A stretch of DNA of 64,000 bases from an uncultured Faecalibacterium sp. (GTDB taxonomy: Bacteria; Bacillota; Clostridia; Oscillospirales; Ruminococcaceae): assembly GCA_934524985.1 (NCBI GenBank), contig CAKSYT010000010.1, positions 10,454 through 74,453 on the forward strand, given 5' to 3'. Position 1 is the first letter of the stretch. Every line of letters starts with the position of its first letter. Below, piece after piece: positions 1 through 64,000 of the stretch. The notes below the pieces were generated by a model. The model was not told the DNA's origin. It saw only the letters and a program-made list of their open reading frames with translations, and made no database searches. The position numbers were made by a program, and so were the translations under genes.

Positions 1-588
1 CTGACATGGAACTACCCCAACGAGCTGGCAGCCCCCAACGCAAACCCCGGCGGGCCGCTGGTACCGAACACCGAGACCGGCCTGACCGAGCGGGGCTTCG
101 CCTTTTTGGAGGAGATGGAAAAGCTGCACATCACCGCAGACGTGAGCCACCTTTCGGATAAGGGCTTCTGGGACATCGCAAACCACAGCACCCGCCCCTT
201 TGCGGCAAGCCACTCCAACTGCCGTGCCCTGTCGCCCCACAACCGCAACCTGACCGATGAGATGATCCGCGCACTGGCAGAAAAAGGCGGCATTGCGGGT
301 CTGAACTACTGTGCTTCCTTTGTGGACGCAGACTCGGCACACCCGAAGCTTTGCCGCAGCACGGTGGAGCGGCTGGCAAAACACGCCGCACACTTCAAGC
401 AGGTGGGCGGCATTGAGGTCATCAGCCTTGGCAGCGACTTTGACGGCATCGGCGGTCAGCACGAGCTGGAAACGGCGGCAGATATGCCGCTGCTGGCCGA
501 GGCACTGCGCCGCGAGGGCTTTACCGAGGACGAGGTGGAGGCCATTTTCTGGCGCAACGCATACCGCTTCTTTAAAAACAACCTGTAA
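1..588 (+). CDS. Membrane dipeptidase (peptidase M19), C-terminal part
   Basis: The frame is open from the first base to a TAA at 586-588, giving 195 codons; the N-terminal portion lies outside the window. Seen: TWNYPNEL near the start, then DVSHLSDKGFWDI, SHSNCRAL and GSDFDGI, the ordered motifs of the renal-dipeptidase family. Family knowledge: these are zinc metallopeptidases that cleave dipeptides and accept D-residues at the C-terminal side, so a role in peptide nutrition or peptidoglycan dipeptide turnover is plausible. The next gene, a membrane exporter, starts 158 bp downstream in the same direction; no clear terminator was seen between them. Function of the family is secure, substrate is not. 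Confidence 0.93.
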   Translation: MTWNYPNELAAPNANPGGPLVPNTETGLTERGFAFLEEMEKLHITADVSHLSDKGFWDIANHSTRPFAASHSNCRALSPHNRNLTDEMIRALAEKGGIAGLNYCASFVDADSAHPKLCRSTVERLAKHAAHFKQVGGIEVISLGSDFDGIGGQHELETAADMPLLAEALRREGFTEDEVEAIFWRNAYRFFKNNL

Positions 589-746
589 TAATAACCGAAA
601 AAATTGCAAATTATGCCCGGAGATGCCCTGCTGTGTGCGGGTATCCCGGGCTGTGTATTGCCCTGCGAGGGGAGGCTTTATATGGTCTGAGGCGCGCGTC
701 CCCTGAAAAGAACAAACGACTTGGAAAGATAAGAGGAATTATAACA

Positions 747-1520
747 ATGGGTATCACGATCTCGCCGTGGATGATGGCGTTTCTCATTCTGATGACCGGC
801 TTTGCAGGCTTTGTGGATTCGGCAGCCGGCGGCGGCGGACTAATTAGCCTGCCTGCCTATCTGTTCGCAGGGCTGCCGCCCCACTACACCTATGCCACCA
901 ACAAGTTCAGCGCCGCCTGCGGCACCACCTTTGCCACGGCAAACTTTTTCAAAAGCGGTGCCATAAACGTGAAAGTGGGCGTTCTTGCAGCCATCGGCAG
1001 CTTTGCGGGCAGTGCGCTGGGCGCGCACATCGTGCTGCTGCTCAGTGACGAGATGCTGCGCACCATGATGTTCATCATTCTGCCGGTGGCGGCGGTCATC
1101 ATTCTGTGGCAGCGCAACCTGCCGGACGAGAACCGGGACGACGGCACGCTGGACCTGAAAAAGATCTTACTGGCGCTGGCCATCGGCTTTGGCATCGGCC
1201 TGTACGATGGCATCGTGGGCCCGGGCACAGGCACCTTTGCCATCATTGCCTTTACCACCCTGATGGGCTTTGATCTGCGCACCGCCAACGGCAACGGCAA
1301 GGTGCTCAATCTGGCCAGCAACTACGCCAGCCTGTTCACCTACCTGATGAACGGTCTGGTGGTGTTCCACGTCGGCATTCCCTGCGCCATCGGCAACATT
1401 CTGGGCAACCTGCTGGGCTCCCACTTTGCCCTGAAAAAGGGCGCCCGCTTCATCCGCCCCATGATGCTGGTGGTGCTGGTTCTGCTGCTGGGCAAGCTCA
1501 TCTCGGACGCGGTGCTGTAA
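747..1520 (+). CDS. TauE/SafE (TSUP) family membrane exporter
   Basis: A 257-residue polytopic protein starting at ATG 747 after AAGAGGAAT; an upstream in-frame start at 633 lacks a ribosome site and would add an unrelated soluble tail. Two glycine-rich repeats mark the two halves of the family fold: GFVDSAAGGGGLISLPAYL near residue 20 and GLYDGIVGPGTGTF near 155. Family knowledge: TSUP proteins move sulfite, sulfoacetate, taurine-derived sulfur compounds or other small organic anions across the cytoplasmic membrane. The length is normal. The substrate cannot be read from sequence; nothing nearby names it. Confidence 0.88.
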   Translation: MGITISPWMMAFLILMTGFAGFVDSAAGGGGLISLPAYLFAGLPPHYTYATNKFSAACGTTFATANFFKSGAINVKVGVLAAIGSFAGSALGAHIVLLLSDEMLRTMMFIILPVAAVIILWQRNLPDENRDDGTLDLKKILLALAIGFGIGLYDGIVGPGTGTFAIIAFTTLMGFDLRTANGNGKVLNLASNYASLFTYLMNGLVVFHVGIPCAIGNILGNLLGSHFALKKGARFIRPMMLVVLVLLLGKLISDAVL

Positions 1521-1530
1521 GAGACAAACT

Positions 1531-1687
1531 GAACTCCCCCAGTCGCCTACGGCGACAGCCCCCTCGGAGATGGGGCCTTTGGCATAACGGTACAGTTTCC
1601 GGCTAAAGTGCAAAGTTTGCGGGCGCGCCAGAGGCTCCCTCCCAGAGGGAGCTGTCAAAACCGTCAGGTTTTGACTGAGGGAGTTTG
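1531..1687. repeat. REPIN-like inverted repeat pair, family B copy 1
   Basis: Two related palindromic units face each other. The right unit (1630-1685) has a GAGGGAGC-type hairpin followed by a TCAAAACC/GGTTTTGA hairpin and the tail CTGAGGGAG. The left unit (1534-1577) is the same design read on the other strand, with GTCGCC/GGCGAC in place of the second stem. The spacer (about 1578-1630) matches the spacer at 9415-9460 in reverse complement. Related copies lie at 9365-9509 and 45601-45815. No coding potential was seen. Confidence 0.7.
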
Positions 1688-1705
1688 CACCCCCCACAAA
1701 AAACA

Positions 1706-1739
1706 AAGTCGGGCAGCCCGCGGGCTGTCCGACTTGTTT
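1706..1739. terminator. Bidirectional terminator between the exporter gene and degV
   Basis: Arms 1706-1719 and 1722-1735 form a 14-bp stem with one G-T pair. TTGTTTT follows on the plus strand and a run of T follows on the minus strand (AAAAAA near 1698-1703), so it can end transcripts from both sides. Confidence 0.75.
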
Positions 1740-1755
1740 TAGCTTTCAATAGGTT

Positions 1756-2613
1756 TTATTCCAGCACCAGCTCTTTATCAAAGAACGCGATGCCGAACGC
1801 ACCGGGGCCGGTGTGGGTGCCGATGACGCAGCCGATCTGGCGCACCAGCGGTGCGTCCAGATGCAGATTGTCCTGCAAATAGGTCAGCAGCGGCTGCAGC
1901 TCCCGGGGGTTGGCGGTATAGCCCAGCAGCGGGGTGTAGCCCGGGTGGATGCCGCCCATCTCGTCGATCTTTTTGAACAGCGCCACATACACGCCGGGCA
2001 GACCGCGTGCCTTACCGGCCAACGCTACCTTGCCCTCCAGAACGGCGAGGATGGGCTTAATGCCCAGCATACCGCCCGCCACAGCGGCGGCGGTGGACAG
2101 TCTGCCGCCCTTGCGCAGGTACTTCAGATCGTCCACGGCAGCCACCAGATGCAGGTGCTGCTTGGCCTTTTCCAGATCGGCAGCGATCTGGGTGATCGTT
2201 TTGCCGGCGTCCCGCAGCTGCACAGCCAGCCGCACCAGCATAGACTGCCCCAGACAGACGTTCTCGGTGTTCACGAACACCACATTGTCCACGTTGGCAA
2301 GGTCGGCGGCAAGCTTTGCACACTGACCGGTGCCGGACAGCGCATCGGACAAAAAGAGGGCCAGCACTTCGTCCCCGGCGGCAGCGGCGTCCAGATACAG
2401 CCGCTCGAACTGCTCCGGGCTGGGCTGGCTGGTGGTGGGCAGCTTGCGGCAGGCTGCCAGATGGGTATAGTATTCGCTGGGGGTCATGTCGATGCCGTCC
2501 CGCAGGACGGTGCCGTCCTCCAGCGTCACGTTCAGGGGGATCACGGTCACGCCCAGCTGCTGCGCCTCGGCGGGCAGGATGTCGCACGCGGAATCGGTGA
2601 GGATACGGATCAT
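1756..2613 (-). CDS. DegV family fatty-acid-binding protein
   Basis: 285 residues, close to the family norm, beginning MIRILTDSACDILP. The TDSACD motif and the following VTVIPLNVTLEDGTVLRDG segment are typical of DegV. Further on, FLSDALSGTG and GGRLS match the fatty-acid pocket loops. Family knowledge: DegV/FakB proteins bind a single fatty acid and present it to the kinase FakA for exogenous fatty-acid incorporation. No fakA lies next to it, so the link to lipid uptake is by family only. It is a single-gene unit with its own promoter (2681-2710) and a shared terminator downstream. Confidence 0.9.
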   Translation of the reverse strand: MIRILTDSACDILPAEAQQLGVTVIPLNVTLEDGTVLRDGIDMTPSEYYTHLAACRKLPTTSQPSPEQFERLYLDAAAAGDEVLALFLSDALSGTGQCAKLAADLANVDNVVFVNTENVCLGQSMLVRLAVQLRDAGKTITQIAADLEKAKQHLHLVAAVDDLKYLRKGGRLSTAAAVAGGMLGIKPILAVLEGKVALAGKARGLPGVYVALFKKIDEMGGIHPGYTPLLGYTANPRELQPLLTYLQDNLHLDAPLVRQIGCVIGTHTGPGAFGIAFFDKELVLE

Positions 2614-2680
2614 AATAATACCTCCGGTCTACCGGTAAAATACAGTATACGCAACGTTTTTATTAAAAAGGTTGGAAATT

Positions 2681-2710
2681 ATTATACCACCATTTAGGGC
2701 GATATGTCAA
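2681..2710 (-). promoter_or_regulatory. degV promoter
   Basis: On the minus strand TTGACA (plus 2705-2710), an 18-bp spacer and TATAAT (plus 2681-2686), close to SigA consensus. It fires away from the CPBP gene. Confidence 0.8.
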
Positions 2711-2748
2711 TAATTTGCATAAATTTGCCGCGACAGAACGCTGAAACC

Positions 2749-2778
2749 TTGCGCACCCGGCGGCAGATATGGTACTAT
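2749..2778 (+). promoter_or_regulatory. Possible promoter for the CPBP protease-tadA pair
   Basis: TTGCGC (2749-2754), an 18-bp spacer and TACTAT (2773-2778), about 35 bp before the start codon at 2814. Confidence 0.45.
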
Positions 2779-2813
2779 AACCGGGAACGAACCATAGCAG
2801 GAGGAGACCGACC

Positions 2814-3203
2814 ATGCACAAGCTGACCCCCCGCACCGCCGCACTGCTTTCGGCCTTTGGCTGGGCGGTGGGGTATCTGCTGGCGAGTAAGGTGCTGGCG
2901 GTGCTGCTGCCTATGCCGCCCGGCGGCGCAGCGCGGCTTTTCCGGGTCTGCCTGCTGGCTCCGCTGGCAGAGGAAGGGGTGTTCCGGGGCGCGGTGCAGC
3001 GCCGGGCGCAGCCGCTGGGCAGGGGACAGGCCATTCTTTTGCAGGCGGTACTGTTTGCCCTGCAGCACGGCAGCGCCGCCGCCATGGCCTATGCGCTGGT
3101 GTGCGGGCTGGGGCTGGGGTGGCTTGCCGACCGCACTGGGCATCTCTGGCCGGGAATGCTGCTGCACAGCGCAAACAACCTGCTGGTGCTGGCGATGGGA
3201 TGA
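2814..3203 (+). CDS. Short CPBP-family intramembrane metalloprotease
   Basis: 129 residues after a strong AGGAGGAGA site. The hallmark EExxxR motif is present as LAEEGVFRG (E53, E54, R58), followed by FALQHG and a C-terminal LLHSANN, which supply the remaining metal ligands of the CAAX-protease/bacteriocin-processing fold. It is much shorter than typical members (200-300 residues) and keeps only the catalytic helices. Family knowledge: such proteins cleave within membranes or give immunity to peptides. Its stop at 3201-3203 lies 13 bp before tadA, so the two are probably co-transcribed. The substrate is unknown. Confidence 0.82.
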   Translation: MHKLTPRTAALLSAFGWAVGYLLASKVLAVLLPMPPGGAARLFRVCLLAPLAEEGVFRGAVQRRAQPLGRGQAILLQAVLFALQHGSAAAMAYALVCGLGLGWLADRTGHLWPGMLLHSANNLLVLAMG

Positions 3204-3216
3204 GAGGATGGGATAC

Positions 3217-3717
3217 ATGACTGATTTTGAACTGATGGGCCTTGCGCTGGAAGAAGCCGCCAAAGCCGCCGCCTTGGGCGAGGTGCCGGTGGGCGCGGTG
3301 GTGGCGCGGCACGGCGAGGTGGTAGCCACGGCGCACAACACCCGGGAGACCGAGAAAAACGCCTTGCACCACGCAGAGCTGCTGGCCATTGATGCCGCCT
3401 GCAAGGCGCTGGGTGGCTGGCGGCTGTGGGAGTGCGAGCTGTTCGTTACCTTAGAGCCCTGCCCCATGTGCGCAGGCGGCATCATCAACAGCCGTCTGCG
3501 CCGGGTGGTGTACGGCGCTGCCGACACCAAGGCCGGGTGCTGCGGCTCAGTGACCGACCTGTTTGCGCTGCCCTTCAACCACCATCCGGTGGTGGAAAAG
3601 GGGCTGCGGGAGGCCGAGGCGCAGCAGCTTTTGCAGGCGTTTTTTGTTTCCCTGCGGGAAAAGCGGGCGGGCAGACCCCGCTGGAAGCCCCCGGTGTCCG
3701 AAAACAGGGGAAAATAA
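3217..3717 (+). CDS. tadA: tRNA-specific adenosine deaminase
   Basis: 166 residues from ATG 3217; AGAGG at 3203-3207 is best placed for this start, although ATG 3208 would add three residues. Zinc-deaminase motifs are intact: HAE (H52, E54) and PCPMCAGG (C82, C85). Family knowledge: TadA converts A34 to inosine in tRNA-Arg(ACG), an essential decoding step. The order of motifs and the length match TadA rather than guanine or cytosine deaminases. It follows the small membrane protease gene closely, and a perfect hairpin terminator follows at 3727-3769. Confidence 0.95.
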   Translation: MTDFELMGLALEEAAKAAALGEVPVGAVVARHGEVVATAHNTRETEKNALHHAELLAIDAACKALGGWRLWECELFVTLEPCPMCAGGIINSRLRRVVYGAADTKAGCCGSVTDLFALPFNHHPVVEKGLREAEAQQLLQAFFVSLREKRAGRPRWKPPVSENRGK

Positions 3718-3726
3718 GGAAAAATA

Positions 3727-3769
3727 GTGGGAACTGCGTAAAAAATTGCAGTTCCCACTTTCTTTTTGA
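3727..3769 (+). terminator. tadA terminator
   Basis: Perfect 12-bp stem (3727-3738 with 3749-3760), 10-nt loop, then TTCTTTTT. Confidence 0.85.
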
Positions 3770-3959
3770 ACTGGATTGTGGTATATTATTCAATGGAATC
3801 TTGTCGAAACCCATCATAAGCACAGGCAGGCACGCCAAAGCACCGGACCTTTGCCGGACATACGAACGGAACGCTGCACTGTCTGGGGATGGGAACAGGG
3901 TTTTTCCGGCTGGGCGCACTTACGCCAAGCCGAGAATACCGAACAGGAGGGATACACTC

Positions 3960-4967
3960 TTGTACGAGGACGAGTTTGAACTGACCTTTCAGGTGCCGGA
4001 GGAAGAGAGCGCACCGGAGCCCCTTGCCGCACCGGCTGCAAAACCGGCAGCGCCGGTGGAACCGGTCGTGGACGAGCCCACCCGCATCATGACGCTGGAA
4101 AAACCGGCAGCGCCTGCGGTGGACGAACCCACCCGGGTGATCACGCTGGAAAAGCCCGCAGAGCCGCAGCCGCCTGCGGTGGAGCCGCCCGAAGCGCCTG
4201 CGCCGCAGCCTGTAAAAGAACAGCCTGCCCCTGCCGCACCCGCTGCGGTGCGCCGGGTGCTGATCTCCGGCGGCGACCGGGGCATCGGTGCTGCCGCTGC
4301 CCGCGCCTTTGCGGCAGCAGGGTATCAGGTGGCGGTGCTCTACCACCAGAACGCCGCCGCAGCCGCTGCGCTGGAGCAGCAGCTGCCCGGGTGCATCGCC
4401 ATCCAGTGCGATGTAGCCAGCCGCGCCAGCTGTGAGCTGGCATTCCACGCAGTGGAGCAGGCCATGGGCAGGGTGGATGTGCTGGTGTGCAACGCCGGCA
4501 TCGCGCAGCAGAAGCTGTTTACCGACATCACCCCGGAGGAGTGGCAGCGGATGCTGGACGTGAACCTGAGCGGCGCGTTCCACCTGTGCCAGCTGGCGCT
4601 GCCCGGCATGATCCGCCGCAAGCAGGGCCGCATCCTGACCGTGAGCAGTATGTGGGGCCAGACCGGCGGCAGCTGCGAGGTGCACTATTCCGCCGCGAAA
4701 GCCGGGCTCATCGGCCTGACCAAGGCACTGGCGAAGGAAGAAGGCCCCAGCGGCATCACGGTGAACTGCGTAGCGCCGGGGGTCATTGAGACCGACATGA
4801 TGGCGGCCTTTACCGCCGAGGACAAGGCGGCGCTGGCCGAGGAGACCCCCGTGGGGCGGCTGGGCACCCCGGAAGAAGTTGCAAAGCTGCTGGTCTTTCT
4901 GGCCGGCGAGGATGCCGGATACATCACCGGACAGGTGTTCGGGGTGAACGGCGGTCTTGTGATCTGA
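3960..4967 (+). CDS. FabG-like short-chain dehydrogenase with a Pro/Ala-rich N-terminal extension
   Basis: The start is TTG 3960, nine bases after AGGAGG (3945-3950), giving 335 residues. Residues 1-97 are low-complexity and acidic/proline-rich and contain two copies of a 13-residue unit, DEPTRIMTLEKPA (38-50) and DEPTRVITLEKPA (55-67). Residues 98-335 form a complete SDR: GGDRGIG nucleotide loop, NAG, a catalytic Ser in VSSMWG, YSAAK, and a C-terminal GQVFGVNGG. The closest relatives are 3-oxoacyl-ACP reductases, but no fatty-acid genes are adjacent; sigA follows 51 bp downstream. The extension is not part of the normal fold and may be a partner-binding or phosphorylation arm. Confidence 0.85.
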   Translation: MYEDEFELTFQVPEEESAPEPLAAPAAKPAAPVEPVVDEPTRIMTLEKPAAPAVDEPTRVITLEKPAEPQPPAVEPPEAPAPQPVKEQPAPAAPAAVRRVLISGGDRGIGAAAARAFAAAGYQVAVLYHQNAAAAAALEQQLPGCIAIQCDVASRASCELAFHAVEQAMGRVDVLVCNAGIAQQKLFTDITPEEWQRMLDVNLSGAFHLCQLALPGMIRRKQGRILTVSSMWGQTGGSCEVHYSAAKAGLIGLTKALAKEEGPSGITVNCVAPGVIETDMMAAFTAEDKAALAEETPVGRLGTPEEVAKLLVFLAGEDAGYITGQVFGVNGGLVI

Positions 4968-5018
4968 TGCACAGGGCAATATTACAGAATTTTCCCCGGA
5001 GTGGGAAGGAGAGAAAAA

Positions 5019-6392
5019 ATGGGCATGACTTTGAAGGAACTGTTGACTAAGGGCGAGGGCACCCTCTCTGCACAGGAGGCCAAGGCGCTGGCGGCACAAT
5101 GCCGCATGGATGTAGACACCCTCTACACCCTGCTGGAAGAGCGCGGCATCAAGATCCTGGAGGAAGAGAACGAGCCGAGTCTGGACGTGGACAGCATCAT
5201 TGCTGAGGTGGAGAACGCCGAGAACAACAACGATGACATGGGCCTTGCCGATGAGAACGAAGAGGATGCCGAGGAGAACCCGGCAGACCTGAAGGCTGCC
5301 ATGGACGAGTTGCTGGACGACCCGGTGAAGAACTACCTCAAGCAGATCGGTCAGATCCCGCTGCTGAGCGCCGAGCAGGAGGTGGAGCTGAGCCGCCGCA
5401 TCCATGCCGGTGCCGAGGCTGCACACATTTTGCAGGCAGACCGCCAGAAGTACGGTGCGCCGGAGTACATCAAGAAGAACAGCGCCCGCTTCTCTTTTGA
5501 AGAGGACGAGAATAGCCGCAGCTACACCGAGGATCTGGACGAGGACGGCGAAAAGTCCGCCGAGGATGCCGAGGAAAAGGCAGACGAGGAAAAGGCCATG
5601 GAGGCTGTGGAGAACGGTCCCCTGAGCGAGGAACGCCGTCAGGAGCTGCTCAAGACCCGCCGCGACGGCCTGAACGCCCGCCGCAGCCTGAGCGAAGCAA
5701 ACCTGCGTCTGGTGGTGTCCATTGCCAAGAAGCATGTCGGCCATAATCTGGCCTTCCTTGACCTCATTCAGGAGGGCAACATCGGCCTGATCAAGGCTGC
5801 CGAGAAGTTCGACTGCGACCGCGGCTTCCGCTTCTCCACCTACGCTACCTGGTGGATCCGTCAGGCCATCACCCGTGCCATCGCGGATCAGGCCCGTACC
5901 ATCCGCATCCCGGTGCACATGGTGGAGACCATCAACCGGATGCGTCAGGCCACCAACCAGCTGGTGTACCAGAATGGTCACGAGCCTACCCCGGAAGAGC
6001 TGGCAAAGGCCATGGACATGAGCGTGGAGCGCGTGCGCGAGATCCAGCGCATGGCACAGGAGCCGGCCAGCTTGGAAAGCCCCGTGGGTGAGGAAGAGGA
6101 TTCCTCTCTGGGCGATTTCGTCGCTGACGAAAACGCCGAAGCTCCCGGCAAGGCAGCCGACCGCGCCATGGTGGCACAGCAGATCAACTTGGCGCTCAAG
6201 AGCCTGACCCCCCGCGAGGAAAAGGTCATCCGGCTGCGCTTTGGTCTGGACGATGGCCGTCCCCGCACGCTGGAAGAGGTCGGCCGCGACTTCGGCGTCA
6301 CCCGCGAGCGTGTGCGCCAGATCGAGGCCAAGGCCATCCGCAAGCTGCACAGCCGCAAGTGCCTGACCCTGCTCAACGGTCTGATCGAGTAA
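5019..6392 (+). CDS. sigA: Primary RNA polymerase sigma factor SigA/RpoD
   Basis: 457 residues from ATG 5019 behind GGAAGGAGAG. An N-terminal region-1.1-like segment is followed by region 1.2 ([12 protein letters not shown], about residue 100). A strongly acidic non-conserved insert spans roughly 142-207. Region 2 starts near 227 ([14 protein letters not shown], then [13 protein letters not shown]). Region 3 follows, and region 4 runs from about 395 ([15 protein letters not shown], then [16 protein letters not shown]). All regions needed for -10 and -35 recognition are intact, in line with the many TTGACA/TATAAT promoters in the window. A strong terminator follows, so this is the last gene of its transcript. 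Confidence 0.97.
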
Positions 6393-6402
6393 TATGAATT
6401 TT

Positions 6403-6444
6403 GGGATAGCAGAACCCCCGCGTGGGGTCTGCTATCCCTTTTTT
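6403..6444 (+). terminator. sigA terminator
   Basis: GGGATAGCAGA pairs with TCTGCTATCCC (one bulge, CCCC/GGGG extension), then TTTTTT. Confidence 0.85.
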
Positions 6445-6486
6445 CATGTGGTATAGAGGAGAAGTTGCAATTGCCGTTTCCCTCTA

Positions 6487-6699
6487 CGACCCTCCCGTGA
6501 AAAAGGGGTTCTGAAAAGCCCGCGTTTGCGCAGCAATAAAAGCCCCAGTGGGGCTTTTAAGCGGCAGAGCGGTCTGCGTAAGCAGATGGAGGGGCTTTGC
6601 CCCGACAAGCTCCGCAGGCTTTTCAGAACCCCAAATTAAAAAATCTTTTTTCCGCTGAATATGCGCAGAGCACAGCGGAGCGCATTCCAAATCGTTTTT
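6487..6699. repeat. Pseudoknot repeat (family A) copy 1, with nested insertion
   Basis: A long hairpin (6505-6520 with 6617-6632) is followed by an A/T-rich linker and a conserved end. In the end, TCCGCT (6651-6656) can pair with AGCGGA (6674-6679) and ATGCGC (6661-6666) with GCGCAT (6680-6685), interleaved as a pseudoknot. About 95 bp, including an AAAAGCCCC/GGGGCTTTT hairpin, sits inside the hairpin loop. The element ends against the stop codon of the minus-strand ribonuclease gene. No gene was seen in 6393-6698. Confidence 0.75.
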
Positions 6700-7049
6700 C
6701 AGTACGAGCTCAGCCCAAGGCTGACATCCAGTGCCTGATCCACCCGCTTCTGGTCGGCGGCGGTGATCTGCCCGGCGCGCTCCCGCAGGCGGTGCTTATC
6801 CAGCGTGCGGATCTGTTCCAGCAGCACTACGCTGTCCTTGGCAAGACCGGTGTCTGCCGCCCGGATGTTGATGTGGGTGGGCAGGCGGGTCTTGTCCAGC
6901 CGGGATGTAATGGCCGCTGCGATCACCGTGGGACTGTGCCGGTTGCCGATCTCGTTCTGTACGATCAGCACCGGGCGCACACCGCCCTGCTCCGAGCCCA
7001 CAACCGGCGAAAGATCGGCGTAGAAAACTTCTCCTCTGTGTACCTCCAT
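6699..7049 (-). CDS. MazF/EndoA-type endoribonuclease toxin (PemK family)
   Basis: 116 residues, the usual EndoA length, from ATG 7049 behind AGGAGGGAGATTCC. It begins MEVHRGEVFYADLSPVVG and contains SEQGGVRPVLIVQN, AAITSR and the conserved C-terminal ELRT-like LLEQIRTLDKHRL. Family knowledge: MazF homologues cut single-stranded mRNA at short motifs and are held inactive by a MazE antitoxin. No antitoxin gene is visible in the 140 bp between this gene and acpS or immediately downstream. In Bacillus the homologue also lies near acpS, so this is probably a remnant of that conserved neighbourhood. Confidence 0.9.
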   Translation of the reverse strand: MEVHRGEVFYADLSPVVGSEQGGVRPVLIVQNEIGNRHSPTVIAAAITSRLDKTRLPTHINIRAADTGLAKDSVVLLEQIRTLDKHRLRERAGQITAADQKRVDQALDVSLGLSSY

Positions 7050-7189
7050 GGAATCTCCCTCCTGTTTGTCTGGAGGATGTGCCCCGCTATGTGATGCGTC
7101 CGGCGCATCCTGTCTGCTCTCAGTATGCGCAGACGGGGTGCGGCTTATGCAGTGCGGGGGCGATATTCCATTGTATGCACAAAGGGCGG

Positions 7190-7597
7190 TCAGTTTTCCT
7201 CTTCCAGCGTGCAGAAGGCCAGCGCCATGCCGCCCTCGTGGCTCAGGGAGAGCCGGGCGCGCAGCCGGTGCTGCGCCACCCACGCGGCGGTCTGCCCGCT
7301 GAAGCGGTAGGCCGGGGCACCGTTTTCCAGCCGGACGGCTTCGATCTCGCACAGGGAAAAGGGTTCCCGCAGGCCGGTGCCCGCCGCCTTGAGAAAGGCT
7401 TCCTTGGCGGCAAAATCTGCGGCGGCGCTGGCAAGGCGGTGGGCGTTCAGCGGCGCAGGAAACGCTTCGCAAAGGCCCAGCGCCGCCTGCTCGGCGGGGC
7501 CGTACACCCGGCGCACAAAGGCCGCCGCGTGGGCAGAGGAAAGGCTTTTTTCCAGATGGGAAAGGCTGCACAGGTCGCAGCCGATGCCGTAAAGCAT
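7190..7597 (-). CDS. acpS: Holo-[acyl-carrier-protein] synthase
   Basis: 135 residues from ATG 7597, preceded by AAAGGAG at proper spacing; longer in-frame starts lack this. The two Mg-binding motifs are present: GIGCDL (D8) and FAAKEAFLKAAGTG (E66). Family knowledge: AcpS transfers 4-phosphopantetheine from CoA to the serine of acyl carrier proteins. It is the only phosphopantetheinyl transferase in the window, so it is a candidate activator of the unusual carrier protein at 62428, although this is inference. It is upstream of and co-directional with the mazF-type gene. Confidence 0.93.
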   Translation of the reverse strand: MLYGIGCDLCSLSHLEKSLSSAHAAAFVRRVYGPAEQAALGLCEAFPAPLNAHRLASAAADFAAKEAFLKAAGTGLREPFSLCEIEAVRLENGAPAYRFSGQTAAWVAQHRLRARLSLSHEGGMALAFCTLEEEN

Positions 7598-7700
7598 ACA
7601 AAGGCTCCTTTCGCGGGCAGAATGCCGCCCGGACATCGTTCATCTTGCCGGAACATTGCTGGAAATTTTGTACAGGATGTGCAAATTCAGCGTAATTATC

Positions 7701-7729
7701 TTGAAGTTTCGGCGCATTTCGTGTACAAT
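7701..7729 (+). promoter_or_regulatory. ireB promoter
   Basis: TTGAAG (7701-7706), 17-bp spacer, TACAAT (7724-7729). Confidence 0.8.
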
Positions 7730-7761
7730 GGGGCTAGTTTCAACCGAAGGGGGTGTATTGC

Positions 7762-8007
7762 GTGGGAGACGCAACCGCGATTTTCTCCATCCACGATAAA
7801 AAGGACTATGAGATCCACGAGATCGTACAACAGGTGTACGATGCTTTGAAGGAAAAAGGCTATAACCCGGTCAATCAGCTGGTGGGCTACATTTTGTCCG
7901 AAGACCCTACCTACATTACGACCTATAAGAATGCCCGTGCCATGATCCGCAAGGTGGATCGTGACGACCTGCTGCAGGCCATGCTGCGCAGCTACCTCAA
8001 CGTGTAA
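7762..8007 (+). CDS. IreB family regulatory phosphoprotein (UPF0297)
   Basis: 81 residues if translation begins at GTG 7762, eight to nine bases after the GAAGGGGG site; GTG 7753 is an alternative. The segment VYDALKEKGYNPVNQLVGYILSEDP and the C-terminal NARAMIRKVDRDDLL are diagnostic. Family knowledge: IreB is a small dimeric protein phosphorylated by the PASTA kinase IreK/PrkC on N-terminal threonines and modulates cell-envelope stress and cephalosporin tolerance. It is usually followed by ruvX (yqgF) and an alaS neighbourhood; here it stands alone with its own promoter and terminator. Confidence 0.92.
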   Translation: MGDATAIFSIHDKKDYEIHEIVQQVYDALKEKGYNPVNQLVGYILSEDPTYITTYKNARAMIRKVDRDDLLQAMLRSYLNV

Positions 8008-8020
8008 TACGGTCCTTTTC

Positions 8021-8054
8021 AGCCCCGCTGTCTTGCAAGACGGCGGGCTTTTTT
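8021..8054 (+). terminator. ireB terminator
   Basis: AGCCC..GTCTT pairs with AAGAC..GGGCT around a tight loop, followed by TTTTTTT. Confidence 0.8.
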
Positions 8055-8066
8055 TGCGGAATCATT

Positions 8067-9017
8067 TTAATCGTTTTCCACCAGCGGCAGGGTGAAGATC
8101 TGGTTCACCACCACCTCGTACTCCCACGGCTCGCGCAGCTTTTTCAGCTGCTTTTCCAGCTTTTCCGCCCCGGCAAAGCAGTGGATGAGGTAGAACCAGT
8201 GCCCCTTCATCCGGCTGATGGCGCAGCCCGCGCTGCCGAACAATTCGGTGTAGCCGTGGTACAAGTCGGTCAGGTAGCCCCGCAGCTCTTCCTTGGTGGC
8301 GGGTGCACCGCCCCGCGCCTTACGGAAGAGCGCCGGGTCTGCAATGAGCCCGCGCCCCACCATGATGCCGGACAGGGTAGGAAACTCCTCTTCCAGCGCG
8401 TGAAGCTGGGCGGCGGTGGTCACATCGCCGTTGTAGCACACCGGCATGGTGCACTGGGGCAGCGCAGCCGCAAAGGCGGCGTGGTCGGCCTGTCCGCGGT
8501 ACTGCTGCCGCATCACCCGGGGATGGATGGTCAGCTCCGAGATGGGGTAGCGGTTATAAATTTCCAGAATGGCGGCAAACTCTTCCGGCTTCTCCACACC
8601 CAGACGGGTCTTGACCGAGACGGACCCCTCGGCATGGGAGAATACCCCCTCCAGAAAGGCGTCCACCTTGGCTGGGTCCCGCAGCATCCCGGAGCCTTTG
8701 CCCTTGGCAGTTACCGTCCCGGCGGGACAGCCCAGATTCAGGTTCACCTCGGTATAGCCCAGCGCCCGCAGCTGTCCGATCATCCACGCGGCAAGTTCGC
8801 CGTCCTTCGCCAGCAATTGCGGGATGACCGGTGCACCGGGGTTTGCCGCCGGGGCAAGCTCTGCCATCTTCTTTTTTATGAGCACCCGGTTCTCCGGCGG
8901 GGAGATAAAGGGCGCATAATAGCGGTCGGCAGCGCCTTGTGCGCCGAACCATTTCTGATGGGTCTGCCGCCAGACCCGGTCTGTGAACCCCTCCATGGGG
9001 GCAGCATAATAAAGCAT
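8067..9017 (-). CDS. tRNA-dihydrouridine synthase
   Basis: 316 residues starting MLYYAAPMEGFTDRVWR. FMN-binding TIM-barrel features are clear: APMEGFTD at the N-terminus, NLGCPAGTVTAKGKGSGML with the catalytic cysteine near residue 100, SVKTRLG, ELTIHPRVMRQQYRG, and GIMVGRGLIADP for phosphate binding. Family knowledge: Dus enzymes reduce specific uridines in the tRNA D-loop with NADPH. It appears monocistronic. The 705 bp upstream (9018-9722) hold only repeats. Which Dus subclass it belongs to cannot be fixed without alignment. Confidence 0.93.
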   Translation of the reverse strand: MLYYAAPMEGFTDRVWRQTHQKWFGAQGAADRYYAPFISPPENRVLIKKKMAELAPAANPGAPVIPQLLAKDGELAAWMIGQLRALGYTEVNLNLGCPAGTVTAKGKGSGMLRDPAKVDAFLEGVFSHAEGSVSVKTRLGVEKPEEFAAILEIYNRYPISELTIHPRVMRQQYRGQADHAAFAAALPQCTMPVCYNGDVTTAAQLHALEEEFPTLSGIMVGRGLIADPALFRKARGGAPATKEELRGYLTDLYHGYTELFGSAGCAISRMKGHWFYLIHCFAGAEKLEKQLKKLREPWEYEVVVNQIFTLPLVEND

Positions 9018-9364
9018 GGGCGTTTCTCCAAACGATTTTTGTTACCGGTATTGTAGCATAAAATCCGGCGTGGGGAAAGGGGAGAGGGCGAGGGATGTTC
9101 TCTTTTGACACCAAAAGAGAACCAGAAAAGTGTGCGCTCTGCGGGGGAGTTACTGCTTGCGTTCAGCGTGCAGGGACGCTCCGCTGGGCCAGAGGCAGGG
9201 AGGGGTGTTCCGAGTCCCCCCTCCCTACCTCTGGACTCCACCCACCCCGCAACGGGCCAAGGGCTGCTCGCCCTTGACAATCCTAAAGAAGAAGTCGAAG
9301 CACAAAAAAGCTAGCGCTGCGCCAGTCGGCGCTATCGCTTTAACGCTTTTTTCGCTTCTCCATC

Positions 9365-9509
9365 TATAGCCCTTCAGTCGCTGCGCGACAGCTCCCCCGA
9401 GGGGGAGCGGGCACACCCGCAAACTTTGTACTTTAGCCGGAAACTTTCCCGCCATGCCAAGGGCTCTCCCTTTGGGAGAGCTGTCACCGTAGGTGACTGA
9501 GAGGGCGAG
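9365..9509. repeat. REPIN-like inverted repeat pair, family B copy 2
   Basis: The left unit (9365-9405) contains AGTCGC/GCGACA and CTCCCCC/GGGGGAG; the right unit (9457-9507) contains CTCTCCC/GGGAGAG and TCACC/GGTGA with tail CTGAGAGGG. The spacer 9415-9460 is homologous to 1578-1630 but inverted. The rest of 9018-9540 shows no gene and no other recognised structure. Confidence 0.7.
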
Positions 9510-9542
9510 GACGGTAAAGTTTGCATCTGCCGTTGCCGGTCA

Positions 9543-9660
9543 CGACCCCTCCCGTGAAAAGGGGATTCTGAAAAGCCCGCAGGCTTTTCAGAATTGCGAA
9601 ATAAAAATAATTATTCCGCTGACTATGCGCAGAGCAACGCGGAGCGCATTCAAATCGTCC
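9543..9660. repeat. Pseudoknot repeat (family A) copy 2, compact form
   Basis: A hairpin ATTCTGAAAAGCC/GGCTTTTCAGAAT with tip CGCA is followed by the conserved end: TCCGC (9615-9619) with GCGGA (9639-9643) and ATGCGC (9625-9630) with GCGCAT (9644-9649), interleaved. It shows the element without the 95-bp insertion seen at 6521-6616. Confidence 0.75.
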
Positions 9661-9722
9661 TGTCCCCAAACAAAAACTCCCGCCCTGCGGGGTGCAGAGC
9701 GGGAGAGGAGAGTTTTTGGAGA

Positions 9723-10655
9723 TTATTCAGCAAACAGCGGGGTGGACAGGTAACGGTCGCCGGTATCGGGCAGCAGAACAACGATGTTCTTGCCTGCGTT
9801 CTCCGGGCGCTTTGCCAGCTGGATAGCGGCCCAGACGGCAGCACCGGAGGAGATGCCTACCAGCACGCCTTCCTTGTGGCCGATCAGACGGCCGGTGGCA
9901 AAGGCGTCATCGTTCTCCACGGCGATGATCTCGTCATAGACGGTGGTGTCCAGCACGTCCGGCACAAAGCCGGCGCCGATGCCCTGAATCTTATGTGCAC
10001 CGGCAGTGCCCTTGCTCAGCACAGGGGAGGAGGCGGGCTCCACGGCAACCACCTTGACGGTGGGGTTCTTGCTCTTGAGGTACTTACCAACGCCGGTCAC
10101 GGTGCCGCCGGTGCCAACGCCTGCCACAAAGATATCCACCTTACCATCGGTATCCTCCCAGATCTCGGGGCCGGTGGTCTCGATGTGTGCCTGCGGGTTG
10201 GCGGGGTTCACGAACTGACCGGGGATGAAGGAGTTGGGGATCTCCTTTGCCAGCTCATCGGCCTTGGCAATGGCACCCTTCATGCCCTTGGCGCCCTCGC
10301 TGAGCACCAGCTCGGCACCGTAAGCCTTCATCAGCTGGCGGCGCTCCACGCTCATGGTCTCGGGCATCACGATGATGATGCGGTAGCCCTTGGCAGCTGC
10401 CACAGCAGCCAGACCGATGCCGGTGTTGCCGGAGGTGGGCTCGATGATGACGGAGCCTTCCTTCAGCAGACCCTTGGCCTCGGCGTCGTCGATCATCTTC
10501 TTGGCAATGCGGTCCTTCACGGAGCCGGCGGGGTTGAAGTACTCCAGCTTGGCAATAACATGGGCGGGCAGCTGCTCTTCCTTCTCAATATGGCTGAGCT
10601 CCAGCAGCGGGGTGTGACCGATCAACTGATCTGCGGCGGTATAGATCTTGCTCAT
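9723..10655 (-). CDS. cysK: Cysteine synthase A (O-acetylserine sulfhydrylase)
   Basis: 310 residues, standard length. PLP-binding lysine K47 in NPAGSVKDR, the substrate loop PTSGNTGIG, and the phosphate-binding VGTGGTVTG are all intact. Family knowledge: it makes cysteine from O-acetylserine and sulfide, and CysK can bind the Rrf2 regulator CymR in Bacillus. An Rrf2 gene is divergently transcribed from the same intergenic region, which supports such a partnership. The enzyme's own promoter is near-consensus. Downstream on the minus strand a gggag-type hairpin (9677-9710) may terminate it. Confidence 0.96.
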
Positions 10656-10772
10656 AATACTTGTCCCTCTTTCTGATATCGTTACGGGGTGTGTAGCCCT
10701 GTCTTGCGCCGGTGTGCCCGGCTGTGATTCCCTCTAAACCTTTCAACCAACATTGTTTGTGGGTTTGATGGC

Positions 10773-10801
10773 ATTATAGCCCTGTTTTCCCCACTTGTCA
10801 A
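10773..10801 (-). promoter_or_regulatory. cysK promoter
   Basis: Minus-strand TTGACA (plus 10796-10801), 17-bp spacer, TATAAT (plus 10773-10778). It lies back-to-back with the regulator promoter at 10825-10853, so one bound protein could control both. Confidence 0.85.
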
Positions 10802-10824
10802 GGGGTTTTTTGAAAAAAGTGGGA

Positions 10825-10853
10825 TTGAAAAGTGACTTACCCTGTTGTATAAT
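10825..10853 (+). promoter_or_regulatory. Rrf2 regulator promoter
   Basis: TTGAAA (10825-10830), 17-bp spacer, TATAAT (10848-10853). Confidence 0.85.
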
Positions 10854-10891
10854 GGGTTATGATGAAATTTGACCGGAAGGAAGTACGGATT

Positions 10892-11323
10892 ATGATCGTT
10901 TCGACCAAAGGACGCTATGCGCTGCGGGTGATGATCGACCTCGCGGAGCATCAGTCTGAAAAATATGTTCCCTTAAAGGAAGTAGCCACCCGGCAGGAGA
11001 TCTCGGAAAAGTATCTGGAGAACATCCTCAAGGTGCTGGTACAGAACGGCTTTCTGGAGGGGCTGCGCGGCAAGGGCGGCGGCTACCGGCTGACCCGCAG
11101 CCCGGATCAGTACACCGTAAGCGAGATTTTGATGCTCACCGAGGGCAGTCTTGCCCCGGTAAGCTGCCTGACCCCCGGGGCTTCTGCCTGCGCCCGGATG
11201 GCCAACTGCCGCACCTACGAGATGTGGAAGGGGCTCAACGACCTGATCTCGGACTACTTCGGCAAGATCACGCTGGCAGACCTTGCCCTGCCGGATCAGG
11301 CCGGCAACGATTATGTGATCTGA
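10892..11323 (+). CDS. Rrf2 family regulator beside cysK (CymR/IscR-like)
   Basis: 143 residues from ATG 10892 behind GGAAGGAAG. The winged-helix N-terminus (STKGRYALRVMIDLAEH, EISEKYLENIL, GKGGGYRL) is typical of Rrf2 proteins. Three cysteines, C92, C100 and C106, sit in the place of the IscR iron-sulfur ligands; Bacillus CymR lacks this set. Position next to cysK suggests control of cysteine synthesis, while the cysteines suggest Fe-S sensing. The other Rrf2 gene in the window (44946) has cysteines at the same positions. A clear terminator follows. Confidence 0.88.
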   Translation: MIVSTKGRYALRVMIDLAEHQSEKYVPLKEVATRQEISEKYLENILKVLVQNGFLEGLRGKGGGYRLTRSPDQYTVSEILMLTEGSLAPVSCLTPGASACARMANCRTYEMWKGLNDLISDYFGKITLADLALPDQAGNDYVI

Positions 11324-11328
11324 GCCTT

Positions 11329-11359
11329 GCGCACCGGAACTGCACCGGTGCGCTTTTTT
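11329..11359 (+). terminator. Terminator after the cysK-linked Rrf2 gene
   Basis: GCGCACCGG (11329-11337) pairs with CCGGTGCGC (11345-11353), then TTTTTT. Confidence 0.88.
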
Positions 11360-11406
11360 GTACAGTTCTGCGCAAAAGGTGCAGAACTTCTTGGCAAGAT
11401 TTACGA

Positions 11407-11435
11407 TTGATGGGGCGGGCAGTCCGCGGTATACT
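11407..11435 (+). promoter_or_regulatory. lrgAB promoter
   Basis: TTGATG (11407-11412), 17-bp spacer, TATACT (11430-11435). Confidence 0.75.
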
Positions 11436-11516
11436 TTTACTTTGTGTGAGACAGAAAATTCCGGGCGAAAAGCCCGTTGTCTGTACGTTTATAAGACCAG
11501 AAAGGGGAGTTCTGAC

Positions 11517-11885
11517 ACGAAGTATATTTTTCAGTTCGGGCGCATTCTCGCGTTCTGTTTTCTGGGCGAGGTGCTGCACGCGGTGCTGCCGCTGCCGGTG
11601 CCTGCCAGTGTGTACGGTCTGGTGCTGCTGCTGGCAGCCCTGACCGCCGGGATCGTAAAACTGGAGCAGGTCAAGGAGACCGGCACCTACCTGACCGGTA
11701 TCTTTCCGCTGCTGTTCGTGCCCGCCGCTGCGGGCATCATGGAGCTGTGGGCAGAGATGGGACAGCTGCTGCTGCCCATCCTGATCGCCATTCTGCCGGT
11801 GACGGTGCTGGTGATGGCGGCGGCAGGCCGCACCACGCAGGCGCTGACCGCCCGCAATAAAAAGGAGGAGGCCGACCATGACTGA
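11517..11885 (+). CDS. lrgA: LrgA/CidA-like holin-like membrane protein, apparent ACG start
   Basis: The coding frame reads KYIFQFGRILAFCFLGEVLH at its start and continues through four hydrophobic segments (PLPVPASVYGLVLLLAAL, FPLLFVPAAAGIME, LLLPILIAILPVTVLVMAA), as in LrgA. The ribosome site AAAGGGGAG (11501-11509) is followed at normal spacing not by ATG but by ACG (11517). The next in-frame codons AAG TAT ATT encode the start expected for the family. An ATG at 11358 is in frame but would add a 53-residue soluble tail and lies upstream of the promoter. Family knowledge: LrgAB modulates murein hydrolase export or pyruvate/glycolate movement. The gene overlaps lrgB by 8 bp. Confidence 0.82.
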   Translation, partial: TKYIFQFGRILAFCFLGEVLHAVLPLPVPASVYGLVLLLAALTAGIVKLEQVKETGTYLTGIFPLLFVPAAAGIMELWAEMGQLLLPILIAILPVTVLVMAAAGRTTQALTARNKKEEADHD

Positions 11886-12585
11886 ACTGCTGAACGACTT
11901 TCTGACCGGCTCTGTGGCATGGGGCGTGCTGCTTACGCTGGCAGCCTTTGGGTTGGGTGTGCTCATCAACCGGGTGACCGGCAAGGCCATCTTTAACCCG
12001 CTACTGCTGGGCAGTATTTTCGTCATCGTTTTTCTGTCGGTGTGCAATATCCCCTACGGGGACTACAAAACCAGCGCCGCGCCGGTAAGCTACCTGCTGC
12101 TGCCTGCTACGGTGGCGCTGGCCATCCCGCTGTATGAAAAGCTGGATCTGCTCAAAAAGAACGCGCCCGCCATCATCGCGGGCATCTCGGTGGGCACGCT
12201 GGTCAGTCTGGGCAGCGCCTTTGCACTGGCGCTGGCAATGAATCTGACCCAGGAGCAGTACGCCACCCTGCTGCCGAAGTCGGTGACCACCGCCATCAGC
12301 ATGGACGTGGCAGCTGAGCTGGGCGGCATCGCCGCCCTGACCGGTGCCATCGTCATCGTGACCGGCATCGTGGGTGCCCTGCTGGCCGAGACGGTGTGCA
12401 AGGTATTCCACATCACCGACCCCATCGCCAAGGGCGTGGGTCTTGGCACGGCAGCCCATGCCGTGGGCACCAGCAAGGCGCTGCAGATGGGCGAGGTGGA
12501 AGGTGCCATGAGCGGCCTTTCCATCGCCGTGGCCGGTGTGCTGACCGCCGTGCTCTGCCCGGTGTTCGTGGGCTTTGTCCACTGA
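11878..12585 (+). CDS. lrgB: LrgB family membrane protein
   Basis: 235 residues, typical for LrgB. Hydrophobic segments cover nearly the whole protein, with family motifs FNPLLLGS near residue 40, LPKSVTTAISM near 140 and GTAAHAVGTSKALQMGE near 200. It starts inside the lrgA stop region, a translationally coupled arrangement. Family knowledge: LrgA-LrgB acts as a two-component membrane transporter controlling autolysis and, in Bacillus and streptococci, pyruvate uptake. No LytSR regulator lies nearby. A strong terminator follows. Confidence 0.93.
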   Translation: MTELLNDFLTGSVAWGVLLTLAAFGLGVLINRVTGKAIFNPLLLGSIFVIVFLSVCNIPYGDYKTSAAPVSYLLLPATVALAIPLYEKLDLLKKNAPAIIAGISVGTLVSLGSAFALALAMNLTQEQYATLLPKSVTTAISMDVAAELGGIAALTGAIVIVTGIVGALLAETVCKVFHITDPIAKGVGLGTAAHAVGTSKALQMGEVEGAMSGLSIAVAGVLTAVLCPVFVGFVH

Positions 12586-12610
12586 GCCGAGTGCAAATCT
12601 AAAGATACAG

Positions 12611-12652
12611 AAACACCCCCGGCGGCCATTGCGGCTGCCGGGGGTGTTTCGC
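12611..12652. terminator. Bidirectional terminator between lrgB and the amino-acid permease operon
   Basis: AAACACCCCCGGC (12611-12623) pairs with GCCGGGGGTGTTT (12637-12649). A/T-rich flanks allow use on both strands. Confidence 0.75.
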
Positions 12653-12707
12653 TGTGGGTGGAAAACAAAAAAGAGGTGAAAAGAAGAATGGTTGGTAAAT
12701 AGCAGTT

Positions 12708-13481
12708 TTATGCGGCCTTTGCCGGGGCAAAGACCACGGCCTTCTTCTGCCGCGCTTGCATGGAGCGGACGATGCAGCTGAGGGTAAAGTTGATGACAAA
12801 ATAGATGACGCAGGCGGTGCCGAACAGCACCATGACATCCGAAACATTCACCGTGCCAAGGCCGTTGTAGGTACCGGCGGCGCTCAGCAGCTGCCGGATG
12901 CGTGCCATCAGCTCAATGGTGGCCACGTTTGCAAGGTAGGAGGAATCCTTGATGGTGGTGATCACCTGACTGAGCAGGGTAGGGATGATGTTGCGGTAGG
13001 CCTGCGGCAGGATGATGTACAGCAGCACCTCGGCGGTGTTGAAGCCCTGCGCATAGCCTGCCTCAAACTGTCCCTTGGCAACGCCGTTCAGGCCGCCGCG
13101 GACGATCTCGGCAATGACCGAGGAGTTGAACAGGATCAGTGCCAAGGCTGCCTTGAACAGCAGCTTCATCTCCACACTGGTCAGGCCGAACATTTTGTGG
13201 GCAAAGAAGGCCGGGCAGGGGCAGAACACCACGCACACGAAGATCCACAAAAGGTAGGGCGTGTTGCGGAACAGCTCGATGTAGGCGGCGGACAGCCAGC
13301 CAAGGATGCGCGCCGGGCCCTTTTTACAATAGGTGCGGGCCAGCGCCAGCAGCGAGCCTAAGATCAAGCCCAGAATAACGCCCAGCACTGAGATGATGCA
13401 GGTAAAAGCGATGCCCCGCAGCAGGTACATAAATACGCCCGGCTGCACGAGGATGGAAAAACTGGAAGCGAGAGTGCTCAT
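12708..13481 (-). CDS. Polar amino-acid ABC transporter permease (second)
   Basis: 257 residues, five or so membrane helices. The EAA cytoplasmic loop reads GFNTAEVLLYIILPQAYRNIIP, the signature for docking to the ATPase, and IELFRNTPYLLWIF is the HisM-type motif. The start abuts the stop of the preceding permease with no gap. Family knowledge: HisQ/HisM-type permeases form a heterodimeric channel for polar amino acids. The C-terminal tail (RQKKAVVFAPAKAA) is basic and short. Last gene of a four-gene importer operon. Confidence 0.93.
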   Translation of the reverse strand: MSTLASSFSILVQPGVFMYLLRGIAFTCIISVLGVILGLILGSLLALARTYCKKGPARILGWLSAAYIELFRNTPYLLWIFVCVVFCPCPAFFAHKMFGLTSVEMKLLFKAALALILFNSSVIAEIVRGGLNGVAKGQFEAGYAQGFNTAEVLLYIILPQAYRNIIPTLLSQVITTIKDSSYLANVATIELMARIRQLLSAAGTYNGLGTVNVSDVMVLFGTACVIYFVINFTLSCIVRSMQARQKKAVVFAPAKAA

Positions 13482-14219
13482 TTATGCCGCCTCCTTTAAG
13501 GCCGCAGCCTTTGCGGCGCGCAGGGCGGGGTCTGCCTTGCCCTTGCGCTCCTTGAGGGAGGCTTCCCAGCGGGTAGCCAGCGTGGACAGCGGGAAGCAGA
13601 CCACAAAGAAGATGGCACCGCAGACGATATAGGCCGGTGCGTAGGCACCGCCGGTGGAGGCACCGGTGACGAAGCTGTACGTTACGCTGATCAGGTCTGC
13701 ACCGCCTACGATATACAGGCAGGAGGTGTTCTTGAACAGATTGACCACCTGATTGACCATGGGCGGCAGCATAACGGGGATGCTCTGGGGCAGGATGATA
13801 TACGCCATCCGCTGCAAATAGCCAAAGCCCTGCGCCTGTGCGGTCTCGAACTGTCCTTTCGGCACGGATTCAATAGCGGCACGGACGACCTCGCCCATAT
13901 AGGCACCGGTGTAAACGCCCAGTGCAATGATGCCGGTGCGAATGACACCCATGCTCAGTCCTGCAAAAGCCAGCGCGTAGTATAAAAAGCACAGCTGCAG
14001 CAGCAGCGGCGTATTCTGGATGAACTCCACATACACCCGGGCGATGAATTGCAGCGGCTTTTTACCGCTTGTCGCCATCAGGCCCAGCACAACGCCCAGC
14101 ACAAAGGCCAGTGCCAGCGCAAAAAACGCCGTCATCAGGGTATTGCCCAGCCCCAGCAGAAAGCTTTCCCGGTGGTTCCACACCGTTGCCCATGCGTCCA
14201 TTGAAAACAGACCGGACAT
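13482..14219 (-). CDS. Polar amino-acid ABC transporter permease (first)
   Basis: 245 residues from ATG 14219, eight bases after GAGGAG; a GTG at 14228 is in frame but overlaps that site. VYVEFIQNTPLLLQL and the EAA loop (GFGYLQRMAYIILPQSIPVMLP) identify a HisQ-like permease. Partners are the adjacent permease, the binding protein 40 bp upstream and the ATPase at the head of the operon. Substrate cannot be told from the permease. Confidence 0.93.
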   Translation of the reverse strand: MSGLFSMDAWATVWNHRESFLLGLGNTLMTAFFALALAFVLGVVLGLMATSGKKPLQFIARVYVEFIQNTPLLLQLCFLYYALAFAGLSMGVIRTGIIALGVYTGAYMGEVVRAAIESVPKGQFETAQAQGFGYLQRMAYIILPQSIPVMLPPMVNQVVNLFKNTSCLYIVGGADLISVTYSFVTGASTGGAYAPAYIVCGAIFFVVCFPLSTLATRWEASLKERKGKADPALRAAKAAALKEAA

Positions 14220-14259
14220 AACGAACACTCCTCTCTCCTAAACCGTAACGGCGCTGGTG

Positions 14260-15168
14260 TTATGCCAGACCGTTCTCCTTGATCAGACCGTCAATGGTGC
14301 CATCGGACAGCCAGCCGCTGACCAGCTCATCGCACAAAGCGGAGAAGCCGCTGCCCTTCTTGGTAGCCACGCCGTACTCCTGCGGGCTGAACTCGGCATC
14401 GATGTAGCTGCGGCCCTCGGTCTTGTAGATAGCCAGAATGGACTTATCCACGCAGAAGCCGTTCACTTCGCCTGCGCTCAGTGCGGTGCTGATGGCGGGA
14501 TAATCGTCGTACTGACGGAAGGAAATGCCGTCCTTCCAAGTGTCGGCGTTGAAGGTGTCGGCGCTGAAGCCCTCGCCGGTGATCACGCCCTCATCAATCA
14601 TCTCCTGTACCAGAGCACGGGCGGAGGTGGAGCCGGAGGAAACGCCCACCACCTTATCCTTCAGGTCAGCCAGCGCCTTGATGCCGGAGGAATCCTCCAC
14701 CAGAACGCTGACGTAGTCGGTGTAGTAGGGGGTGGAGAAGTCCCAGCTCTTGCGGCGCTCCTCGGTGATGGTAAAGGTGGCCAGTACGCAGTCGATATCG
14801 CCGGAATCCAGCAGCTCGCCGCGGGTAGCAGCGGTGACGGTGGTAAACTCTACGTCCACGCCCAGATGCTCAGCGATCATCTCTGCAAGACTGTCCTCCA
14901 AACCGGTATACTCGCCGGTGAGGGTATCCTGAAAGCTGAAGCCCTTGACGGCGTTCTTGACGCCTACCTTCAGCACACCACGGTCGATGATGGCCTGCAC
15001 ATCCGCAGAAACAGCCCCCGAGGAAGCTGCCACGCTGCCGGAAGCGGCAGAGGATGCGGTGGAGGCTGCCACGGAGCTGCTGGAAGAGCCGCCGCAGGCG
15101 GTGAGAGCGGTGAGCGCAATGGCCGTACCGGCGGCCTTGACAAAGCTACGACGAGAAATCTTTTTCAT
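14260..15168 (-). CDS. Amino-acid ABC transporter binding lipoprotein with a Tat-like signal
   Basis: 302 residues from ATG 15168, nine bases after GAGGAG; ATG 15174 is only three bases from it. The N-terminus is MKKISRRSFVKAAG then a hydrophobic stretch ending LTAC, so it combines an SRRSF twin-arginine motif with a lipobox cysteine. A serine/alanine linker follows, then a type-3 solute-binding domain (GVLKVGVKNAVKGFSF, FTITEERRKSWDFSTPYY, VGVSSGSTS). Family knowledge: these lipoproteins deliver polar amino acids to the permeases. Tat export is inferred and fits the tat genes at 20-21.7 kb. Confidence 0.92.
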   Translation of the reverse strand: MKKISRRSFVKAAGTAIALTALTACGGSSSSSVAASTASSAASGSVAASSGAVSADVQAIIDRGVLKVGVKNAVKGFSFQDTLTGEYTGLEDSLAEMIAEHLGVDVEFTTVTAATRGELLDSGDIDCVLATFTITEERRKSWDFSTPYYTDYVSVLVEDSSGIKALADLKDKVVGVSSGSTSARALVQEMIDEGVITGEGFSADTFNADTWKDGISFRQYDDYPAISTALSAGEVNGFCVDKSILAIYKTEGRSYIDAEFSPQEYGVATKKGSGFSALCDELVSGWLSDGTIDGLIKENGLA

Positions 15169-15289
15169 AATCATACACTCCTCTATAAAGTCCGCAGCCC
15201 GGACGGCTTTCCCTTCCGTCCCCCATGGGCTGCTCTATCCACAACGGGTGCCGCTTGTGCTGCGGCAGCTCCGCAGTGACCAAAATTGC

Positions 15290-16015
15290 TTACCGGATGA
15301 TCTTGCCCAAGAACTGGCGCACACGCTCGTTTTTGGGGTTGGTGAAGAAGTGCTCCGGTGTGCCTTCTTCCAAGATCTGGCCGTCTGCCATAAACACCAC
15401 ACGGTCTGCCACCTGCCGGGCAAAGCCCATCTCGTGGGTGACCACCACCATGGTGATGTTTTTTTCATGCGCCAGCCGCACCATGACGTCCAGCACTTCC
15501 TGAATGGTCTCCGGGTCCAGCGCACTGGTGGGCTCGTCGAACAGGATGATCTTGGTCTGGGCACACAGCGCACGGGCAATGGCGATGCGCTGCTGCTGAC
15601 CGCCGGAAAGCTGCGCCGGGTAGACATTTGCCTTGTCCCGCAGGCCGACCACCTCAAGATAGTGGTACGCCAGCTCCTCGGCCTCCTGCTTGGTCTTGTG
15701 GTGCAGCTTCATGGGCGCGAGGGTCAGGTTTTTCAGCACCGTCATGTGCGGGTACAGGTTGAACTGCTGGAACACCATGCTGGTGGTCTCGCGCACAAGC
15801 TTGGTCTTGTTTTTGGCCGTCAGCTCCTGCCCGTCTATGTAGACATGGCCGCTGGTGGGCTCTTCCAGAAAATTCATGCAGCGCACCGTGGTGGACTTGC
15901 CTGAACCGGACGGCCCGATGATCACCAGCTTTTCGCCCTCGGCGACCTCAAGGTTGACGTCTTTCAGAACGTGCAGGTCTCCGAAGTATTTGTCAACGTG
16001 TTCCAGCTTGATCAC
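15290..16015 (-). CDS. Polar amino-acid ABC transporter ATP-binding protein
   Basis: 241 residues, GlnQ/HisP type. Walker [11 protein letters not shown]-loop [11 protein letters not shown], signature [15 protein letters not shown], Walker [14 protein letters not shown] and the switch histidine in VVTHEMGFA are all intact. It heads the operon ATPase - binding protein - permease - permease. An unusual promoter followed at once by a terminator hairpin lies upstream (16075-16156), so expression may depend on read-through. The substrate is unproven; the nearest metabolic gene is cysK, about 5 kb away. Confidence 0.95.
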
Positions 16016-16075
16016 TACGCATTCCCCTTTTCCTCTTACAGCCTGCCCCCGGAGCCGCCTTGCCCCGCAGGGTAC

Positions 16076-16111
16076 AAAAAAGGCGCTTGGTGAGTGTTCA
16101 CCAAGCGCCTT
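16076..16111 (-). terminator. Promoter-proximal terminator/attenuator before the amino-acid importer
   Basis: On the minus strand AGGCGCTTGGTGA (plus 16098-16110) pairs perfectly with TCACCAAGCGCCT (plus 16081-16093), followed by TTTTTT (plus 16076-16081). It begins only about ten bases after the predicted start of transcription and lies before the importer ATPase gene. Confidence 0.75.
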
Positions 16112-16127
16112 TGCTTTCGATAGCTAA

Positions 16128-16156
16128 AGTATAGCGTTTTTTACGGTTTCTTTCAA
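16128..16156 (-). promoter_or_regulatory. Promoter for the amino-acid importer leader
   Basis: Minus-strand TTGAAA (plus 16151-16156), 17-bp spacer, TATACT (plus 16128-16133). Expected start near 16121, directly ahead of the hairpin at 16110-16081. Confidence 0.75.
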
Positions 16157-16265
16157 TCTGAAAAGTGCAACAACTTTTCCTTCAGGAGAAATTGCATTTT
16201 GTAAAGTTGCTACAATATTGCGCCTTATTTTTGTCGATACGGCTGAACGCGGCGGGGGACAGTGC

Positions 16266-16523
16266 TCACTTTTTGAAAAAGGAGAACAGGCCCTTCTTTT
16301 CGTACGGTTCGCTGTGGATCTCGCCCACATGGTATCCGGTGGCGTCAATGGCGGCGCGGAGCGCGTTTTCGTCCAGCGGCTCCTTGGAAAGGATCACGGT
16401 CTTGCCCTTAGAGTGAGAGGACGAGACTTTATCCACAGGGAACGCATTGCGCACGGTATCATTGATATGGGCTTCGCACATGGAACACGCCATGCCGCCT
16501 ACTTCTACGGTCGTCTGGATCAT
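16266..16523 (-). CDS. Small heavy-metal-associated (HMA) domain protein
   Basis: 85 residues from ATG 16523 after AGAAGG. The ferredoxin-like HMA domain carries GMACSMCEAH (C13, C16 by count), the CxxC metal site of copper chaperones and P-type ATPase N-domains. After the domain comes an unusual basic, aromatic tail ending GLFSFFKK. Family knowledge: HMA proteins bind Cu(I) or other soft metals. No copper ATPase or CopY-type gene is near, and the promoter carries a palindrome shared with the pflB locus (16562-16577), so its metal and role are open. Confidence 0.88.
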   Translation of the reverse strand: MIQTTVEVGGMACSMCEAHINDTVRNAFPVDKVSSSHSKGKTVILSKEPLDENALRAAIDATGYHVGEIHSEPYEKKGLFSFFKK

Positions 16524-16554
16524 TTTTATACCTTCTTTCAGGAATATCTTATAA

Positions 16555-16584
16555 AATAATAGTTAGATTTAGCTAACTTTTCAC
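16555..16584 (-). promoter_or_regulatory. HMA gene promoter with operator in the spacer
   Basis: On the minus strand GTGAAA, a 17-bp spacer and TATTAT. The spacer is almost wholly the palindrome GTTAGCTAAATCTAAC (plus 16562-16577), so a bound protein would block polymerase. The same 16-mer, differing at one base, occurs at 53185-53200, and a third version at 52847-52862. Confidence 0.7.
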
Positions 16585-16589
16585 TCCGG

Positions 16590-16611
16590 GAAAAGCCGCT
16601 CGAAAGCGGCT
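16590..16611 (-). terminator. Terminator of the AraC-family gene
   Basis: AGCCGCT (plus 16594-16600) and AGCGGCT (plus 16605-16611) form a stem with a CGAA/TTCG tetraloop, followed on the minus strand by TTTTCC. Confidence 0.65.
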
Positions 16612-16660
16612 CTTCTGCCCACATCATACGCCATACAGCCGCAGCTGTCAAGCGCTTTGC

Positions 16661-17518
16661 TTATTTTTTCCGGTAGTCCCGGGGGGTCATGCCGAAATGC
16701 GCCTTGAACGCCCGGTTAAAATAGGAAAGGTTTTCAAACCCGCACCGGGAGGCGATGGTCAGCACGGTCTCATCGGTGGTTCGCAGCGCCTCGGCGGCGG
16801 TGTTCAGCCGATACTCGTTCAGAAAGGCAATAAAGCTCTGCCCGGTCATCTGCCGGAACCAGCGCATGAAGTGGCTGGCGCTGAAGGAGCAGACCCCGGC
16901 GGCATCGGCTACCCGGAGCGGCTCGGCATAATGCGCCGAAAGCCATTGCAGCACGGTTTTCAGCCGCTGGGTGTCGGCAGTTTCGGTGGAGAGACACTGC
17001 CTGCCCTGCGCAATGAGCAGGGCAAGAAAGCGCAGCAGCGCCCCTTTTACCAGCAGCTCATAGCCGGGGCGCTTGGCGCGGTTGGCATCCTCCAGCTCCC
17101 GCAGGCAGGCGGCGGCTTGCAGATAGCACAAATCGTTCGGGGTCAGACGCACCGGAAGCGAAAGCCGCCCGCTTTGCAGCGGCAGCAGATATTTTTCGGC
17201 GCAAAGGTCCTCTGCGCCGCCCAGCAGCTCCGGCTCAAAGATGATGTTTTCGTATTCCATGCGCTGCCCCTCTGCCTGCCGCAGCGCGTGGAGCGTGCCC
17301 GGGGCAAAAAGGAAGATATCCCCCCGGTAAGCCGGGTAGGTCACAGCGCCCACCTGCACCAGCCCCATGCCCTGCTTGACAAAGACCAGCTCCATGCTCT
17401 CGTGCCAGTGGAGTGCCACCTGCTGAAAATCCCCCGGAATGGTGCAGGGGTACAGATTGAACGGAAAGCGCACGGCACCGTGCTGTTTTGTCTCCTGCAA
17501 AGAAGCCTGATTTTGCAT
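16661..17518 (-). CDS. AraC family transcriptional regulator with cupin sensor
   Basis: 285 residues. The N-terminal half is a cupin-like sensing domain (LHWHESMELVFVKQG, RGDIFLFAPGTLHAL). The C-terminal 100 residues hold two AraC helix-turn-helix units (LRVADAAGVCSFSASHFMRWFRQ and VLTIASRCGFENLSYFNRAFK in outline) ending GMTPRDYRKK. Such regulators commonly control sugar-use genes. The gene is divergent from glycogen phosphorylase across a 129-bp gap, which makes that gene a likely target, though this is inferred from position alone. Confidence 0.92.
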   Translation of the reverse strand: MQNQASLQETKQHGAVRFPFNLYPCTIPGDFQQVALHWHESMELVFVKQGMGLVQVGAVTYPAYRGDIFLFAPGTLHALRQAEGQRMEYENIIFEPELLGGAEDLCAEKYLLPLQSGRLSLPVRLTPNDLCYLQAAACLRELEDANRAKRPGYELLVKGALLRFLALLIAQGRQCLSTETADTQRLKTVLQWLSAHYAEPLRVADAAGVCSFSASHFMRWFRQMTGQSFIAFLNEYRLNTAAEALRTTDETVLTIASRCGFENLSYFNRAFKAHFGMTPRDYRKK

Positions 17519-17540
17519 CGTCTCACCTCCCGATGATAGG

Positions 17541-17570
17541 ATTGTACCATAGTTTGCACTCTTTAGGCAA
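17541..17570 (-). promoter_or_regulatory. AraC-family regulator promoter
   Basis: Minus-strand TTGCCT (plus 17565-17570), 18-bp spacer, TACAAT (plus 17541-17546). Confidence 0.6.
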
Positions 17571-17647
17571 GATTTTGAAGGTTCTATGTGGTATATCTTG
17601 AGGTACAGATGTCAAACCTGTTTTCCGTAGCAAAGGAGGATGCTTTT

Positions 17648-19909
17648 ATGAGCTTTACCGAAACGTTACAGAGTATCACCGGCAAGCTGCTGGCGGACTG
17701 CACCGATCAGGAGCTGTATCTGGCACTGCTGGAACTTGTGCGGCAGAAGAGCGCCGACCGCGTGCAGCCGGTCACCGGGCGCAAGCTGTACTATATCAGC
17801 GCTGAATTCCTCATTGGCAAGCTGCTGTCCAACAACCTCATCAATCTGGGGCTGTACGATGAAGCCCGGTCTGCGCTGGCTGCTGCCGGAAAAAGCCTTT
17901 CCGACATTGAAGAGGTAGAGCCGGAGCCTTCTCTGGGCAACGGCGGCTTGGGGCGTCTGGCTGCCTGCTTCCTCGACTCTCTGGCAACGCTCAACCTGCC
18001 CGGCGACGGCGTAGGTCTGCGGTACCATTTTGGTCTGTTCCACCAGTCCTTTGAGGACGGCGTGCAGAACGAAAAGCCCGACCCGTGGCTGACTGCCCAC
18101 AGCTGGGCAGAAAAGACCGACACCACCTACCCGGTGGAACTGGCGGGCAAGGAGTGCACCGCCCGGCTGTACAAGCTGGCGGTCACCGGCTACGAGGGAC
18201 GCACCAACACCCTGAACCTGTTCGATCTGGACACCATCGATGAGAGCATCGTCCATGACGGCATTGCCTTCGACAAGACCGCCATCGACAAGAACCTGAC
18301 CCTCTTCCTCTACCCGGATGATTCCGACGAGGCGGGCCGCCGTCTGCGGGTGTACCAGCAGTATCTGATGGTCTCCGCCGGTGCACAGCTCATTCTGGCC
18401 GAGTGCGCCGCCCGGGGCTGCAACTTCCATGATCTGGCAGACTACGCTGCCATCCAGATCAACGACACCCATCCCAGCATGGTCATCCCGGAGCTTATCC
18501 GCCTGCTGGGCGAGCGCGGCATTGAATTTGAAGAGGCCGTGGAGATCGTTACCAAGACCTGCGCCTACACCAACCACACCATTCTGGCCGAAGCACTGGA
18601 AAAGTGGCCCCGCGCCTATCTGGATGCCGTAGTGCCGCAGCTGATGCCCATCATTGAAAAACTGGATGCGCTGGCCCGCACCCGCACCGAGGACGAGAGC
18701 CTTGCCATCATCGATAAGGACGACCGGGTGCACATGGCACACATGGACATCCACTTTACCCACTCCACCAACGGCGTGGCAGCGCTGCACACCGAGATCT
18801 TGAAAAACTCCGAGCTGCATGGCTTCTACGAGCTGTACCCGGAAAAGTTCAACAACAAGACCAACGGCATCACCTTCCGCCGCTGGCTGCTGGAGTGCGA
18901 CCCGCGCCTGACCGCCACGCTGGAAAAGCACATCGGCTCCGGCTTCCGCAAGGACGCCGCCGAGCTGGAAAAACTGCTGGCCTTTGCCGAGGACGAAACG
19001 GTACTGAACGAACTGACCGCCGTGAAAAAGGCCAACAAGGAAGCGCTGGCAGACTGGCTGCTGCACACCCAGAAGGTGAGCGTGAACACCGATGCAGTGT
19101 TCGATATCCAGTCCAAGCGCCTGCATGAGTATAAGCGCCAGCAGCTCAACCTGCTGTACCTCATCCATCAGTACTACGAGATCAAGGCCGGGCACCTGCC
19201 CGCCGCTCCGCTGGTGAGCATCTTCGGCGCAAAGGCTGCGCCCGCCTACACCATTGCCAAGGACATCATCCATGCGCTGCTGACCCTCTCCAAGGTCATT
19301 GCCGCAGACCCGGAGGTGTCCAAGTGGCTGCAGGTGGTGTTTGTGGAGAACTACAACGTCACCGCCGCCGAAAAGCTGATCCCGGCCTGCGATCTTTCTG
19401 AGCAGATCAGCCTTGCTTCCAAGGAGGCTTCCGGCACCGGCAACATGAAGTTTATGCTGAACGGTGCGCTGACGCTGGGCACCATGGACGGTGCCAACGT
19501 GGAGATCAGCCAGCAGGTGGGCGAGGAGAACATCTATATCTTCGGCCAGACCTCCGATCAGGTCATCCACCGCTACGCCGTGGGCGACTACGACCCCGCC
19601 CAGTGGGTGGAGGGCGATGCCAACATCCGCCGCGCCATCAGCTTCCTCACCGGGCCGGAGATGCTGGCCGCCGGTCATGCCGAAAACCTGACCCGCCTGC
19701 ACGATGAGCTGATCCATAAGGACTGGTTCCAGACCCTGCCGGACTTCAATGCCTACGTTGTGCGCAAGGGACAGGCCCTCAGCGATTACGCCTGCGACCC
19801 CATGGGCTGGCGGCGCAAGTGCCTTGTGAACATTGCCAAGGCCGGTATGTTCTCCTCGGACCGCACCATTGCCGAGTACGACCGCGACATCTGGCATCTG
19901 GGCAGGTAA
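17648..19909 (+). CDS. glgP: Glycogen/alpha-glucan phosphorylase (GT35)
   Basis: 753 residues from ATG 17648, seven bases after AAAGGAGG. The N-terminal catalytic motifs ([21 protein letters not shown] in outline) and the PLP site [14 protein letters not shown] with Lys601 are intact, as is the following [10 protein letters not shown]. Family knowledge: it releases glucose-1-phosphate from alpha-1,4-glucan ends. It is somewhat shorter than enteric GlgP (about 800-815). No other glycogen genes are adjacent. It may be controlled by the divergent AraC-type regulator. Confidence 0.96.
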
Positions 19910-19946
19910 GCGTTCCTTAAACCGCATTTCTTCCCTCATTTTCTCG

Positions 19947-19985
19947 AAAAACTGCTGCACATTGCCGTGCGGCAGTTTTTGTTTT
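19947..19985 (+). terminator. glgP terminator
   Basis: AAAACTGCTGCAC pairs with GTGCGGCAGTTTT (19968-19981 region), then TTTTGTTTTG. Confidence 0.8.
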
Positions 19986-20013
19986 GTGCGGCAGGAGACT
20001 GCGTACCAACAAG

Positions 20014-20045
20014 AAAAGCCGCTGCACGGCCATGCAGCGGCTTTT
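20014..20045 (-). terminator. tatC terminator
   Basis: Perfect 13-bp stem AAAAGCCGCTGCA (20014-20026) with TGCAGCGGCTTTT (20033-20045). The minus-strand T tract is provided by the AAAA at the arm's start. Confidence 0.75.
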
Positions 20046-20079
20046 GATTCAGTTGATGAAAACCGGAACGGAAGCGGGA

Positions 20080-20889
20080 TCAGTCCTTGCTCTCCTCTTC
20101 TTCCTCTTCTTCGTCCTCGTCATCCTCGTCCGTATCGCGCGGCTTATAGAAGATGCCGCTCAGGAAGATGCTGACGAAATACAGCAGCACCATGGGGATG
20201 GCCACCATGCACTGGGACACAATGTCCGGCGGGGTAACCACAGCGGCGATGAAGAAGATGACCACGATGGCCACGCCGCGCACCTGCTTGAGGATCTGCG
20301 GGTTGATGATGCCCATCTTGGAAAGGATGATGGTGATCAGCGGCATCTCAAACACACAGCCAAAGATGATGAACATGGTCAGGCAGAGGTTGACGTAGCT
20401 TTCGATACTGGTGGTGGTCTGGATGTACTCTGCACCCTCGATGCCGGTGCTGAGGAACCGCAGCATGAACGGCATCATGAGTTTATAGGCGAACAGCACG
20501 CCCACGCAGAACAGGATCAGACCCAGCAGCATGACCAGCTTGAAAAAGGCGCTCTCGCTCTTTTTCAGGCCCGGCTTTGCAAAGGCGTAGATGTTGTAAA
20601 AGGCCACAGGCACCGTTACCACCACACCGGCCAGAATGGACACCCGGAAATACTGCATCAGTTTTTCCTGCGGGGCAATGGACACGAACTGGTAATACTC
20701 GCGGCCCATGGCGGTAAGCAGATCGATCAAACGGTCTGCATACGCCAGCGAGACCACTACGCCCACCACAAACACCACCGCGCAGATGATGAGCCGGTTC
20801 CGCAGTTCTTTCAGATGGCCGGTCAGCGTCATGCTGCCGTCCTCTGCCATGACTTCGGCTTTCTTTTTGCGCTTTTTGTTTGTAGCCAC
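20080..20889 (-). CDS. tatC: Twin-arginine translocase subunit TatC
   Basis: 269 residues with six predicted membrane segments. The N-terminus contains LTGHLKELRNRL, the conserved signal-recognition region (H-LxELRxRL), and FxKP reads FAKPGLKKSE. After the last helix the tail is a run of Asp/Glu, unusual but common in low-complexity Firmicute tails. It starts 2 bp after the TatA-like gene. Family knowledge: TatC binds the RR signal of folded precursors and recruits TatA. Substrates with SRRSF signals are present at 15168 and 32564. Confidence 0.96.
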   Translation of the reverse strand: MATNKKRKKKAEVMAEDGSMTLTGHLKELRNRLIICAVVFVVGVVVSLAYADRLIDLLTAMGREYYQFVSIAPQEKLMQYFRVSILAGVVVTVPVAFYNIYAFAKPGLKKSESAFFKLVMLLGLILFCVGVLFAYKLMMPFMLRFLSTGIEGAEYIQTTTSIESYVNLCLTMFIIFGCVFEMPLITIILSKMGIINPQILKQVRGVAIVVIFFIAAVVTPPDIVSQCMVAIPMVLLYFVSIFLSGIFYKPRDTDEDDEDEEEEEEESKD

Positions 20890-20891
20890 AA

Positions 20892-21089
20892 TTACTCCTC
20901 GTCTTCGTCCTTCTTGTCAGCCTTCTTCACGGTCTCCTCGGACTGCTCGGCGTCCTCGTCCTCCATGCCCTTCTTGAAGCCATTGATGGTCTTACCGAAC
21001 ATCTTGCCCAGCTTCGGCAGGTTCTTGGGTCCGAAGATCAGCAGAACGACAACCAGAATGATCAACAGTTCATTAGTACCAATACGCAT
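20892..21089 (-). CDS. tatA: TatA/E-type twin-arginine translocase subunit
   Basis: 65 residues from ATG 21089 behind AAGGAG; the longer in-frame start at 21170 would put a charged leader before the membrane helix. It shows the TatA plan: one N-terminal helix (ELLIILVVVLLIFG), the FGPKNLPKLG hinge, an amphipathic helix (KMFGKTINGFKKGM), and an acidic tail. Co-transcribed with tatC (2-bp gap). It is expected to form the translocation pore. Confidence 0.92.
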   Translation of the reverse strand: MRIGTNELLIILVVVLLIFGPKNLPKLGKMFGKTINGFKKGMEDEDAEQSEETVKKADKKDEDEE

Positions 21090-21190
21090 AATAAATATCT
21101 CCTTTTTCTTGCCGCGCCGCGTGGCGGGCGTATTACAGAATGTATCTGGCAACCGCGGGCGCGGGTGCATCCATCAATAAGTAGGGGCGC

Positions 21191-21721
21191 TTACACCTTT
21201 GCTTCCTCAGCGGGTGCAGCTTCGGAGGCCTCTTCGGCAGCGGCAGGGGCTTCCTGCACAGGCTCAGCCACCGGCTCTGCGGCGGGCTGCTCCGGCTTTT
21301 CAGCGGGGGCCTCAGCAACTTCGGCAGTTTCAGCCGGGGCTTCGGCGGGCTGCTCGGGCAGCTCCTCCACGGTGTCCTCGGTCAGGTCGGTGACCTCCTC
21401 GGTCTCAGCCTGCTGCTTGGCGGCTTCCTCCTTGCTGGTCTTGCCAATGCCGGTAAAGCTCTTGGTCACGTCCCGCATGCTGCTGTCGATATCCTTCTTG
21501 ATATCGGTCAGGGGGGCAACAGCTTCTTTCAGCGGAGCCTGAATTTCATTCAGCGGCTCCACCACGTTCTTCTGGATCTCTTCAGAAGCAGCGCCGGTGT
21601 ATTTCTTCAGCTCGCGGAGCATCTTGCCGATCTTCTTGGCGTAGACAGGCAGCTGGTCCGGGCCGATGAACACAAACGCCACGATGACGATGACGATAAG
21701 TTCCCAAAAACCAATTTTCAT
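21191..21721 (-). CDS. TatB-like subunit with long acidic Ala/Pro tail
   Basis: 176 residues from ATG 21721. A TatA/B helix (GFWELIVIVIVAFVFIGPDQLP) is followed by a longer amphipathic segment and helical region (LRELKKYTGAASEEIQKNV) and then about 75 residues rich in Glu, Ala and Pro. The extended amphipathic part resembles TatB more than TatA, so this may be a three-subunit Tat system, less common in Firmicutes where TatA often serves both roles. It lies 101 bp upstream of tatA in the same direction. Assignment to TatB rather than a second TatA is inferred. Confidence 0.82.
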   Translation of the reverse strand: MKIGFWELIVIVIVAFVFIGPDQLPVYAKKIGKMLRELKKYTGAASEEIQKNVVEPLNEIQAPLKEAVAPLTDIKKDIDSSMRDVTKSFTGIGKTSKEEAAKQQAETEEVTDLTEDTVEELPEQPAEAPAETAEVAEAPAEKPEQPAAEPVAEPVQEAPAAAEEASEAAPAEEAKV

Positions 21722-21863
21722 AAGTAACGTTTCCTTTCCTGTACCAAGGGCATTTCCAAGGCCGCTGCACACCACAGCAGTCTGCGCATTTTTGCCCTTT
21801 TTGGCGGGGATTCGGCGCACTGCGCGCCTTTGTTGCCCTATGTATACCGAAAAGTGGTGTACT

Positions 21864-21888
21864 GAATGTTAATATATTGTTAACATTC
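21864..21888. promoter_or_regulatory. Palindrome upstream of the tat locus
   Basis: Perfect 9-bp arms GAATGTTAA and TTAACATTC separated by 7 bp. A minus-strand TATACA (plus 21841-21846) lies 17-18 bp further toward tat, so the palindrome covers the -35 region of a possible tat promoter. It is a candidate operator; the binding protein is unknown. The rest of 21722-21978 shows nothing definite. Confidence 0.45.
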
Positions 21889-21978
21889 TATGAACGAGCG
21901 TCCATTTGGCCTGTTTTAATCAACAAAACGCATTTTCACTGCTTGTTATTACAGACTGGATAGGATACAACAGCCTAC

Positions 21979-23754
21979 TCAGGTCTGCACGCCCTCGAAC
22001 TGGCTGTTGTAGAGCTTGGCGTAGAAGCCGCCCTGTGCCAGCAGTTGGTCGTGGTTGCCCTGTTCCACGATGTGGCCGTCCTTCATCACAAGGATAATGT
22101 CTGCTTCCCGGATGGTGGAAAGGCGGTGCGCCACGATAAAGCTGGTGCGTCCCTGCATCATGCGGGCAAAAGCCTTCTGGATGCGCACCTCGGTGCGGGT
22201 ATCAATGGAAGAGGTGGCCTCGTCCAGAATCAGCATGGGCGGCAGGCAGAGCATCACGCGGGCGATGCAGAGCAGCTGCTTTTGTCCCTGACTGATGTTG
22301 CCGCCGTCCTCTGCAATGACGGTGTCGTAGCCCTCGGGCAGGCGGCGGATAAAGCTGTGGGCGTGGGCAGCCTTGGCGGCGGCAATCACCTCGTCCATGG
22401 TGGCGTCCGGCTTGCCGTAGGCAATGTTTTCCCGCACCGTACCGGCACGCAGCCATGTGTCCTGCAGCACCATGCCGTAGCTGCCGCGCAGGGAGGCGCG
22501 GGTCACATCCCGGATATCGGTGCCGGACACCTTGATGCTGCCGCTGTTTACATCATAGAACCGCATCAGCAGGTTGATAAGGGTGGTCTTGCCGCAGCCG
22601 GTAGGGCCTACGATGGCGATGCGCTGGCCGGGCTGTACGTCCAGCGAGAGTCCCTCGATGAGCGGACGGTCGGGCAGGTAGCGGAAGGACACATCCTGCA
22701 GCTGCACATGACCGTCCGGCTGCAACGCGGCGGCATTTTCGGCCTCCGGCACCTGATCTTCGGCGTCCAGCAGTTCAAACACCCGGGCGGCGCAGGCCAG
22801 TGCGTTTTGCAGCTCGGTGACCACGCCGGAGATCTCGTTGAAGGGCTTGGTATACTGGTTGGCGTAGCTTAAAAAGACGCTCAGCTGGCCGATGGTGATG
22901 CCGCCGCGCACAGCGTACAGCGCACCCACAAGGCCCACGCCCGCGTACACGATGTTATTCACAAAGCGGGTGGCGGGGTTGGTCAGACTGGAGAAGAAGA
23001 TGGCCTTCAGGCTCACGTCCTGTAATTGTCCGTTCACTTCGTCAAAGGCGGCAAGGCTCTCGGCTTCATGCCCAAAGGCCTGCACCACCTTCTGGCCTTC
23101 GATCATCTCGTTGACCAGTGCGGTCTGCTTGCCGCGCACGGTGCTCTGGCTCTGGAAGTAGCCGTAGCTGCGCTTTGCCAGAAAGCCCGCCACCACAAGG
23201 CTCAGCGGAGTGATGCACACCACCACCAGCGTGATGGGCACGTTCTCCCGCAGCATGAACAGCAATGTGCCAAAAATGGTCAGGATGCCGGAGAACAGCT
23301 GGGTAAAGCCCATCAGCAGGCCGTCCGCAAAGGTGTCCACATCTGCCACCATGCGGCTGACGATATCGCCGGAGGGGTGGCTGTCCAGATAGGACAGCGG
23401 CAGGGTCTGAATTTTACGCAGCGCCTCGTTGCGCAGGTCGCGGCTGACCGAGAAGGTGATGCGGTTGTTGCACACGCTCAAAAGCCACTGTGCAAGGGCG
23501 GCTACGGCTGCCACCACCAGAATGCTCACTGCAATGCGCAGCACCCCGGCAAGGTCTACATTGCCCTTGCCCAGCATCTTATCAATGGCATCACCGCACA
23601 GGATGGGGATATACAGCTGGGCGGCTACGCTGACCGCCGCCACCAGCAGGCTGCACACCACAAAGGCGCTGTACGGACGAATCTTGTGCAGCACCCGGTT
23701 CAGGGTGGCTTTGCGCTGCTGCGGGGTCAGCTTGTTTTTTGCTTTTGCACTCAT
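21979..23754 (-). CDS. Heterodimeric ABC exporter subunit, catalytic Walker B
   Basis: 591 residues: six-helix transmembrane domain (about 30-330), then an ATPase domain with Walker A GPTGCGKTT, degenerate signature NISQGQKQLL, intact Walker B LILDEATSSID and switch AHRLSTI. It overlaps its partner by 4 bp (ATGA). Together the pair has one consensus and one degenerate ATP site, as in BmrC/BmrD and TM287/288. Family knowledge: such exporters move lipids or drugs, or secrete peptides. No substrate gene is attached. Confidence 0.93.
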   Translation of the reverse strand: MSAKAKNKLTPQQRKATLNRVLHKIRPYSAFVVCSLLVAAVSVAAQLYIPILCGDAIDKMLGKGNVDLAGVLRIAVSILVVAAVAALAQWLLSVCNNRITFSVSRDLRNEALRKIQTLPLSYLDSHPSGDIVSRMVADVDTFADGLLMGFTQLFSGILTIFGTLLFMLRENVPITLVVVCITPLSLVVAGFLAKRSYGYFQSQSTVRGKQTALVNEMIEGQKVVQAFGHEAESLAAFDEVNGQLQDVSLKAIFFSSLTNPATRFVNNIVYAGVGLVGALYAVRGGITIGQLSVFLSYANQYTKPFNEISGVVTELQNALACAARVFELLDAEDQVPEAENAAALQPDGHVQLQDVSFRYLPDRPLIEGLSLDVQPGQRIAIVGPTGCGKTTLINLLMRFYDVNSGSIKVSGTDIRDVTRASLRGSYGMVLQDTWLRAGTVRENIAYGKPDATMDEVIAAAKAAHAHSFIRRLPEGYDTVIAEDGGNISQGQKQLLCIARVMLCLPPMLILDEATSSIDTRTEVRIQKAFARMMQGRTSFIVAHRLSTIREADIILVMKDGHIVEQGNHDQLLAQGGFYAKLYNSQFEGVQT

Positions 23755-25490
23755 GCTTCTGCCTCCCCTTTCTTGAACTGGCTCTCGTAGATCTCCTCGT
23801 ACACCGGGCAGCTGCTGCGCAGGGCGCTGTGGGTGCCGATGCCCACCAGATGGCCGTCATCCAATACCAGGATCTGGTCGGCGTGCTGCAAGCTGGCGGC
23901 ACGCTGGCTGACGATGAACACGGTCAGTGCCCCGGGCAGCGCCGCCAGCGCCTTGCGCAGGGCGGCGTCGGTGGCGTAGTCCAGCGCGCTGGCGCTGTCG
24001 TCTAAGATCAAAATATCCGGCTTGCCCACCAGCGCGCGGGCGATGGTGAGCCGCTGCTTCTGTCCGCCGGAAAGGTTGCGGCCGCCCTGCTCCACCGGCT
24101 CGTCCAGCCCAAGGGGCTTTGCACGCACAAAGTCCGCTGCCTGCGCCGTTTCCAGCGCCGCCCACAGGTCAGCATCGGTGGCGTTTTTGTTGCCCCACAA
24201 AAGGTTGGAGCGGATGGTGCCGCCGAAGAGCTGCGCCTTCTGCATGACCACCGCCACCCTGCCGCGCAAAGCGTCCCGGGGGTAGCTGGCCACCGGGCGG
24301 CCAAAGATCTCCACGCTGCCTTCTGTGGCATCGTAAAAGCGCGGGATGAGGTTCACCAAGCTGGATTTACCGCTGCCGGTGCCGCCGATGACGCCGATGG
24401 TCTGCCCCTTTTTGGCGGTAAAGCTGATATCGGTCAGGCTGGGTGCGCCTGCGCCGGCGTAGGTCAGGCCTACATGGTCAAAGCGCACGGCATCGCCGGT
24501 CTTGTCTGCGGGCACTTCGCCCAGCAGTTCGGAGGGGAAGCTCATGCCGGGTTTGGTATCCAGTACCGCCTGCACGCGGCCCGCGCAGGCCAGCGCCTTG
24601 CTGATCTGCACGATGAGGTTCGCCAGCTTTACCAGCTCCACAAGGATCTGGTTCATGTAGTTCACCAGCGCGATCACATCGCCGGAGGCCATGCCGCCCA
24701 CGTTGATCTCAATGCTGCCCACATACAGCAGCGCCACGATGGCAAGGTTGATGAGCACATAGGTCAGCGGGTTCATCAGCGCCGAAAGATGGCCGACGTG
24801 CAGCTGCATCCCGGTCAGCAGGGCGTTGGCGTCCTCAAAGCGGTCGATCTCGCTCTGCTCCTTATCAAAAGCGCGCACCACGCGCACGCCGGTCAGGTTC
24901 TCGCGGGTCAGACCCAGCACCCGGTCCAGCCGGGTCTGCACCGTCTTATACAGCGGGCGGGTGATCACCATCACGCCGAACACCACCACGCTGAGCAGCG
25001 GGATGGTGACTACAAAGATCATTGCCGCCCGGGCGTTGACCGTAAAGGCCATGACCATAGCGCCCAGCACCACAAAGGGACTGCGCAGGAACAGACGCAG
25101 GAACAGGTTGAGCCCGCTCTGCACCTGATTGACATCGCTGGTCATGCGGGTGATCAGGGTGCTGGTGCCCAGCGTATCCATCTCTGAAAAGCTCAGGCTC
25201 TGGATATGGGCAAACAGGGCGTGCCGCAGCGCGGTGGAGTAGCCCACCGCCGCCTTGGCAGAAAAATACTGCGCGGTCAGGCTGCAGGTAAGGCCGATGA
25301 AAGCCAGCAGCAGCAAAAGGCCGCACCGCACCAGAATATAATGCAGGTCGTGCGCTGCAATGCCCACATTGACGATATCCGCCATGACCAGCGGCACAAA
25401 CAGGTCAAAGGTGGCTTCCAGCATCTTAAAGAGCGGTGCAAGCACGCTTTCGCGCTTGTAGCCCTTCAGGTAGCCAAGCATCCGGTTCAA
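23751..25490 (-). CDS. Heterodimeric ABC exporter subunit, degenerate Walker B
   Basis: 579 residues from TTG 25490, seven bases after AAAGGAGG. Transmembrane domain then ATPase: Walker A GGTGSGKSS, consensus signature NLSGGQKQRLTIARAL, but Walker B reads LILDDSASALD with Ser in place of the catalytic Glu, and the switch loop is SQRAAS instead of a histidine motif. These losses are complementary to the partner's degenerate signature, which fixes the two as an obligate heterodimer. It is first in the two-gene operon. Confidence 0.93.
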   Translation of the reverse strand: MNRMLGYLKGYKRESVLAPLFKMLEATFDLFVPLVMADIVNVGIAAHDLHYILVRCGLLLLLAFIGLTCSLTAQYFSAKAAVGYSTALRHALFAHIQSLSFSEMDTLGTSTLITRMTSDVNQVQSGLNLFLRLFLRSPFVVLGAMVMAFTVNARAAMIFVVTIPLLSVVVFGVMVITRPLYKTVQTRLDRVLGLTRENLTGVRVVRAFDKEQSEIDRFEDANALLTGMQLHVGHLSALMNPLTYVLINLAIVALLYVGSIEINVGGMASGDVIALVNYMNQILVELVKLANLIVQISKALACAGRVQAVLDTKPGMSFPSELLGEVPADKTGDAVRFDHVGLTYAGAGAPSLTDISFTAKKGQTIGVIGGTGSGKSSLVNLIPRFYDATEGSVEIFGRPVASYPRDALRGRVAVVMQKAQLFGGTIRSNLLWGNKNATDADLWAALETAQAADFVRAKPLGLDEPVEQGGRNLSGGQKQRLTIARALVGKPDILILDDSASALDYATDAALRKALAALPGALTVFIVSQRAASLQHADQILVLDDGHLVGIGTHSALRSSCPVYEEIYESQFKKGEAEA

Positions 25491-25574
25491 AAAAATTCCT
25501 CCTTTGGGGGTCAAAATACACCTTATTATAACGCGATGTATGCTGAAAATCCAGTACCGCAGCTGCGTTTTGCA

Positions 25575-25603
25575 TTGTACAAGCTGCCAAATCCTGTTAT
25601 ACT
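25575..25603 (+). promoter_or_regulatory. Promoter of the SseB/Sel1 protein gene
   Basis: TTGTAC (25575-25580), 17-bp spacer, TATACT (25598-25603). Confidence 0.75.
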
Positions 25604-25626
25604 AGTGCTGATATTGATAGGGAAGT

Positions 25627-26736
25627 ATGGTGAACACAATGGCAAGACGAACAGACGGCGGGGTACGCTTCCGCCCGGTGGGCAGCCGACGCAGCCACAC
25701 CACACCGGTGTACAGCCCGCGCGGCACCGGCTGCCCGGCCATCGAGCAGGCGGTGCAGGGGCTGTACAAGGGACAGAACGAGGAGAGCTTCTGGTCTCTG
25801 ATGAGCGCTTTGAATTACGCGCTGGAGCTGGAGACCCATGTGCTGGTGCCGCTGCAGACGGCGCTTTCGGCGCAGGGGGCGCCCGCCCCGTGGATGGAGC
25901 ACCCCATCCCGGCGGAAAAGGCCGATGGCCTTGCCTTGTGGACGCTGCGCAACGATAAGGGGCGCTGCTGGCTGCCGCTGTTCACCTCGGTGGCAGCGGC
26001 CGGTGCAGACCGCAGCACCGCAAGCCGCCCCATGGCCGACCGCACCTTGGAGCAGGCCATGCAGCTGGCGCTGGACACCCCGGGCATCGATGGCGTGGTG
26101 CTGGACCCGTGGAGCAATTCGGCCTCGCTGGACGGTGCACTGCTCAACGGTCTGCTGCACGCAGGCCACACCCCGGAGGGCCCCGGCGCAGAGGAAGCCG
26201 AAGCCGGTAAGGAGGCCGCCCGCGCCGGGCACTGGGCGGCAGCGGCAGAGTGCTACCAGAAAGCTGCCGAGCAGGGCAATTCCGCCGGGCTATCGCTGCT
26301 GGGCGAGTGCCTGTATCAGGGACGCGGGGCGTCCAAGAGCGCCGCGCAGGCGCGCAAGCTGTGGAAAGCCGCTGCCGAAAGCGGCGAGCCCATCGCCCTT
26401 TTGAACCTTGGTGATGACTGCGCCGCCCGGGGCGACAACGGCAAGGCGCTGTTGTGGTACCGCCGGGCACGGCAGAGCGCGGCGGCGGTGCCGGATATCG
26501 AGTATACGCCCCGGGTCTGTCTGCGGCTGGCGCAGTACGAGACCCGCTACACCTCCCGCAAAAAGGCGCTGGCGCAGGCGGCAGAGGCAAAACAGGCCTT
26601 TACCATTTTACAGCGGGAGCACGAGCCGGACGCCGACCACTGGTTACAGGAAGCGGAACAGCTGCTCTACGAGCTGACCCACGAGCCGCCCGCGGCTCCG
26701 GCGGCATATAACATAGAATCTTTACAATTGGACTAA
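25627..26736 (+). CDS. SseB-like domain fused to Sel1/TPR repeats
   Basis: 369 residues. The first 25 are basic and of low complexity. About 35-175 resembles the SseB N-terminal domain ([19 protein letters not shown] and [13 protein letters not shown]). About 195-270 has Sel1-type repeats ([22 protein letters not shown], then [22 protein letters not shown]), and the C-terminus is helical TPR-like. Both domain types are protein-interaction modules. The dnaK paralogue begins 82 bp downstream in the same direction, suggesting a possible functional tie. Function is unknown; ATG 25639 is an alternative start. Confidence 0.75.
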
Positions 26737-26818
26737 AAAATGGTCACAGCCGTCCGGTAAGATAGACTGGAGAAAAATCAGCCCGCAGACACGGCGGACA
26801 AGAAACAGAGGAAACAGT

Positions 26819-28636
26819 ATGAGCAAAGTGATCGGCATTGATCTGGGTACGACCAATTCCTGTGTGGCAGTGGTGGAGGGCGGCAAGCCCGTGGTCATCA
26901 CCAATGCAGAGGGCGAGCGCACCACCCCCAGCGTGGTGGCCTTTACCAAGGACGGCGAGCGTCTGGTGGGCGGTGCTGCCAAGCGCCAGATCGCCACGAA
27001 TTCCGGGCGCACGATCTCCAGCATCAAGCGGTACATGGGCTCGGACTACCGGGCGCACATTGACGGCAAAGACCTTGCCCCGCAGGAGATCAGCGCCATG
27101 ATCCTTGCCAAGATCCGCCGGGACGCCGAGAGCTATCTGGGCGAACCGGTGACCGAGGCCGTTATCACCGTGCCCGCCTATTTTGACGACAGCCAGCGCA
27201 AGGCCACGCAGGATGCAGGCCGCATTGCGGGGCTGAACGTGCTGCGCATCATCAACGAGCCCACCGCCGCCGCTGTGGCCTACGGCTTGGACAACGAGGC
27301 CGCCCAGAAGATCCTGGTCTACGACCTTGGCGGCGGCACCTTTGACGTGTCTATCATTGAGATCGAGGACGGCACTTTTACGGTGCTGGCTACCGGCGGC
27401 GACACCCATCTGGGCGGCGACGACTTTGACCAGCGCATCGTGGAGTACGCGGTGGCAGAGTTCAAAAAGTCTGACCGCATCGACCTGACCCGCGACCCCG
27501 CCGCCATGGGACGGCTGAAGGAGGAGGCGGAAAAGGCCAAGAAGGAGCTTTCCAGTGCGCCCTCCGCCCAGCTGAACCTGCCCTTTATCACGGTGGGCAA
27601 GGACGGGCCCCATCATCTGGATATCGCCCTGTCCCGCCCGCAGTTCGAGATGATGACCGGCGATCTGCTGTCCCGCACCGTGACCCCGGTGCAGAACGCC
27701 CTGCGGGATGCCGGCATCTCTGCCAGCCAGCTGGGCAAGGTGCTGCTGGTGGGCGGCAGCACCCGGATGCCCGCCGTGGAGCGGCAGGTGCGGGAGCTGC
27801 TGGGCAAGGAGCCCAGCCACAGCCTGAACCCGGACGAGTGCGTTGCCATGGGTGCAGCGGTGCAGGGTGCACTGCTGCAGGGCGGCGGCAAGCTGGCCGG
27901 GGCCACCGGCGCGGCAGCGCAGGGGCTGGTGCTGATGGACGTGACCCCGCTGACTCTGTCCATCGAGACGCTGGGCGGGGTCGCCACCCCGCTGATCACC
28001 CGCAACAGCATGATCCCCACCCGCAAGAGCCAGATCTTTACCACCGCCCGCCCCATGCAGACCAGCGTGGAGATCAACGTTTTGCAGGGCGAGCGCCACT
28101 TTGCGCGGGACAATAAGTCCTTGGGCAAGTTCAAGCTGAACGGCATCCGGGCAAGCTTTTCGTCCAAGCCCCAGATCGAAGTCACCTTTGATATCGATGT
28201 GAACGGCGTGGTAAAGGTATCGGCCAAGGACCTTGCCACCGGGCGGGAGCAGAACATCACCATTACCGGCAGCACCAACCTTTCCGAAAACGAGATCCAG
28301 CGCGCCATGGCAGACGCCGCCGCCTACGAGGCCGAGGACAGCCGCCGCAAAGAGCGTCTGGATCTGCACAATCAGGCCGAGGTGCTGGCTTATAAGGTGG
28401 ACGAGGCACTTTCCAAGTGCAAAAAAGAGCTGGACAAGGACGAAAAGGCCCGCGTGAAGGCCGACCTTGCCAACTTGCGCCGCTGCCTGCGCAAGGATAA
28501 GCCCGAAAAGATGAACGAGACCGAGGAAGCCGCCCTGCGGCAGGCCAAGAGCCAGCTGGAAGCCTCGGCCAACCATCTGATGCTGCTGTACTCTGCCGAG
28601 CAGACCCCCGGCGATGGGACGGACAGCACGCTGTAA
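26819..28636 (+). CDS. Hsp70 chaperone (DnaK family), stand-alone paralogue
   Basis: 605 residues. The ATPase domain is canonical ([43 protein letters not shown]). The linker reads [14 protein letters not shown]. The substrate-binding domain differs from standard DnaK: after LGKFKLNGI the usual PPAPRG-type strand is RASFSSKP, and the lid is short, ending without the typical acidic EEVD/DDDKK tail. No grpE, dnaJ or hrcA and no CIRCE inverted repeat are nearby. It may be the main DnaK or a specialised second copy; neighbours (SseB/Sel1 upstream, DUF1653 downstream) do not decide. Confidence 0.9.
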
Positions 28637-28714
28637 TATTTATAAAATAAGGTTTGTGGGCTGCTGCACCCGCCCGGCGCAGCAACCCTTTTTGCAAAAC
28701 AGAAAGGAACTGTT

Positions 28715-28942
28715 ATGAAGGAACTGCAATATCCGGTGCGCCCCGGGCGCTACCGCCACTTTAAAGGCAACGAATATCAGGTGCTGGGCGTGGCACGCCA
28801 CAGCGAGACCGAAGAGGAAATGGTGGTGTACCGCGCCCTGTACGGCGAGGGCGGGCTGTGGGTGCGCCCCGCCGCCATGTGGCTGGAAACGGTGACCCGG
28901 GACGGCGTTACCCAGCCCCGCTTTACCTATATCGGGGAGTGA
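28715..28942 (+). CDS. DUF1653 domain protein
   Basis: 75 residues. The sequence YPVRPGRYRHFKGNEYQVLGVARHSET in outline, then MVVYRALYGEGGLWVRPAAMW and a C-terminal PRFTYIGE, matches the small beta-rich DUF1653 family, whose members often read RHYKGxxYEVLGxARHSET. Function is unknown; the family appears as single-domain proteins and as fusions to hydrolases. It follows dnaK by 78 bp after AGAAAGGAAC and probably shares its transcript. Confidence 0.9.
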   Translation: MKELQYPVRPGRYRHFKGNEYQVLGVARHSETEEEMVVYRALYGEGGLWVRPAAMWLETVTRDGVTQPRFTYIGE

Positions 28943-29030
28943 TGTGTCCGGCTTGAATCCCGTTATTGACCCTAGGATTATTTTGCGGTAAAATGTGGGT
29001 ATGATGCCAAACAACAAAGGAGGTTTTCGT

Positions 29031-30080
29031 ATGAAGGCCAAACGATGGATCTCGCTTCTGCTTGCAGTCAGCATGATGCTGGGTGTGCTGGCAATGCCCG
29101 CCTCGGCGGCAGCGCAGCAGCCGGAAAGCACCGCTGCTGTCAGCGAGGAGCTGCCCGATGCCGCAGAGCTGACCGCGGTAGAGGATGAAAATGATATCGT
29201 CAGCATCCGCATCCGGGCGACCGGCAACCTTGTCTACGGTTCCGATTATAAGCTGGAGGTGGAGACCCGGCCCGAGAACACCCAGTATATCGCTGTGGTG
29301 CTGGGCACCAGCGGCGAAGCCTACGGCTATGTGACCCTGATGATCTCGGAGAAGCTGCGCACTTTGCTCAAGCTGATCCCCCTGCCCAAAAAGATGTCCC
29401 AGACCCCGGATCAGGCTGAGGAGTTTAATGTGTACAGCTACCTCAAGCAGCTGATCGACGGCAACGATGTCAGCGTGCTGCTGCGGGTGGCGGACGAGGT
29501 GGTGTCGGTGATGGACACCGTCAGCTTCTTTGTCCCGGCCAGCTACCTGACCACCGTGAAGAACGTTTCCAACGGCATGAAGCTGGCGCTGAGCCTGATC
29601 CGCAAGTATCTGCCCGAGGGCGCGCTGAGCCGCATCTATCTGGACGAGCAGCCCAAGGACAGCGGCAAGTACTTTGCCGGTGCCATCGCGCTGGAAAGCA
29701 GTGACATCAACGCCGCCGGGTTTGCTATGTTCAAGATCAAGCCTAAGACGGAAAACGTCAGCCTGAGCTGGGCAGCGGATGCCCCGGCCAGCATGACCGT
29801 CTCCCAGCTGCAAAACGCCGATCTGACCGCCAAGGTCATTTCGGACGGACAGGTGGCTGAAAACGGCAAGGTGAGCTACACCTACAAGAAAAAGACCTTC
29901 CTGTGGTTCAGCAGCAAAATGAGCGGCGTACCCACCGAGCCCGGCACCTACACCCAGACCGCAAAGGCAGGGGGCAACTACTCCTGCGGCAGCATCAGCC
30001 GCACCATTACGGTGACCGCTGACCCCCAGCCCGCCGCAGAGCAGCCAGCCGAACAAGCGGCAGAGCAGCCCGCAGCATAA
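29031..30080 (+). CDS. Secreted protein with signal peptide and C-terminal Ig-like domain
   Basis: 349 residues from ATG 29031 behind AAAGGAGG. The first 25-30 residues form a Sec signal (KAKRWISLLLAVSMMLGVLA, cleavage after ASA). The middle is helical (about 110-210) and contains no catalytic motif that I recognise. The C-terminal 90 residues are beta-rich (KVSYTYKKKTFLWFSSK, then GTYTQTAKAGGNYSCGS), like bacterial Ig-type domains, and end in a Pro/Ala/Gln/Glu tail. There is no LPxTG or other visible anchor. Unknown function. Confidence 0.75.
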   Translation: MKAKRWISLLLAVSMMLGVLAMPASAAAQQPESTAAVSEELPDAAELTAVEDENDIVSIRIRATGNLVYGSDYKLEVETRPENTQYIAVVLGTSGEAYGYVTLMISEKLRTLLKLIPLPKKMSQTPDQAEEFNVYSYLKQLIDGNDVSVLLRVADEVVSVMDTVSFFVPASYLTTVKNVSNGMKLALSLIRKYLPEGALSRIYLDEQPKDSGKYFAGAIALESSDINAAGFAMFKIKPKTENVSLSWAADAPASMTVSQLQNADLTAKVISDGQVAENGKVSYTYKKKTFLWFSSKMSGVPTEPGTYTQTAKAGGNYSCGSISRTITVTADPQPAAEQPAEQAAEQPAA

Positions 30081-30107
30081 ATCAGCGGAAAACTATTTTT
30101 GAATAGG

Positions 30108-30148
30108 ACGATCCCGGAAAGTCTGCGGACTTTCCGGGATCGTTTTTC
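30108..30148 (+). terminator. Terminator after the secreted protein gene
   Basis: ACGATCCCGGAAAGTC (30108-30123) pairs with GACTTTCCGGGATCGT (30128-30143), loop TGCG, then TTTT. Confidence 0.9.
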
Positions 30149-30280
30149 GTGGGAGAGACTGCTTTTTATTTTCTATAAAATGGGGCTGCTTTACTCTTGC
30201 AAATCGCCGCGCAATACGCTATTATAAAAATAAAATAACCCCTTGCGGTAAAAAAAGGGGATAAGAAGGAGCAGTTATCT

Positions 30281-30730
30281 ATGGAAGAGAAAAAAAGCGG
30301 CATCAAAAAGTTCTTTGAAGAGTTCAAGGCGTTTGCCATGCGCGGCAACGTGCTGGACATGGCAGTTGGCGTTGTCATCGGCGGTGCCTTCACCGCCATC
30401 GTCACCGCGCTGGTGGAGGACATCATCAACCCGCTGATCGGCCTGTTCTTCAAGGCGGATTTTTCCGATGTGGTCATTGGTCTGGGCGGTTCCAGCATCA
30501 AGATCGGCGAGTTCGTCAACTCCATCATCAACTTCCTCATCGTTGCCTTTGTGCTGTTCGTTGTGATCAAGTTTGTCAACTCCCTGCACAAAAAGCCCGA
30601 GGAGCCCGCAGAGCCGGAGGAACCCACCACCAAGGTGTGCCCCTACTGCCAGAGCGAAATCTCCATCAAGGCTGTGCGCTGCCCCCACTGCACCTCCAAG
30701 CTGGAGGGCTTTCCCGAAATGAAGGCCTGA
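30281..30730 (+). CDS. mscL: Large-conductance mechanosensitive channel with C-terminal zinc ribbon
   Basis: 149 residues. The MscL core is complete: KFFEEFKAFAMRGNVLDMAVG near residue 10, the first pore helix (VVIGGAFTAIVTALVEDIINP) and the second helix (INFLIVAFVLFVVIKFVN). A Pro/Glu linker then leads to a four-cysteine ribbon (C120, C123, C134, C137; CPYCQSE and CPHCTS). Family knowledge: MscL opens under extreme membrane tension to release solutes. The ribbon replaces the usual C-terminal helical bundle and could bind zinc or a partner. Single-gene unit. Confidence 0.95.
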   Translation: MEEKKSGIKKFFEEFKAFAMRGNVLDMAVGVVIGGAFTAIVTALVEDIINPLIGLFFKADFSDVVIGLGGSSIKIGEFVNSIINFLIVAFVLFVVIKFVNSLHKKPEEPAEPEEPTTKVCPYCQSEISIKAVRCPHCTSKLEGFPEMKA

Positions 30731-30741
30731 AGCATTCAGCA

Positions 30742-30769
30742 TTGACAATTGGCGCAGATGCGCTATAAT
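30742..30769 (+). promoter_or_regulatory. Consensus promoter without a downstream gene
   Basis: TTGACA (30742-30747), 16-bp spacer, TATAAT (30764-30769), as strong as the tRNA promoters here. No plus-strand coding frame follows; see the RNA candidate at 30776-30900. Confidence 0.8.
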
Positions 30770-30775
30770 AGAAGT

Positions 30776-30900
30776 AGAAAAGGCGCTGGTCGGCAAACGG
30801 CTACCCGTTACCGGCAATCGCTTGTTCCCTTTGAGAAAGAAAGCAAGTGACCGTTAGCTTGGGGAAGCGTGTGGCGGTTACTTGCTTTTCTTGTTGTCAT
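30776..30900 (+). ncRNA. Candidate structured small RNA (class not recognised)
   Basis: It follows a consensus promoter. A 5' hairpin pairs CGG (30791-30793) and AACGG (30796-30800) with CCGTT (30805-30809) and CCG (30811-30813). A long near-perfect stem joins 30837-30853 with 30875-30892 and is followed by TTGTTGTC, which could end transcription. No open frame with a ribosome site occurs in it. I do not match it to a known riboswitch, SRP RNA or tmRNA. A second strong hairpin at 30910-30957 is shared with the convergent alkaline phosphatase gene. Confidence 0.45.
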
Positions 30901-30905
30901 TACAA

Positions 30906-30957
30906 CAAAACCCTCCCTGCCGGGCGCAGTTTTTGCGCTTTCGGCAGGGAGGGTTTT
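30906..30957. terminator. Bidirectional terminator before alkaline phosphatase (3' side)
   Basis: AAAACCCTCCCTGCCG pairs with CGGCAGGGAGGGTTTT; T-rich flanks on both strands. It serves the minus-strand phosphatase and any plus-strand RNA. Confidence 0.8.
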
Positions 30958-31016
30958 GCACATTTTGCGGTTTGGCTGTGGAAAAGTGGAGTGGGAAGTT
31001 GGAAAATCAGGAACGC

Positions 31017-32564
31017 TTACTGGACCTTGGTCAGCTCAGCCAGCTTGTGGTAGATCTCGGTGTTATCGTACACACCGCCGAACTTCTCGGCGCCGACACC
31101 CATGGCGTACACATTGACCATGGCACCGGTGTGGGCGTAGGTGGTGTGATCCATACCGGACTTGTGGTTGATGGTGTGGCAGACGGCCATGCTGAAGGGG
31201 ATGTAGGTGCCGTACAGCTCGTAATCCTGCTGGCTCATCTTGCTCTGGCTGGAGGAGCCCTCCTTCAGGGTGCGCTCGTAAGCCTTGCGCAGGTTCTCCA
31301 CCTCGTAGTCGGTCAGCAGCAGTTTGCCTGCGCTGGCGGCAGCGGGGTCGGTGGGCAGGGTCAGACCAAAGACGTTCTTCACATCCTGCATGGCAGTCTC
31401 GAAGGGGGTCTTGTTGGCAATGTAGCCCTGCACATAGGTGGAGTCGAACTTTGCGTAGGACATCTTCTGGTGTGCCAGATTGGTCAGGAAGGTGTCGTAG
31501 TTGGTGGTTTTGTAGCCGATGGCCATGCCGCCGGTCTCGTGGTCGGCAGTGACGAGGATCAGCGTCTCGTTGGGGTGCTCGTTATAGAAGTCCACAGCAG
31601 CCTGCACGGCGTTGCTCATCTCCAGCACATCGTGGATGGAGGCAGCGGCATCGTTGGCGTGGCAGGCCCAGTCGATCTTGCCGGACTCGGTCATCATGAA
31701 GAAGCCCTTTTTGTTGTTCAGCAGCTCGATGCCCTTCTTGACGTAGTCGGTCAGCTGCCACTCGCCGTTGGCAGCGTCCATGGCGTAGTTCATGGCCTTG
31801 CCGTCGCCCAGATTCTCGGCAATGATCAGGGTCTTGCCTGCACCGGCGGTCAGGGCAGCTGCACCGGCCTGGGTGGTGACCACGTTGTAGCCGGCGTTGG
31901 CAGCCACGGTGTGGTTGTCGGGGCCGGTGCCGTCGCCGTTCACCTTCTGGAACTCGCCGCCGGCAAAGTACTCAAAGCCGGAGTTTGCCAGCTCCACGCC
32001 GATCTGGTAGTAGTTCTTGCGGGTCTTTTGGTGGGCATAGAAAGCAGCGGGGGTGGCGTGGTCGATGTTCACGGTGGAAATGACGCCCACCTTATAGCCC
32101 TTCTGGGTGTGCAGCTTTTCGGCGATGGTCTCGTAGGGCACATCGCGGGTCCACGGGCACATATTGATGACGCCGCTCTCGGTTTTGTGGCCGGTGGCGA
32201 TGGAGGTGGCGGTGGAAGCGGAGTCCGGGCAGAAGGAGGTGCTGTCGTAGGTGGTCACGCTGCCCACCTGCGGGAAGCTGGTAAAGCTCAGGTCAGCCTC
32301 GGTCACAGCGCCGTTGTTGTCCACGGTGCCCTTGTAGAAGCGTGCAGACTGGATCTGGGCAGTGCCCATGCCGTCACCGATGAACAGGAAAACGTACTTG
32401 GGCTTTTTGAACACGTCCAGCAGACCGTTCTCTTCGTCTGCTGCGGCAGAAGCATCCGCTTCGGCGGCGTGAGCGGCTACGGGGGCAGCCGACAGCATAC
32501 CCACTGCCGATGCAACAGCACCGGCCTTCAGGAAGCTGCGGCGGGAAATTTTCGCATTCTTCAT
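31017..32564 (-). CDS. Alkaline phosphatase with Tat signal
   Basis: 515 residues from ATG 32564 behind AGAGAGGAT. The N-terminus MKNAKISRRSFLKAGAVAS is a twin-arginine signal ending near AHAAEA. The mature part shows VFLFIGDGMG (first metal Asp), the nucleophile serine in CPDSASTATSIATGHKT, ESGKIDWACHAND, and VTADHETGG for the second metal site. Family knowledge: PhoA-type enzymes release phosphate from monoesters outside the membrane. No pho regulator is near; a direct-repeat-like patch at 32670-32687 upstream could be a Pho box but is weak. Confidence 0.95.
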   Translation of the reverse strand: MKNAKISRRSFLKAGAVASAVGMLSAAPVAAHAAEADASAAADEENGLLDVFKKPKYVFLFIGDGMGTAQIQSARFYKGTVDNNGAVTEADLSFTSFPQVGSVTTYDSTSFCPDSASTATSIATGHKTESGVINMCPWTRDVPYETIAEKLHTQKGYKVGVISTVNIDHATPAAFYAHQKTRKNYYQIGVELANSGFEYFAGGEFQKVNGDGTGPDNHTVAANAGYNVVTTQAGAAALTAGAGKTLIIAENLGDGKAMNYAMDAANGEWQLTDYVKKGIELLNNKKGFFMMTESGKIDWACHANDAAASIHDVLEMSNAVQAAVDFYNEHPNETLILVTADHETGGMAIGYKTTNYDTFLTNLAHQKMSYAKFDSTYVQGYIANKTPFETAMQDVKNVFGLTLPTDPAAASAGKLLLTDYEVENLRKAYERTLKEGSSSQSKMSQQDYELYGTYIPFSMAVCHTINHKSGMDHTTYAHTGAMVNVYAMGVGAEKFGGVYDNTEIYHKLAELTKVQ

Positions 32565-32794
32565 AACAGATATCCTCTCTTTTTTCAGCCCGGCTTGGGG
32601 CGGTTCTACTATTTCTTGTGGGAACACCTGTATTGTAGCGCACCGCCCGCAGCGGCGAAACCAGCCCCGTGTAACACTTAGGTAAACCTTTGGCGCACGA
32701 AAGGACGGCGGTGTAAAATCCGGGCAAAGCAGGTAAAATCTGCCTGAAACACCCGCCGAGGGGTCACTTTTTGCTTAGAACCGCCCCGCAAGGG

Positions 32795-32824
32795 TTGCAA
32801 GCAGGGGGCTTTTCATTGTACAAT
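32795..32824 (+). promoter_or_regulatory. Promoter of the HAD phosphatase-exonuclease pair
   Basis: TTGCAA (32795-32800), 18-bp spacer, TACAAT (32819-32824). The rest of 32565-32794 shows no gene. Confidence 0.7.
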
Positions 32825-32873
32825 AGAAAGAGCAAGCTGAGATACACTTCTATAACGAGAGGATCTTTTTAAT

Positions 32874-33695
32874 ATGTCTGATATCAAAGTGCTGGCGCTG
32901 GATCTGGATGGCACCCTGACCAACGACCAGAAGCTCGTCACCCCGCGCACCCGCGCCGCGCTGGACGCCGCCATTGCCAAGGGCGTCACCGTCGTGCTGG
33001 CGTCCGGTCGGCCCACCGCCGGCATCCAGCCGCTGGCTGAGGAGCTAGGTCTGGACAAAAAGGGCGGCTGCATCCTGTCCTACAACGGCGGCAAGATCGT
33101 GGACTGCCGCACCGGCGAAACGCTGGTGGAAAAGACGCTGGACCCCGCCCTTGTGCCCGAGCTGTGCGCCTTTGCCGCCGCGCAGGACATTGCCATCCTG
33201 ACCTACAACCACGAGGGCATCGTCTGCGAGCGGGACAAGGATGAATGGGCCAACAAGGAGTGCTTTACCACCAAGCTGCCCATGATCCATGTGGACGATC
33301 TGGCGTCCTATGTGAACTACCCTGTGTGCAAGATGCTTATCACGCTGGACCCCGCCCGCCGGGACGCAGTATGCGCCGCCGGGCAGCAGCAGTTTGCAGG
33401 CCGCGCCGACCTGTACCCCTCCAGCCCCTTCTTTATTGAAGCGGTGCCGCTGGGCGTGGCCAAGGACGGCAGTCTGGCGGAGCTTTTGCGCCGCATGGGG
33501 CTGACCCGCGAGAACTTGATGGCCTGCGGCGACGGCCTGAACGACCGCTCCATGATCGCCTACGCCGGGGTGGGTGTCGCCATGCAGAACGCCGAGCAGC
33601 CGGTAAAGGACTGCGCCGACTATGTGACCACCGCCGACAACAACCACGACGGCGTGGCCGAGGCCGTGGAGAAGTTTATTTTACGAGAGGACTAA
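32874..33695 (+). CDS. Cof-type HAD-IIB hydrolase
   Basis: 273 residues. Motif I is LALDLDGTL (D10, D12), motif II VVLASGRP, and the C-terminal motif III-IV is MACGDGLNDRSMI, the usual pattern for Cof/YidA phosphatases with a C2B cap (about residues 85-190). Family knowledge: these remove phosphate from sugar phosphates, flavin or cofactor intermediates. The exonuclease gene follows after 7 bp, so they are co-transcribed. The substrate cannot be predicted. Confidence 0.93.
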   Translation: MSDIKVLALDLDGTLTNDQKLVTPRTRAALDAAIAKGVTVVLASGRPTAGIQPLAEELGLDKKGGCILSYNGGKIVDCRTGETLVEKTLDPALVPELCAFAAAQDIAILTYNHEGIVCERDKDEWANKECFTTKLPMIHVDDLASYVNYPVCKMLITLDPARRDAVCAAGQQQFAGRADLYPSSPFFIEAVPLGVAKDGSLAELLRRMGLTRENLMACGDGLNDRSMIAYAGVGVAMQNAEQPVKDCADYVTTADNNHDGVAEAVEKFILRED

Positions 33696-33702
33696 CAAAG
33701 CA

Positions 33703-34695
33703 ATGCCGCGTAACTTGGTTTTATTTGATCTGGAATGGAACATCGGCTACCAGCCGTATACCTTTAACTACCATGGGGTGCAGCAGACCCTGCGGGGCGA
33801 GATCGTGGAGATCGGCGCCGTAAAGATCGATGAGGACGCCAATGTGCTGGACACCTTTTCCATCCATCTGCGCCCCCGCATCTTCCGCAAATTGCAGCAC
33901 CATATCGCCAAAGTGACCGGCCTGACGCAGGCGGATCTGGACAAGGGCGAACCCATCGTGCAGGGACTGCGCCGCTTTATGCAGTGGTGCGGCCCGGATG
34001 CCGAGTTTGCCGAGTGGGGTCTGGACGATGTGCCGGTGCTCAAGCAGAACCTGTTCCTGTGCAATCTGGACGAGTCCAAGCCCACCGTCTGGTACGATTT
34101 GCAGCAGGTCTTTCTGCGGGAGCATCCCCGCAAGGAGGGCGAGGGCATGACGCTGGAAAGCGTGGTCACCCGCATGGGCATCCCCATGGAGCGCCCCTTC
34201 CACGATGCACTTTCCGACACGCTGTACACCGCCGATGTCTGCCGTCTGCTGGACCTGCGCACCGGCCTTGCCGCCTACCCCACCGAGGACGAGGCGCTGC
34301 GCCAGAGCCTGTGCCAGACCCCCGGCGACTACCGGGACTTTACGGTGTTCCACGGCTATGTGGAGCAGTACGCATGGCGGGCTGACCCCAAGATCAGCCA
34401 GATGCCCTGCCCGGAGTGCGGCACCACCCTGCAGCCGGACGAGCTCTGGCTGAAAAAGGGCAGCAACAGCTGGTACACCCTGTGCCAGTGCCCCAGCTGC
34501 ACCGGCAGCGGCAACGCCGCCGGGCAGGGCGTGTTCCAGCGGTACAAGCTGTCCCGCCGGGACGGTCTGCACTGGAGTTTTGCCCGCTGCGCCCAGATGC
34601 CGGATGCCGAAAGCCTTGCCCGCTGGGAAAAGCTGCGCACCGCCCAGCTGGAGCGGATGCGTGCCAAGGCCGAAAAGCAGGCTGCGGAAAAGTAA
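33703..34695 (+). CDS. DEDDh 3'-5' exonuclease with C-terminal zinc-ribbon-like domain
   Basis: 330 residues. Exo I is LVLFDLEWN (D9, E11), Exo II around FAEWGLDD, and Exo III HDALSD, making a complete DEDDh active site. After about residue 225 a cysteine-rich region appears (MPCPECGTTLQ then LCQCPSCTGSG), which could bind zinc, and the C-terminus is a charged helix. Family knowledge: such proteins trim RNA or DNA ends (relatives: KapD, ERI-1-like). The extra cysteine domain is not part of the basic fold. Confidence 0.88.
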   Translation: MPRNLVLFDLEWNIGYQPYTFNYHGVQQTLRGEIVEIGAVKIDEDANVLDTFSIHLRPRIFRKLQHHIAKVTGLTQADLDKGEPIVQGLRRFMQWCGPDAEFAEWGLDDVPVLKQNLFLCNLDESKPTVWYDLQQVFLREHPRKEGEGMTLESVVTRMGIPMERPFHDALSDTLYTADVCRLLDLRTGLAAYPTEDEALRQSLCQTPGDYRDFTVFHGYVEQYAWRADPKISQMPCPECGTTLQPDELWLKKGSNSWYTLCQCPSCTGSGNAAGQGVFQRYKLSRRDGLHWSFARCAQMPDAESLARWEKLRTAQLERMRAKAEKQAAEK

Positions 34696-34865
34696 ATGAA
34701 GGAAAATCCCTTTTTATCTCGTAGTATTGGTAGCAGAGCTTGAAGCGTGTCGAAAAATGCACACTCTGTTCACGGCTCTGTCATAGAGAATGGATATACT
34801 AAGCATGATGCAGCCTGCCCGGGAACGCCCCGGCACCGGCTGCACAGAAAGGGATCGGACACAGG

Positions 34866-35468
34866 ATGCAAACCACACTGATGGGCTGGATACACCAGCT
34901 TGGAACACTGGAATACTGGGAAGCGCTGCTGGCGGGCTTTGAGGGGCTTGGCCCCCTTGTGCCCATTCTGCTGGCGATGGTGGAGTCCTTTTTTCCGCCG
35001 CTGCCGCTCATCGCCATTGTGGCGCTGAACGTAGCCGCACACGGCGGTCTGCTGGGCTTTTTGTACAGCTGGGCAGGCGTGGCGCTGGGCGGCACCATCA
35101 TGTTTTTGTTCTGGCGGCGGCTCATCAAGCGCTTTTTCTGGAAGGTGGCCAGCCGCTCCCCCAAGCTGGAAAAGGCGCAGCAGTGGGTGAACCGCTTCGA
35201 CACCTCGTCCCTGTTCATGCTGTCGCTGCTGCCCTTCACCCCCACCTCCTTTATGCACTTTGCCTTCGGGATGTCGGACTTTGACGAAAAGCGCTACCTG
35301 CGCACTGTTCTTTTGGGCAAGGGGCTGATGGTCGCCATGATGGCTGTCTTTGGGCAGTCGCTGGTCAGCTCCCTGAAGAACCCGGTCTATCTTGTGCTCG
35401 CAGTTCTGCTGTGGGGCGGGATGTACTGGGTAAGTAAAAGGTTCTGCCGGAAGCATCATCTGGAATAA
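34866..35468 (+). CDS. VTT/DedA-type membrane protein
   Basis: 200 residues. Hydrophobic segments near 30-60, 60-80, 135-155 and 165-190 alternate with the conserved loop ESFFPPLPLIAI (compare E-x-x-x-P-x-P) and LLPFTPTSFMHFAFGMSDF, in place of the DedA FxRxxP region. Family knowledge: VTT-domain proteins scramble or flip polyprenyl phosphate and phospholipids. Its upstream 170 bp hold an imperfect promoter-like TATACT at 34795-34800. A strong terminator follows. Confidence 0.82.
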   Translation: MQTTLMGWIHQLGTLEYWEALLAGFEGLGPLVPILLAMVESFFPPLPLIAIVALNVAAHGGLLGFLYSWAGVALGGTIMFLFWRRLIKRFFWKVASRSPKLEKAQQWVNRFDTSSLFMLSLLPFTPTSFMHFAFGMSDFDEKRYLRTVLLGKGLMVAMMAVFGQSLVSSLKNPVYLVLAVLLWGGMYWVSKRFCRKHHLE

Positions 35469-35481
35469 AACGAGAATATCC

Positions 35482-35524
35482 GGGACAGCGGAGCACCTGC
35501 GGGCGCTCTGCTGTCTCTTTTTTT
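35482..35524 (+). terminator. Terminator of the VTT protein gene
   Basis: GGGACAGCGGAGC pairs with GCGCTCTGCTGTCTC (G-T pairs allowed), followed by seven T. Confidence 0.8.
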
Positions 35525-35530
35525 GCAGAA

Positions 35531-35568
35531 AAAAGCCATGGCGGGCAGCCCGCAGACTGCCCGCCATG
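35531..35568 (-). terminator. Terminator of the trigger-factor-like gene
   Basis: Perfect 12-bp stem CATGGCGGGCAG (35537-35548) with CTGCCCGCCATG (35557-35568), followed on the minus strand by a T-rich run. Confidence 0.85.
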
Positions 35569-35587
35569 ACATGAGATCCATCATTTT

Positions 35588-36541
35588 TTATTTTGCTTCC
35601 GGTTCCTGTACAAGGGGCTCGGACGGCGGCGGGGTAAGGGTGGAATGCTCCACCACAAAGGCTGCAGCCCTTGCCCGGGCAAGGCGCTGACGCACCTTGC
35701 GGGTGTCGTTGGCGGGGAAGGTACGCTCCCCGTCCAGCTTCTCGTCCCAGTCGGCAAGGGCAGCGTTCACCTCGGCTTCGGTGGGCAGCAAGCCCTCCCG
35801 CTCGGCCACCAGCAAAAGCCCCAGCCAGCTGCGCAGCTTGCGCTCTGCCTGCTGGTGCAGCCACTGCCGGAACTGTTCCACCGTCTGCCCGCGCACGGCT
35901 AAGAACTGGTCAAAGTTGACCCCGTTGGCCTGCAAGCCCAGATTGAACTGCCGCTGCTCGGCAAAGTAGTTGCCCGCTTCCAGCCGCTTGGGCACCGGGC
36001 CGGTCACCTCATCGCCCAGCTGCCAGACCAACTCCTTCTCGGCACGGTCTTTGGCCTGTGCGCAGCGCTTTGCGTAGAGCTCCCGGGTCACCCGGTCGCG
36101 CAGCGCGGCCTTGCCTGCGGCATCGGCGGCGCGCTCTTCATCACCGTAGTTACGGTTGATCTCCAGTTCAATGGTCAACCGGCGCAGCGGGTGCGGCTCA
36201 ATGGCCTGCACAAAGCCGGTGTCCCGTCCCAGCTCCAGCGGCGGCAGGGTGTAGAACTGCGCCCCCGCCCGGAAGCCCTCGGCCCTGTTGACCGCCAGCA
36301 GCTCAAAATCCGGGTCGGTCACCGGTACAAGCTGCTGCTCCTGCACCAGCTGCCGGTAAAGAGGGTCAAAGCCCTCCAGAATGGTGCGGTTCACCGCGGC
36401 CGTCAGCAGTTCTTCCTCGTCCTGCGGGGCGTCCGGGGCGGCCTGCTCCTTTGCAAGCGCAGCGGCCAGCTCCTCTGCGCTGGCCGTGAATACCAACCGG
36501 CAGTCCCCCGGCTCAGCCATGCCGAAATGTTCCAGTTTCAT
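35588..36541 (-). CDS. Trigger-factor-like chaperone lacking the PPIase domain
   Basis: 317 residues. The C-terminal two thirds are helical and resemble the trigger factor C-terminal (SurA-like) domain: RDRVTRELYAKRCAQAKDRA, FNLGLQANGVNFDQFLAVRG, and LGLLLVAEREGLLPTEAEVNAAL in outline. The N-terminal part includes GFRAGAQFYTLPPLELG, which faintly recalls the ribosome-docking GFRxGxxP signature. The middle FKBP domain of true trigger factor (about 430 residues) is missing. Function as a ribosome-associated or secretion chaperone is inferred. It precedes a small membrane protein gene, in the same direction, downstream of it. Confidence 0.6.
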   Translation of the reverse strand: MKLEHFGMAEPGDCRLVFTASAEELAAALAKEQAAPDAPQDEEELLTAAVNRTILEGFDPLYRQLVQEQQLVPVTDPDFELLAVNRAEGFRAGAQFYTLPPLELGRDTGFVQAIEPHPLRRLTIELEINRNYGDEERAADAAGKAALRDRVTRELYAKRCAQAKDRAEKELVWQLGDEVTGPVPKRLEAGNYFAEQRQFNLGLQANGVNFDQFLAVRGQTVEQFRQWLHQQAERKLRSWLGLLLVAEREGLLPTEAEVNAALADWDEKLDGERTFPANDTRKVRQRLARARAAAFVVEHSTLTPPPSEPLVQEPEAK

Positions 36542-36557
36542 GCGGTGTCCCTCCTTC

Positions 36558-36935
36558 TCAGCGGTTCATGATGCCGACCATCAGCACCAGCAGCGCCACG
36601 CCGATGCCAACGTACAGCAACTCGGCACCCAGCACGGACTTGTCACCCTCCACGAACATCTTCTCCGGGGCATCGGGGTCGTAGTACAGGGTGACCACGC
36701 TGCCCTCGGCAAAGGGCTTGCCTTTGGCGGGCTTGGGGTATTGCAGCCGGTGGCTGCCGCCTGCGGTGGTAAACTCCAGCACATAGGCAGCGCCGTCCCG
36801 GCTCTGCACCGTGCCGCTTACCGTGGCCTGCACGCAGACGCCCTTGGTGCGCAGCTGCTGCCGCGCACGCACGCTGCGCAGCGCCATGTAAAACATGATC
36901 AGCGCGCCGACCAGAAAAATAATCACATTCAGCAT
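36558..36935 (-). CDS. DUF3592-like small membrane protein
   Basis: 125 residues from ATG 36935 behind GAGGGAAAACG. One membrane helix at each end (NVIIFLVGALIMFYMALRS and LLYVGIGVALLVLMVGIM) flanks a soluble beta domain (VQATVSGTVQSRDGAAYVLEF, PFAEGSVVTLYYDPDAPEKMF), the layout of DUF3592 proteins. Function unknown. It lies 16 bp before the trigger-factor-like gene and just downstream of the rod-shaped RNA candidate on the same strand, so it may be read from the same promoter. Confidence 0.72.
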   Translation of the reverse strand: MLNVIIFLVGALIMFYMALRSVRARQQLRTKGVCVQATVSGTVQSRDGAAYVLEFTTAGGSHRLQYPKPAKGKPFAEGSVVTLYYDPDAPEKMFVEGDKSVLGAELLYVGIGVALLVLMVGIMNR

Positions 36936-36983
36936 CGTTTTCCCTCGTTTTTCCGTAATCGCCGGGCGGTGCCCGGACGTATA

Positions 36984-37157
36984 GGCAATACCACATAATT
37001 CTAAGTGCCGATACGGCGTGCGAGGTGCGGCAGATGCTAAGCCAAAAGCGCAGATAATACTTTGTGTATTATCGAGCATTTTGGCAGCGCAGATGCCGTG
37101 CCGCAGCCGCCGGAACGGTGCTTAAGCCGTTAGGCGGGAATTGTGCGGTGTTGCCTT
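36984..37157 (-). ncRNA. Rod-shaped RNA candidate, 6S-like
   Basis: Five nested helices fold about 172 nt into one long hairpin: 36984-37001/37138-37155, 37003-37010/37116-37123, 37026-37032/37099-37105, 37041-37047/37079-37085 and 37053-37060/37066-37073, with unpaired patches between. This is the topology of 6S RNA, which mimics an open promoter and binds SigA polymerase. A minus-strand extended -10 (TGG-TACAAT, plus 37164-37169) would start it near 37157; a plus-strand origin is not excluded. No coding frame fits. The 6S identity is inferred from shape and length only. Confidence 0.45.
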
Positions 37158-37163
37158 TCGTTT

Positions 37164-37172
37164 ATTGTACCA
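37164..37172 (-). promoter_or_regulatory. Extended -10 promoter for the rod-shaped RNA
   Basis: Minus-strand TGG followed by TACAAT (plus 37164-37172); no good -35 is visible. Confidence 0.45.
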
Positions 37173-37261
37173 TAATCTGCCCTAAAAAGCGCCCCGCAGC
37201 CGCTATCCAGAGTGCACCAACTTTGCTGCAAAAATTTGTCGAATAATTTTGAAATTAAGCC

Positions 37262-37289
37262 TTGACATTTCTTTTGTATCTGGTATAAT
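37262..37289 (+). promoter_or_regulatory. tRNA-Leu promoter
   Basis: TTGACA (37262-37267), 16-bp spacer, TATAAT (37284-37289). Confidence 0.88.
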
Positions 37290-37333
37290 AACTATCGTTC
37301 CCGGCGCTGCGGTGCAGGAACACAACAGAATAT

Positions 37334-37420
37334 GCGGATATGGCGGAATTGGCAGACGCGTTAGATTCAGGTTCTAATCGGGGCAACTCGGTGGAGGTTC
37401 AAGTCCTCTTATCCGCACCA
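37334..37420 (+). tRNA. tRNA-Leu (anticodon CAG)
   Basis: 87 nt including an encoded CCA. Acceptor GCGGATA pairs with TATCCGC; anticodon stem TTAGA/TCTAA encloses loop TTCAGGT with anticodon CAG; a long variable arm (class II) and GTTCAAG T-loop are present. Confidence 0.97.
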
Positions 37421-37426
37421 CAAGAG

Positions 37427-37454
37427 AGACAGCTTTTGGTAGCTGTCTTTTTTT
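37427..37454 (+). terminator. tRNA-Leu terminator
   Basis: AGACAGCT (37427-37434) pairs with AGCTGTCT (37441-37448), then a run of T. Confidence 0.88.
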
Positions 37455-37546
37455 GTTTTATGCGGCAGTTTCCCTTCAGCAGCACCGGCAACGCTGCCGG
37501 GCACCGCGGCCTATTTACACAGAACCGCTCAAATCGTTCTCTGCAC

Positions 37547-37576
37547 TGGACAACCACCCCCTGTTCGCGGTATACT
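37547..37576 (+). promoter_or_regulatory. Promoter of the LRR-VWA-ATPase operon
   Basis: TGGACA (37547-37552), 18-bp spacer, TATACT (37571-37576). Its start point near 37583 makes ATG 37614 a better initiator than ATG 37590. Confidence 0.65.
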
Positions 37577-37613
37577 GAAAGCTAAATGAATGCAGAAAAA
37601 ACGAGGTCGCAGC

Positions 37614-38714
37614 ATGGTGGAACAGGCAAACGAACTGATATTGGATCTCTTGCCCCTTTCGGCACAGACGGGACGGCTGGTGCGGGTGTACGGCACAGCG
37701 CCCTGCGTGGTGCTGCCGGGCGCTCTGCCCGCCCCGGCGGGCGGCAGCCTTGCCCTGACCGAGCTGGGCGACTACTGCTTTTCTGAAAAGCCCCGCAGCT
37801 TGCCTGCGGCGGATGCCCTCTGCCGCTACGCAGTAAGCGCAGACGGCACGGTGCGGCTGACCCGGGCGTTCGGGCAGGCGGTGGGGCAAAAGCCCGCCCG
37901 CCGGTACGATTTTGACCTCGATGCTCCGGCAGCGGACGAGGAGGAGCTGCACCCGGTGTGCGGCAGCTTTGTGGAGGAAGTCACCCTGCCGGACAATGTA
38001 CAGGTCATTGGCAGCTGCGCCTTTTACAACTGCCGCAGCCTGCGTCTGCTCACCGTGGGCAGCGGGGGACTTACCGTGGGCAGCGATGTGTTTTTGAACT
38101 GCTTTGCGCTGGAGACCCTGCGGATGCAGGCCGCACCGGAGCAGCCCACCGGGCTGTTTGCGCTGGTGAACAACATCACCGAGGCGGTGCAGGCGCAGTT
38201 CTGGCCCGCCGATGCCCCCGCGCCGCTGGCGGCGCTGTGGTACCCCGCCTACTGGGAGGATATCGAGGAGACCCCCGCCCACATTCTGCTGCACACCTTT
38301 TCCGGGCAGGGATACCATTACCGGCAGTGTTTTCTCGACAATAAATTCCTCCCCGCAGAATATGACGCCATCTTCCCGCAGGGGCACGATGCCGATGACG
38401 CCGCCGTTATGGCGATGCTCTGCTTTGCCCGTCTGCGGTATCCGTGGCAGCTGACCGAAGCCGCCGCCGGGCACTACCGGGCGTTTCTGGCAGCCAACAC
38501 CGACCGGGTGTTCGCCCGCCTTTTAAAGGCGCAGGACACCGACAGCATCCGCGCCCTGCTGGCGCTGGACGTGCTGGACAAAACCGCTTTTGCGTCCGCT
38601 GCCGCCCTTGCCGCCAAGGCAGAGAACGCCGCCGCTGCCGCTCTGCTGGCAGATGCGGAACACAAAAAATATGCCCCCCAGCCCAAAAAGCAGCGGTACG
38701 ATTTTGATTTTTGA
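37614..38714 (+). CDS. Leucine-rich-repeat (BspA-like) protein
   Basis: 366 residues from ATG 37614, which has GAGGT at normal distance. One or two LRR_5-type repeats are visible near residues 125-185 (VTLPDNVQVIGSCAFYNCRSL, then TVGSDVFLNCFALETLRM), with acidic and helical segments on both sides and a C-terminal RYDFDF that echoes RYDFDLD near residue 98. No signal peptide is seen, so the protein is probably cytoplasmic, unlike secreted BspA proteins. The VWA and ATPase genes follow at 14 and 17 bp, so it is likely part of their complex. Confidence 0.7.
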   Translation: MVEQANELILDLLPLSAQTGRLVRVYGTAPCVVLPGALPAPAGGSLALTELGDYCFSEKPRSLPAADALCRYAVSADGTVRLTRAFGQAVGQKPARRYDFDLDAPAADEEELHPVCGSFVEEVTLPDNVQVIGSCAFYNCRSLRLLTVGSGGLTVGSDVFLNCFALETLRMQAAPEQPTGLFALVNNITEAVQAQFWPADAPAPLAALWYPAYWEDIEETPAHILLHTFSGQGYHYRQCFLDNKFLPAEYDAIFPQGHDADDAAVMAMLCFARLRYPWQLTEAAAGHYRAFLAANTDRVFARLLKAQDTDSIRALLALDVLDKTAFASAAALAAKAENAAAAALLADAEHKKYAPQPKKQRYDFDF

Positions 38715-38728
38715 GAGGTGACCACACG

Positions 38729-40159
38729 TTGCCAAAGGAAAAATTTTTCGACCCCCGCAAGCCCTTCCAGTCCCAGCGGCCGGAGACTCACGAAGAGTGG
38801 CAGGCGCGCATGGGCGGCGAGGTGCTGGCGGTGGTGCGCAGCGGGCTGTATCTGGACTTCCGGTTTCTGGATATGGCACTCAGCGCCCTGACCCCCGCCC
38901 CGGACGAGCGCTGCCGGGTGTTGGCTACGGACGGGCAGACCCTGTATTACCAGCCGCAGCGCCTGTTGCAGCTCTATCAGGAGAACCCGAAATATCTCAA
39001 TCGGTTGTATCTGCACACCATATTCCACTGTGTATTCCGGCATTTGTGGCTGAAAGGCCGCCGCGAGCCGCAGCTGTGGAGCCTTGCGTGTGATATCGCG
39101 GTGGAAAACGTCATCGACAGCTTACAGCGCAAAAGCGTGATGCGTCCGCTGACCTATGTGCGGCAGAACGCCTACCGGCAGATCACCGCCGAGGAAAAGG
39201 TGGTGGCGGCAGCACCGGTGTACCGCTGGCTCACCCGGCAGACGCCCGGCGTGCTGCGGCAGCTGGAGCGGGAATTCGTCACCGATGACCACCGCCTGTG
39301 GCCGAAGGATGCCTCGGAGCAGCCCCAGCAGATGCCCACCCCTTTGCCGCAGAAAACGTGGCAGAAGATCGGGGAGCGGATGCAGACCGAGCTGGACCTG
39401 CGGGACAAGGAGGCGGGCGAGGGCACCGATGCCTTGAAGCAGCAGGTGAAAGCCGCCAACCGCAGCCGCCGCAGCTACAAGGATTTTCTGCGCCGGTTCT
39501 GCGTTCTGCGCGAGGAAGTGAAGCTGGACCCGGACGAGTTCGACCTGAACTTCTACACCTACGGCCTTTCGGTGTACGGCAATCTGCCCCTGATCGAGCC
39601 GCTGGAAAGCCGGGAGAGCAAAAAGATCGAGGAGCTGGCGCTGGTCATCGACACCAGCTACTCCACCTCCGGCGAGCTGGTGCGCGCCTTTCTGGCCGAG
39701 ACCTACACCCTGCTGAAAGGGCGGGAAAACTTTTTCCACCGCATGAATCTGCACCTGATTCAGGCCGACAACGCCGTGCGGCAGGATATCCTCATCCGCA
39801 ACGAGGATGAGCTCATCCACGCCATGAACCACTTTGAACTGCGGGGCGGCGGTGGAACGGACTTCCGCCCGGCCTTTGCGTATGTGGACCAGCTCTGCGC
39901 CGAAAAGAAGTTTTCGAATTTGCGCGGTCTGCTGTACTTCACCGACGGCATGGGCACCTACCCGGCGCGGCGTCCCGGCTACGATACCGCCTTCCTGTTT
40001 TTGGGGGAGCGGTTCGATGATGCCAACGTGCCGCCGTGGGCAATGAAGGTGGTACTGGACGAAGAAGAATTTACCGGTGCGGCAGCCCGCCCGGCCAGCG
40101 CCCTTGCGGACGCTCTGGCCGAGGAGGACGACCTGTACCGCGAACTGAACAACTCCTGA
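38729..40159 (+). CDS. VWA-like metallopeptidase-domain protein (DUF2201 type)
   Basis: 476 residues from TTG 38729, eight bases after GAGAGGTG. Residues about 65-130 contain HTIFHCVFRHLW and DIAVENVID, resembling the N-terminal putative metallopeptidase domain of DUF2201. The last 170 residues are a VWA-like fold with a metal-ion site LALVIDTSYSTSGE (DxSxS form) and RGGGGTDFRPAF. Family knowledge: VWA proteins of this kind pair with MoxR AAA ATPases, as the next gene provides, to insert metals or remodel protein complexes. Confidence 0.88.
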   Translation: MPKEKFFDPRKPFQSQRPETHEEWQARMGGEVLAVVRSGLYLDFRFLDMALSALTPAPDERCRVLATDGQTLYYQPQRLLQLYQENPKYLNRLYLHTIFHCVFRHLWLKGRREPQLWSLACDIAVENVIDSLQRKSVMRPLTYVRQNAYRQITAEEKVVAAAPVYRWLTRQTPGVLRQLEREFVTDDHRLWPKDASEQPQQMPTPLPQKTWQKIGERMQTELDLRDKEAGEGTDALKQQVKAANRSRRSYKDFLRRFCVLREEVKLDPDEFDLNFYTYGLSVYGNLPLIEPLESRESKKIEELALVIDTSYSTSGELVRAFLAETYTLLKGRENFFHRMNLHLIQADNAVRQDILIRNEDELIHAMNHFELRGGGGTDFRPAFAYVDQLCAEKKFSNLRGLLYFTDGMGTYPARRPGYDTAFLFLGERFDDANVPPWAMKVVLDEEEFTGAAARPASALADALAEEDDLYRELNNS

Positions 40160-40176
40160 CAAGAGGGGGAACTATT

Positions 40177-41715
40177 ATGAATATCAAACGTGCCAAGGAA
40201 GAGATCGAGCATACCGTAAAAGCCTACCTTGCCAAGGATGCGCTGGGCGAATACGCCATTCCCGCCATCCGGCAGCGCCCCATCCTGTTGATGGGCCCTC
40301 CGGGCATTGGCAAAACCCAGGTGATGGAGCAGGTGGCCCGGGAGTGCGGGGTGGCGCTGGTGGCCTACACCATCACCCACCACACCCGTCAGAGCGCCGT
40401 GGGTCTGCCCTTTATCCGGCAGCGCCACTACGGTGATAAGGACGTGTCGGTGACCGAGTACACCATGAGCGAGATCATCGCCAGCATCTACGCCAAAATG
40501 GAGGCCACCGGCCTTTCGGAGGGTATTCTGTTCATCGACGAGATCAACTGCGTGTCCGAGACGCTGGCCCCCACCATGCTGCAATTTTTGCAGTGCAAGA
40601 CCTTTGGCAATCAGGCTGTGCCTGCGGGCTGGGTCATCGTGGCGGCAGGCAACCCGCCGGAGTACAACAAATCCGTCCGGGATTTTGACATCGTGACCCT
40701 TGACCGCGTGCGCCGCATGGATATCGAGCCGGATCTGCCGGTGTGGAAGGACTATGCCCGCGCTGCCCATATCCACAGCGCCATCCTGAGCTATCTGGAA
40801 CTGCATCCCCAGAACTTCTACCAGATCAATGCGGACGTGGACGGCACCCAGTTCGTCACCGCCCGCGGCTGGGAGGACCTTTCCAACCTGCTGGACACCT
40901 ACGAAGCACTGGGCTTGCAGGCAGATGAGGAGCTGATCCGGGAGTACATCCAGCACCCGAAGATCGCCGAGGACTTCTCGGCCTATCTGGATCTGTACTA
41001 CAAGTACCGGGACGACTACGGCGTGGAGGAAATCCTTGCCGGGCAGGCAAAGCCCGCCGTGTTCGCACGGCTGCTGCAAGCCCCCTTTGACGAGCGGCTC
41101 AGCCTTGTCAGCCTGCTGCTGGCGGGGCTGGACACCCGCTTTACCGCCTCCTTGCAGGCAGATGCCGTGGCTGATGCCTGCTACGCCTTTTTGCGGGAGA
41201 CCAAAAAGGCGCTGGCGACCCTGCCGGAGGATATCCCGGACGGCTCCGCAGAGCTGTTCAGCCAGCAGATCAAGGACTACGAGGCTGAGACCCAGCAAAA
41301 GCGCGATGCCGGGCTGCTGGGCAAGGCAGAGCTGACCAACCGCCTGCAGGTGCAGGCCGCGCTGCACCAGTGGGAAGGGGAGCTGCGCCGCGCCAACGCC
41401 GCCGGTACGCAGGAGGCCTTCGACCTGCTGCGCGGTCAGTTCCGTGCGCTGGCAGACCAGCGCGAAGCCACCCAAAAGACCGCCGCCGCTGCGCTGGAAG
41501 CCGCCTTTGACTTTATGGAGCAGGCCTTTGCGGAAAGTCAGGAGATGGTGGTGTTCGTCACCGAACTTACGGTGAACCCCGCCTCCCACCAGTTCCTCAC
41601 CGAGAACGGCTGCGAGCGGTACTTCAAGTACAACAAGGACTTGCTGCTGGATCACCGCAAGGCCGCTTTGCAGCAAGAGCTTGCCGCCGAGCAGCGCCGC
41701 CACGGCGGGGTGTAA
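40177..41715 (+). CDS. MoxR-type AAA ATPase
   Basis: 512 residues from ATG 40177 behind AGAGGGGGA. Walker A MGPPGIGKTQ near residue 45, Walker B ILFIDEINCV near 125, sensor AAGNPPEYN near 160 and the arginine finger region around TLDRVRRMDIE. After the ATPase core (about 1-310) comes a long helical domain not found in the smallest MoxR proteins. With the VWA gene upstream it forms the ATPase/VWA chaperone pair known from CoxDE and RavA-ViaA. The client is unknown. Confidence 0.9.
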   Translation: MNIKRAKEEIEHTVKAYLAKDALGEYAIPAIRQRPILLMGPPGIGKTQVMEQVARECGVALVAYTITHHTRQSAVGLPFIRQRHYGDKDVSVTEYTMSEIIASIYAKMEATGLSEGILFIDEINCVSETLAPTMLQFLQCKTFGNQAVPAGWVIVAAGNPPEYNKSVRDFDIVTLDRVRRMDIEPDLPVWKDYARAAHIHSAILSYLELHPQNFYQINADVDGTQFVTARGWEDLSNLLDTYEALGLQADEELIREYIQHPKIAEDFSAYLDLYYKYRDDYGVEEILAGQAKPAVFARLLQAPFDERLSLVSLLLAGLDTRFTASLQADAVADACYAFLRETKKALATLPEDIPDGSAELFSQQIKDYEAETQQKRDAGLLGKAELTNRLQVQAALHQWEGELRRANAAGTQEAFDLLRGQFRALADQREATQKTAAAALEAAFDFMEQAFAESQEMVVFVTELTVNPASHQFLTENGCERYFKYNKDLLLDHRKAALQQELAAEQRRHGGV

Positions 41716-41723
41716 GGCGCGGA

Positions 41724-42103
41724 AAACGATTAAAAATGGCCTCCGCGTGCGCTTTGGCCATGTTTCAAGGAATTTGTTTTTTATCCGGGATTCTGAAAAG
41801 CCTGCGGAGCTTGTCGGGGCAAAGCCCCTCCATCTGCTAACCGCAGACCGCTCTGCCGCTTAAAAGCCCCACTGGGGCTTTCATTGCTGCGCAAACGCGG
41901 GCTTTTCAGAATCCCTTTTTCACAAGTGGGGACGCAAAGGAAAACGACAGGATTCGTGGAAAGTGCCTGCTTACCGTTGCGGCTCTCTCCCGTGAAAAAG
42001 GTACACCGGAGCGTCCGCAGACGCTCCGGTGTACCAAAGCTATAAAAGTGATTTCCGCTGAATATGGCCAGAGCGCAGCGGAGGCCATTCTGAATCGTTT
42101 CTA
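41724..42103. repeat. Pseudoknot repeat (family A) copy 3, inverted composite
   Basis: The left end (41731-41775) is a reversed conserved end with ATGGCC/GGCCAT. The right end (42054-42088) has TCCGCT/AGCGGA and ATGGCC/GGCCAT interleaved. Between them lie a hairpin holding the reverse complement of the 95-bp insertion seen at 6521-6616 and a second hairpin (42001-42033). No gene was seen in 41716-42164. Confidence 0.75.
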
Positions 42104-42104
42104 A

Positions 42105-42147
42105 GCAAAAAAGAGGACACCGCACGAAGCGGTGTCCTCTTTTTTGC
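42105..42147. terminator. nifU terminator (bidirectional)
   Basis: Perfect 19-bp stem: 42105-42123 with 42129-42147, including A6/T6 at the base. Confidence 0.9.
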
Positions 42148-42164
42148 TTAGGATACTGTCAGGA

Positions 42165-42608
42165 TCAGTGGCCGCAGCTTTCGCAGTGCTCGCAGTCCTC
42201 TTCCAGCTTGCCCACGATGGGTTCCGGATCGATGCCCTGACGGCGGTAGTAGTCGGACAGAGCAGCCTTGACGGCCTGCTCGGCCAGAACAGAGCAGTGC
42301 ACCTTGACCGGGGGCAGACCCTCCAGAGCCTCTACAACGGCCTTGTTGGTCAGCTTCAGCGCCTCGTCCACGGTCTTGCCCTTGATCAGGTCGGTGGCCA
42401 TGCTGCTGGTGGCAATGGCTGCGCCGCAGCCAAAGGTGAGGAACTTGACGTCCACGATCACATTGTTCTCGATCTTCAGGTACATGCGCATGATGTCGCC
42501 GCACTTGGGATTGCCCACTTCACCCACGCCGTTTGCGTCGGGCAGCTCACCTACGTTGTGCGGATTTGCGAAATGCTCCATGACCTTGGCACTATACATA
42601 CTTGCCAT
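42165..42608 (-). CDS. nifU: Fe-S cluster scaffold protein (NifU/IscU type)
   Basis: 147 residues from ATG 42608. Scaffold ligands are in place: C36 and D38 (NPKCGDIM), C61 (TFGCGAA) and C105 (HCSVLAE). The C-terminus adds a cysteine-rich tail (EEDCEHCESCGH) not needed for the scaffold and possibly metal-binding. Family knowledge: it assembles [2Fe-2S]/[4Fe-4S] clusters from sulfur delivered by NifS, encoded 2 bp upstream. Clusters are needed by PflA and possibly by the Rrf2 regulators in this window. Confidence 0.95.
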   Translation of the reverse strand: MASMYSAKVMEHFANPHNVGELPDANGVGEVGNPKCGDIMRMYLKIENNVIVDVKFLTFGCGAAIATSSMATDLIKGKTVDEALKLTNKAVVEALEGLPPVKVHCSVLAEQAVKAALSDYYRRQGIDPEPIVGKLEEDCEHCESCGH

Positions 42609-42610
42609 AA

Positions 42611-43828
42611 TTACTGCTCTCCCTTCAGGCTGAACTGGCGGGCCTTGTTCTGACCCTGCAGCCACATACAACTCATAGCGCGGCGGCGGGGGATGACCTC
42701 CTCCAGCACGTCACACAGATATTTTGCTTCTTCCATGGTGTTCTGCGGGCCAAAGGTGAACCGCATGGAACCGTGGCCGATCTCTTCCGGCAGGCCGATG
42801 CTCAGCAGCACATGGCTGGGGTCCAGACTGTCGGAGTTGCAGGCAGAGCCGGTAGAGGCGCAGATGCCGTGCATATCCAGATCCAGCAGGATGGTCTCGC
42901 CCTCCAGACCCGGGAAGCTGATGTTCACGTTGCCGGGCAGACGGGGTGCGCGGCCGCCGTTCAGGCGTGCTTCCGGGATGTTCTTCAGGATGCGGTCGAT
43001 GACGTAATCCCGCAGTTCCTGCTCGTGTGCCATGCGCTCTTCCAGATGCGTGGTAGCCATTTCCAGTGCCTTGCCCATACCGGCAATACCGGCCACGTTC
43101 TCAGTACCGGCGCGGTGGCGGGCTTCCTGACTGCCGCCGTCGATCAGGTTCTGGGGCCATACGCCCTTGCGGCAGTACAGCACGCCAATGCCCTTGGGGC
43201 CGTTGAACTTGTGGGCGCTCATGGACAGCATATCCACGCCCAGCTCCTTCACGTCCACAGGGATGGCACCCACAGCCTGCACGGCATCGGTGTGCATCCA
43301 CACGCCGTGCTTGTGGGCGATCTCGGCGATCTCCTTGATGGGCTGGATGGTGCCGATCTCGTTGTTGGCCATCATGATGCTGACCAGTGCGGTATCGGGA
43401 CGGATGGCAGCCTCCACGTCCTCGGGGCGAATGTAGCCCTCGGAGGTGGGGCGGATATAGGTGACCTCAAAGCCCATGCGCTCCAGCGCAGCCATGCTGT
43501 GCATGATGGCGTGGTGCTCGAAAGCACTGGTGATGAGGTGCTTTTTATTCTGGCGTGCCTTGGTAAAGGCGGTGCCCTTCACCGCCCAGTTGTCGGCCTC
43601 GGAGCCGCAGCCGGTGAAGAAGATCTCGGCGGGGGTGGCGTTGATGGCCTTTGCCACCTGTGCGCGGCCGGTATCCACAAATTCCTTTGCCTCATAGCCG
43701 ATGCTGTAATGGCTGCTGGGGTTGCCGCAGGCACCGCTGAGCGCCTGCACCATTACCTTCAGCACCTCCGGTGCACAGGCTGTGGTGGCAGCATTATCTA
43801 CATAAACCACTTTTTCTGTGTTTTCCAT
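42611..43828 (-). CDS. nifS: Cysteine desulfurase (NifS/IscS type)
   Basis: 405 residues. PLP lysine K207 in SMSAHKFNGPKG, substrate histidine region SAFEHHAI, and the catalytic cysteine C330 in CASTGSAC are present. The long active-site loop is short, group I-like by motif. The C-terminus carries a basic extension (IPRRRAMSCMWLQGQ). Family knowledge: it converts cysteine to alanine and enzyme persulfide for Fe-S assembly. It forms an operon with nifU under a near-consensus promoter (43910-43939). Confidence 0.96.
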   Translation of the reverse strand: MENTEKVVYVDNAATTACAPEVLKVMVQALSGACGNPSSHYSIGYEAKEFVDTGRAQVAKAINATPAEIFFTGCGSEADNWAVKGTAFTKARQNKKHLITSAFEHHAIMHSMAALERMGFEVTYIRPTSEGYIRPEDVEAAIRPDTALVSIMMANNEIGTIQPIKEIAEIAHKHGVWMHTDAVQAVGAIPVDVKELGVDMLSMSAHKFNGPKGIGVLYCRKGVWPQNLIDGGSQEARHRAGTENVAGIAGMGKALEMATTHLEERMAHEQELRDYVIDRILKNIPEARLNGGRAPRLPGNVNISFPGLEGETILLDLDMHGICASTGSACNSDSLDPSHVLLSIGLPEEIGHGSMRFTFGPQNTMEEAKYLCDVLEEVIPRRRAMSCMWLQGQNKARQFSLKGEQ

Positions 43829-43909
43829 AAGAATGACCCTTTCTCATTGAATGCGTGTGCCACAGGGCGGCACCCCCGCACGCACGCGCGGAATCCTTTC
43901 AACGGATAA

Positions 43910-43939
43910 GTTATACCATATCATTCCCTAGTATGTCAA
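43910..43939 (-). promoter_or_regulatory. nifSU promoter
   Basis: Minus-strand TTGACA (plus 43934-43939), 18-bp spacer, TATAAC (plus 43910-43915). Confidence 0.8.
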
Positions 43940-44003
43940 TAGGAATACTGGAACTTCCCGGTTCAAAAGCGGTTTTCCGCGCCCGCAAAGCCGGGAAAAA
44001 CCA

Positions 44004-44435
44004 TTATTTGCCTTTTCCGGTCAGCTTGCCCAGCGCCACCTTCCACTTGGGGTAGCCCCAGCGCTTATCCTCGGTAAAGTCGTCTGCCAGCTTCCACGGG
44101 AACACCCCGCCGTCAAAATACAGGTTACCGGCTTCGTCCACCCGGTCCAGCTTTTTGGGCAGATAGCTCTCGTCGTAGTAGCTCTTGCGGCGGTCCGGCA
44201 GTACCCAGTGCAGGGTGCCGTCCTCATCCATACCGGACGCCCACACGCCGAACACAAAGGTGGCAGCCTCGCCGTAGCAGTGCTGCTCAAAGCGGATAGC
44301 GCCATCGTAGTAGAACTTGATGACCTCCAGCGTGCCGGATTCCTTTTTGCCGTCCCGACCTAAAGTAGGGCGGTAATCCTGCTGGTAACGGCAGCCGCAG
44401 TGGCTGCCCGCGAACTCTTTTGCATGGAACGACAT
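44004..44435 (-). CDS. Hypothetical protein
   Basis: 143 residues. Begins MSFHAKEFAGSHCGCRYQQDYRP. Aromatic and charged residues dominate (IKFYYDGAIRFEQHCYGEAATFVFG, VLPDRRKSYYDESYLPKKLDR in part) with no membrane segment, signal or catalytic motif I can name. It looks like a genuine soluble protein because codon use matches neighbours and a GAAAGGAAACC site precedes it. Same strand as the rhodanese gene upstream; a 54-bp gap suggests a shared transcript. Confidence 0.7.
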   Translation of the reverse strand: MSFHAKEFAGSHCGCRYQQDYRPTLGRDGKKESGTLEVIKFYYDGAIRFEQHCYGEAATFVFGVWASGMDEDGTLHWVLPDRRKSYYDESYLPKKLDRVDEAGNLYFDGGVFPWKLADDFTEDKRWGYPKWKVALGKLTGKGK

Positions 44436-44489
44436 GGCATGGTTTCCTTTCTGTTGTGGTTTTGCGCTTCCTTAATAAAGTATATAACC

Positions 44490-44813
44490 TTAAAAATGCC
44501 CCTCAAAATCGCCCTCGATCTCGTAGGGCCAGCTTAAAATGCCGCCCAAGTCCCGCAGGTCGGTGTAGCCAAGGCTTTCCAGCTTCTGCACGGCATCGGC
44601 ACTGCGGCGTCCGGTGCGGCAGTACACCAGCCACAGGGCGTTTTTGTCCGGCAGCACCTCGGCGGCGCGGTCGATGACCTGCCCCAGCGGCAGCAGCTTT
44701 GCCCCGGGGATGTGCCCCACGGCGTATTCGTCCGGCTCGCGCACATCCACGGCCACGGCCTTGCCGGAATCCAGCAGACGGATGGCGTCTGCGGCGGTGA
44801 TCTTTTCTGTCAT
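44490..44813 (-). CDS. Single-domain rhodanese-like sulfurtransferase
   Basis: 107 residues from ATG 44813 behind TGAGGAG. The fold starts with VDVREPDEYAVGHIPGA and the active-site loop is LVYCRTGRRS with C65. Family knowledge: GlpE-like rhodaneses pass sulfane sulfur between carriers. It is divergent from the second Rrf2 regulator across 132 bp and about 0.7 kb from nifS, so a role in sulfur trafficking or redox sensing is likely but unproven. Confidence 0.92.
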   Translation of the reverse strand: MTEKITAADAIRLLDSGKAVAVDVREPDEYAVGHIPGAKLLPLGQVIDRAAEVLPDKNALWLVYCRTGRRSADAVQKLESLGYTDLRDLGGILSWPYEIEGDFEGHF

Positions 44814-44890
44814 ACTCTCACTCCTCAAAGATAGGTTCTGTTCCATCCTATGATAACAGACCTTTTTTGTTTGCACAAGAGGTTTCTCCT

Positions 44891-44918
44891 TTGCAAAATC
44901 CGAGTAACGTGCTATACT
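44891..44918 (+). promoter_or_regulatory. Promoter of the second Rrf2 regulator
   Basis: TTGCAA (44891-44896), 16-bp spacer, TATACT (44913-44918). Confidence 0.75.
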
Positions 44919-44945
44919 ATAAACTGCAACAAGGAGAGGACGACC

Positions 44946-45416
44946 ATGAAATTTTCCACCAAGAGCCGCTACGCCCTGCGCCTGATGGCGGAGCTGGCGC
45001 GCTATGCGCCGGGCACGACTGTCAGCCTGAAGGAGATCAGCGAGCGGCAGAACCTGAGCCTGAAATATCTGGAGCAGATCGTCACCCCGCTGGCGCGGGT
45101 GGGGCTGGTCAAGAGCGAGCGTGGCAGTCAGGGCGGCTACCGCCTGACGAAAGACCCCGCCGACTACACCGCCGGCGAGATCCTGCGCGCCATCGAGGGC
45201 AGCGTAGCGCCCATTCCATGCCTTGGCAGCGTGACCAACGAGTGCCCCATGTCCGAGCAGTGCTTCACCCTGCCGTTCTGGGCGGGGCTGGACGAGGTGA
45301 TCAACCAGTACATCGACAGCGTTACGCTGGAACAGCTGGCAAGCCAGCTGCCCGCGCCGGATTCTGACGCGCAGGAGAACTGCTGCAGCTGCGGCGGCAC
45401 GAAAAATGAGAAATAA
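44946..45416 (+). CDS. Rrf2 family regulator near nifSU (IscR-like)
   Basis: 156 residues from ATG 44946 behind AAGGAGAGG. Winged-helix region KSRYALRLMAELARY, NLSLKYLEQIV, GSQGGYRL. Cysteines C92, C100 and C106 occupy exactly the positions found in the cysK-linked paralogue at 10892 and correspond to the IscR cluster ligands. Unlike that paralogue it has a C-terminal ENCCSCGG cluster. Position between rhodanese and the nifSU operon suggests Fe-S-dependent control of sulfur/Fe-S genes; direct targets are not shown by sequence. Confidence 0.88.
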   Translation: MKFSTKSRYALRLMAELARYAPGTTVSLKEISERQNLSLKYLEQIVTPLARVGLVKSERGSQGGYRLTKDPADYTAGEILRAIEGSVAPIPCLGSVTNECPMSEQCFTLPFWAGLDEVINQYIDSVTLEQLASQLPAPDSDAQENCCSCGGTKNEK

Positions 45417-45430
45417 GTGAAAATAAGGCT

Positions 45431-45459
45431 TGACATTCCCCTTTGCATCGGCTATAATA
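45431..45459 (+). promoter_or_regulatory. tRNA-Trp promoter
   Basis: TTGACA (45431-45436), 17-bp spacer, TATAAT (45454-45459). Confidence 0.9.
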
Positions 45460-45483
45460 ATCAAGCATTCAGCGAATGTATAT

Positions 45484-45559
45484 AGGGGTATAGCTCAGCT
45501 GGTAGAGCAGCGGTCTCCAAAACCGCGTGCCGTGAGTTCGAAACTTACTACCCCTGCCA
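45484..45559 (+). tRNA. tRNA-Trp (anticodon CCA)
   Basis: 76 nt with encoded CCA. Acceptor AGGGGTA/TACCCCT, D-arm GCTC..GAGC, anticodon stem GCGGT/ACCGC with loop CTCCAAA, T-loop TTCGAAA. Confidence 0.97.
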
Positions 45560-45600
45560 TGACGCACAGGTTCTTCGGAACTTGTGCGTTTTGTTTTTTG

Positions 45601-45815
45601 AACCCTCTCAGGCGCTCCCGCGCCAGCTCCCCCGAAGGGGGAGCCAAGCCGTTGCGTTTGTTGCTGAAGTGTTAGGAGCAATGAGAAACCTGTATCGCCA
45701 CCTCAAAAAGCTCCCCCTTTCGGGGGAGCTGGCGCGCCGTCAGGCGTGACTGAGAGGGTTAAGGCTCCCTCCCAGAGGGAGCTGGCAAAACCGTCAGGTT
45801 TTGACTGAGGGAGTT
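45601..45815. repeat. REPIN-like inverted repeats, family B copy 3 (three units)
   Basis: A reversed unit (45604-45643, CTCCCCC/GGGGGAG and GGCGC/GCGCC) faces a forward unit (45706-45757), with a second forward unit directly after (45762-45815) whose TCAAAACC-type hairpin nearly matches 1632-1685. The spacer differs from the other two copies. No gene was seen in 45560-46079. Confidence 0.7.
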
Positions 45816-45820
45816 CGTTC

Positions 45821-45944
45821 CAAACCCCTCTCGTGAAAATGCGTTTGGAGCGCTCCGCAGAGCGCGACAAACGCGAAATTAAAAATATTCTTTCCGCTGA
45901 TTATGGCTAGAGCGAAGCGGAAGCCATTTAAAATCGTCTCAGCG
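45821..45944. repeat. Pseudoknot repeat (family A) copy 4
   Basis: A variable hairpin around 45840-45875 is followed by TCCGCT (45893-45898) with AGCGGA (45916-45921) and ATGGCT (45903-45908) with AGCCAT (45922-45927), a compensatory variant of the second stem. Confidence 0.75.
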
Positions 45945-46004
45945 CCCCAAACAGCCCACCTTTACCCGCTTTTGCAAAAAATTGCATTTTCCGCAAATTT
46001 GTGC

Positions 46005-46033
46005 TTGACAACAGACCGACTTTCCGATATAAT
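46005..46033 (+). promoter_or_regulatory. tRNA-Asp/tRNA-Thr promoter
   Basis: TTGACA (46005-46010), 17-bp spacer, TATAAT (46028-46033). Confidence 0.9.
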
Positions 46034-46079
46034 AGAGCACGTTCCCGCGGTAAGATGCCGCACGAACTTGAGCGATCAT

Positions 46080-46156
46080 GGCCCGGTAGCTCAGTTGGTT
46101 AGAGCACCAGCCTGTCACGCTGGGGGTCGTCGGTTCGAGCCCGATCCGGGTCGCCA
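46080..46156 (+). tRNA. tRNA-Asp (anticodon GTC)
   Basis: 77 nt with encoded CCA. Acceptor GGCCCGG/CCGGGTC (one G-T), anticodon stem CCAGC/GCTGG with loop CTGTCAC, T-loop TTCGAGC. Confidence 0.97.
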
Positions 46157-46159
46157 TTT

Positions 46160-46235
<76 letters not shown>

Positions 46236-46241
46236 AAGGCA

Positions 46242-46278
46242 AACACCTCGAAGTCTTAGGACTTCGGGGTGTTTTTTT
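46242..46278 (+). terminator. tRNA-Asp/Thr terminator
   Basis: AACACCTCGAAGTC pairs with GACTTCGGGGTGTT, loop TTAG, then seven T. Confidence 0.9.
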
Positions 46279-46365
46279 GCGCTTTTTTAGGGCAGGGGAG
46301 CTGTTGCATCCTACTGCTTGTGGAAACCGCCCAAAATAGAACGACTTTTTCTCTTGGTATGTCAA

Positions 46366-46394
46366 TTGAAGCTGCCTCCGAATTGTTATATAAT
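46366..46394 (+). promoter_or_regulatory. Alcohol dehydrogenase promoter
   Basis: TTGAAG (46366-46371), 17-bp spacer, TATAAT (46389-46394). Confidence 0.85.
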
Positions 46395-46400
46395 TAACAT
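46383..46400. promoter_or_regulatory. Rex-like operator over the alcohol dehydrogenase -10
   Basis: TTGTTATATAATTAACAT fits the Rex pattern TTGTTA-N6-TAACAA with one mismatch at the last base and covers the -10 box. Rex leaves DNA when NADH rises, which suits an alcohol dehydrogenase. Confidence 0.7.
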
Positions 46401-46457
46401 AATGATAAATATGGCACAGCGCTGCGTGTGCCGTGATAATTTTGGAGGTTTTGTATT

Positions 46458-47675
46458 ATGGCTCGTTTTACTTTGCCCCGTGATCTGTACCATGGCAAGG
46501 GCGCTCTGGAAGCGCTGAAGTCCTTCACCGGCAAAAAGGCAATGATCTGTGTCGGCGGCGGCTCTATGAAGCGCTTCGGCTTCTTGGATCGTGCTGTGGA
46601 GTACCTGAAGGAAGCCGGCATGGAAGTGGAGCTGTTCGAGGGCATCGAACCCGATCCTTCCGTGGAGACCGTCATGCGCGGTGCCGAGGCCATGCTGAAG
46701 TTTGAGCCCGACTGGATCATCGCCATGGGCGGCGGCTCTCCCATCGATGCAGCCAAGGCCATGTGGATCAAGTACGAGTACCCCGAGATCACCTTTGAGG
46801 AGATGTGCAAGGTGTTCGGCATCCCGCCGCTGCGCCGCAAGGCACACTTCTGCGCCATTTCTTCCACCTCCGGCACTGCTACCGAGGTGACCGCCTTCTC
46901 CATCATCACCGACTACCAGAAGGGCATCAAGTACCCCATCGCGGACTTCGAGATCACCCCGGATGTGGCCATCGTTGACCCGGATCTGGCTGAGACTATG
47001 CCCAAGAAGCTGGTCGCCCACACCGGTATGGATGCTATGACCCATGCCGTGGAGGCTTACGTTTCCACCGCACACTGCGACTACACCGACCCGCTGGCCA
47101 TCTTTGCCATCCGCATGATTCAGGGCGATCTGGTGGACAGCTACAACGGCGATATGTCCAAGCGCGACTCCATGCACAACGCACAGTGCCTTGCCGGTAT
47201 GGCCTTCTCCAACGCACTGCTGGGCATCGTGCACTCCATGGCACACAAGACCGGCGCAGCCTTTGCAGACTACGGTGCACACATCATCCACGGCGCTGCC
47301 AACGCCATGTACCTGCCCAAGGTCATCGCTTTCAACGCCAAAGATCCCGAGGCCAAGAAGCGCTACGGCGTCATCGCAGACGAGATGAAGCTGGGCGGCG
47401 CAAACGATGACGAAAAGGTCAAGCTGCTCATCGAGTACCTGCGCGGCATGAACGACGCGCTGAACATCCCCCACTGCATCCAGCACTACGGCCCGGACTC
47501 CTACCCCACCGAGCAGGGCTTTGTGCCGGAGAATGTGTTCCTGGAGCGTCTGCCCGAGATCGCCAAGAACGCCATCGCCGACGCCTGCACCGGCTCCAAC
47601 CCCCGCCAGCCCAGTCAGGAGGAGATGGAGAAGCTGCTCAAGTGCTGCTACTACGACACCGAGGTTGATTTCTGA
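46458..47675 (+). CDS. Iron-containing alcohol dehydrogenase
   Basis: 405 residues after TGGAGG. Dinucleotide-binding GGGSPIDAAKAM near residue 90 and TSGTATEVTAFSII near 135; the metal-site region includes GMDAMTHAVEAYVS, HSMAHKTGAAF and HGAANAMYLP, supplying the Asp/His ligands of the iron site. Family knowledge: type III alcohol dehydrogenases reduce aldehydes to ethanol, butanol or diols with NAD(P)H. The Rex-like site in its promoter indicates redox control. A strong terminator follows. Confidence 0.95.
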   Translation: MARFTLPRDLYHGKGALEALKSFTGKKAMICVGGGSMKRFGFLDRAVEYLKEAGMEVELFEGIEPDPSVETVMRGAEAMLKFEPDWIIAMGGGSPIDAAKAMWIKYEYPEITFEEMCKVFGIPPLRRKAHFCAISSTSGTATEVTAFSIITDYQKGIKYPIADFEITPDVAIVDPDLAETMPKKLVAHTGMDAMTHAVEAYVSTAHCDYTDPLAIFAIRMIQGDLVDSYNGDMSKRDSMHNAQCLAGMAFSNALLGIVHSMAHKTGAAFADYGAHIIHGAANAMYLPKVIAFNAKDPEAKKRYGVIADEMKLGGANDDEKVKLLIEYLRGMNDALNIPHCIQHYGPDSYPTEQGFVPENVFLERLPEIAKNAIADACTGSNPRQPSQEEMEKLLKCCYYDTEVDF

Positions 47676-47705
47676 TCTGTCCTTTCTTCGTTACACCTCC
47701 CCTAG

Positions 47706-47749
47706 CGCAAAAGCCCCGCAGAGCACAACGCCCTGCGGGGCTTTTGCCG
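47706..47749 (+). terminator. Alcohol dehydrogenase terminator
   Basis: GCAAAAGCCCCGCAG pairs with CTGCGGGGCTTTTGC around an 11-nt loop. Confidence 0.85.
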
Positions 47750-47760
47750 CTTTTATGCGG

Positions 47761-47905
47761 GACGATCTAAAATGCCCGCCGCGTGCGCCCCTTCCCGTGA
47801 AAAAAGGGACACCGGAGCGTCCGCAGACGCTCCGGTGTCCCGAATTTTAAAATAGTTTTCCTTGAATTATGGCCAGAGCAGCGCGGAGGCCATTCAAAAT
47901 GGTCC
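47761..47905. repeat. Pseudoknot repeat (family A) copy 5, partly degenerate
   Basis: A short reversed end (47765-47790) precedes a 16-bp hairpin (47807-47842) and a conserved end in which ATGGCC (47869-47874) pairs with GGCCAT (47888-47893). The first stem is lost here (TTCCTTG replaces the TCCGCT context). It lies in the 3' region of the minus-strand cysS gene. Confidence 0.65.
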
Positions 47906-47925
47906 TCCTACCAGCTGAGCAAAGC

Positions 47926-49323
47926 TTACAGCTTGCTCAGCTGGGGACCCTGTGCGGTGTCCTTGACAGCCCAGCCCAGTTCGGTCAGCTGTGCGCGGAT
48001 GGCATCGGCGGTGGCCCAGTCCTTGGCCTTCTTGGCGGCAGCGCGCTTCTCCACCAGTTCGGTCACCTCGGCGGGCACCTCGTCCTTCTTGCGGTTGTAC
48101 AGCAGACCCAGCACACCGGTGATCTCGTCAAAGGCGGCGGCAGCGGTCTCCAGTGCAGCCTTGCTGGAGGCGGCGGACAGGGTGTTGATCTCCTTGACCA
48201 GATCGAACACGGCAGCCAGCGCATCGGGGGTGTTCAGGTCATCGTCCATGGCAGTGCAGAACTTGGTGCGTGCCTCGGCGGCCTTTTCCTTCAAAGTCTC
48301 GTCAGTGCCGAAGTCGGTCTTGCTCAGGGCGAAGTCCAGATTCTCGCGGCAGGTGTACAGGCGCTCCAGACTGTTCTTGCAGCTCTCAATGAGGTCCACG
48401 GTGTAGTTCAGGGGCATCCGGTAGCCGGCGGTCAGCATGAAGTAGCGGATGGGCTCGTAGCCGTAGAGGTTGGCCACATCCCGCACGGTAAAGAAGTTGT
48501 GCAGGCTCTTGGACATCTTCTGATTGTCCACGTTGATGAAGCCGTTGTGCATCCAGTAGCGGGCGAACTCGCAGCCGTTGGCGCACTCGCTCTGGGCGAT
48601 CTCGTTCTCGTGGTGGGGGAAGATCAGGTCCTGACCGCCGCAGTGCAGGTCGATGGTCTTGCCCAGATGGGTGCGGCTCATGGCGCTGCACTCGATGTGC
48701 CAGCCCGGGCGGCCCATGCCGTAGGGGCTTTCCCATGCGGGCTCACCGGGCTTTGCAGCCTTCCAGACGGCAAAGTCGGCGGGGTCCTCCTTCAGGTCGT
48801 CCTCCATGCGGCTGCGCAGCTCGCGGTTGCCGCTTTCCAGATCGTCCAGATTCAGGTGGCTCAGCTTGCCGTAGCCGGGGTCGCTCTTCACGCGGAAGTA
48901 CACATCGCCGTTCTTGGCAACGTAGGCGTGGCCGGAGTCGATCAGATCCTTGACGATATCCAGGATCTGGGGGATATGCTCGGTGGCGCGGGGCTGCACA
49001 GTAGGCTTTTCGCAGTTCAGCCCGGCGGCATCCTTCAGGTACTCGGCCTCAAAGCGCTGTGCCACCTCCTTCATGGAGGTGCCCTCTTCCTGTCCCTTCT
49101 TGATGAGCTTATCATCGATATCGGTGATGTTAGAAACATAGATCACCTTGTTGCCCCGGTATTCCAGATAGCGGCGCAGGGTGTCGAACACGATCAGCGG
49201 GCGGGCGTTGCCAATGTGGATATAGTTGTACACGGTAGGGCCGCAGACGTAGATGCGGTACTCGCCGGGCACCTGCGGCACAAATTCTTCCTTCTGTCGG
49301 GTCAGGGTGTTGAAGATCTGCAT
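47926..49323 (-). CDS. cysS: Cysteinyl-tRNA synthetase
   Basis: 465 residues from ATG 49323 behind AAAAAGGAG. Class I motifs HIGN (36-39) and KMSKS are present; zinc ligands include C27 (VCGPTVYN), and the cysteine-specific region HIECSAMS and FPHHENEIAQSE are intact. Family knowledge: charges tRNA-Cys. A T-box leader controls it. CysS is also the proposed enzyme for cysteine persulfide formation, which fits the sulfur theme but is general to the family. Confidence 0.97.
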   Translation of the reverse strand: MQIFNTLTRQKEEFVPQVPGEYRIYVCGPTVYNYIHIGNARPLIVFDTLRRYLEYRGNKVIYVSNITDIDDKLIKKGQEEGTSMKEVAQRFEAEYLKDAAGLNCEKPTVQPRATEHIPQILDIVKDLIDSGHAYVAKNGDVYFRVKSDPGYGKLSHLNLDDLESGNRELRSRMEDDLKEDPADFAVWKAAKPGEPAWESPYGMGRPGWHIECSAMSRTHLGKTIDLHCGGQDLIFPHHENEIAQSECANGCEFARYWMHNGFINVDNQKMSKSLHNFFTVRDVANLYGYEPIRYFMLTAGYRMPLNYTVDLIESCKNSLERLYTCRENLDFALSKTDFGTDETLKEKAAEARTKFCTAMDDDLNTPDALAAVFDLVKEINTLSAASSKAALETAAAAFDEITGVLGLLYNRKKDEVPAEVTELVEKRAAAKKAKDWATADAIRAQLTELGWAVKDTAQGPQLSKL

Positions 49324-49357
49324 GGTCAATTCTCCTTTTTGTTCCAAACAGAAGCCG

Positions 49358-49627
49358 CAAAACAAAACGCCCCCGGAGCGGTGCGCAAGGCACAACTCCG
49401 AAGGCGGTTTTAAAATCAAAATCGCGGTTCCACTTCTGTTTGTCGCTCAAAGCCGGTAACGGCGGCGCACCGCACGGCGATACTTCCCCGCAGGGGTTCC
49501 CGCCGCGTGCTGTCCGGGCGCACTTTGCGCAGCGGTCTGCAAACAGGCTTCCAGCCAGCGGCCTGTTCTCTCTGCGCAGACGGTGTGCGGCGCTACTCTG
49601 CCCGGATAAACGCATTTATCCTTTTAC
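49358..49627 (-). promoter_or_regulatory. T-box riboswitch of cysS
   Basis: Minus-strand reading. A stem-I region contains CAGAGAG and GCTGGCTGGAAGCC (plus about 49543-49575), as in T-box distal loops; TGC, a Cys codon, occurs at plus 49539-49541 and 49520-49522 as specifier candidates. The antiterminator core GAAGTGGAACCGCG is at plus 49423-49436. The terminator is CGCCTTCGGAG (plus 49396-49406) with CTCCGGGGGCG (plus 49368-49378), then TTTTG. Uncharged tRNA-Cys would favour read-through into cysS. Confidence 0.88.
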
Positions 49628-49633
49628 CCCTTT

Positions 49634-49662
49634 ATTATAGCGGTGCCGCACAGGGAAGTCAA
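49634..49662 (-). promoter_or_regulatory. cysS promoter
   Basis: Minus-strand TTGACT (plus 49657-49662), 17-bp spacer, TATAAT (plus 49634-49639). Confidence 0.85.
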
Positions 49663-49670
49663 GGAGGGAA

Positions 49671-49826
49671 CGAAGAACGATTCAGAATGCCCGCCGCGTT
49701 GCTTTGGGCATCTTCAGCGGAAGAATTATTCTAAATTTCGGGATATCGGAACGCCTGCGGGCGTTCCGATATCCCATTTTCACGGGAAGGGCGCAGAGCG
49801 AAGCGGAGCGCAATCAAAACGGTGGT
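49671..49826. repeat. Pseudoknot repeat (family A) copy 6, reversed
   Basis: ATGCCC (49687-49692) pairs with GGGCAT (49706-49711), and CCGC (49694-49697) with GCGG (49717-49720), interleaved. A 16-bp hairpin (49741-49776) with the usual GCGG tip follows. The element ends 3 bp from the pflA stop codon. Confidence 0.72.
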
Positions 49827-49829
49827 GCT

Positions 49830-50582
49830 TTACCCGGGGTACCGGCTTACCTCCAGCAGCTCTTCTGCCCGCTTTACCTGCTCTGCGGTGGGCGGCACAG
49901 CGTCCGGCAGGGGATAGGGGATGCCCAGCTTCTGCCACTTGAACAGCCCCAAGGTGTGGTAGGGCAGCACCTCCACCCGCTGCACCGTTTTCAGGCTGCG
50001 GATGAAGTCTGCCGTTTTGCGCAGCCCCTCCTCGTCGTCGGTCAGACCGGGCACAAGGACATGCCGCACCCACAGCGGGATGCCGAGGTCAGAGATGTGC
50101 CGCGCCATGGCAAGGATGTTGGCGTTGTCCTTGCCGGTGAGCTGCCGGTGGCGCTCCGGGTCGATCTCCTTGAGGTCAAGGATCACCAGACTGGTGTTAG
50201 CCATCAGGCGGTCGAACGCCGCCAGATACGCCGGGTCGTCCGGGCGGAAAGGCTGCCCGGCGGTGTCCAGCGCCGTGTGCACGCCCTTGGCGCGCGCCAG
50301 CGTGAAGAACTCGGTCAGAAAGTCCATCTGCCGCAGCGGCTCGCCGCCGCTGACCGTGATGCCGCCCTTTTTGCCCCAATAGTTGCGGTAGCGGTATACC
50401 CGCTGGAACAGCGCTTCCGCCGTCCACTCCTCGCCGCCCTCTGCCCATGTTTCGGGGTTGTGGCAGTACTTGCACCGCAGGGCACACCCCTGCAAAAACA
50501 CCACAAAGCGCACGCCGGGGCCGTCCACCGAGCCGAAGGATTCCAGCGAGTGGACGTACCCGAGGGTCTTACAGGACGCCAT
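49830..50582 (-). CDS. pflA: Pyruvate formate-lyase activating enzyme
   Basis: 250 residues. Radical SAM motif CxxxCxxC is C33, C37, C40 (GCALRCKYC), followed by [13 protein letters not shown] and [11 protein letters not shown]. The start overlaps the end of pflB by 14 bp, so translation is coupled. Family knowledge: it uses SAM and a [4Fe-4S] cluster to make the glycyl radical in PflB under anaerobic conditions. It needs Fe-S assembly, supplied by nifSU. Confidence 0.96.
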
Positions 50583-52821
50583 GGCAGGTACGGGCCAGCA
50601 CGTCCAGCTGCTGCTCGCGGGTCAGGTCGATGAACTTGACGGCGTAGCCGGAAACGCGGATGGTAAAGTTGGCGTACTCTTCCTTCTCGGGGTGCTCCAT
50701 GGCGTCCAGCAGCTTCTCCTTGCCAAAGACGTTCACGTTCAGGTGGTGTGCGCCCTGATCGAAGTAGCCGTCCAGCACCTGCACCAGATTCTCCACGCGT
50801 TCGCCCTCGCTGTGACCCAGTGCCTCGGGGTTGATGGTCTGGGTGTTGGAAATGCCGTCCAGTGCCCAGTGGTAGGGCAGCTTTGCTACGGAGTTCAGGG
50901 AGGCCAGCAGGCCGTTCTGCTCTGCGCCGTAGCTGGGGGTAGCGCCGGGTGCAAAGGGGGTAAAGGCGGCGCGGCCGTCCGGCAGAGCGCCGGTGTACTT
51001 GCCGTACACCACGTTGGAGGTGATGGTCAGGATGGAGGTGGTAGCCTCGGAGTTGCGGTAGGTGTGGCGCTTCTTGATCATCTCCAGGAAGGTCTTGAGC
51101 AGCCACACGCCGATCTCGTCGGCGCGGTCGTCATCGTTGCCGTACTTGGGGAAGTCGCCCTCGGTCTCAAAGCCGGTGGCAAGGCCGTTTTCATCGCGCA
51201 CCACCTTCACCTTGGCGTACTTGATGGCGCTCAGGGAGTCGATGACGTGGGAGAAGCCTGCAATGCCGGTGGCAAAGGTGCGGCGCACATCGGTGTCGAT
51301 GAGTGCCATCTCGGCTTCCTCGTAGTAATACTTGTCGTGCATATACTGGATGAGGTTCAGCACGTTGACATACAGCCCGGCCAGCCAGTCCAGCATCTGC
51401 ACATACTTGGGCAGCACCTCGTCATAGGTCAGGTACTCGCTGGTGATGGGGGCGTAGTTGGGGCCGCACTGCTCGTGGCTCTTCTCGTCCACGCCGCCGT
51501 TGATGGCGTACAGCAGGCACTTGGCAAGGTTGGCGCGTGCGCCGAAGAACTGCATCTCCTTGCCGGTCTGGGTGGCAGACACGCAGCAGCAGATGGAGTA
51601 ATCATCGCCCCAGACGGGCTTCATCACATCGTCGTTCTCGTACTGGACGCTGCTGGTGTTGACGGACACCTTGGCGGCGTACTTCTTAAAGGCCTCCGGC
51701 AGAGCAGAGGAGTACAGCACGGTCAGGTTGGGCTCCGGTGCGGGGCCCATGTTCTCCAGCGTGTGCAGGAAGCGGTAGCAGTTCTTGGTGACCATGCTGC
51801 GGCCGTCCATGCCGATGCCGCCCACTTCCAGCGTTGCCCACACGGGGTCGCCGGAGAACAGCTGGTTGTAGCTGGGGATGCGGGCAAACTTGACCATGCG
51901 GAACTTCATGACCATGTGGTCGATGAGCTCCTGTGCCTGACTTTCGGTCAGGATGCCCTTGTCCAGATCGCGCTGGATATAAATGTCAAGGAAGGTGGAG
52001 ATGCGGCCCACGCTCATGGCAGCGCCGTTCTGGGTCTTGATGGCGGCCAGATAGCCGAAGTACAGCCACTGGCAGGCCTCCTTGGCGTCCTTTGCGGGCT
52101 GGGAGATGTCGTAGCCGTAGGCCTCGGCCATCTTCTTCATGCCCTTCAGGGCGCTGATCTGGCGGGCGATCTCCTCGCGCAGGCGGATGACGTCATCGGT
52201 CATGGTGCCGTCGCCGCAGTTGGCAAGATCCTCCTGCTTGAACTGGATCAGGGCATCGATGCCGTACAGGGCAACGCGGCGGTAGTCGCCCACGATGCGG
52301 CCGCGGCCGTAGGTGTCCGGCAGACCGGTGATGATGTGGGTGTGGCGTGCCTTCTTCATCTCGGGGGTGTAGGCATCGAACACAGCCTGATTGTGGGTGC
52401 GGGTGTAGTCGGTAAAGATCTTGTGCAGCTCGGCAGAGGGCTGGTAGCCGTAGGTGGTGCAGGCCTGCTCTGCCATCTTGATGCCGCCGTAGGGCATAAA
52501 GGCGCGCTTGAGGGGCTTGTCGGTCTGCAAGCCCACGATCTGCTCCAGATCCTTCAGGCTTTCGTCAATATAGCCGGGGCCGTAGGAGGTCAGGCTGCTG
52601 ACCACCTCGGTCTCCATATCCAGCACGCCGCCCTTGGCGCGCTCGGCCTTCTGCAGCTGCTGCAAAGCACCCCAAAGCTTATCGGTAGCCTCGGTGGGGC
52701 CTGCCAGAAAGCTTTCGTCGCCGTCATAGGGGGTGTAGTTCTTCTGGATGAAGTCACGCACGTTGACCTCTTCCTTCCAGATGCGGCCTTCAAAGCCTTC
52801 CCACTGTTCAAACTGGATCAT
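50569..52821 (-). CDS. pflB: Pyruvate formate-lyase
   Basis: 750 residues, standard length, from ATG 52821 behind AAGGAGG. Catalytic cysteines lie in the triplet C411-C413 ([12 protein letters not shown]). The glycyl-radical site is G725 in [10 protein letters not shown]. Family knowledge: converts pyruvate and CoA to acetyl-CoA and formate. It forms an operon with pflA. The leader of about 170 nt contains a GTTAG-type palindrome (52847-52862), and the promoter lies at 52997-53025, divergent from the small RNA promoter at 53141. Confidence 0.97.
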
Positions 52822-52846
52822 TGGAACCTCCTTGCTCCATTACGCG

Positions 52847-52862
52847 GTTAGCGTTTTCTAAC
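52847..52862. promoter_or_regulatory. GTTAG palindrome in the pflB leader
   Basis: GTTAGCGTTTTCTAAC, third member of the set with 16562-16577 and 53185-53200. It lies 26 bp before the pflB start codon and well downstream of the predicted -10, so a bound protein would act as a roadblock, or a second promoter sits here. Confidence 0.6.
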
Positions 52863-52990
52863 TAATGAGCCTTTGAAAAACCGCTCTTCATGGGCGGCTT
52901 TCTGGGGGCGAAACAGTCTTGCGCTGCCGGCTGCGGCAGCCCTGACTACAAGGTGTAGACAAAAATAAAAACCTGTCCACAAAATCTTGC

Positions 52991-53025
52991 GTTATTATAA
53001 TAGCAAGAACCACTTTAAAAAGCAA
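52991..53025 (-). promoter_or_regulatory. pflB promoter with a palindrome over the -10
   Basis: Minus-strand TTGCTT (plus 53020-53025), 17-bp spacer, TATTAT (plus 52997-53002). TCTTGC and GCAAGA flank the -10 with 12 bp between (plus 52985-53008), forming a 24-bp palindrome that could bind a regulator. Other parts of 52863-52984 show no gene. Confidence 0.65.
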
Positions 53026-53140
53026 TAGAAAACAAGTGGGTTTTCTTCCAGCGGAAAGGCTATTCTTTGGGCAGAATGTAGAAAAAACGCCGAAACCCCG
53101 GCGGCACGGCAACTTTGCAAAAAAATTTGCAAATTAAGGG

Positions 53141-53169
53141 TTGACAAGACTAACTGACTGTGGTATCCT
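53141..53169 (+). promoter_or_regulatory. Strong promoter of the pflB-divergent RNA
   Basis: TTGACA (53141-53146), 17-bp spacer, TATCCT (53164-53169). Confidence 0.85.
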
Positions 53170-53175
53170 GTTCTC

Positions 53176-53402
53176 GCAGCGATGGTTAGCTAATTCTAAC
53201 CACGTTGCACCAGAAAAAAAGGAGCGTCTGCAAGCGCTCCGCTCCATTCCTCCATTCCTTTCTCTTTTCTACGGGAAGCGGCAGCACGGTTTGCTCTGCT
53301 GCTTCCGGCGCGGCACCGGCTGTGTTTGGTACCACAGCCGACGCAAAGAAAACAAAAACGGGACACTCAGCTTGACCACCTGAGTGCCCCGATTTTTGTT
53401 TT
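53176..53402 (+). ncRNA. Candidate regulatory small RNA divergent from pflB
   Basis: About 225 nt between a near-consensus promoter and an intrinsic terminator, with no ribosome site/start codon pair. Four hairpins: 53221-53226/53235-53240; 53274-53286/53297-53306; a perfect 8-bp stem 53317-53324/53333-53340; and the terminator 53359-53391. A C/U-rich unpaired linker (53241-53270) contains two copies of CTCCATTCC and can pair with Shine-Dalgarno sequences, as in Fur-controlled FsrA or RoxS of Bacillus. CTCCATT also matches AATGGAG just before the pflB ribosome site. A palindromic operator (53185-53200) covers the start of the transcript. RNA status is inferred; family unknown. Confidence 0.6.
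53184..53201. promoter_or_regulatory. GTTAG palindrome at the small RNA start
   Basis: GGTTAGCTAATTCTAACC, roughly +9 to +26 from the predicted start. One base differs from the palindrome in the HMA promoter (minus strand of 16562-16577). Half-sites TTAG/CTAA recall DtxR-family sites but the 6-bp gap is not the classical IdeR spacing. Confidence 0.65.
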
Positions 53403-53403
53403 G
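53359..53403 (+). terminator. Small RNA terminator
   Basis: CGGGACACTCAG (53359-53370) pairs with CTGAGTGCCCCG (53380-53391) with one mismatch, then ATTTTTGTTTTG. Confidence 0.85.
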
Positions 53404-53432
53404 TGAGGGAACTCCCTCTGCACGCTATGCCT

Positions 53433-53708
53433 TGAGGGGCGATTTAAAATGGCCGCCGCGTGCGCTTTGGCCATAGATTAAGGAATTTCATTTTAAATTT
53501 TGGATACAGAAACGCCTGCGGGCGTTTCTGAATCCGGCTTTCACAGAGGGGGATGCAAGGCAAACGACAAATATGCCATCTGCCTTTACGACCCCACCCG
53601 TGAAAAGGCAGTTCGGGAAAATCCGCAGATTTTCCCGAGCTGCAAATTATAAAATATTCTTTCCGCTGAATATGCCCAAAGCAAAGCGGAGGGCATTCAA
53701 AATCGTTT
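53433..53708. repeat. Pseudoknot repeat (family A) copy 7, inverted composite
   Basis: The left end (53437-53480) is a reversed end with ATGGCC/GGCCAT; the right end has TCCGCT (53662-53667) with AGCGGA (53685-53690) and ATGCCC (53672-53677) with GGGCAT (53691-53696). Two variable hairpins lie between (53501-53535 and 53607-53643). It ends against the stop codon of the next minus-strand gene. No other feature was seen in 53404-53709. Confidence 0.75.
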
Positions 53709-53709
53709 T

Positions 53710-54168
53710 TTACTTTCCCAGCGCTGCCAGCTGCTGGTACAGCTCTGCTGCGCCGCCGCCGGGGTATTTTACGCTGACATAGGCGCTGTTCAGGATGCAT
53801 ACGCCGTCGGAGTACACCGTCAGCAGAAACTTATGGTTCTCGGCATCGTCATAAAAGCTGACGGTGACCGACTGCACCGGGAAGGTATCGTGGGTGTAGG
53901 CAGAATAGTTCTGGTTCAGCTTTTTGCGGCAGGAGACGGTGGAAAGCAATTCTGCCGTCTGCTGGAACTCTTCGCTGTCCATGGAGAGGAGGTGATAGTC
54001 CATGTCGTTTGTGCTGCCAAAATGCGCCACTTCCTCGGTGCGGAGCGTGCCCTGCGAGCTGGCGCGTACCAGTGCTTTCAGGTCGATGGGGCGGTATAGC
54101 ACCGCAAAAGCTGCCAGTGCAAACAGGATAAAAAATAAAGCGGTGCGGGGAATGTGGAAGCTTTTCAT
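53710..54168 (-). CDS. Hypothetical membrane-anchored protein
   Basis: 152 residues. One N-terminal hydrophobic helix (ALFFILFALAAFAVLY, about 10-25) without a lipobox, then a soluble extracytoplasmic domain with beta-strand patterning (FPVQSVTVSFYDDAENHKF, LLTVYSDGVCILNSAYVSVKY) and no catalytic motif I recognise. It follows the flippase-like gene by 4 bp and is probably translated with it, so it may be an accessory subunit of that protein. Confidence 0.72.
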   Translation of the reverse strand: MKSFHIPRTALFFILFALAAFAVLYRPIDLKALVRASSQGTLRTEEVAHFGSTNDMDYHLLSMDSEEFQQTAELLSTVSCRKKLNQNYSAYTHDTFPVQSVTVSFYDDAENHKFLLTVYSDGVCILNSAYVSVKYPGGGAAELYQQLAALGK

Positions 54169-54172
54169 CGGC

Positions 54173-55210
54173 TTACGCCTCCTTTGGCGGCTCCGTTTGT
54201 GTCAGATGCCGCTGGGCGATGAAGAAGCCCACGGCGCTGGCGGCAAATACCACATAATAGCTGGCGATGCGGTAGAGCATCAGAGCACTCATCACTTCGC
54301 CCCGCTCCAGAAAGCTGCCGAACACCAGCAGAAAGGCAGTCTCGATGGAGCCCATCCCGGCTACGTTGGGCAGGGCGTTGGAGACGAAGAGCATCAGGCT
54401 GGTGAGCAGCTGCACCTGCCAGAAGCCCAGCGGGGAAAGCCCCATGAACCGGATGCACAGGTAGGGCAGGCAGAACAGCCCGAACAGCTTGAGCGCCTGC
54501 AGGGCAAAAATTTTCAGGCAGCGGGACTTATCTGCCAGCAGGCGGCGGCTCTCGGTGCCCAGCACCTCCAGCTGTTCCAGCCAGTCGGTGCGGCGCTGCT
54601 GCCACTTTTCGGTCTTGGGCAGAAAGCCCAGCAGCCAGCGGGCGAGGTTCTGCACCAGCGGCGAGACGCACAGCAGCACCAGCGCCACAATGATCACTGC
54701 TACTACAGCGTATGCCATGGGCAGATAGCGCATGACACCGGTGGTGTTGGCAGCAAGCCAGCGATGCTGCAACAGCAGCATTATGGTGGCGTACAGAAGT
54801 ACGGTGCTCTTGTGGAAAACGTATTCCAGCGTCATCAGGCCTGCGCCGGGGCCCAGCGGCAGCCCGGCCTTGTGCAGGTAGTACAGCTGCACCGGCACCG
54901 CACCGGCACCCAGCGTGACCACGTTGCCAAAGGTGCCGCACCAGCCTACATCCAGCCCCTGCCACAGCTTGAACTGCGGCAGACGGCTGCGCACGATGAC
55001 CCACGCCACGCACCCTTCCAGCAGGGGGTAGCTGATGCCGACCGCCAGCACCGCCAGCACTTGCCACACCGACAGCTGCGCCAGCGCCGTGGTGATCTCG
55101 GCCCAGTGATCCTTAAAAATGAACACGATGATGCAGGTAAGTGCCAGAAGCACCAGCAGAGAGATCACGGTCTTTTTGCGGGAGGGCTGCTGCGCGGCGG
55201 CTTGGCTCAT
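54173..55210 (-). CDS. Flippase-like protein of the lysyl-PG synthase membrane domain family (UPF0104)
   Basis: 345 residues from ATG 55210 behind AAAGGAG. Eight or so hydrophobic segments, with LGAGAVPVQLYYLHKAGLP and NALPNVAGMGSIETAFLLVFG matching the conserved loops of the MprF/YbhN-type membrane domain. There is no soluble aminoacyl-transferase domain, so it is not a full MprF. Family knowledge: such domains translocate lipids across the membrane. It lies downstream of the glycosyltransferase cluster on the same strand, separated by a terminator. Confidence 0.85.
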   Translation of the reverse strand: MSQAAAQQPSRKKTVISLLVLLALTCIIVFIFKDHWAEITTALAQLSVWQVLAVLAVGISYPLLEGCVAWVIVRSRLPQFKLWQGLDVGWCGTFGNVVTLGAGAVPVQLYYLHKAGLPLGPGAGLMTLEYVFHKSTVLLYATIMLLLQHRWLAANTTGVMRYLPMAYAVVAVIIVALVLLCVSPLVQNLARWLLGFLPKTEKWQQRRTDWLEQLEVLGTESRRLLADKSRCLKIFALQALKLFGLFCLPYLCIRFMGLSPLGFWQVQLLTSLMLFVSNALPNVAGMGSIETAFLLVFGSFLERGEVMSALMLYRIASYYVVFAASAVGFFIAQRHLTQTEPPKEA

Positions 55211-55345
55211 GGAAACAAAACTCCTTTCACAACCGGAAATTCTGGAACCAGTATAGCACATCTCCCGCCGCCCTTTGTGAACGGATGCGGAACTTTGTTG
55301 GGCAATTTGGGGCATTTGATAAAATGGGGAGACCTCTCCCGTGAA

Positions 55346-55389
55346 AAAACAATGCCGGGCAGCGTGCAGCTGTCCGGCATTGTTTTTTT
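55346..55389 (-). terminator. Terminator of the glycosyltransferase operon
   Basis: Arms AACAATGCCGGGCAGC and GCTGTCCGGCATTGTT flank a 6-nt loop; the minus-strand T run comes from AAAAAA at 55345-55350. The arm overlaps the glycosyltransferase stop codon by one base. Confidence 0.82.
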
Positions 55390-56996
55390 CATGATTCTTC
55401 CCCGTCCGTCAGCTCTTTTACAAGCCTTGTCAAGGTGGCTACATAGGATTCGTTGGAGAACTGCTGCTCGTACAGGCGGCGGCAGTCCTCGTGCATGGCG
55501 GCCAGCGCCTCCGGGTGCTCGATGGCCCAGGCCAGCTTGTCGGCCAGCTGCTGCGGGTCATCGTCTTTATAGAGGAAGCCGTCCACGCCCTCGGTCACCA
55601 GCCCGGCGGTGCCGGTGTGCTCCGATACGATGGAGGGCTTGCCGAAAATCAGACCCTCGGTGACGAAGGTGGGCATGGGGTCATCGCGGGAGGCACACAC
55701 CACGCAGTTGCACTGCTCCATCAGGGATTTGACCTCCGGGCGCTCTAACCGCTTGCGGTAGAAAACGGTCTGGGGGTAGTCCCGTACCAGACTGTCCACG
55801 GCGTTGTACATCCCCTTATCGGCGGCTTTGCCCACAAAGAGGAAGGCGGCTTTTTCCCGCACCGCAGAGGGCAGCAGCCGGATGGCGTTGCAGAAGATAT
55901 CCGGGCCCTTGCGGGGCTCCAGCGAGCCTACCGTCACAAAAAGCGGCCGTCCACCGGCAAAGCTGATGTCATAGCGGGGGAACTGCTCGGCGGCGTAGTC
56001 CGGCAGACCGTAGATCAATTGCTCGATTTCAAAATCCGGCCGGACGGAGTGCATAGCGGCGGTGGCGTGAGAGCCTACGGCGCAGGCGTGGATGTTTTTG
56101 CCCAGTTCCTTGGGGATCTTGTGGGCGATGAAGGGGTAGCCCGCAAAGGCATCGTGCAGCCACCACAGCACCGGCACAAAGGAGCCGTTCAGGGTGTTCA
56201 CCACGGGCGCTTCCACCACTGTGTTGGCCAGCACAAGGTCTGCGCTGGTGGTCAGCCCCCACAGGGCGCTGGAAGTAACGCAGTCCGGGCGGGTGACCAC
56301 GGCGGCTCCGGCATCCAGAAACAGCGGCAGCGAGCCTTCGTCCGAGGGGCCCAGCACCACCACCTCAAAGCCTAAGCTGCGCAGCACCGGTACGGCGCTT
56401 ACCAGCACGATGGGCGCGCCGGTCATGGTCAGCTCGTGGCTTAAGATCAGCGCACGGCGTCCCTTGGCGGAGAACACATCCTCGGCGCACAGCTCCCGGC
56501 GGAAGTGCAGCAGCGCCTGCGGGATGCAGCGGCTGTGCTGCGCCATGGCGTGCGCCAGACGCAGCAGCTCGGTAACGCTGTCCTTGCCCCGGGCGGCGGC
56601 GCGTACTTCATCCAGCAGCGCACGGGACACCATGGCGCAGCTGCTGCCGGGCAGGTGCCGGGTGCTCAGATACAGGGCGGTGGAGCCGTCAAAGCCAAAG
56701 GCGGCGTCACAGACTGCAAGGTCTGCGCCCTCCCGCAGGGCGGCGGCAAAATAGGTCAGGGCGGTGGGGGTGCACTCCACATCCTCGCTTACCAGCAGCA
56801 CCCCGGCTACATCGGGGGTCAGCGCGCCCTCCAGCCGGGTCACCAGACGGAACTTGCGGTGCAGCTGGTTTTGCAGCGCCGCCTCCAGCGCCTTGTGACG
56901 CCCCGGCGCGTAGACCAGAAGATAGGTGCTCTGGGTATCGGTATAGACCTGCTTGGACAATTGCTTGCGCTGCAGGGTACTGTAACTGGTGTACAT
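55389..56996 (-). CDS. GT4-type glycosyltransferase with N-terminal extension
   Basis: 535 residues. The last 350 form a GT-B fold: LILSHELTMTGAPIVL as acceptor domain start, FVTVGSLEPRKGPDIFCNAI as the donor-domain start, then the EX7E-like region near CASRDDPMPTFVTEGLIFGKPSIVSE. The first 160 residues (LVYAPGRHKALEAALQ, then a VSEDVECTPTALTYF region) look like a GT2-like remnant, so this may be a two-domain enzyme. The coiled-coil gene upstream (34-bp gap) is probably its partner. Substrate unknown; a surface polysaccharide is likely. Confidence 0.85.
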   Translation of the reverse strand: MYTSYSTLQRKQLSKQVYTDTQSTYLLVYAPGRHKALEAALQNQLHRKFRLVTRLEGALTPDVAGVLLVSEDVECTPTALTYFAAALREGADLAVCDAAFGFDGSTALYLSTRHLPGSSCAMVSRALLDEVRAAARGKDSVTELLRLAHAMAQHSRCIPQALLHFRRELCAEDVFSAKGRRALILSHELTMTGAPIVLVSAVPVLRSLGFEVVVLGPSDEGSLPLFLDAGAAVVTRPDCVTSSALWGLTTSADLVLANTVVEAPVVNTLNGSFVPVLWWLHDAFAGYPFIAHKIPKELGKNIHACAVGSHATAAMHSVRPDFEIEQLIYGLPDYAAEQFPRYDISFAGGRPLFVTVGSLEPRKGPDIFCNAIRLLPSAVREKAAFLFVGKAADKGMYNAVDSLVRDYPQTVFYRKRLERPEVKSLMEQCNCVVCASRDDPMPTFVTEGLIFGKPSIVSEHTGTAGLVTEGVDGFLYKDDDPQQLADKLAWAIEHPEALAAMHEDCRRLYEQQFSNESYVATLTRLVKELTDGEES

Positions 56997-57030
56997 GATC
57001 CAACTCCTCCGGGCAGAATATCGGGCGGGC

Positions 57031-57825
57031 TCAGTGGCCGCGCACTAGGTTCAGCAGTCTGCGCAGCGGGGCGGTCAGCCGCCAGCTGCTGCTGGCGCGC
57101 ATATTTTCCAGCGAGACCTGATATTCGTGCTGGATGCCCTGCAAGGTCAGCAGCTGCTGGTTCAGCCGCATACACTCGGCGCGGCTGGCCTGCAATACCT
57201 CGTCTGCTTCCTGCGCGGCGGCGGCGTTTTTCAGCTTCAGGTCGTTCAGCGCCCGCAGCAGGGATTTGCCGGGCTGCTCGTGCAGAAAACGTCCCAGCGG
57301 GTAGTAGTGATAATTCACCGCAAACTTCATGCCGGCACCAAAGCCGGTGGTGCAGTGCAGCGAAAGGTTGGGATCTACATCCAAAAACAGCAGGCTGTCC
57401 TCCTGCAATACAAGGCCGTTGACCGGCTGAAAGCTGATGCGCTCGTCCGAGATGGCAAGGTCGGTGATGCAGCAGGCCAGCTCGCCGGGGTCCAGCCGGA
57501 CGGCGCGGGCGTCCTCCGGCAGAATAAAGGTGACCGACACCTCGTGGGTCAGCTCGTTGTAGACATCCTCGGTGGCGACAAGGCATTCCCGGGGTGAAAA
57601 GCCGCTGCCGGTGTCGTAGAACAGCTGCGGCAGGGTAAGGGTGATGTTCTCGGCCTCGGCGCTGTGCTTGGAAAGCTCGGTCTGGCAGGTCAGCAGCTGC
57701 TGTTCCAGCTCCAGACACCGCTGCGCCAGCTGGGAAACACCCTCGTCCGAAAGCTTGAGCTGCTGCTCCAGCTCGGCAATGCGTGCCTGCATGGCAGCAG
57801 GGGTCACGGGGGCATCGTGGTTCAT
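57031..57825 (-). CDS. Coiled-coil protein of glycan assembly
   Basis: 264 residues. N-terminal coiled coil (ARIAELEQQLKLSDEGVSQL), a beta-rich middle (about 60-185), a second helical segment, and a C-terminal RASSSWRLTAPLRRL. The SSSWRLTAPLR motif recurs at the ends of proteins linked to polysaccharide glycosyltransferases and methyltransferases. No catalytic site is seen. It is upstream of and co-directional with the GT4 gene, suggesting a scaffold or length-control role. Confidence 0.7.
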   Translation of the reverse strand: MNHDAPVTPAAMQARIAELEQQLKLSDEGVSQLAQRCLELEQQLLTCQTELSKHSAEAENITLTLPQLFYDTGSGFSPRECLVATEDVYNELTHEVSVTFILPEDARAVRLDPGELACCITDLAISDERISFQPVNGLVLQEDSLLFLDVDPNLSLHCTTGFGAGMKFAVNYHYYPLGRFLHEQPGKSLLRALNDLKLKNAAAAQEADEVLQASRAECMRLNQQLLTLQGIQHEYQVSLENMRASSSWRLTAPLRRLLNLVRGH

Positions 57826-57852
57826 AACGGGATCCTCCTCTTCCTTATCCTA

Positions 57853-57900
57853 AGAAGCTTTTTTCATAAGCATTGTACACCGCTTATGAAAAAAGCTTCT
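57853..57900. repeat. Perfect 19-bp A/T-rich inverted repeat
   Basis: Arms 57853-57871 and 57882-57900 are exact reverse complements with a 10-bp loop, lying between the acyltransferase gene and the coiled-coil gene. The stem lacks the GC-rich core of a terminator, and the T runs are inside the stem. Confidence 0.7.
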
Positions 57901-57936
57901 AAGCTCGGCTGCACCGCAGCCGGAACATTCAGAATA

Positions 57937-59052
57937 TCAGTGCCGTGGGGTGTAGTATACCTGCGGGGTGTGCCGCCGGGCGGGGAACAGCTTGATGATC
58001 AGATCCCGCCGCCGCTGCAGCAGGGCACAGATCAGCCAGATGGAGCCCAGCGAAAGGATGTACTGCAGGCTGATGCCCAAAACAGGGCGGTCGGCGTATT
58101 TGGCGGCGAACAGATACCACGGAATGGCGATCAGCTCCACCGTATGTACGCAGAAGATGTACAGGGAGCGGCGGCCGATGGCCTCGAAAAAGCGCACCAG
58201 CGGGTTGCGGCGCTGGCTCCAGCGCAAAAACAGCCGGATAAACAGCAGACCGGCAAGGCCGTCCAGCAGGATGCTGATGGGGCCCAGCGACCACTCGGCC
58301 ATGGACACACAGTCGGTGCGGCGGGTGGCAAGGGCGGCTGTCGGGATCAGCAGCACGGCTGCCCACAGGATGCAGGACATCCGGCGGGACAAAGGCTGAT
58401 CCAGCCAATGCTGCCGTTTGGCAAGGTAGCCAAGGTACAGGTACGGCGTGATCACTGCGCCCTGAATCAGGCAGAAGGGCAGCTCCCATACAAGGCTGGC
58501 ACCCCAGCCCAGCAGGGCGGCACCGCCCACCGCCCAAGGGATGTACCGCTCCGGGAAGATGTTCAGGATAACGTCCAGCGCGATCCAGCCCATCAGCAGC
58601 GCCAGCAGGTACCACATAGGCCCGCAGGAAAAGAACTCCTGCCCGAAGTAGGTGGCGGTGTGGGGCAACCCCAGCAGAAAGCCGCCCGCCACCTTGATGC
58701 TCTCGGTCAGGGAGCCGGGCAGATAGTGAAAGGTATTATAATGAATGATAAAATGCAGCACCGTGGTGAACACCGCAGTGTAGCAAAAGGGCTTGAGCAG
58801 GCTTTTGAGCTGCTGGTGGATGCACTTGCTGATGGAGCGCTTGCGGAAGCCGTAGCCGCTGGCGATAAAAAAGGCCGCCATCAGCGTTTCGCGGTAGATA
58901 AAGCCGACAAAGGCCGTCAGCGACAGGCCGCCCTCCAGCTGGAGCGGGTAAAGCTCCCCGGTGTGTCCCAGCACGATGGCCAGCATCCCAGCGCCCTTGA
59001 GCATATCAAACATCCCGATGGAGCTGACAGTGCGGGGCTTGGTTGTTTCCAT
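57937..59052 (-). CDS. Acyltransferase 3 family membrane protein
   Basis: 371 residues, about ten hydrophobic segments. IGMFDMLKGAGMLAIVLGHTGE carries the conserved catalytic histidine of the family (H30), followed by the FFIASGYGFRKR loop typical of the FxxSGF signature. Family knowledge: these enzymes O-acylate sugars, polysaccharides or peptidoglycan from the cytoplasmic side. It opens the minus-strand glycan cluster and is divergent from the ligase operon across a shared 375-bp region. Confidence 0.9.
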   Translation of the reverse strand: METTKPRTVSSIGMFDMLKGAGMLAIVLGHTGELYPLQLEGGLSLTAFVGFIYRETLMAAFFIASGYGFRKRSISKCIHQQLKSLLKPFCYTAVFTTVLHFIIHYNTFHYLPGSLTESIKVAGGFLLGLPHTATYFGQEFFSCGPMWYLLALLMGWIALDVILNIFPERYIPWAVGGAALLGWGASLVWELPFCLIQGAVITPYLYLGYLAKRQHWLDQPLSRRMSCILWAAVLLIPTAALATRRTDCVSMAEWSLGPISILLDGLAGLLFIRLFLRWSQRRNPLVRFFEAIGRRSLYIFCVHTVELIAIPWYLFAAKYADRPVLGISLQYILSLGSIWLICALLQRRRDLIIKLFPARRHTPQVYYTPRH

Positions 59053-59152
59053 GAAAGATTCCTTCCCTGCGCCGGGCCAATACCCCTCAAGAAAAAAGCC
59101 GGATACGGCGCAAATGATCGATTTTTATACAGCATTGCCATGATATATGGCT

Positions 59153-59181
59153 AGTATAATGCTTTTTATAGAGACTGTCAA
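59153..59181 (-). promoter_or_regulatory. Acyltransferase gene promoter
   Basis: Minus-strand TTGACA (plus 59176-59181), 17-bp spacer, TATACT (plus 59153-59158). Confidence 0.85.
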
Positions 59182-59342
59182 TTTTGTTTTGCAGTCTGCA
59201 CCATACCGGAACTGGTATTTTGCGCTAAAAATTGTAGCACGAAAACCGGCGGATTGCAACGAAAGGTAGAATTTGGCCGGGGAGCATCCTGAGATGTGCA
59301 AGTAAAAATTGTCAATACTGGAAATTAAATGTTGCAGAAGTA

Positions 59343-59371
59343 TTGCATTGCATTGGAAGATATTGTATACT
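59343..59371 (+). promoter_or_regulatory. Ligase operon promoter
   Basis: TTGCAT (59343-59348), 17-bp spacer, TATACT (59366-59371). Between this and the divergent promoter (59182-59342) no other feature was identified. Confidence 0.75.
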
Positions 59372-59427
59372 GGGCACAGTGCGGCGCACTGCCGCAGAAT
59401 GGAATTACAACGCAGGAGGGAAATACA

Positions 59428-60894
59428 ATGATCAAGGTATTGGACAACGTGTATGATCTGGTCACCCTGAATATGGAACAGCGTTTTTCGGAGCGTGTGG
59501 CGCTCCGCTTCTATGATAAGGAAACGGACACAGTGACCGAGGTCCATTATAAGGACTACGCGCGGGATATCCGCCGTGCGGTCAGCTACTTCCAGAGCAC
59601 CATCCCGGATATCAAGGGCAAAAAGATCTGCCTGCTGAACAAGAACTGCTACGAGTACGCCGTGAACACTTTCGGCATCATTCTGGCAGGCGGTGTGCTG
59701 GTACTGCTCAACCAGCACAAGAGCTGGGACGAGCTGTCCTACGAGCTGGGGCTGGTGGAGCCCACCGCTATCCTGACCGACGGCGACGACTACGGCACCA
59801 AGGAGCAGCTGGAAGCCGCCTACGGCAGCATTCTGCGCCCGATGGACGGCTTCCGCGCTTATGAGCCGGTGGCAGAGATGCCCCGCTGCATCGGGCACGA
59901 CGACCTGATGATCCTGATGTTCACCTCCGGCACCACCGGCCGCAGCAAGGGCGTGATGCTGAGCGAGCGCAACTTCTTCAGCGTCATGCGCGCCCATGTG
60001 CAGATCGGTGAGCACATGATGGAGTATAAGCACGACCCGGAGCTTGTGGTCAGCCAGTACACGGTGCTGCCCATGTTCCATCTGGGCGCGTTCATCTGCC
60101 TGTTCTCGTGGGCACACGCGGGCTGGGGCCTGAACGTCAGCGGCGATATCCGCAACTTCTATAAGGAGATCCGGCGGATGCCCAGTCAGGTCATGGCGGT
60201 GGTGCCGGTGATCATGAACTCCCTGCACAAGGACGTGATGCGCGGCCGCAAGGAACGCTTGGGCGAGCTGTGGGTGCCCATCTGCTCCTCTGCCATGTTT
60301 GACCCGCAGGTGATGCTGGATATGGCCACCAACGGGATGTTCGTGGTGCAGACCTACGGCGCTACCGAGACCTGCGGCGACGGCATCATCAACTACGCAC
60401 AGGATGCAAAGCACATCGGCGCTGTGGGACAGGGCAACGATTATCTGGACTACAAGCTCGAGCCGGACGGAGAGCTGTGCATCCGGGGCGACAGCATCAT
60501 GCTGGGCTACTACAAGGACCCCGAGGCCACCGCAGAGGTCATCGACAAGGACGGCTGGTTCCACACCGGCGACCTTGCCCGGGTGGACGAGGACGGCTAC
60601 TACTACATTACCGGCCGCAAGAAGAACCTGATCATTCTGGGCAGCGGCGAGAACATCAGCCCCGAGGAGCTGGAAGGTCTTGTGGAAAAATGCCCCGCTG
60701 TGCAGGAGTGCATCGTGAAGGAAATGGGCAAAAAGATCGGCGTTGTGGTGTACTGCCCGCAGAACGAGCAGCAGACCGTGCAGGATCATATCACCGAGAT
60801 GAACCGTACCCTGCCGATGTATAAGCGCATCGGTGTGGTAGAGTTCAGTGCAGAGCCGCTGCCCCGCAACGCCACGGGCAAACTGCTGCGCTGA
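59428..60894 (+). CDS. AMP-forming acyl/aminoacyl ligase, copy 1
   Basis: 488 residues from ATG 59428 behind GCAGGAGGG. ANL-superfamily motifs: A3 MFTSGTTGRSKGVML (about 165-180), A5 YGATETCGDG (about 310), A7/A8 HTGDLARVDEDGYYYITGR then KKNLIILGSGENISPEELE, and the A10 lysine in PRNATGKLLR at the C-terminus. It is shorter than many acyl-CoA ligases and stand-alone, like DltA or discrete NRPS adenylation enzymes. It is nearly duplicated by the next gene. Co-operonic with a carrier protein and a condensation-type enzyme, so it probably loads the carrier; the acid activated is unknown. Confidence 0.88.
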   Translation: MIKVLDNVYDLVTLNMEQRFSERVALRFYDKETDTVTEVHYKDYARDIRRAVSYFQSTIPDIKGKKICLLNKNCYEYAVNTFGIILAGGVLVLLNQHKSWDELSYELGLVEPTAILTDGDDYGTKEQLEAAYGSILRPMDGFRAYEPVAEMPRCIGHDDLMILMFTSGTTGRSKGVMLSERNFFSVMRAHVQIGEHMMEYKHDPELVVSQYTVLPMFHLGAFICLFSWAHAGWGLNVSGDIRNFYKEIRRMPSQVMAVVPVIMNSLHKDVMRGRKERLGELWVPICSSAMFDPQVMLDMATNGMFVVQTYGATETCGDGIINYAQDAKHIGAVGQGNDYLDYKLEPDGELCIRGDSIMLGYYKDPEATAEVIDKDGWFHTGDLARVDEDGYYYITGRKKNLIILGSGENISPEELEGLVEKCPAVQECIVKEMGKKIGVVVYCPQNEQQTVQDHITEMNRTLPMYKRIGVVEFSAEPLPRNATGKLLR

Positions 60895-60933
60895 GTATAA
60901 AATAGACGGGATAAAACAGAAGGGAAAATTACA

Positions 60934-62400
60934 ATGGGCAAATTTGTGGAAAACATGTACGATGCCATTACGCAGGGCATGGAAAAAGAATTTCCCCAGC
61001 GCGTGGCCTTCCGCTACTATACCGAGGAGACCGACACCGTGACCACCGTCCTTTTTAAGGAGCTGGCACAGGATGTTCGCCGGACGGTCACCTACCTGCA
61101 GAGTACCATCCCGGACGTGAAGGGCAAAAAGGTCTGCCTGCTGAGCAAGAACAGCTACGAGTATGTGGTAAACACCTTTGGTGCGATCATGGCAGGCTGT
61201 GTGCTGGTGCCGATGAACCAGCGCAAGAGCTGGGAAGAGCTGTCCCACGAGCTGGAGATGGTGGAGCCCGCCGCCATCCTGACCGACGGCGAGGACTACG
61301 GCAACAAGGAAAAGCTGGAGGCCGCCTACGGCAGCCTGCTGCACCCCATGGACGAGTTCCGCAGCTATGAGCCTGCGGCAGAGCTGCACCCCATCGGTCA
61401 CGATGACCTGATGGTGCTGATGTTCACCTCCGGCACCACCGGCCTGAGCAAGGGCGTTATGATGAGCGAGCGCAACCTGTTCAGTGCAGGTCATGTGCTG
61501 TGGGCCATCTCCGCACAGCTGGAGGACAAGATCAGCCAGAAGGAGCCCCTGCCCGGCCACTACATGGTGCTGCCCATGTTCCATCTGGGCGCTTTCATCG
61601 ACCTGTTCTCCACCACCATCATGGGCTGGCCGCTGAACCTTGGCAACGATATCCGCAACTTCTACCGCGATATCCAGAAGATGCCCAGCCAGGTCATGTC
61701 TGTGGTGCCGATGATCATGAACTCTCTGCACAAGGATGTGATGCGCGGCCGCCGCGACCGTCTGGGCGAGCTGTGGGTGCCCATCGGCTCTTCTGCCATG
61801 TTCGACCCGCAGGTGCTGCTGGACATGGTGCATAACGGGATGTTTGTCATCCAGTGCTACGGCGCTACCGAGACCTGCGGTGCCGGCATCATCAACTTTT
61901 CACAGGACGAAAAGCACATTGGTGCCGTGGGTCAGGGCAGCGAGCTGATGGACTACAAAATCGAGCCGGACGGCGAGCTGTGCATGCGCGGCGACTGCGT
62001 GATGATGGGCTACTATAAGGACCCGGAGGGCACCGCAGAGGTCATCGACAAGGACGGCTGGGTGCATACCGGCGACCTTGCCCGGGTGGACGAGGACGGC
62101 TACTATTACATCATCGGCCGCAAGAAGAACCTGATCATTCTGGACAGCGGCGAGAACGTCAGCCCCGAGGAACTGGAGGGCATGCTGGAAAAATGTCCGG
62201 TCGTGCAGGAATGTATCGTAAAAGAACTGGGCAAAAAGATAGGTGTTGTGGTATACTGTGAAAAGGAGCACCAGCAGACCGTGCGGGACTTTATTACCCA
62301 GATGAACCGCACCGTCCCCCTGTACAAGCGCATCGGTGTGGTGGAGTTCAGCGAAACGCCGCTGCCCCGCAACGCTACGGGCAAGCTGGTGCGCAAGTAA
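60934..62400 (+). CDS. AMP-forming acyl/aminoacyl ligase, copy 2
   Basis: 488 residues, same length as copy 1 and very similar along its whole length (for example both have MNSLHKDVMRGR). Motifs: MFTSGTTGLSKGVMM, YGATETCGAG, HTGDLARVDEDGYYYIIGR, PRNATGKLVRK. The two differ in the putative substrate pocket between A3 and A5 (VMRAHVQIGEHMMEYKHDPE in copy 1 corresponds to AGHVLWAISAQLEDKISQKE here; HAGWGLNVSGD to TIMGWPLNLGND). A recent tandem duplication with possible divergence in substrate is inferred. The gap to copy 1 is 39 bp. Confidence 0.88.
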   Translation: MGKFVENMYDAITQGMEKEFPQRVAFRYYTEETDTVTTVLFKELAQDVRRTVTYLQSTIPDVKGKKVCLLSKNSYEYVVNTFGAIMAGCVLVPMNQRKSWEELSHELEMVEPAAILTDGEDYGNKEKLEAAYGSLLHPMDEFRSYEPAAELHPIGHDDLMVLMFTSGTTGLSKGVMMSERNLFSAGHVLWAISAQLEDKISQKEPLPGHYMVLPMFHLGAFIDLFSTTIMGWPLNLGNDIRNFYRDIQKMPSQVMSVVPMIMNSLHKDVMRGRRDRLGELWVPIGSSAMFDPQVLLDMVHNGMFVIQCYGATETCGAGIINFSQDEKHIGAVGQGSELMDYKIEPDGELCMRGDCVMMGYYKDPEGTAEVIDKDGWVHTGDLARVDEDGYYYIIGRKKNLIILDSGENVSPEELEGMLEKCPVVQECIVKELGKKIGVVVYCEKEHQQTVRDFITQMNRTVPLYKRIGVVEFSETPLPRNATGKLVRK

Positions 62401-62427
62401 AACGCAACAGAAAGGAAGCATAATACG

Positions 62428-62670
62428 ATGGAACGTGCAGAAATCATTTCTCAGATCACGGCTATTCTGGAGGATGTCGCAGAGGTATCGCCGGAGGATG
62501 TGACCGAAAGCAGCGTCCTGATGGACGATCTGGATCTGTCCTCTATGGAGATCTTGACCATTGTGGCAGATCTTGAGGAGACCTTTGGTCTGCGCATCCC
62601 GGAAAAGGAGCTGCGCAACTTTGTCACCATGGGTGATCTGGTGGATTATCTGGCAGCAAACGTGGGGTAA
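62428..62670 (+). CDS. Free-standing acyl/peptidyl carrier protein
   Basis: 80 residues, four-helix carrier fold. The pantetheine site reads DDLDLSSMEI, with S39 the attachment serine and Ser instead of the usual Asp before it. The N-terminus (ERAEIISQITAILEDVAEVSPEDV) and C-terminus (FVTMGDLVDYLA) match acyl carriers. Separate from any fatty-acid gene, it is dedicated to the adjacent ligases and condensation enzyme. DltC has similar length but no DltB/DltD genes are present. Confidence 0.9.
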   Translation: MERAEIISQITAILEDVAEVSPEDVTESSVLMDDLDLSSMEILTIVADLEETFGLRIPEKELRNFVTMGDLVDYLAANVG

Positions 62671-62676
62671 AAACCA

Positions 62677-63885
62677 ATGGAAACACAACAGCGCTCGACG
62701 GAATATAACTTTCAGGGGATCATGTACTTTTTTCGTCGGGAAAAGATCCAGTGCCGGTACCAGTTCTCGCTGCGGGATGCGGTGGATATCACCCTTTTGC
62801 AGCGGGCACTGACAGAGGCCTTGGCAAGTGCACCTTATTATACCCAGCGCCTGGTGCAGGAAAAGCGGGAGATGTGGCTGGAGCCCAACACGGAGCCCTG
62901 CCTTGTGTACCCCGGCAGCACCATGCGCAATATCCCGGAGGAAACGAACGGCTACCTGTTCTGCGTCAGCTGCGAAGGGGATACCGTCTACTTTGACTGG
63001 CACCACTTCCTGCTGGACGGCCACGGGGTATCGCCCCTGTTCACCAGCATTCTGGAGCAGTACTGCAACCTGCGTTACGGTACGGCCTTTGCGGTGCAGC
63101 AGATCGTGTGCGACCCGCCCTATGATATGGAAGCCATGCTGGCAGAGCACCCGCCTGTGGAAGGCGGAAGCGACGCCATCCAGCGGGACGTGGTGCAGAC
63201 CTACGAGGGTACGCTGCGCCGCACCCGGGTGTGCCTGAGCAAGCAGAGCCTTGTGGAAAAAGCACTGGCAAACAACGCAAAGCCGGTAAGCGCCCTGATG
63301 GGTCTGCTGTGCATGGCCATGCGGGAGTATCTGGGCAAGGAGAATATCCAGTATTCCTACTCGTCTGATACCCGCGATGTGGCTGGTGTGCCGAATGCGC
63401 TGTACAACTGCGTATGCAGCTTTGAGCATACGGTGCAGCTGCAAGCAAAGACCCGCCTTGCGGATTTTGTATCTGACGTAGATGCAGACATCAAGCGGGA
63501 CTTGCAGCCGCAGTCCAAGCGCCGCCGCATGACCGAGCAGATGGGCTGGGTGTACAAGGTGAACCAGCAAAAAGCCCCCCTGCGCATCAAGCAGCGGGTG
63601 TTCCAGATGGGCGAGTACATCGGCGGCACCATTTCGGATTTCTGGCTCAGCTATCTGGGCAATCCGCTCATGCCCGCCACCCCGGAGCTGGCACAGTACA
63701 CCACGGATTTTGGTGTCTGGGTGCCGCCGGAGGGCGCATCCGTGGGCGTGGAAGCCGCCAGCCTGAACGGAAAGATCATCCTGTGCATCCACAACAAGGC
63801 ACCTAACCCGGGTCTGGCTGATATCCTCCGCAAGACCTTTGAAAACGAAGGCGTCGCGGTGCTGGAAGCGGAAGATCTGGACTGA
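62677..63885 (+). CDS. Stand-alone condensation-domain-like acyltransferase
   Basis: 402 residues, 6 bp after the carrier gene. The HHxxxDG motif is WHHFLLDGHG (H109, H110, D114, G115), the active site of NRPS condensation and related chloramphenicol/BAHD-like acyltransferases. The later DFVSDVDADIKRDLQ and FQMGEYIGGTISDFWLS segments fit the second half of the two-lobed fold, although without the usual DFGWG. Expected role: transfer the acyl or aminoacyl group from the carrier to an amine, alcohol or second carrier-bound group. Last gene of the operon; an IS end follows within 45 bp. Confidence 0.83.
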   Translation: METQQRSTEYNFQGIMYFFRREKIQCRYQFSLRDAVDITLLQRALTEALASAPYYTQRLVQEKREMWLEPNTEPCLVYPGSTMRNIPEETNGYLFCVSCEGDTVYFDWHHFLLDGHGVSPLFTSILEQYCNLRYGTAFAVQQIVCDPPYDMEAMLAEHPPVEGGSDAIQRDVVQTYEGTLRRTRVCLSKQSLVEKALANNAKPVSALMGLLCMAMREYLGKENIQYSYSSDTRDVAGVPNALYNCVCSFEHTVQLQAKTRLADFVSDVDADIKRDLQPQSKRRRMTEQMGWVYKVNQQKAPLRIKQRVFQMGEYIGGTISDFWLSYLGNPLMPATPELAQYTTDFGVWVPPEGASVGVEAASLNGKIILCIHNKAPNPGLADILRKTFENEGVAVLEAEDLD

Positions 63886-63925
63886 GAAATACATATTATA
63901 AAAACAAAAGGCTGCTGCACGTTTT

Positions 63926-64000
63926 TGAAGTGAACCCCAAAAGTTAGACAAAAATAAGATCAAGCGACTCGAACGGTCTGAATCCTGTACTGCACAGGGC
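63926..64000 (-). mobile_element. End of an IS3-family (IS150-group) insertion sequence
   Basis: The terminal inverted repeat region is around 63927-63950 (TGAAGTGAACCCCAAAAG and following GTTAGACA), typical of IS3-family ends. The transposase C-terminus follows on the minus strand. The rest of the element lies outside the window. It begins about 40 bp after the stop codon of the condensation-like gene and may mark the end of the operon or have separated further genes from it. Confidence 0.82.
63960..64000 (-). CDS. IS3-family transposase OrfB, C-terminal end (partial)
   Basis: Only the last 12 codons plus stop are in the window. On the minus strand they read PVQYRIQTVRVA then TGA, matching the SPVQYR ending of IS150-type OrfB integrases. 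The catalytic DDE domain would lie outside. No judgement on activity is possible. Confidence 0.8.
   Translation of the reverse strand, partial: PVQYRIQTVRVA

Follow-up and report, generated by a model that had tools for sequence, protein, structure and literature searches.

A conserved candidate small RNA gene divergent from pflB in Faecalibacterium carries an operator shared with iron genes

RoxS/RsaE, a Firmicute sRNA with C-rich seeds, acts on central metabolism under Rex/NO control, and a C-rich linker is also found in FsrA. According to the accessible part of PMC9410917, FsrA of Bacillus subtilis is a Fur-repressed iron-sparing sRNA that blocks iron-containing enzymes and works with FbpABC, and IsrR of Staphylococcus aureus is iron-repressed via Fur and acts on Shine-Dalgarno (SD) sites through C-rich single-stranded regions. 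In Mycobacterium tuberculosis, the accessible part of PMC8628891 describes MrsI as an iron-sparing sRNA having a box for IdeR, a DtxR-family repressor. The RNA described here, from Faecalibacterium, appears by analogy to be a new member of this functional class (RyhB, FsrA, IsrR, MrsI) and looks to work alike. With no Rfam match and another operator, it is assigned to none of those families, a reading that for IsrR, FsrA and RoxS comes from the search of the Rfam library. Rfam 15 gave no family match at the gathering score (the window yields four tRNAs only, and below threshold only chance-level matches were seen), so membership of a known Rfam family was rejected. A C-rich seed is shared with RoxS/RsaE, and an iron-sparing reading with FsrA of Bacillus subtilis; unlike both, the Faecalibacterium RNA is without a match in Rfam, and the FbpABC partnership is a feature of FsrA. 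It resembles IsrR, as far as the accessible text of PMC9410917 goes, in a conserved single-stranded C-rich region directed toward the SD, several stem-loops and a terminator, but IsrR has a Fur box where the present RNA has GTTAG-N6-CTAAC and matches nothing in Rfam at any curated threshold. With MrsI it would share the iron-sparing logic and the proposed DtxR-family-type control, whereas MrsI is about 100 nt long with a six-nucleotide seed (PMC8628891, accessible part). A literature search on Faecalibacterium with small RNA or iron returned only reviews and unrelated studies, judged by title and the start of the abstract, and searches on this RNA found nothing, with subscription papers and preprints mostly outside their coverage.

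The window, meaning the whole stretch of 64,000 nucleotides that was analysed, is of Faecalibacterium origin, as a 21-nt piece of the promoter/start region matches five contigs in the species-genome collection, all from this genus. On its plus strand, 53141-53402 holds a promoter, followed by a palindrome where transcription is expected to start, non-coding sequence that folds strongly, and a terminator (Table 1); this unit lies between pflB and a convergent gene (53710-54168) in which a Pfam scan found no domain. The near-consensus promoter described in the initial annotation was confirmed, with its 17-nt spacer kept in all 27 loci compared, which come from 26 genomes and the window and were chosen by the linker motif, and the RNA is presumably transcribed from it. 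The predicted fold of 53176-53403 consists of the operator hairpin, three more hairpins and the terminator; the linker, at about 53241-53271, stays open. The fold has an energy of -93.8 kcal/mol, while shuffled sequences average -64.94 +/- 4.46 (z = -6.47), and 0 of 200 shuffles were as stable. The four hairpins plus terminator that had been annotated are thus present in the fold of the window, but the four-hairpin form is local, because divergent species lack hairpin 4, and the first two hairpins are variable; the common core, on the sequences compared, is the operator, linker, hairpin 3 and terminator. The absence of a credible coding frame also stood. No ORF is common to 26 RNAs (L005 was left out of the 27 loci), those preceded by an SD-like sequence and of at least 12 aa varying in location and length, and a coding function was therefore rejected; L007 exceeds L006 by 94 nt in the linker region, which is not a multiple of three. 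The terminator scores on the reverse strand too and may also serve the convergent gene.

Table 1. Positions of the RNA gene, its parts and neighbouring features in the window
Feature	Position	Strand	Evidence and remarks
Sigma-70-type promoter	53141..53169	+	TTGACA 53141-53146, 17-nt spacer, TG-extended TATCCT 53164-53169; 10/12 consensus matches
Candidate small RNA	53176..53402	+	About 225 nt; 5' start placed from the promoter position
Hairpin 1 (operator hairpin)	53176..53208	+	Fold; outside the covariance model; differs among species
Operator GGTTAG-N6-CTAACC	53184..53201	.	Just 3' of the expected start; doubles as loop-end of hairpin 1
Hairpin 2, loop CUGCAA	53221..53240	+	Fold; replaced or lost in several divergent species
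Unpaired anti-SD linker, conserved CCUCCAUUC	53241..53271	+	Open in fold
Hairpin 3, loop GGUUUGC	53272..53308	+	Covariation; GGTTTGC or AGTTTGC in 27/27 loci
Hairpin 4, loop with GGUAC	53313..53344	+	Covariation; present in part of the genus only
Intrinsic terminator, loop CUUGACCACC	53349..53402	+	Fold; 96.0% of cells paired; 13/21 pairs changed on both sides
Second operator copy	52846..52863	.	25 nt 5' of the pflB start codon; 25/27 loci
pflB	50569..52821	-	TIGR01255, 1125 bits; divergent from the RNA
pflA-like radical SAM gene	49830..50582	-	PF04055, PF13353; after pflB; name pflA presumed from position and recall

Covariance searching of Faecalibacterium genomes, suggested in the initial annotation, found the RNA in 25 of 31 with a model built on its 3' part (26 as tallied, 25 after dropping G025, whose weak matches of 26.7 bits or less we score as no RNA), and inspection added G024, where a diverged copy at the pflB locus was missed by the model, giving 26 of 31. 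By DNA search 16 of the 31 had a match, that of G005 being a promoter-like piece elsewhere. The RNA was not found in G019, G020, G021, G025 and G027, three of which are 79-89% complete; PFL is also not above the cut-off in G019, G020 and G027, and only a distant one occurs in G021 (63%) and G025 (54%). In the window and 16 genomes pflB is divergent from the RNA, and 8 more have the pflB-side box at the usual distance, while neither pflB nor this box was seen beside the RNA in G011 and G006. In the alignment of 23 RNAs to the model, the paired share of cells is 91.3%, a figure favoured by the fitting of the alignment to the model, and column shuffling brings it down to 77.7%; none of 500 shuffles matched the real pairing level, and on sliding the partners by 1-3 columns only 39-51% remained paired. 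Both sides change in 27 of the 39 pairs. At most pairs of hairpin 4, 8-9 of the 23 rows are gapped. Among relatives the 3' hairpins and the terminator are thus kept through compensatory changes; hairpins 1 and 2 vary. The loop GACCA is found in 23 of 27 loci within the searched range of 100-260 nt 3' of the linker, so that L241 is counted as a miss though it has the loop. Alignment A1 contained 13 of 16 RNAs (L007, L009 and L010 omitted for insertions), A3 contained 11 (near copies L001, L002, L004 and L007 and the A2-misaligned L016 also omitted), and A5 had 23 rows from 24 sources searched (L283 below the cut; L266, L284 and L290 outside the input). A separate observation is a hairpin-rich repeat of about 80-95 nt inserted just 5' of the linker, in one copy in G029 and G031 and two in G028; such insertions are seen in L007, L009 and L010 (about 1650-1780 and on), with linker, later hairpins and terminator intact, and L006 (G012) has none. 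The distant PFL gene of G021 has on its 5' side (L292, about 2400-2560) a sequence resembling a promoter, then a GTTAGN6CTAAC box and a short hairpin carrying a run of T, perhaps a diverged counterpart of the RNA in tandem orientation.

Outside the genus, a covariance search of 297 genomes, run with stricter filters prone to losing weak matches, gave 21 matches, of which 4 were Faecalibacterium and the 17 others scored 36.2 bits or less. The exact linker is absent from all 17 loci (in L243 and L246 a copy with one mismatch lies at a distance, far from the match), and in the six inspected the match runs via a terminator-like hairpin. On these grounds the outside candidates were rejected, and no convincing relative was found among 293 genomes of the family that belong to other genera.

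The palindrome that had been proposed as an operator (GGTTAGCTAATTCTAACC in the window) is borne out across the genus. GTTAGN6CTAAC at the RNA is exact in 26 of 27 loci (L010 has one mismatch), 18-21 nt after the -10 begins, and 8 genomes each contain the pattern 10-14 times but its reverse only 0-3 times; from these sequences the palindrome is a genome-wide operator, and a regulator recognizing it very probably controls the RNA. By our own ORF calls, which cover part of the sites, and Pfam, a box lies 89 nt 5' of a flavodoxin gene, and in four genomes one lies 62-140 nt before DUF3793, followed by two ORFs read as FeoA and then feoB. Other boxes are 46-48 nt from a gene for a Tp47-like exported protein, 20 and 61 nt from two methyltransferase genes and 76 nt from an HMA-domain protein gene; also linked to boxes are an exported protein with GLUG repeats, a protein of 278 aa that matches nothing in Pfam, and a protein resembling alpha/beta hydrolases whose score falls just below the cut-off. 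It may be noted that a DUF3793 gene heads the boxed feo operon (L043:3205-3792), that a box lies about 80 nt past the end of a ferritin gene in L044 (~3085) and L074 (~3034), and that several genes near the operators of L042, L046, L063, L067 and L068 encode small methyltransferases and exported proteins with no assigned role (Tp47-like, GLUG repeats, the 278-aa protein); these possibly belong to an unrecognised iron-uptake system. The box pattern is present in 69 of 80 family genomes (G001 and 79 from other genera), many well above the reversed control and some not. A FeoB motif lies within 1.5 kb of a box in 5 of the 24 other-genera loci scanned (from the 29 of L294-L322), and a flavodoxin motif in one. 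The genes feoB and flavodoxin are typical of iron starvation. As the operator precedes feo operons and flavodoxin, iron is likely to be the signal, which bears out the metal half of the initial proposal; its redox half found no support in the present analysis.

The best repressor candidate is plausibly a DtxR/MntR-like protein encoded after feoB. A PF01325 gene lies 3' of feoB (at about 290 nt in G015) and scores 26.1-28.6 bits in four genomes against a cut-off of 26; the 151-aa ORF of G015 gives 25.4 bits, under the cut-off and tied with MarR_2, and in this one scanned protein no metal-binding/dimerisation Pfam domain was found at E 0.001. The operator half-sites are reminiscent of the DtxR/IdeR consensus at a different spacing and differ from the Rex box.

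The linker reads CCTCCATTC in 25 of 27 loci and CCCCCATTC in L282 and L290, counts that describe its form and not its independent presence since the loci were chosen by the linker. Its CCUCC is an anti-SD word, and the anti-SD character claimed earlier is retained, resembling the C-rich regions of IsrR in the accessible account of that RNA. The claimed repeat is narrower: a second copy of CTCCATTCC is confined to the window and its nearest relatives, and one copy is kept in the remaining genomes. It is fairly probable, judging by the conserved linker, that the RNA acts by pairing with SD regions. For targets, 896 called genes with their leaders from 60 evenly spaced 20-kb stretches of G003 were compared, using a home-made gene caller and simple motifs for Fe-S classes. 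The longest contiguous linker match, 11 nt, is to the leader of pyruvate:ferredoxin oxidoreductase (PFOR), and among 2000 linkers shuffled at all positions but CCTCC only 11 reach this length on it. By duplex energy this leader ranks 64th of 896, and in a cruder energy test of 182 leaders in G015 26 background genes were at least as good. The latter used a crude gene caller on 20 hand-placed stretches, none overlapping the AATGGAGG sites listed for G015, for which reason a count of 0 of 249 from these stretches is biased and was set aside. AATGGAGGAAGA lies 5' of PFOR in 24 of 25 genomes read (a partial match in G010 left out; L197 has CATGGAGG), with quite different upstream DNA in some species. 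Yet the PFOR leader is kept in G020, G021 and G027, which have no detectable RNA, and because G021 and G027 do so besides G020 we hold PFOR as a target, and a joint switch with pflB, to be slightly less probable; PFOR may tentatively be put forward as the best single candidate.

The wider prediction that the RNA represses Fe-S enzymes in general was not upheld, as the 16 genes with Fe-S motifs are not enriched among linker matches in the 896 leaders (p = 0.64, 0.51 and 0.21 at 7, 8 and 9 nt). Six genes match over at least 10 nt against a mean of 3.4 for shuffled linkers, 9 of 60 shuffles being as high. At 9 nt or more there are thirteen genes of 896; rubrerythrin, with a 9-nt match, was the sole typical iron protein among the nine sent to Pfam, so that with PFOR two of the ten examined are of this kind. 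The desulfoferrodoxin leader (forward-strand genes only) has a 9-nt match in the window's branch, where it carries AATGGAGGA in 5 of 8 and GATGGAGGA in 3 of 8, and no such match in the divergent species read, and the ferritin leader has an 8-nt match, ATGGAGGA, in the two genomes seen. A broader iron-sparing role is plausible by analogy. The pattern AATGGAGGN{3,12}ATG occurs 26-45 times per genome against 3-13 reversed in 6 genomes (33 against 9 in G017), mainly because GGAGG is the SD. The sets from G015 and G017 (33 and 24 proteins) share four pairs, read as ABC permease, ribosomal L19, EF-P and ClpB, with no iron protein, so leaders of non-iron genes are common to both branches as well, which counts against PFOR; the PFOR of G017 is outside its 24-protein set and is included in the leader comparison. 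Kissing of the loop CUGCAA with UUUGC, or of UGGUU with GACCA, is an idea only, and several of the divergent species have lost the CUGCAA hairpin.

Other explanations of the locus differ in what they ask of the RNA. That there is no separate RNA at all, the stretch being an untranslated leader, a gene for a small peptide or the convergent gene's tail, could draw on the terminator signal of the reverse strand; however, all 27 loci show a promoter and operator belonging to the unit itself, its terminator precedes any long same-strand gene in the window, its stems covary and its copies share no ORF. We consider this reading most improbable, and the separate conserved RNA gene almost certainly real. 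The RNA could instead use this box to respond to manganese, zinc or a redox signal, with an MntR-like or FUR-family repressor. The feo-linked protein is short and weakly resembles MntR/SloR, each of four genomes examined carries two FUR-family genes, and some boxes precede genes without a clear iron role, but feoB and flavodoxin typify iron starvation and the box is near FeoB in other genera as well, which leaves a signal other than iron unlikely.

If the loops GGUUUGC and GACCA served to bind a protein or to act as a sponge, with the linker merely an opening, their conservation (27 of 27 and 23 of 27 loci) and the weak target statistics of the linker would be accounted for; that the linker is the longest conserved unpaired stretch and holds the anti-SD word argues against this, and we regard it as quite unlikely. 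The initial annotation had singled out pflB, pointing to the complementarity of CTCCATT to AATGGAG 5' of its ribosome site, and an iron-box sRNA with pflB as main target would fit the AATGGAG and AAGGAGG of the window's pflB leader. The complementarity is real in the window. But AATGGAG is present in only 9 of 17 pflB leaders (9 of 14 in the window's branch and 0 of 3 further ones), whereas GAGCAAGGAGG is kept in all 14 of that branch and pflB has its own operator in 25 of 27 loci. As a conserved target pflB was therefore rejected, and that it is a target at all, main or otherwise, seems very unlikely to us. With its own operator more widely kept than the pairing, pflB would more probably be switched on along with the RNA than be repressed by it and, on this comparison, is probably co-regulated; the simplest reading suggested is one regulon with two divergent arms, the RNA and pflB. 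The direction of pflB regulation, which would be upward at low iron, is our reading, and the accessible part of PMC6311696 reports that some pfl genes of C. difficile decrease at low iron.

From sequence we have a conserved structured RNA with a promoter, an operator common to iron genes, no common ORF and a conserved anti-SD linker; its transcription, iron as the signal, the identity of the repressor, the pairing and every target are what we infer from it. The reading that we favour, with some confidence, is a trans-acting sRNA of the Faecalibacterium iron-starvation regulon. When iron is present, a metal-loaded repressor, probably the DtxR/MntR-like protein, would occupy GTTAG-N6-CTAAC at the start and keep the RNA off. 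When iron is short, the RNA would be made alongside the feo operon, flavodoxin and pflB, and its unpaired CCUCCAUUCC linker would pair with the SD region of selected mRNAs and block their translation. The best candidate target, PFOR, is an Fe-S enzyme for which PFL could substitute, much as flavodoxin does for ferredoxin, and the RNA would probably help the cell to save iron under scarcity. A joint iron switch, in which pflB and the sRNA are both released by a single DtxR-like repressor and PFOR is then shut off by the sRNA, is a reading that we think rather doubtful. If it were true, a radical enzyme would take over pyruvate breakdown from an Fe-S enzyme, and the formate, hydrogen and perhaps butyrate output of a major gut commensal would follow iron. 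The box offers a motif for tracing the iron regulon across many genera of the family. Faecalibacterium is one of the most abundant human gut bacteria, and a conserved iron-box sRNA beside pflB would tie gut iron to fermentation in a concrete and testable way.
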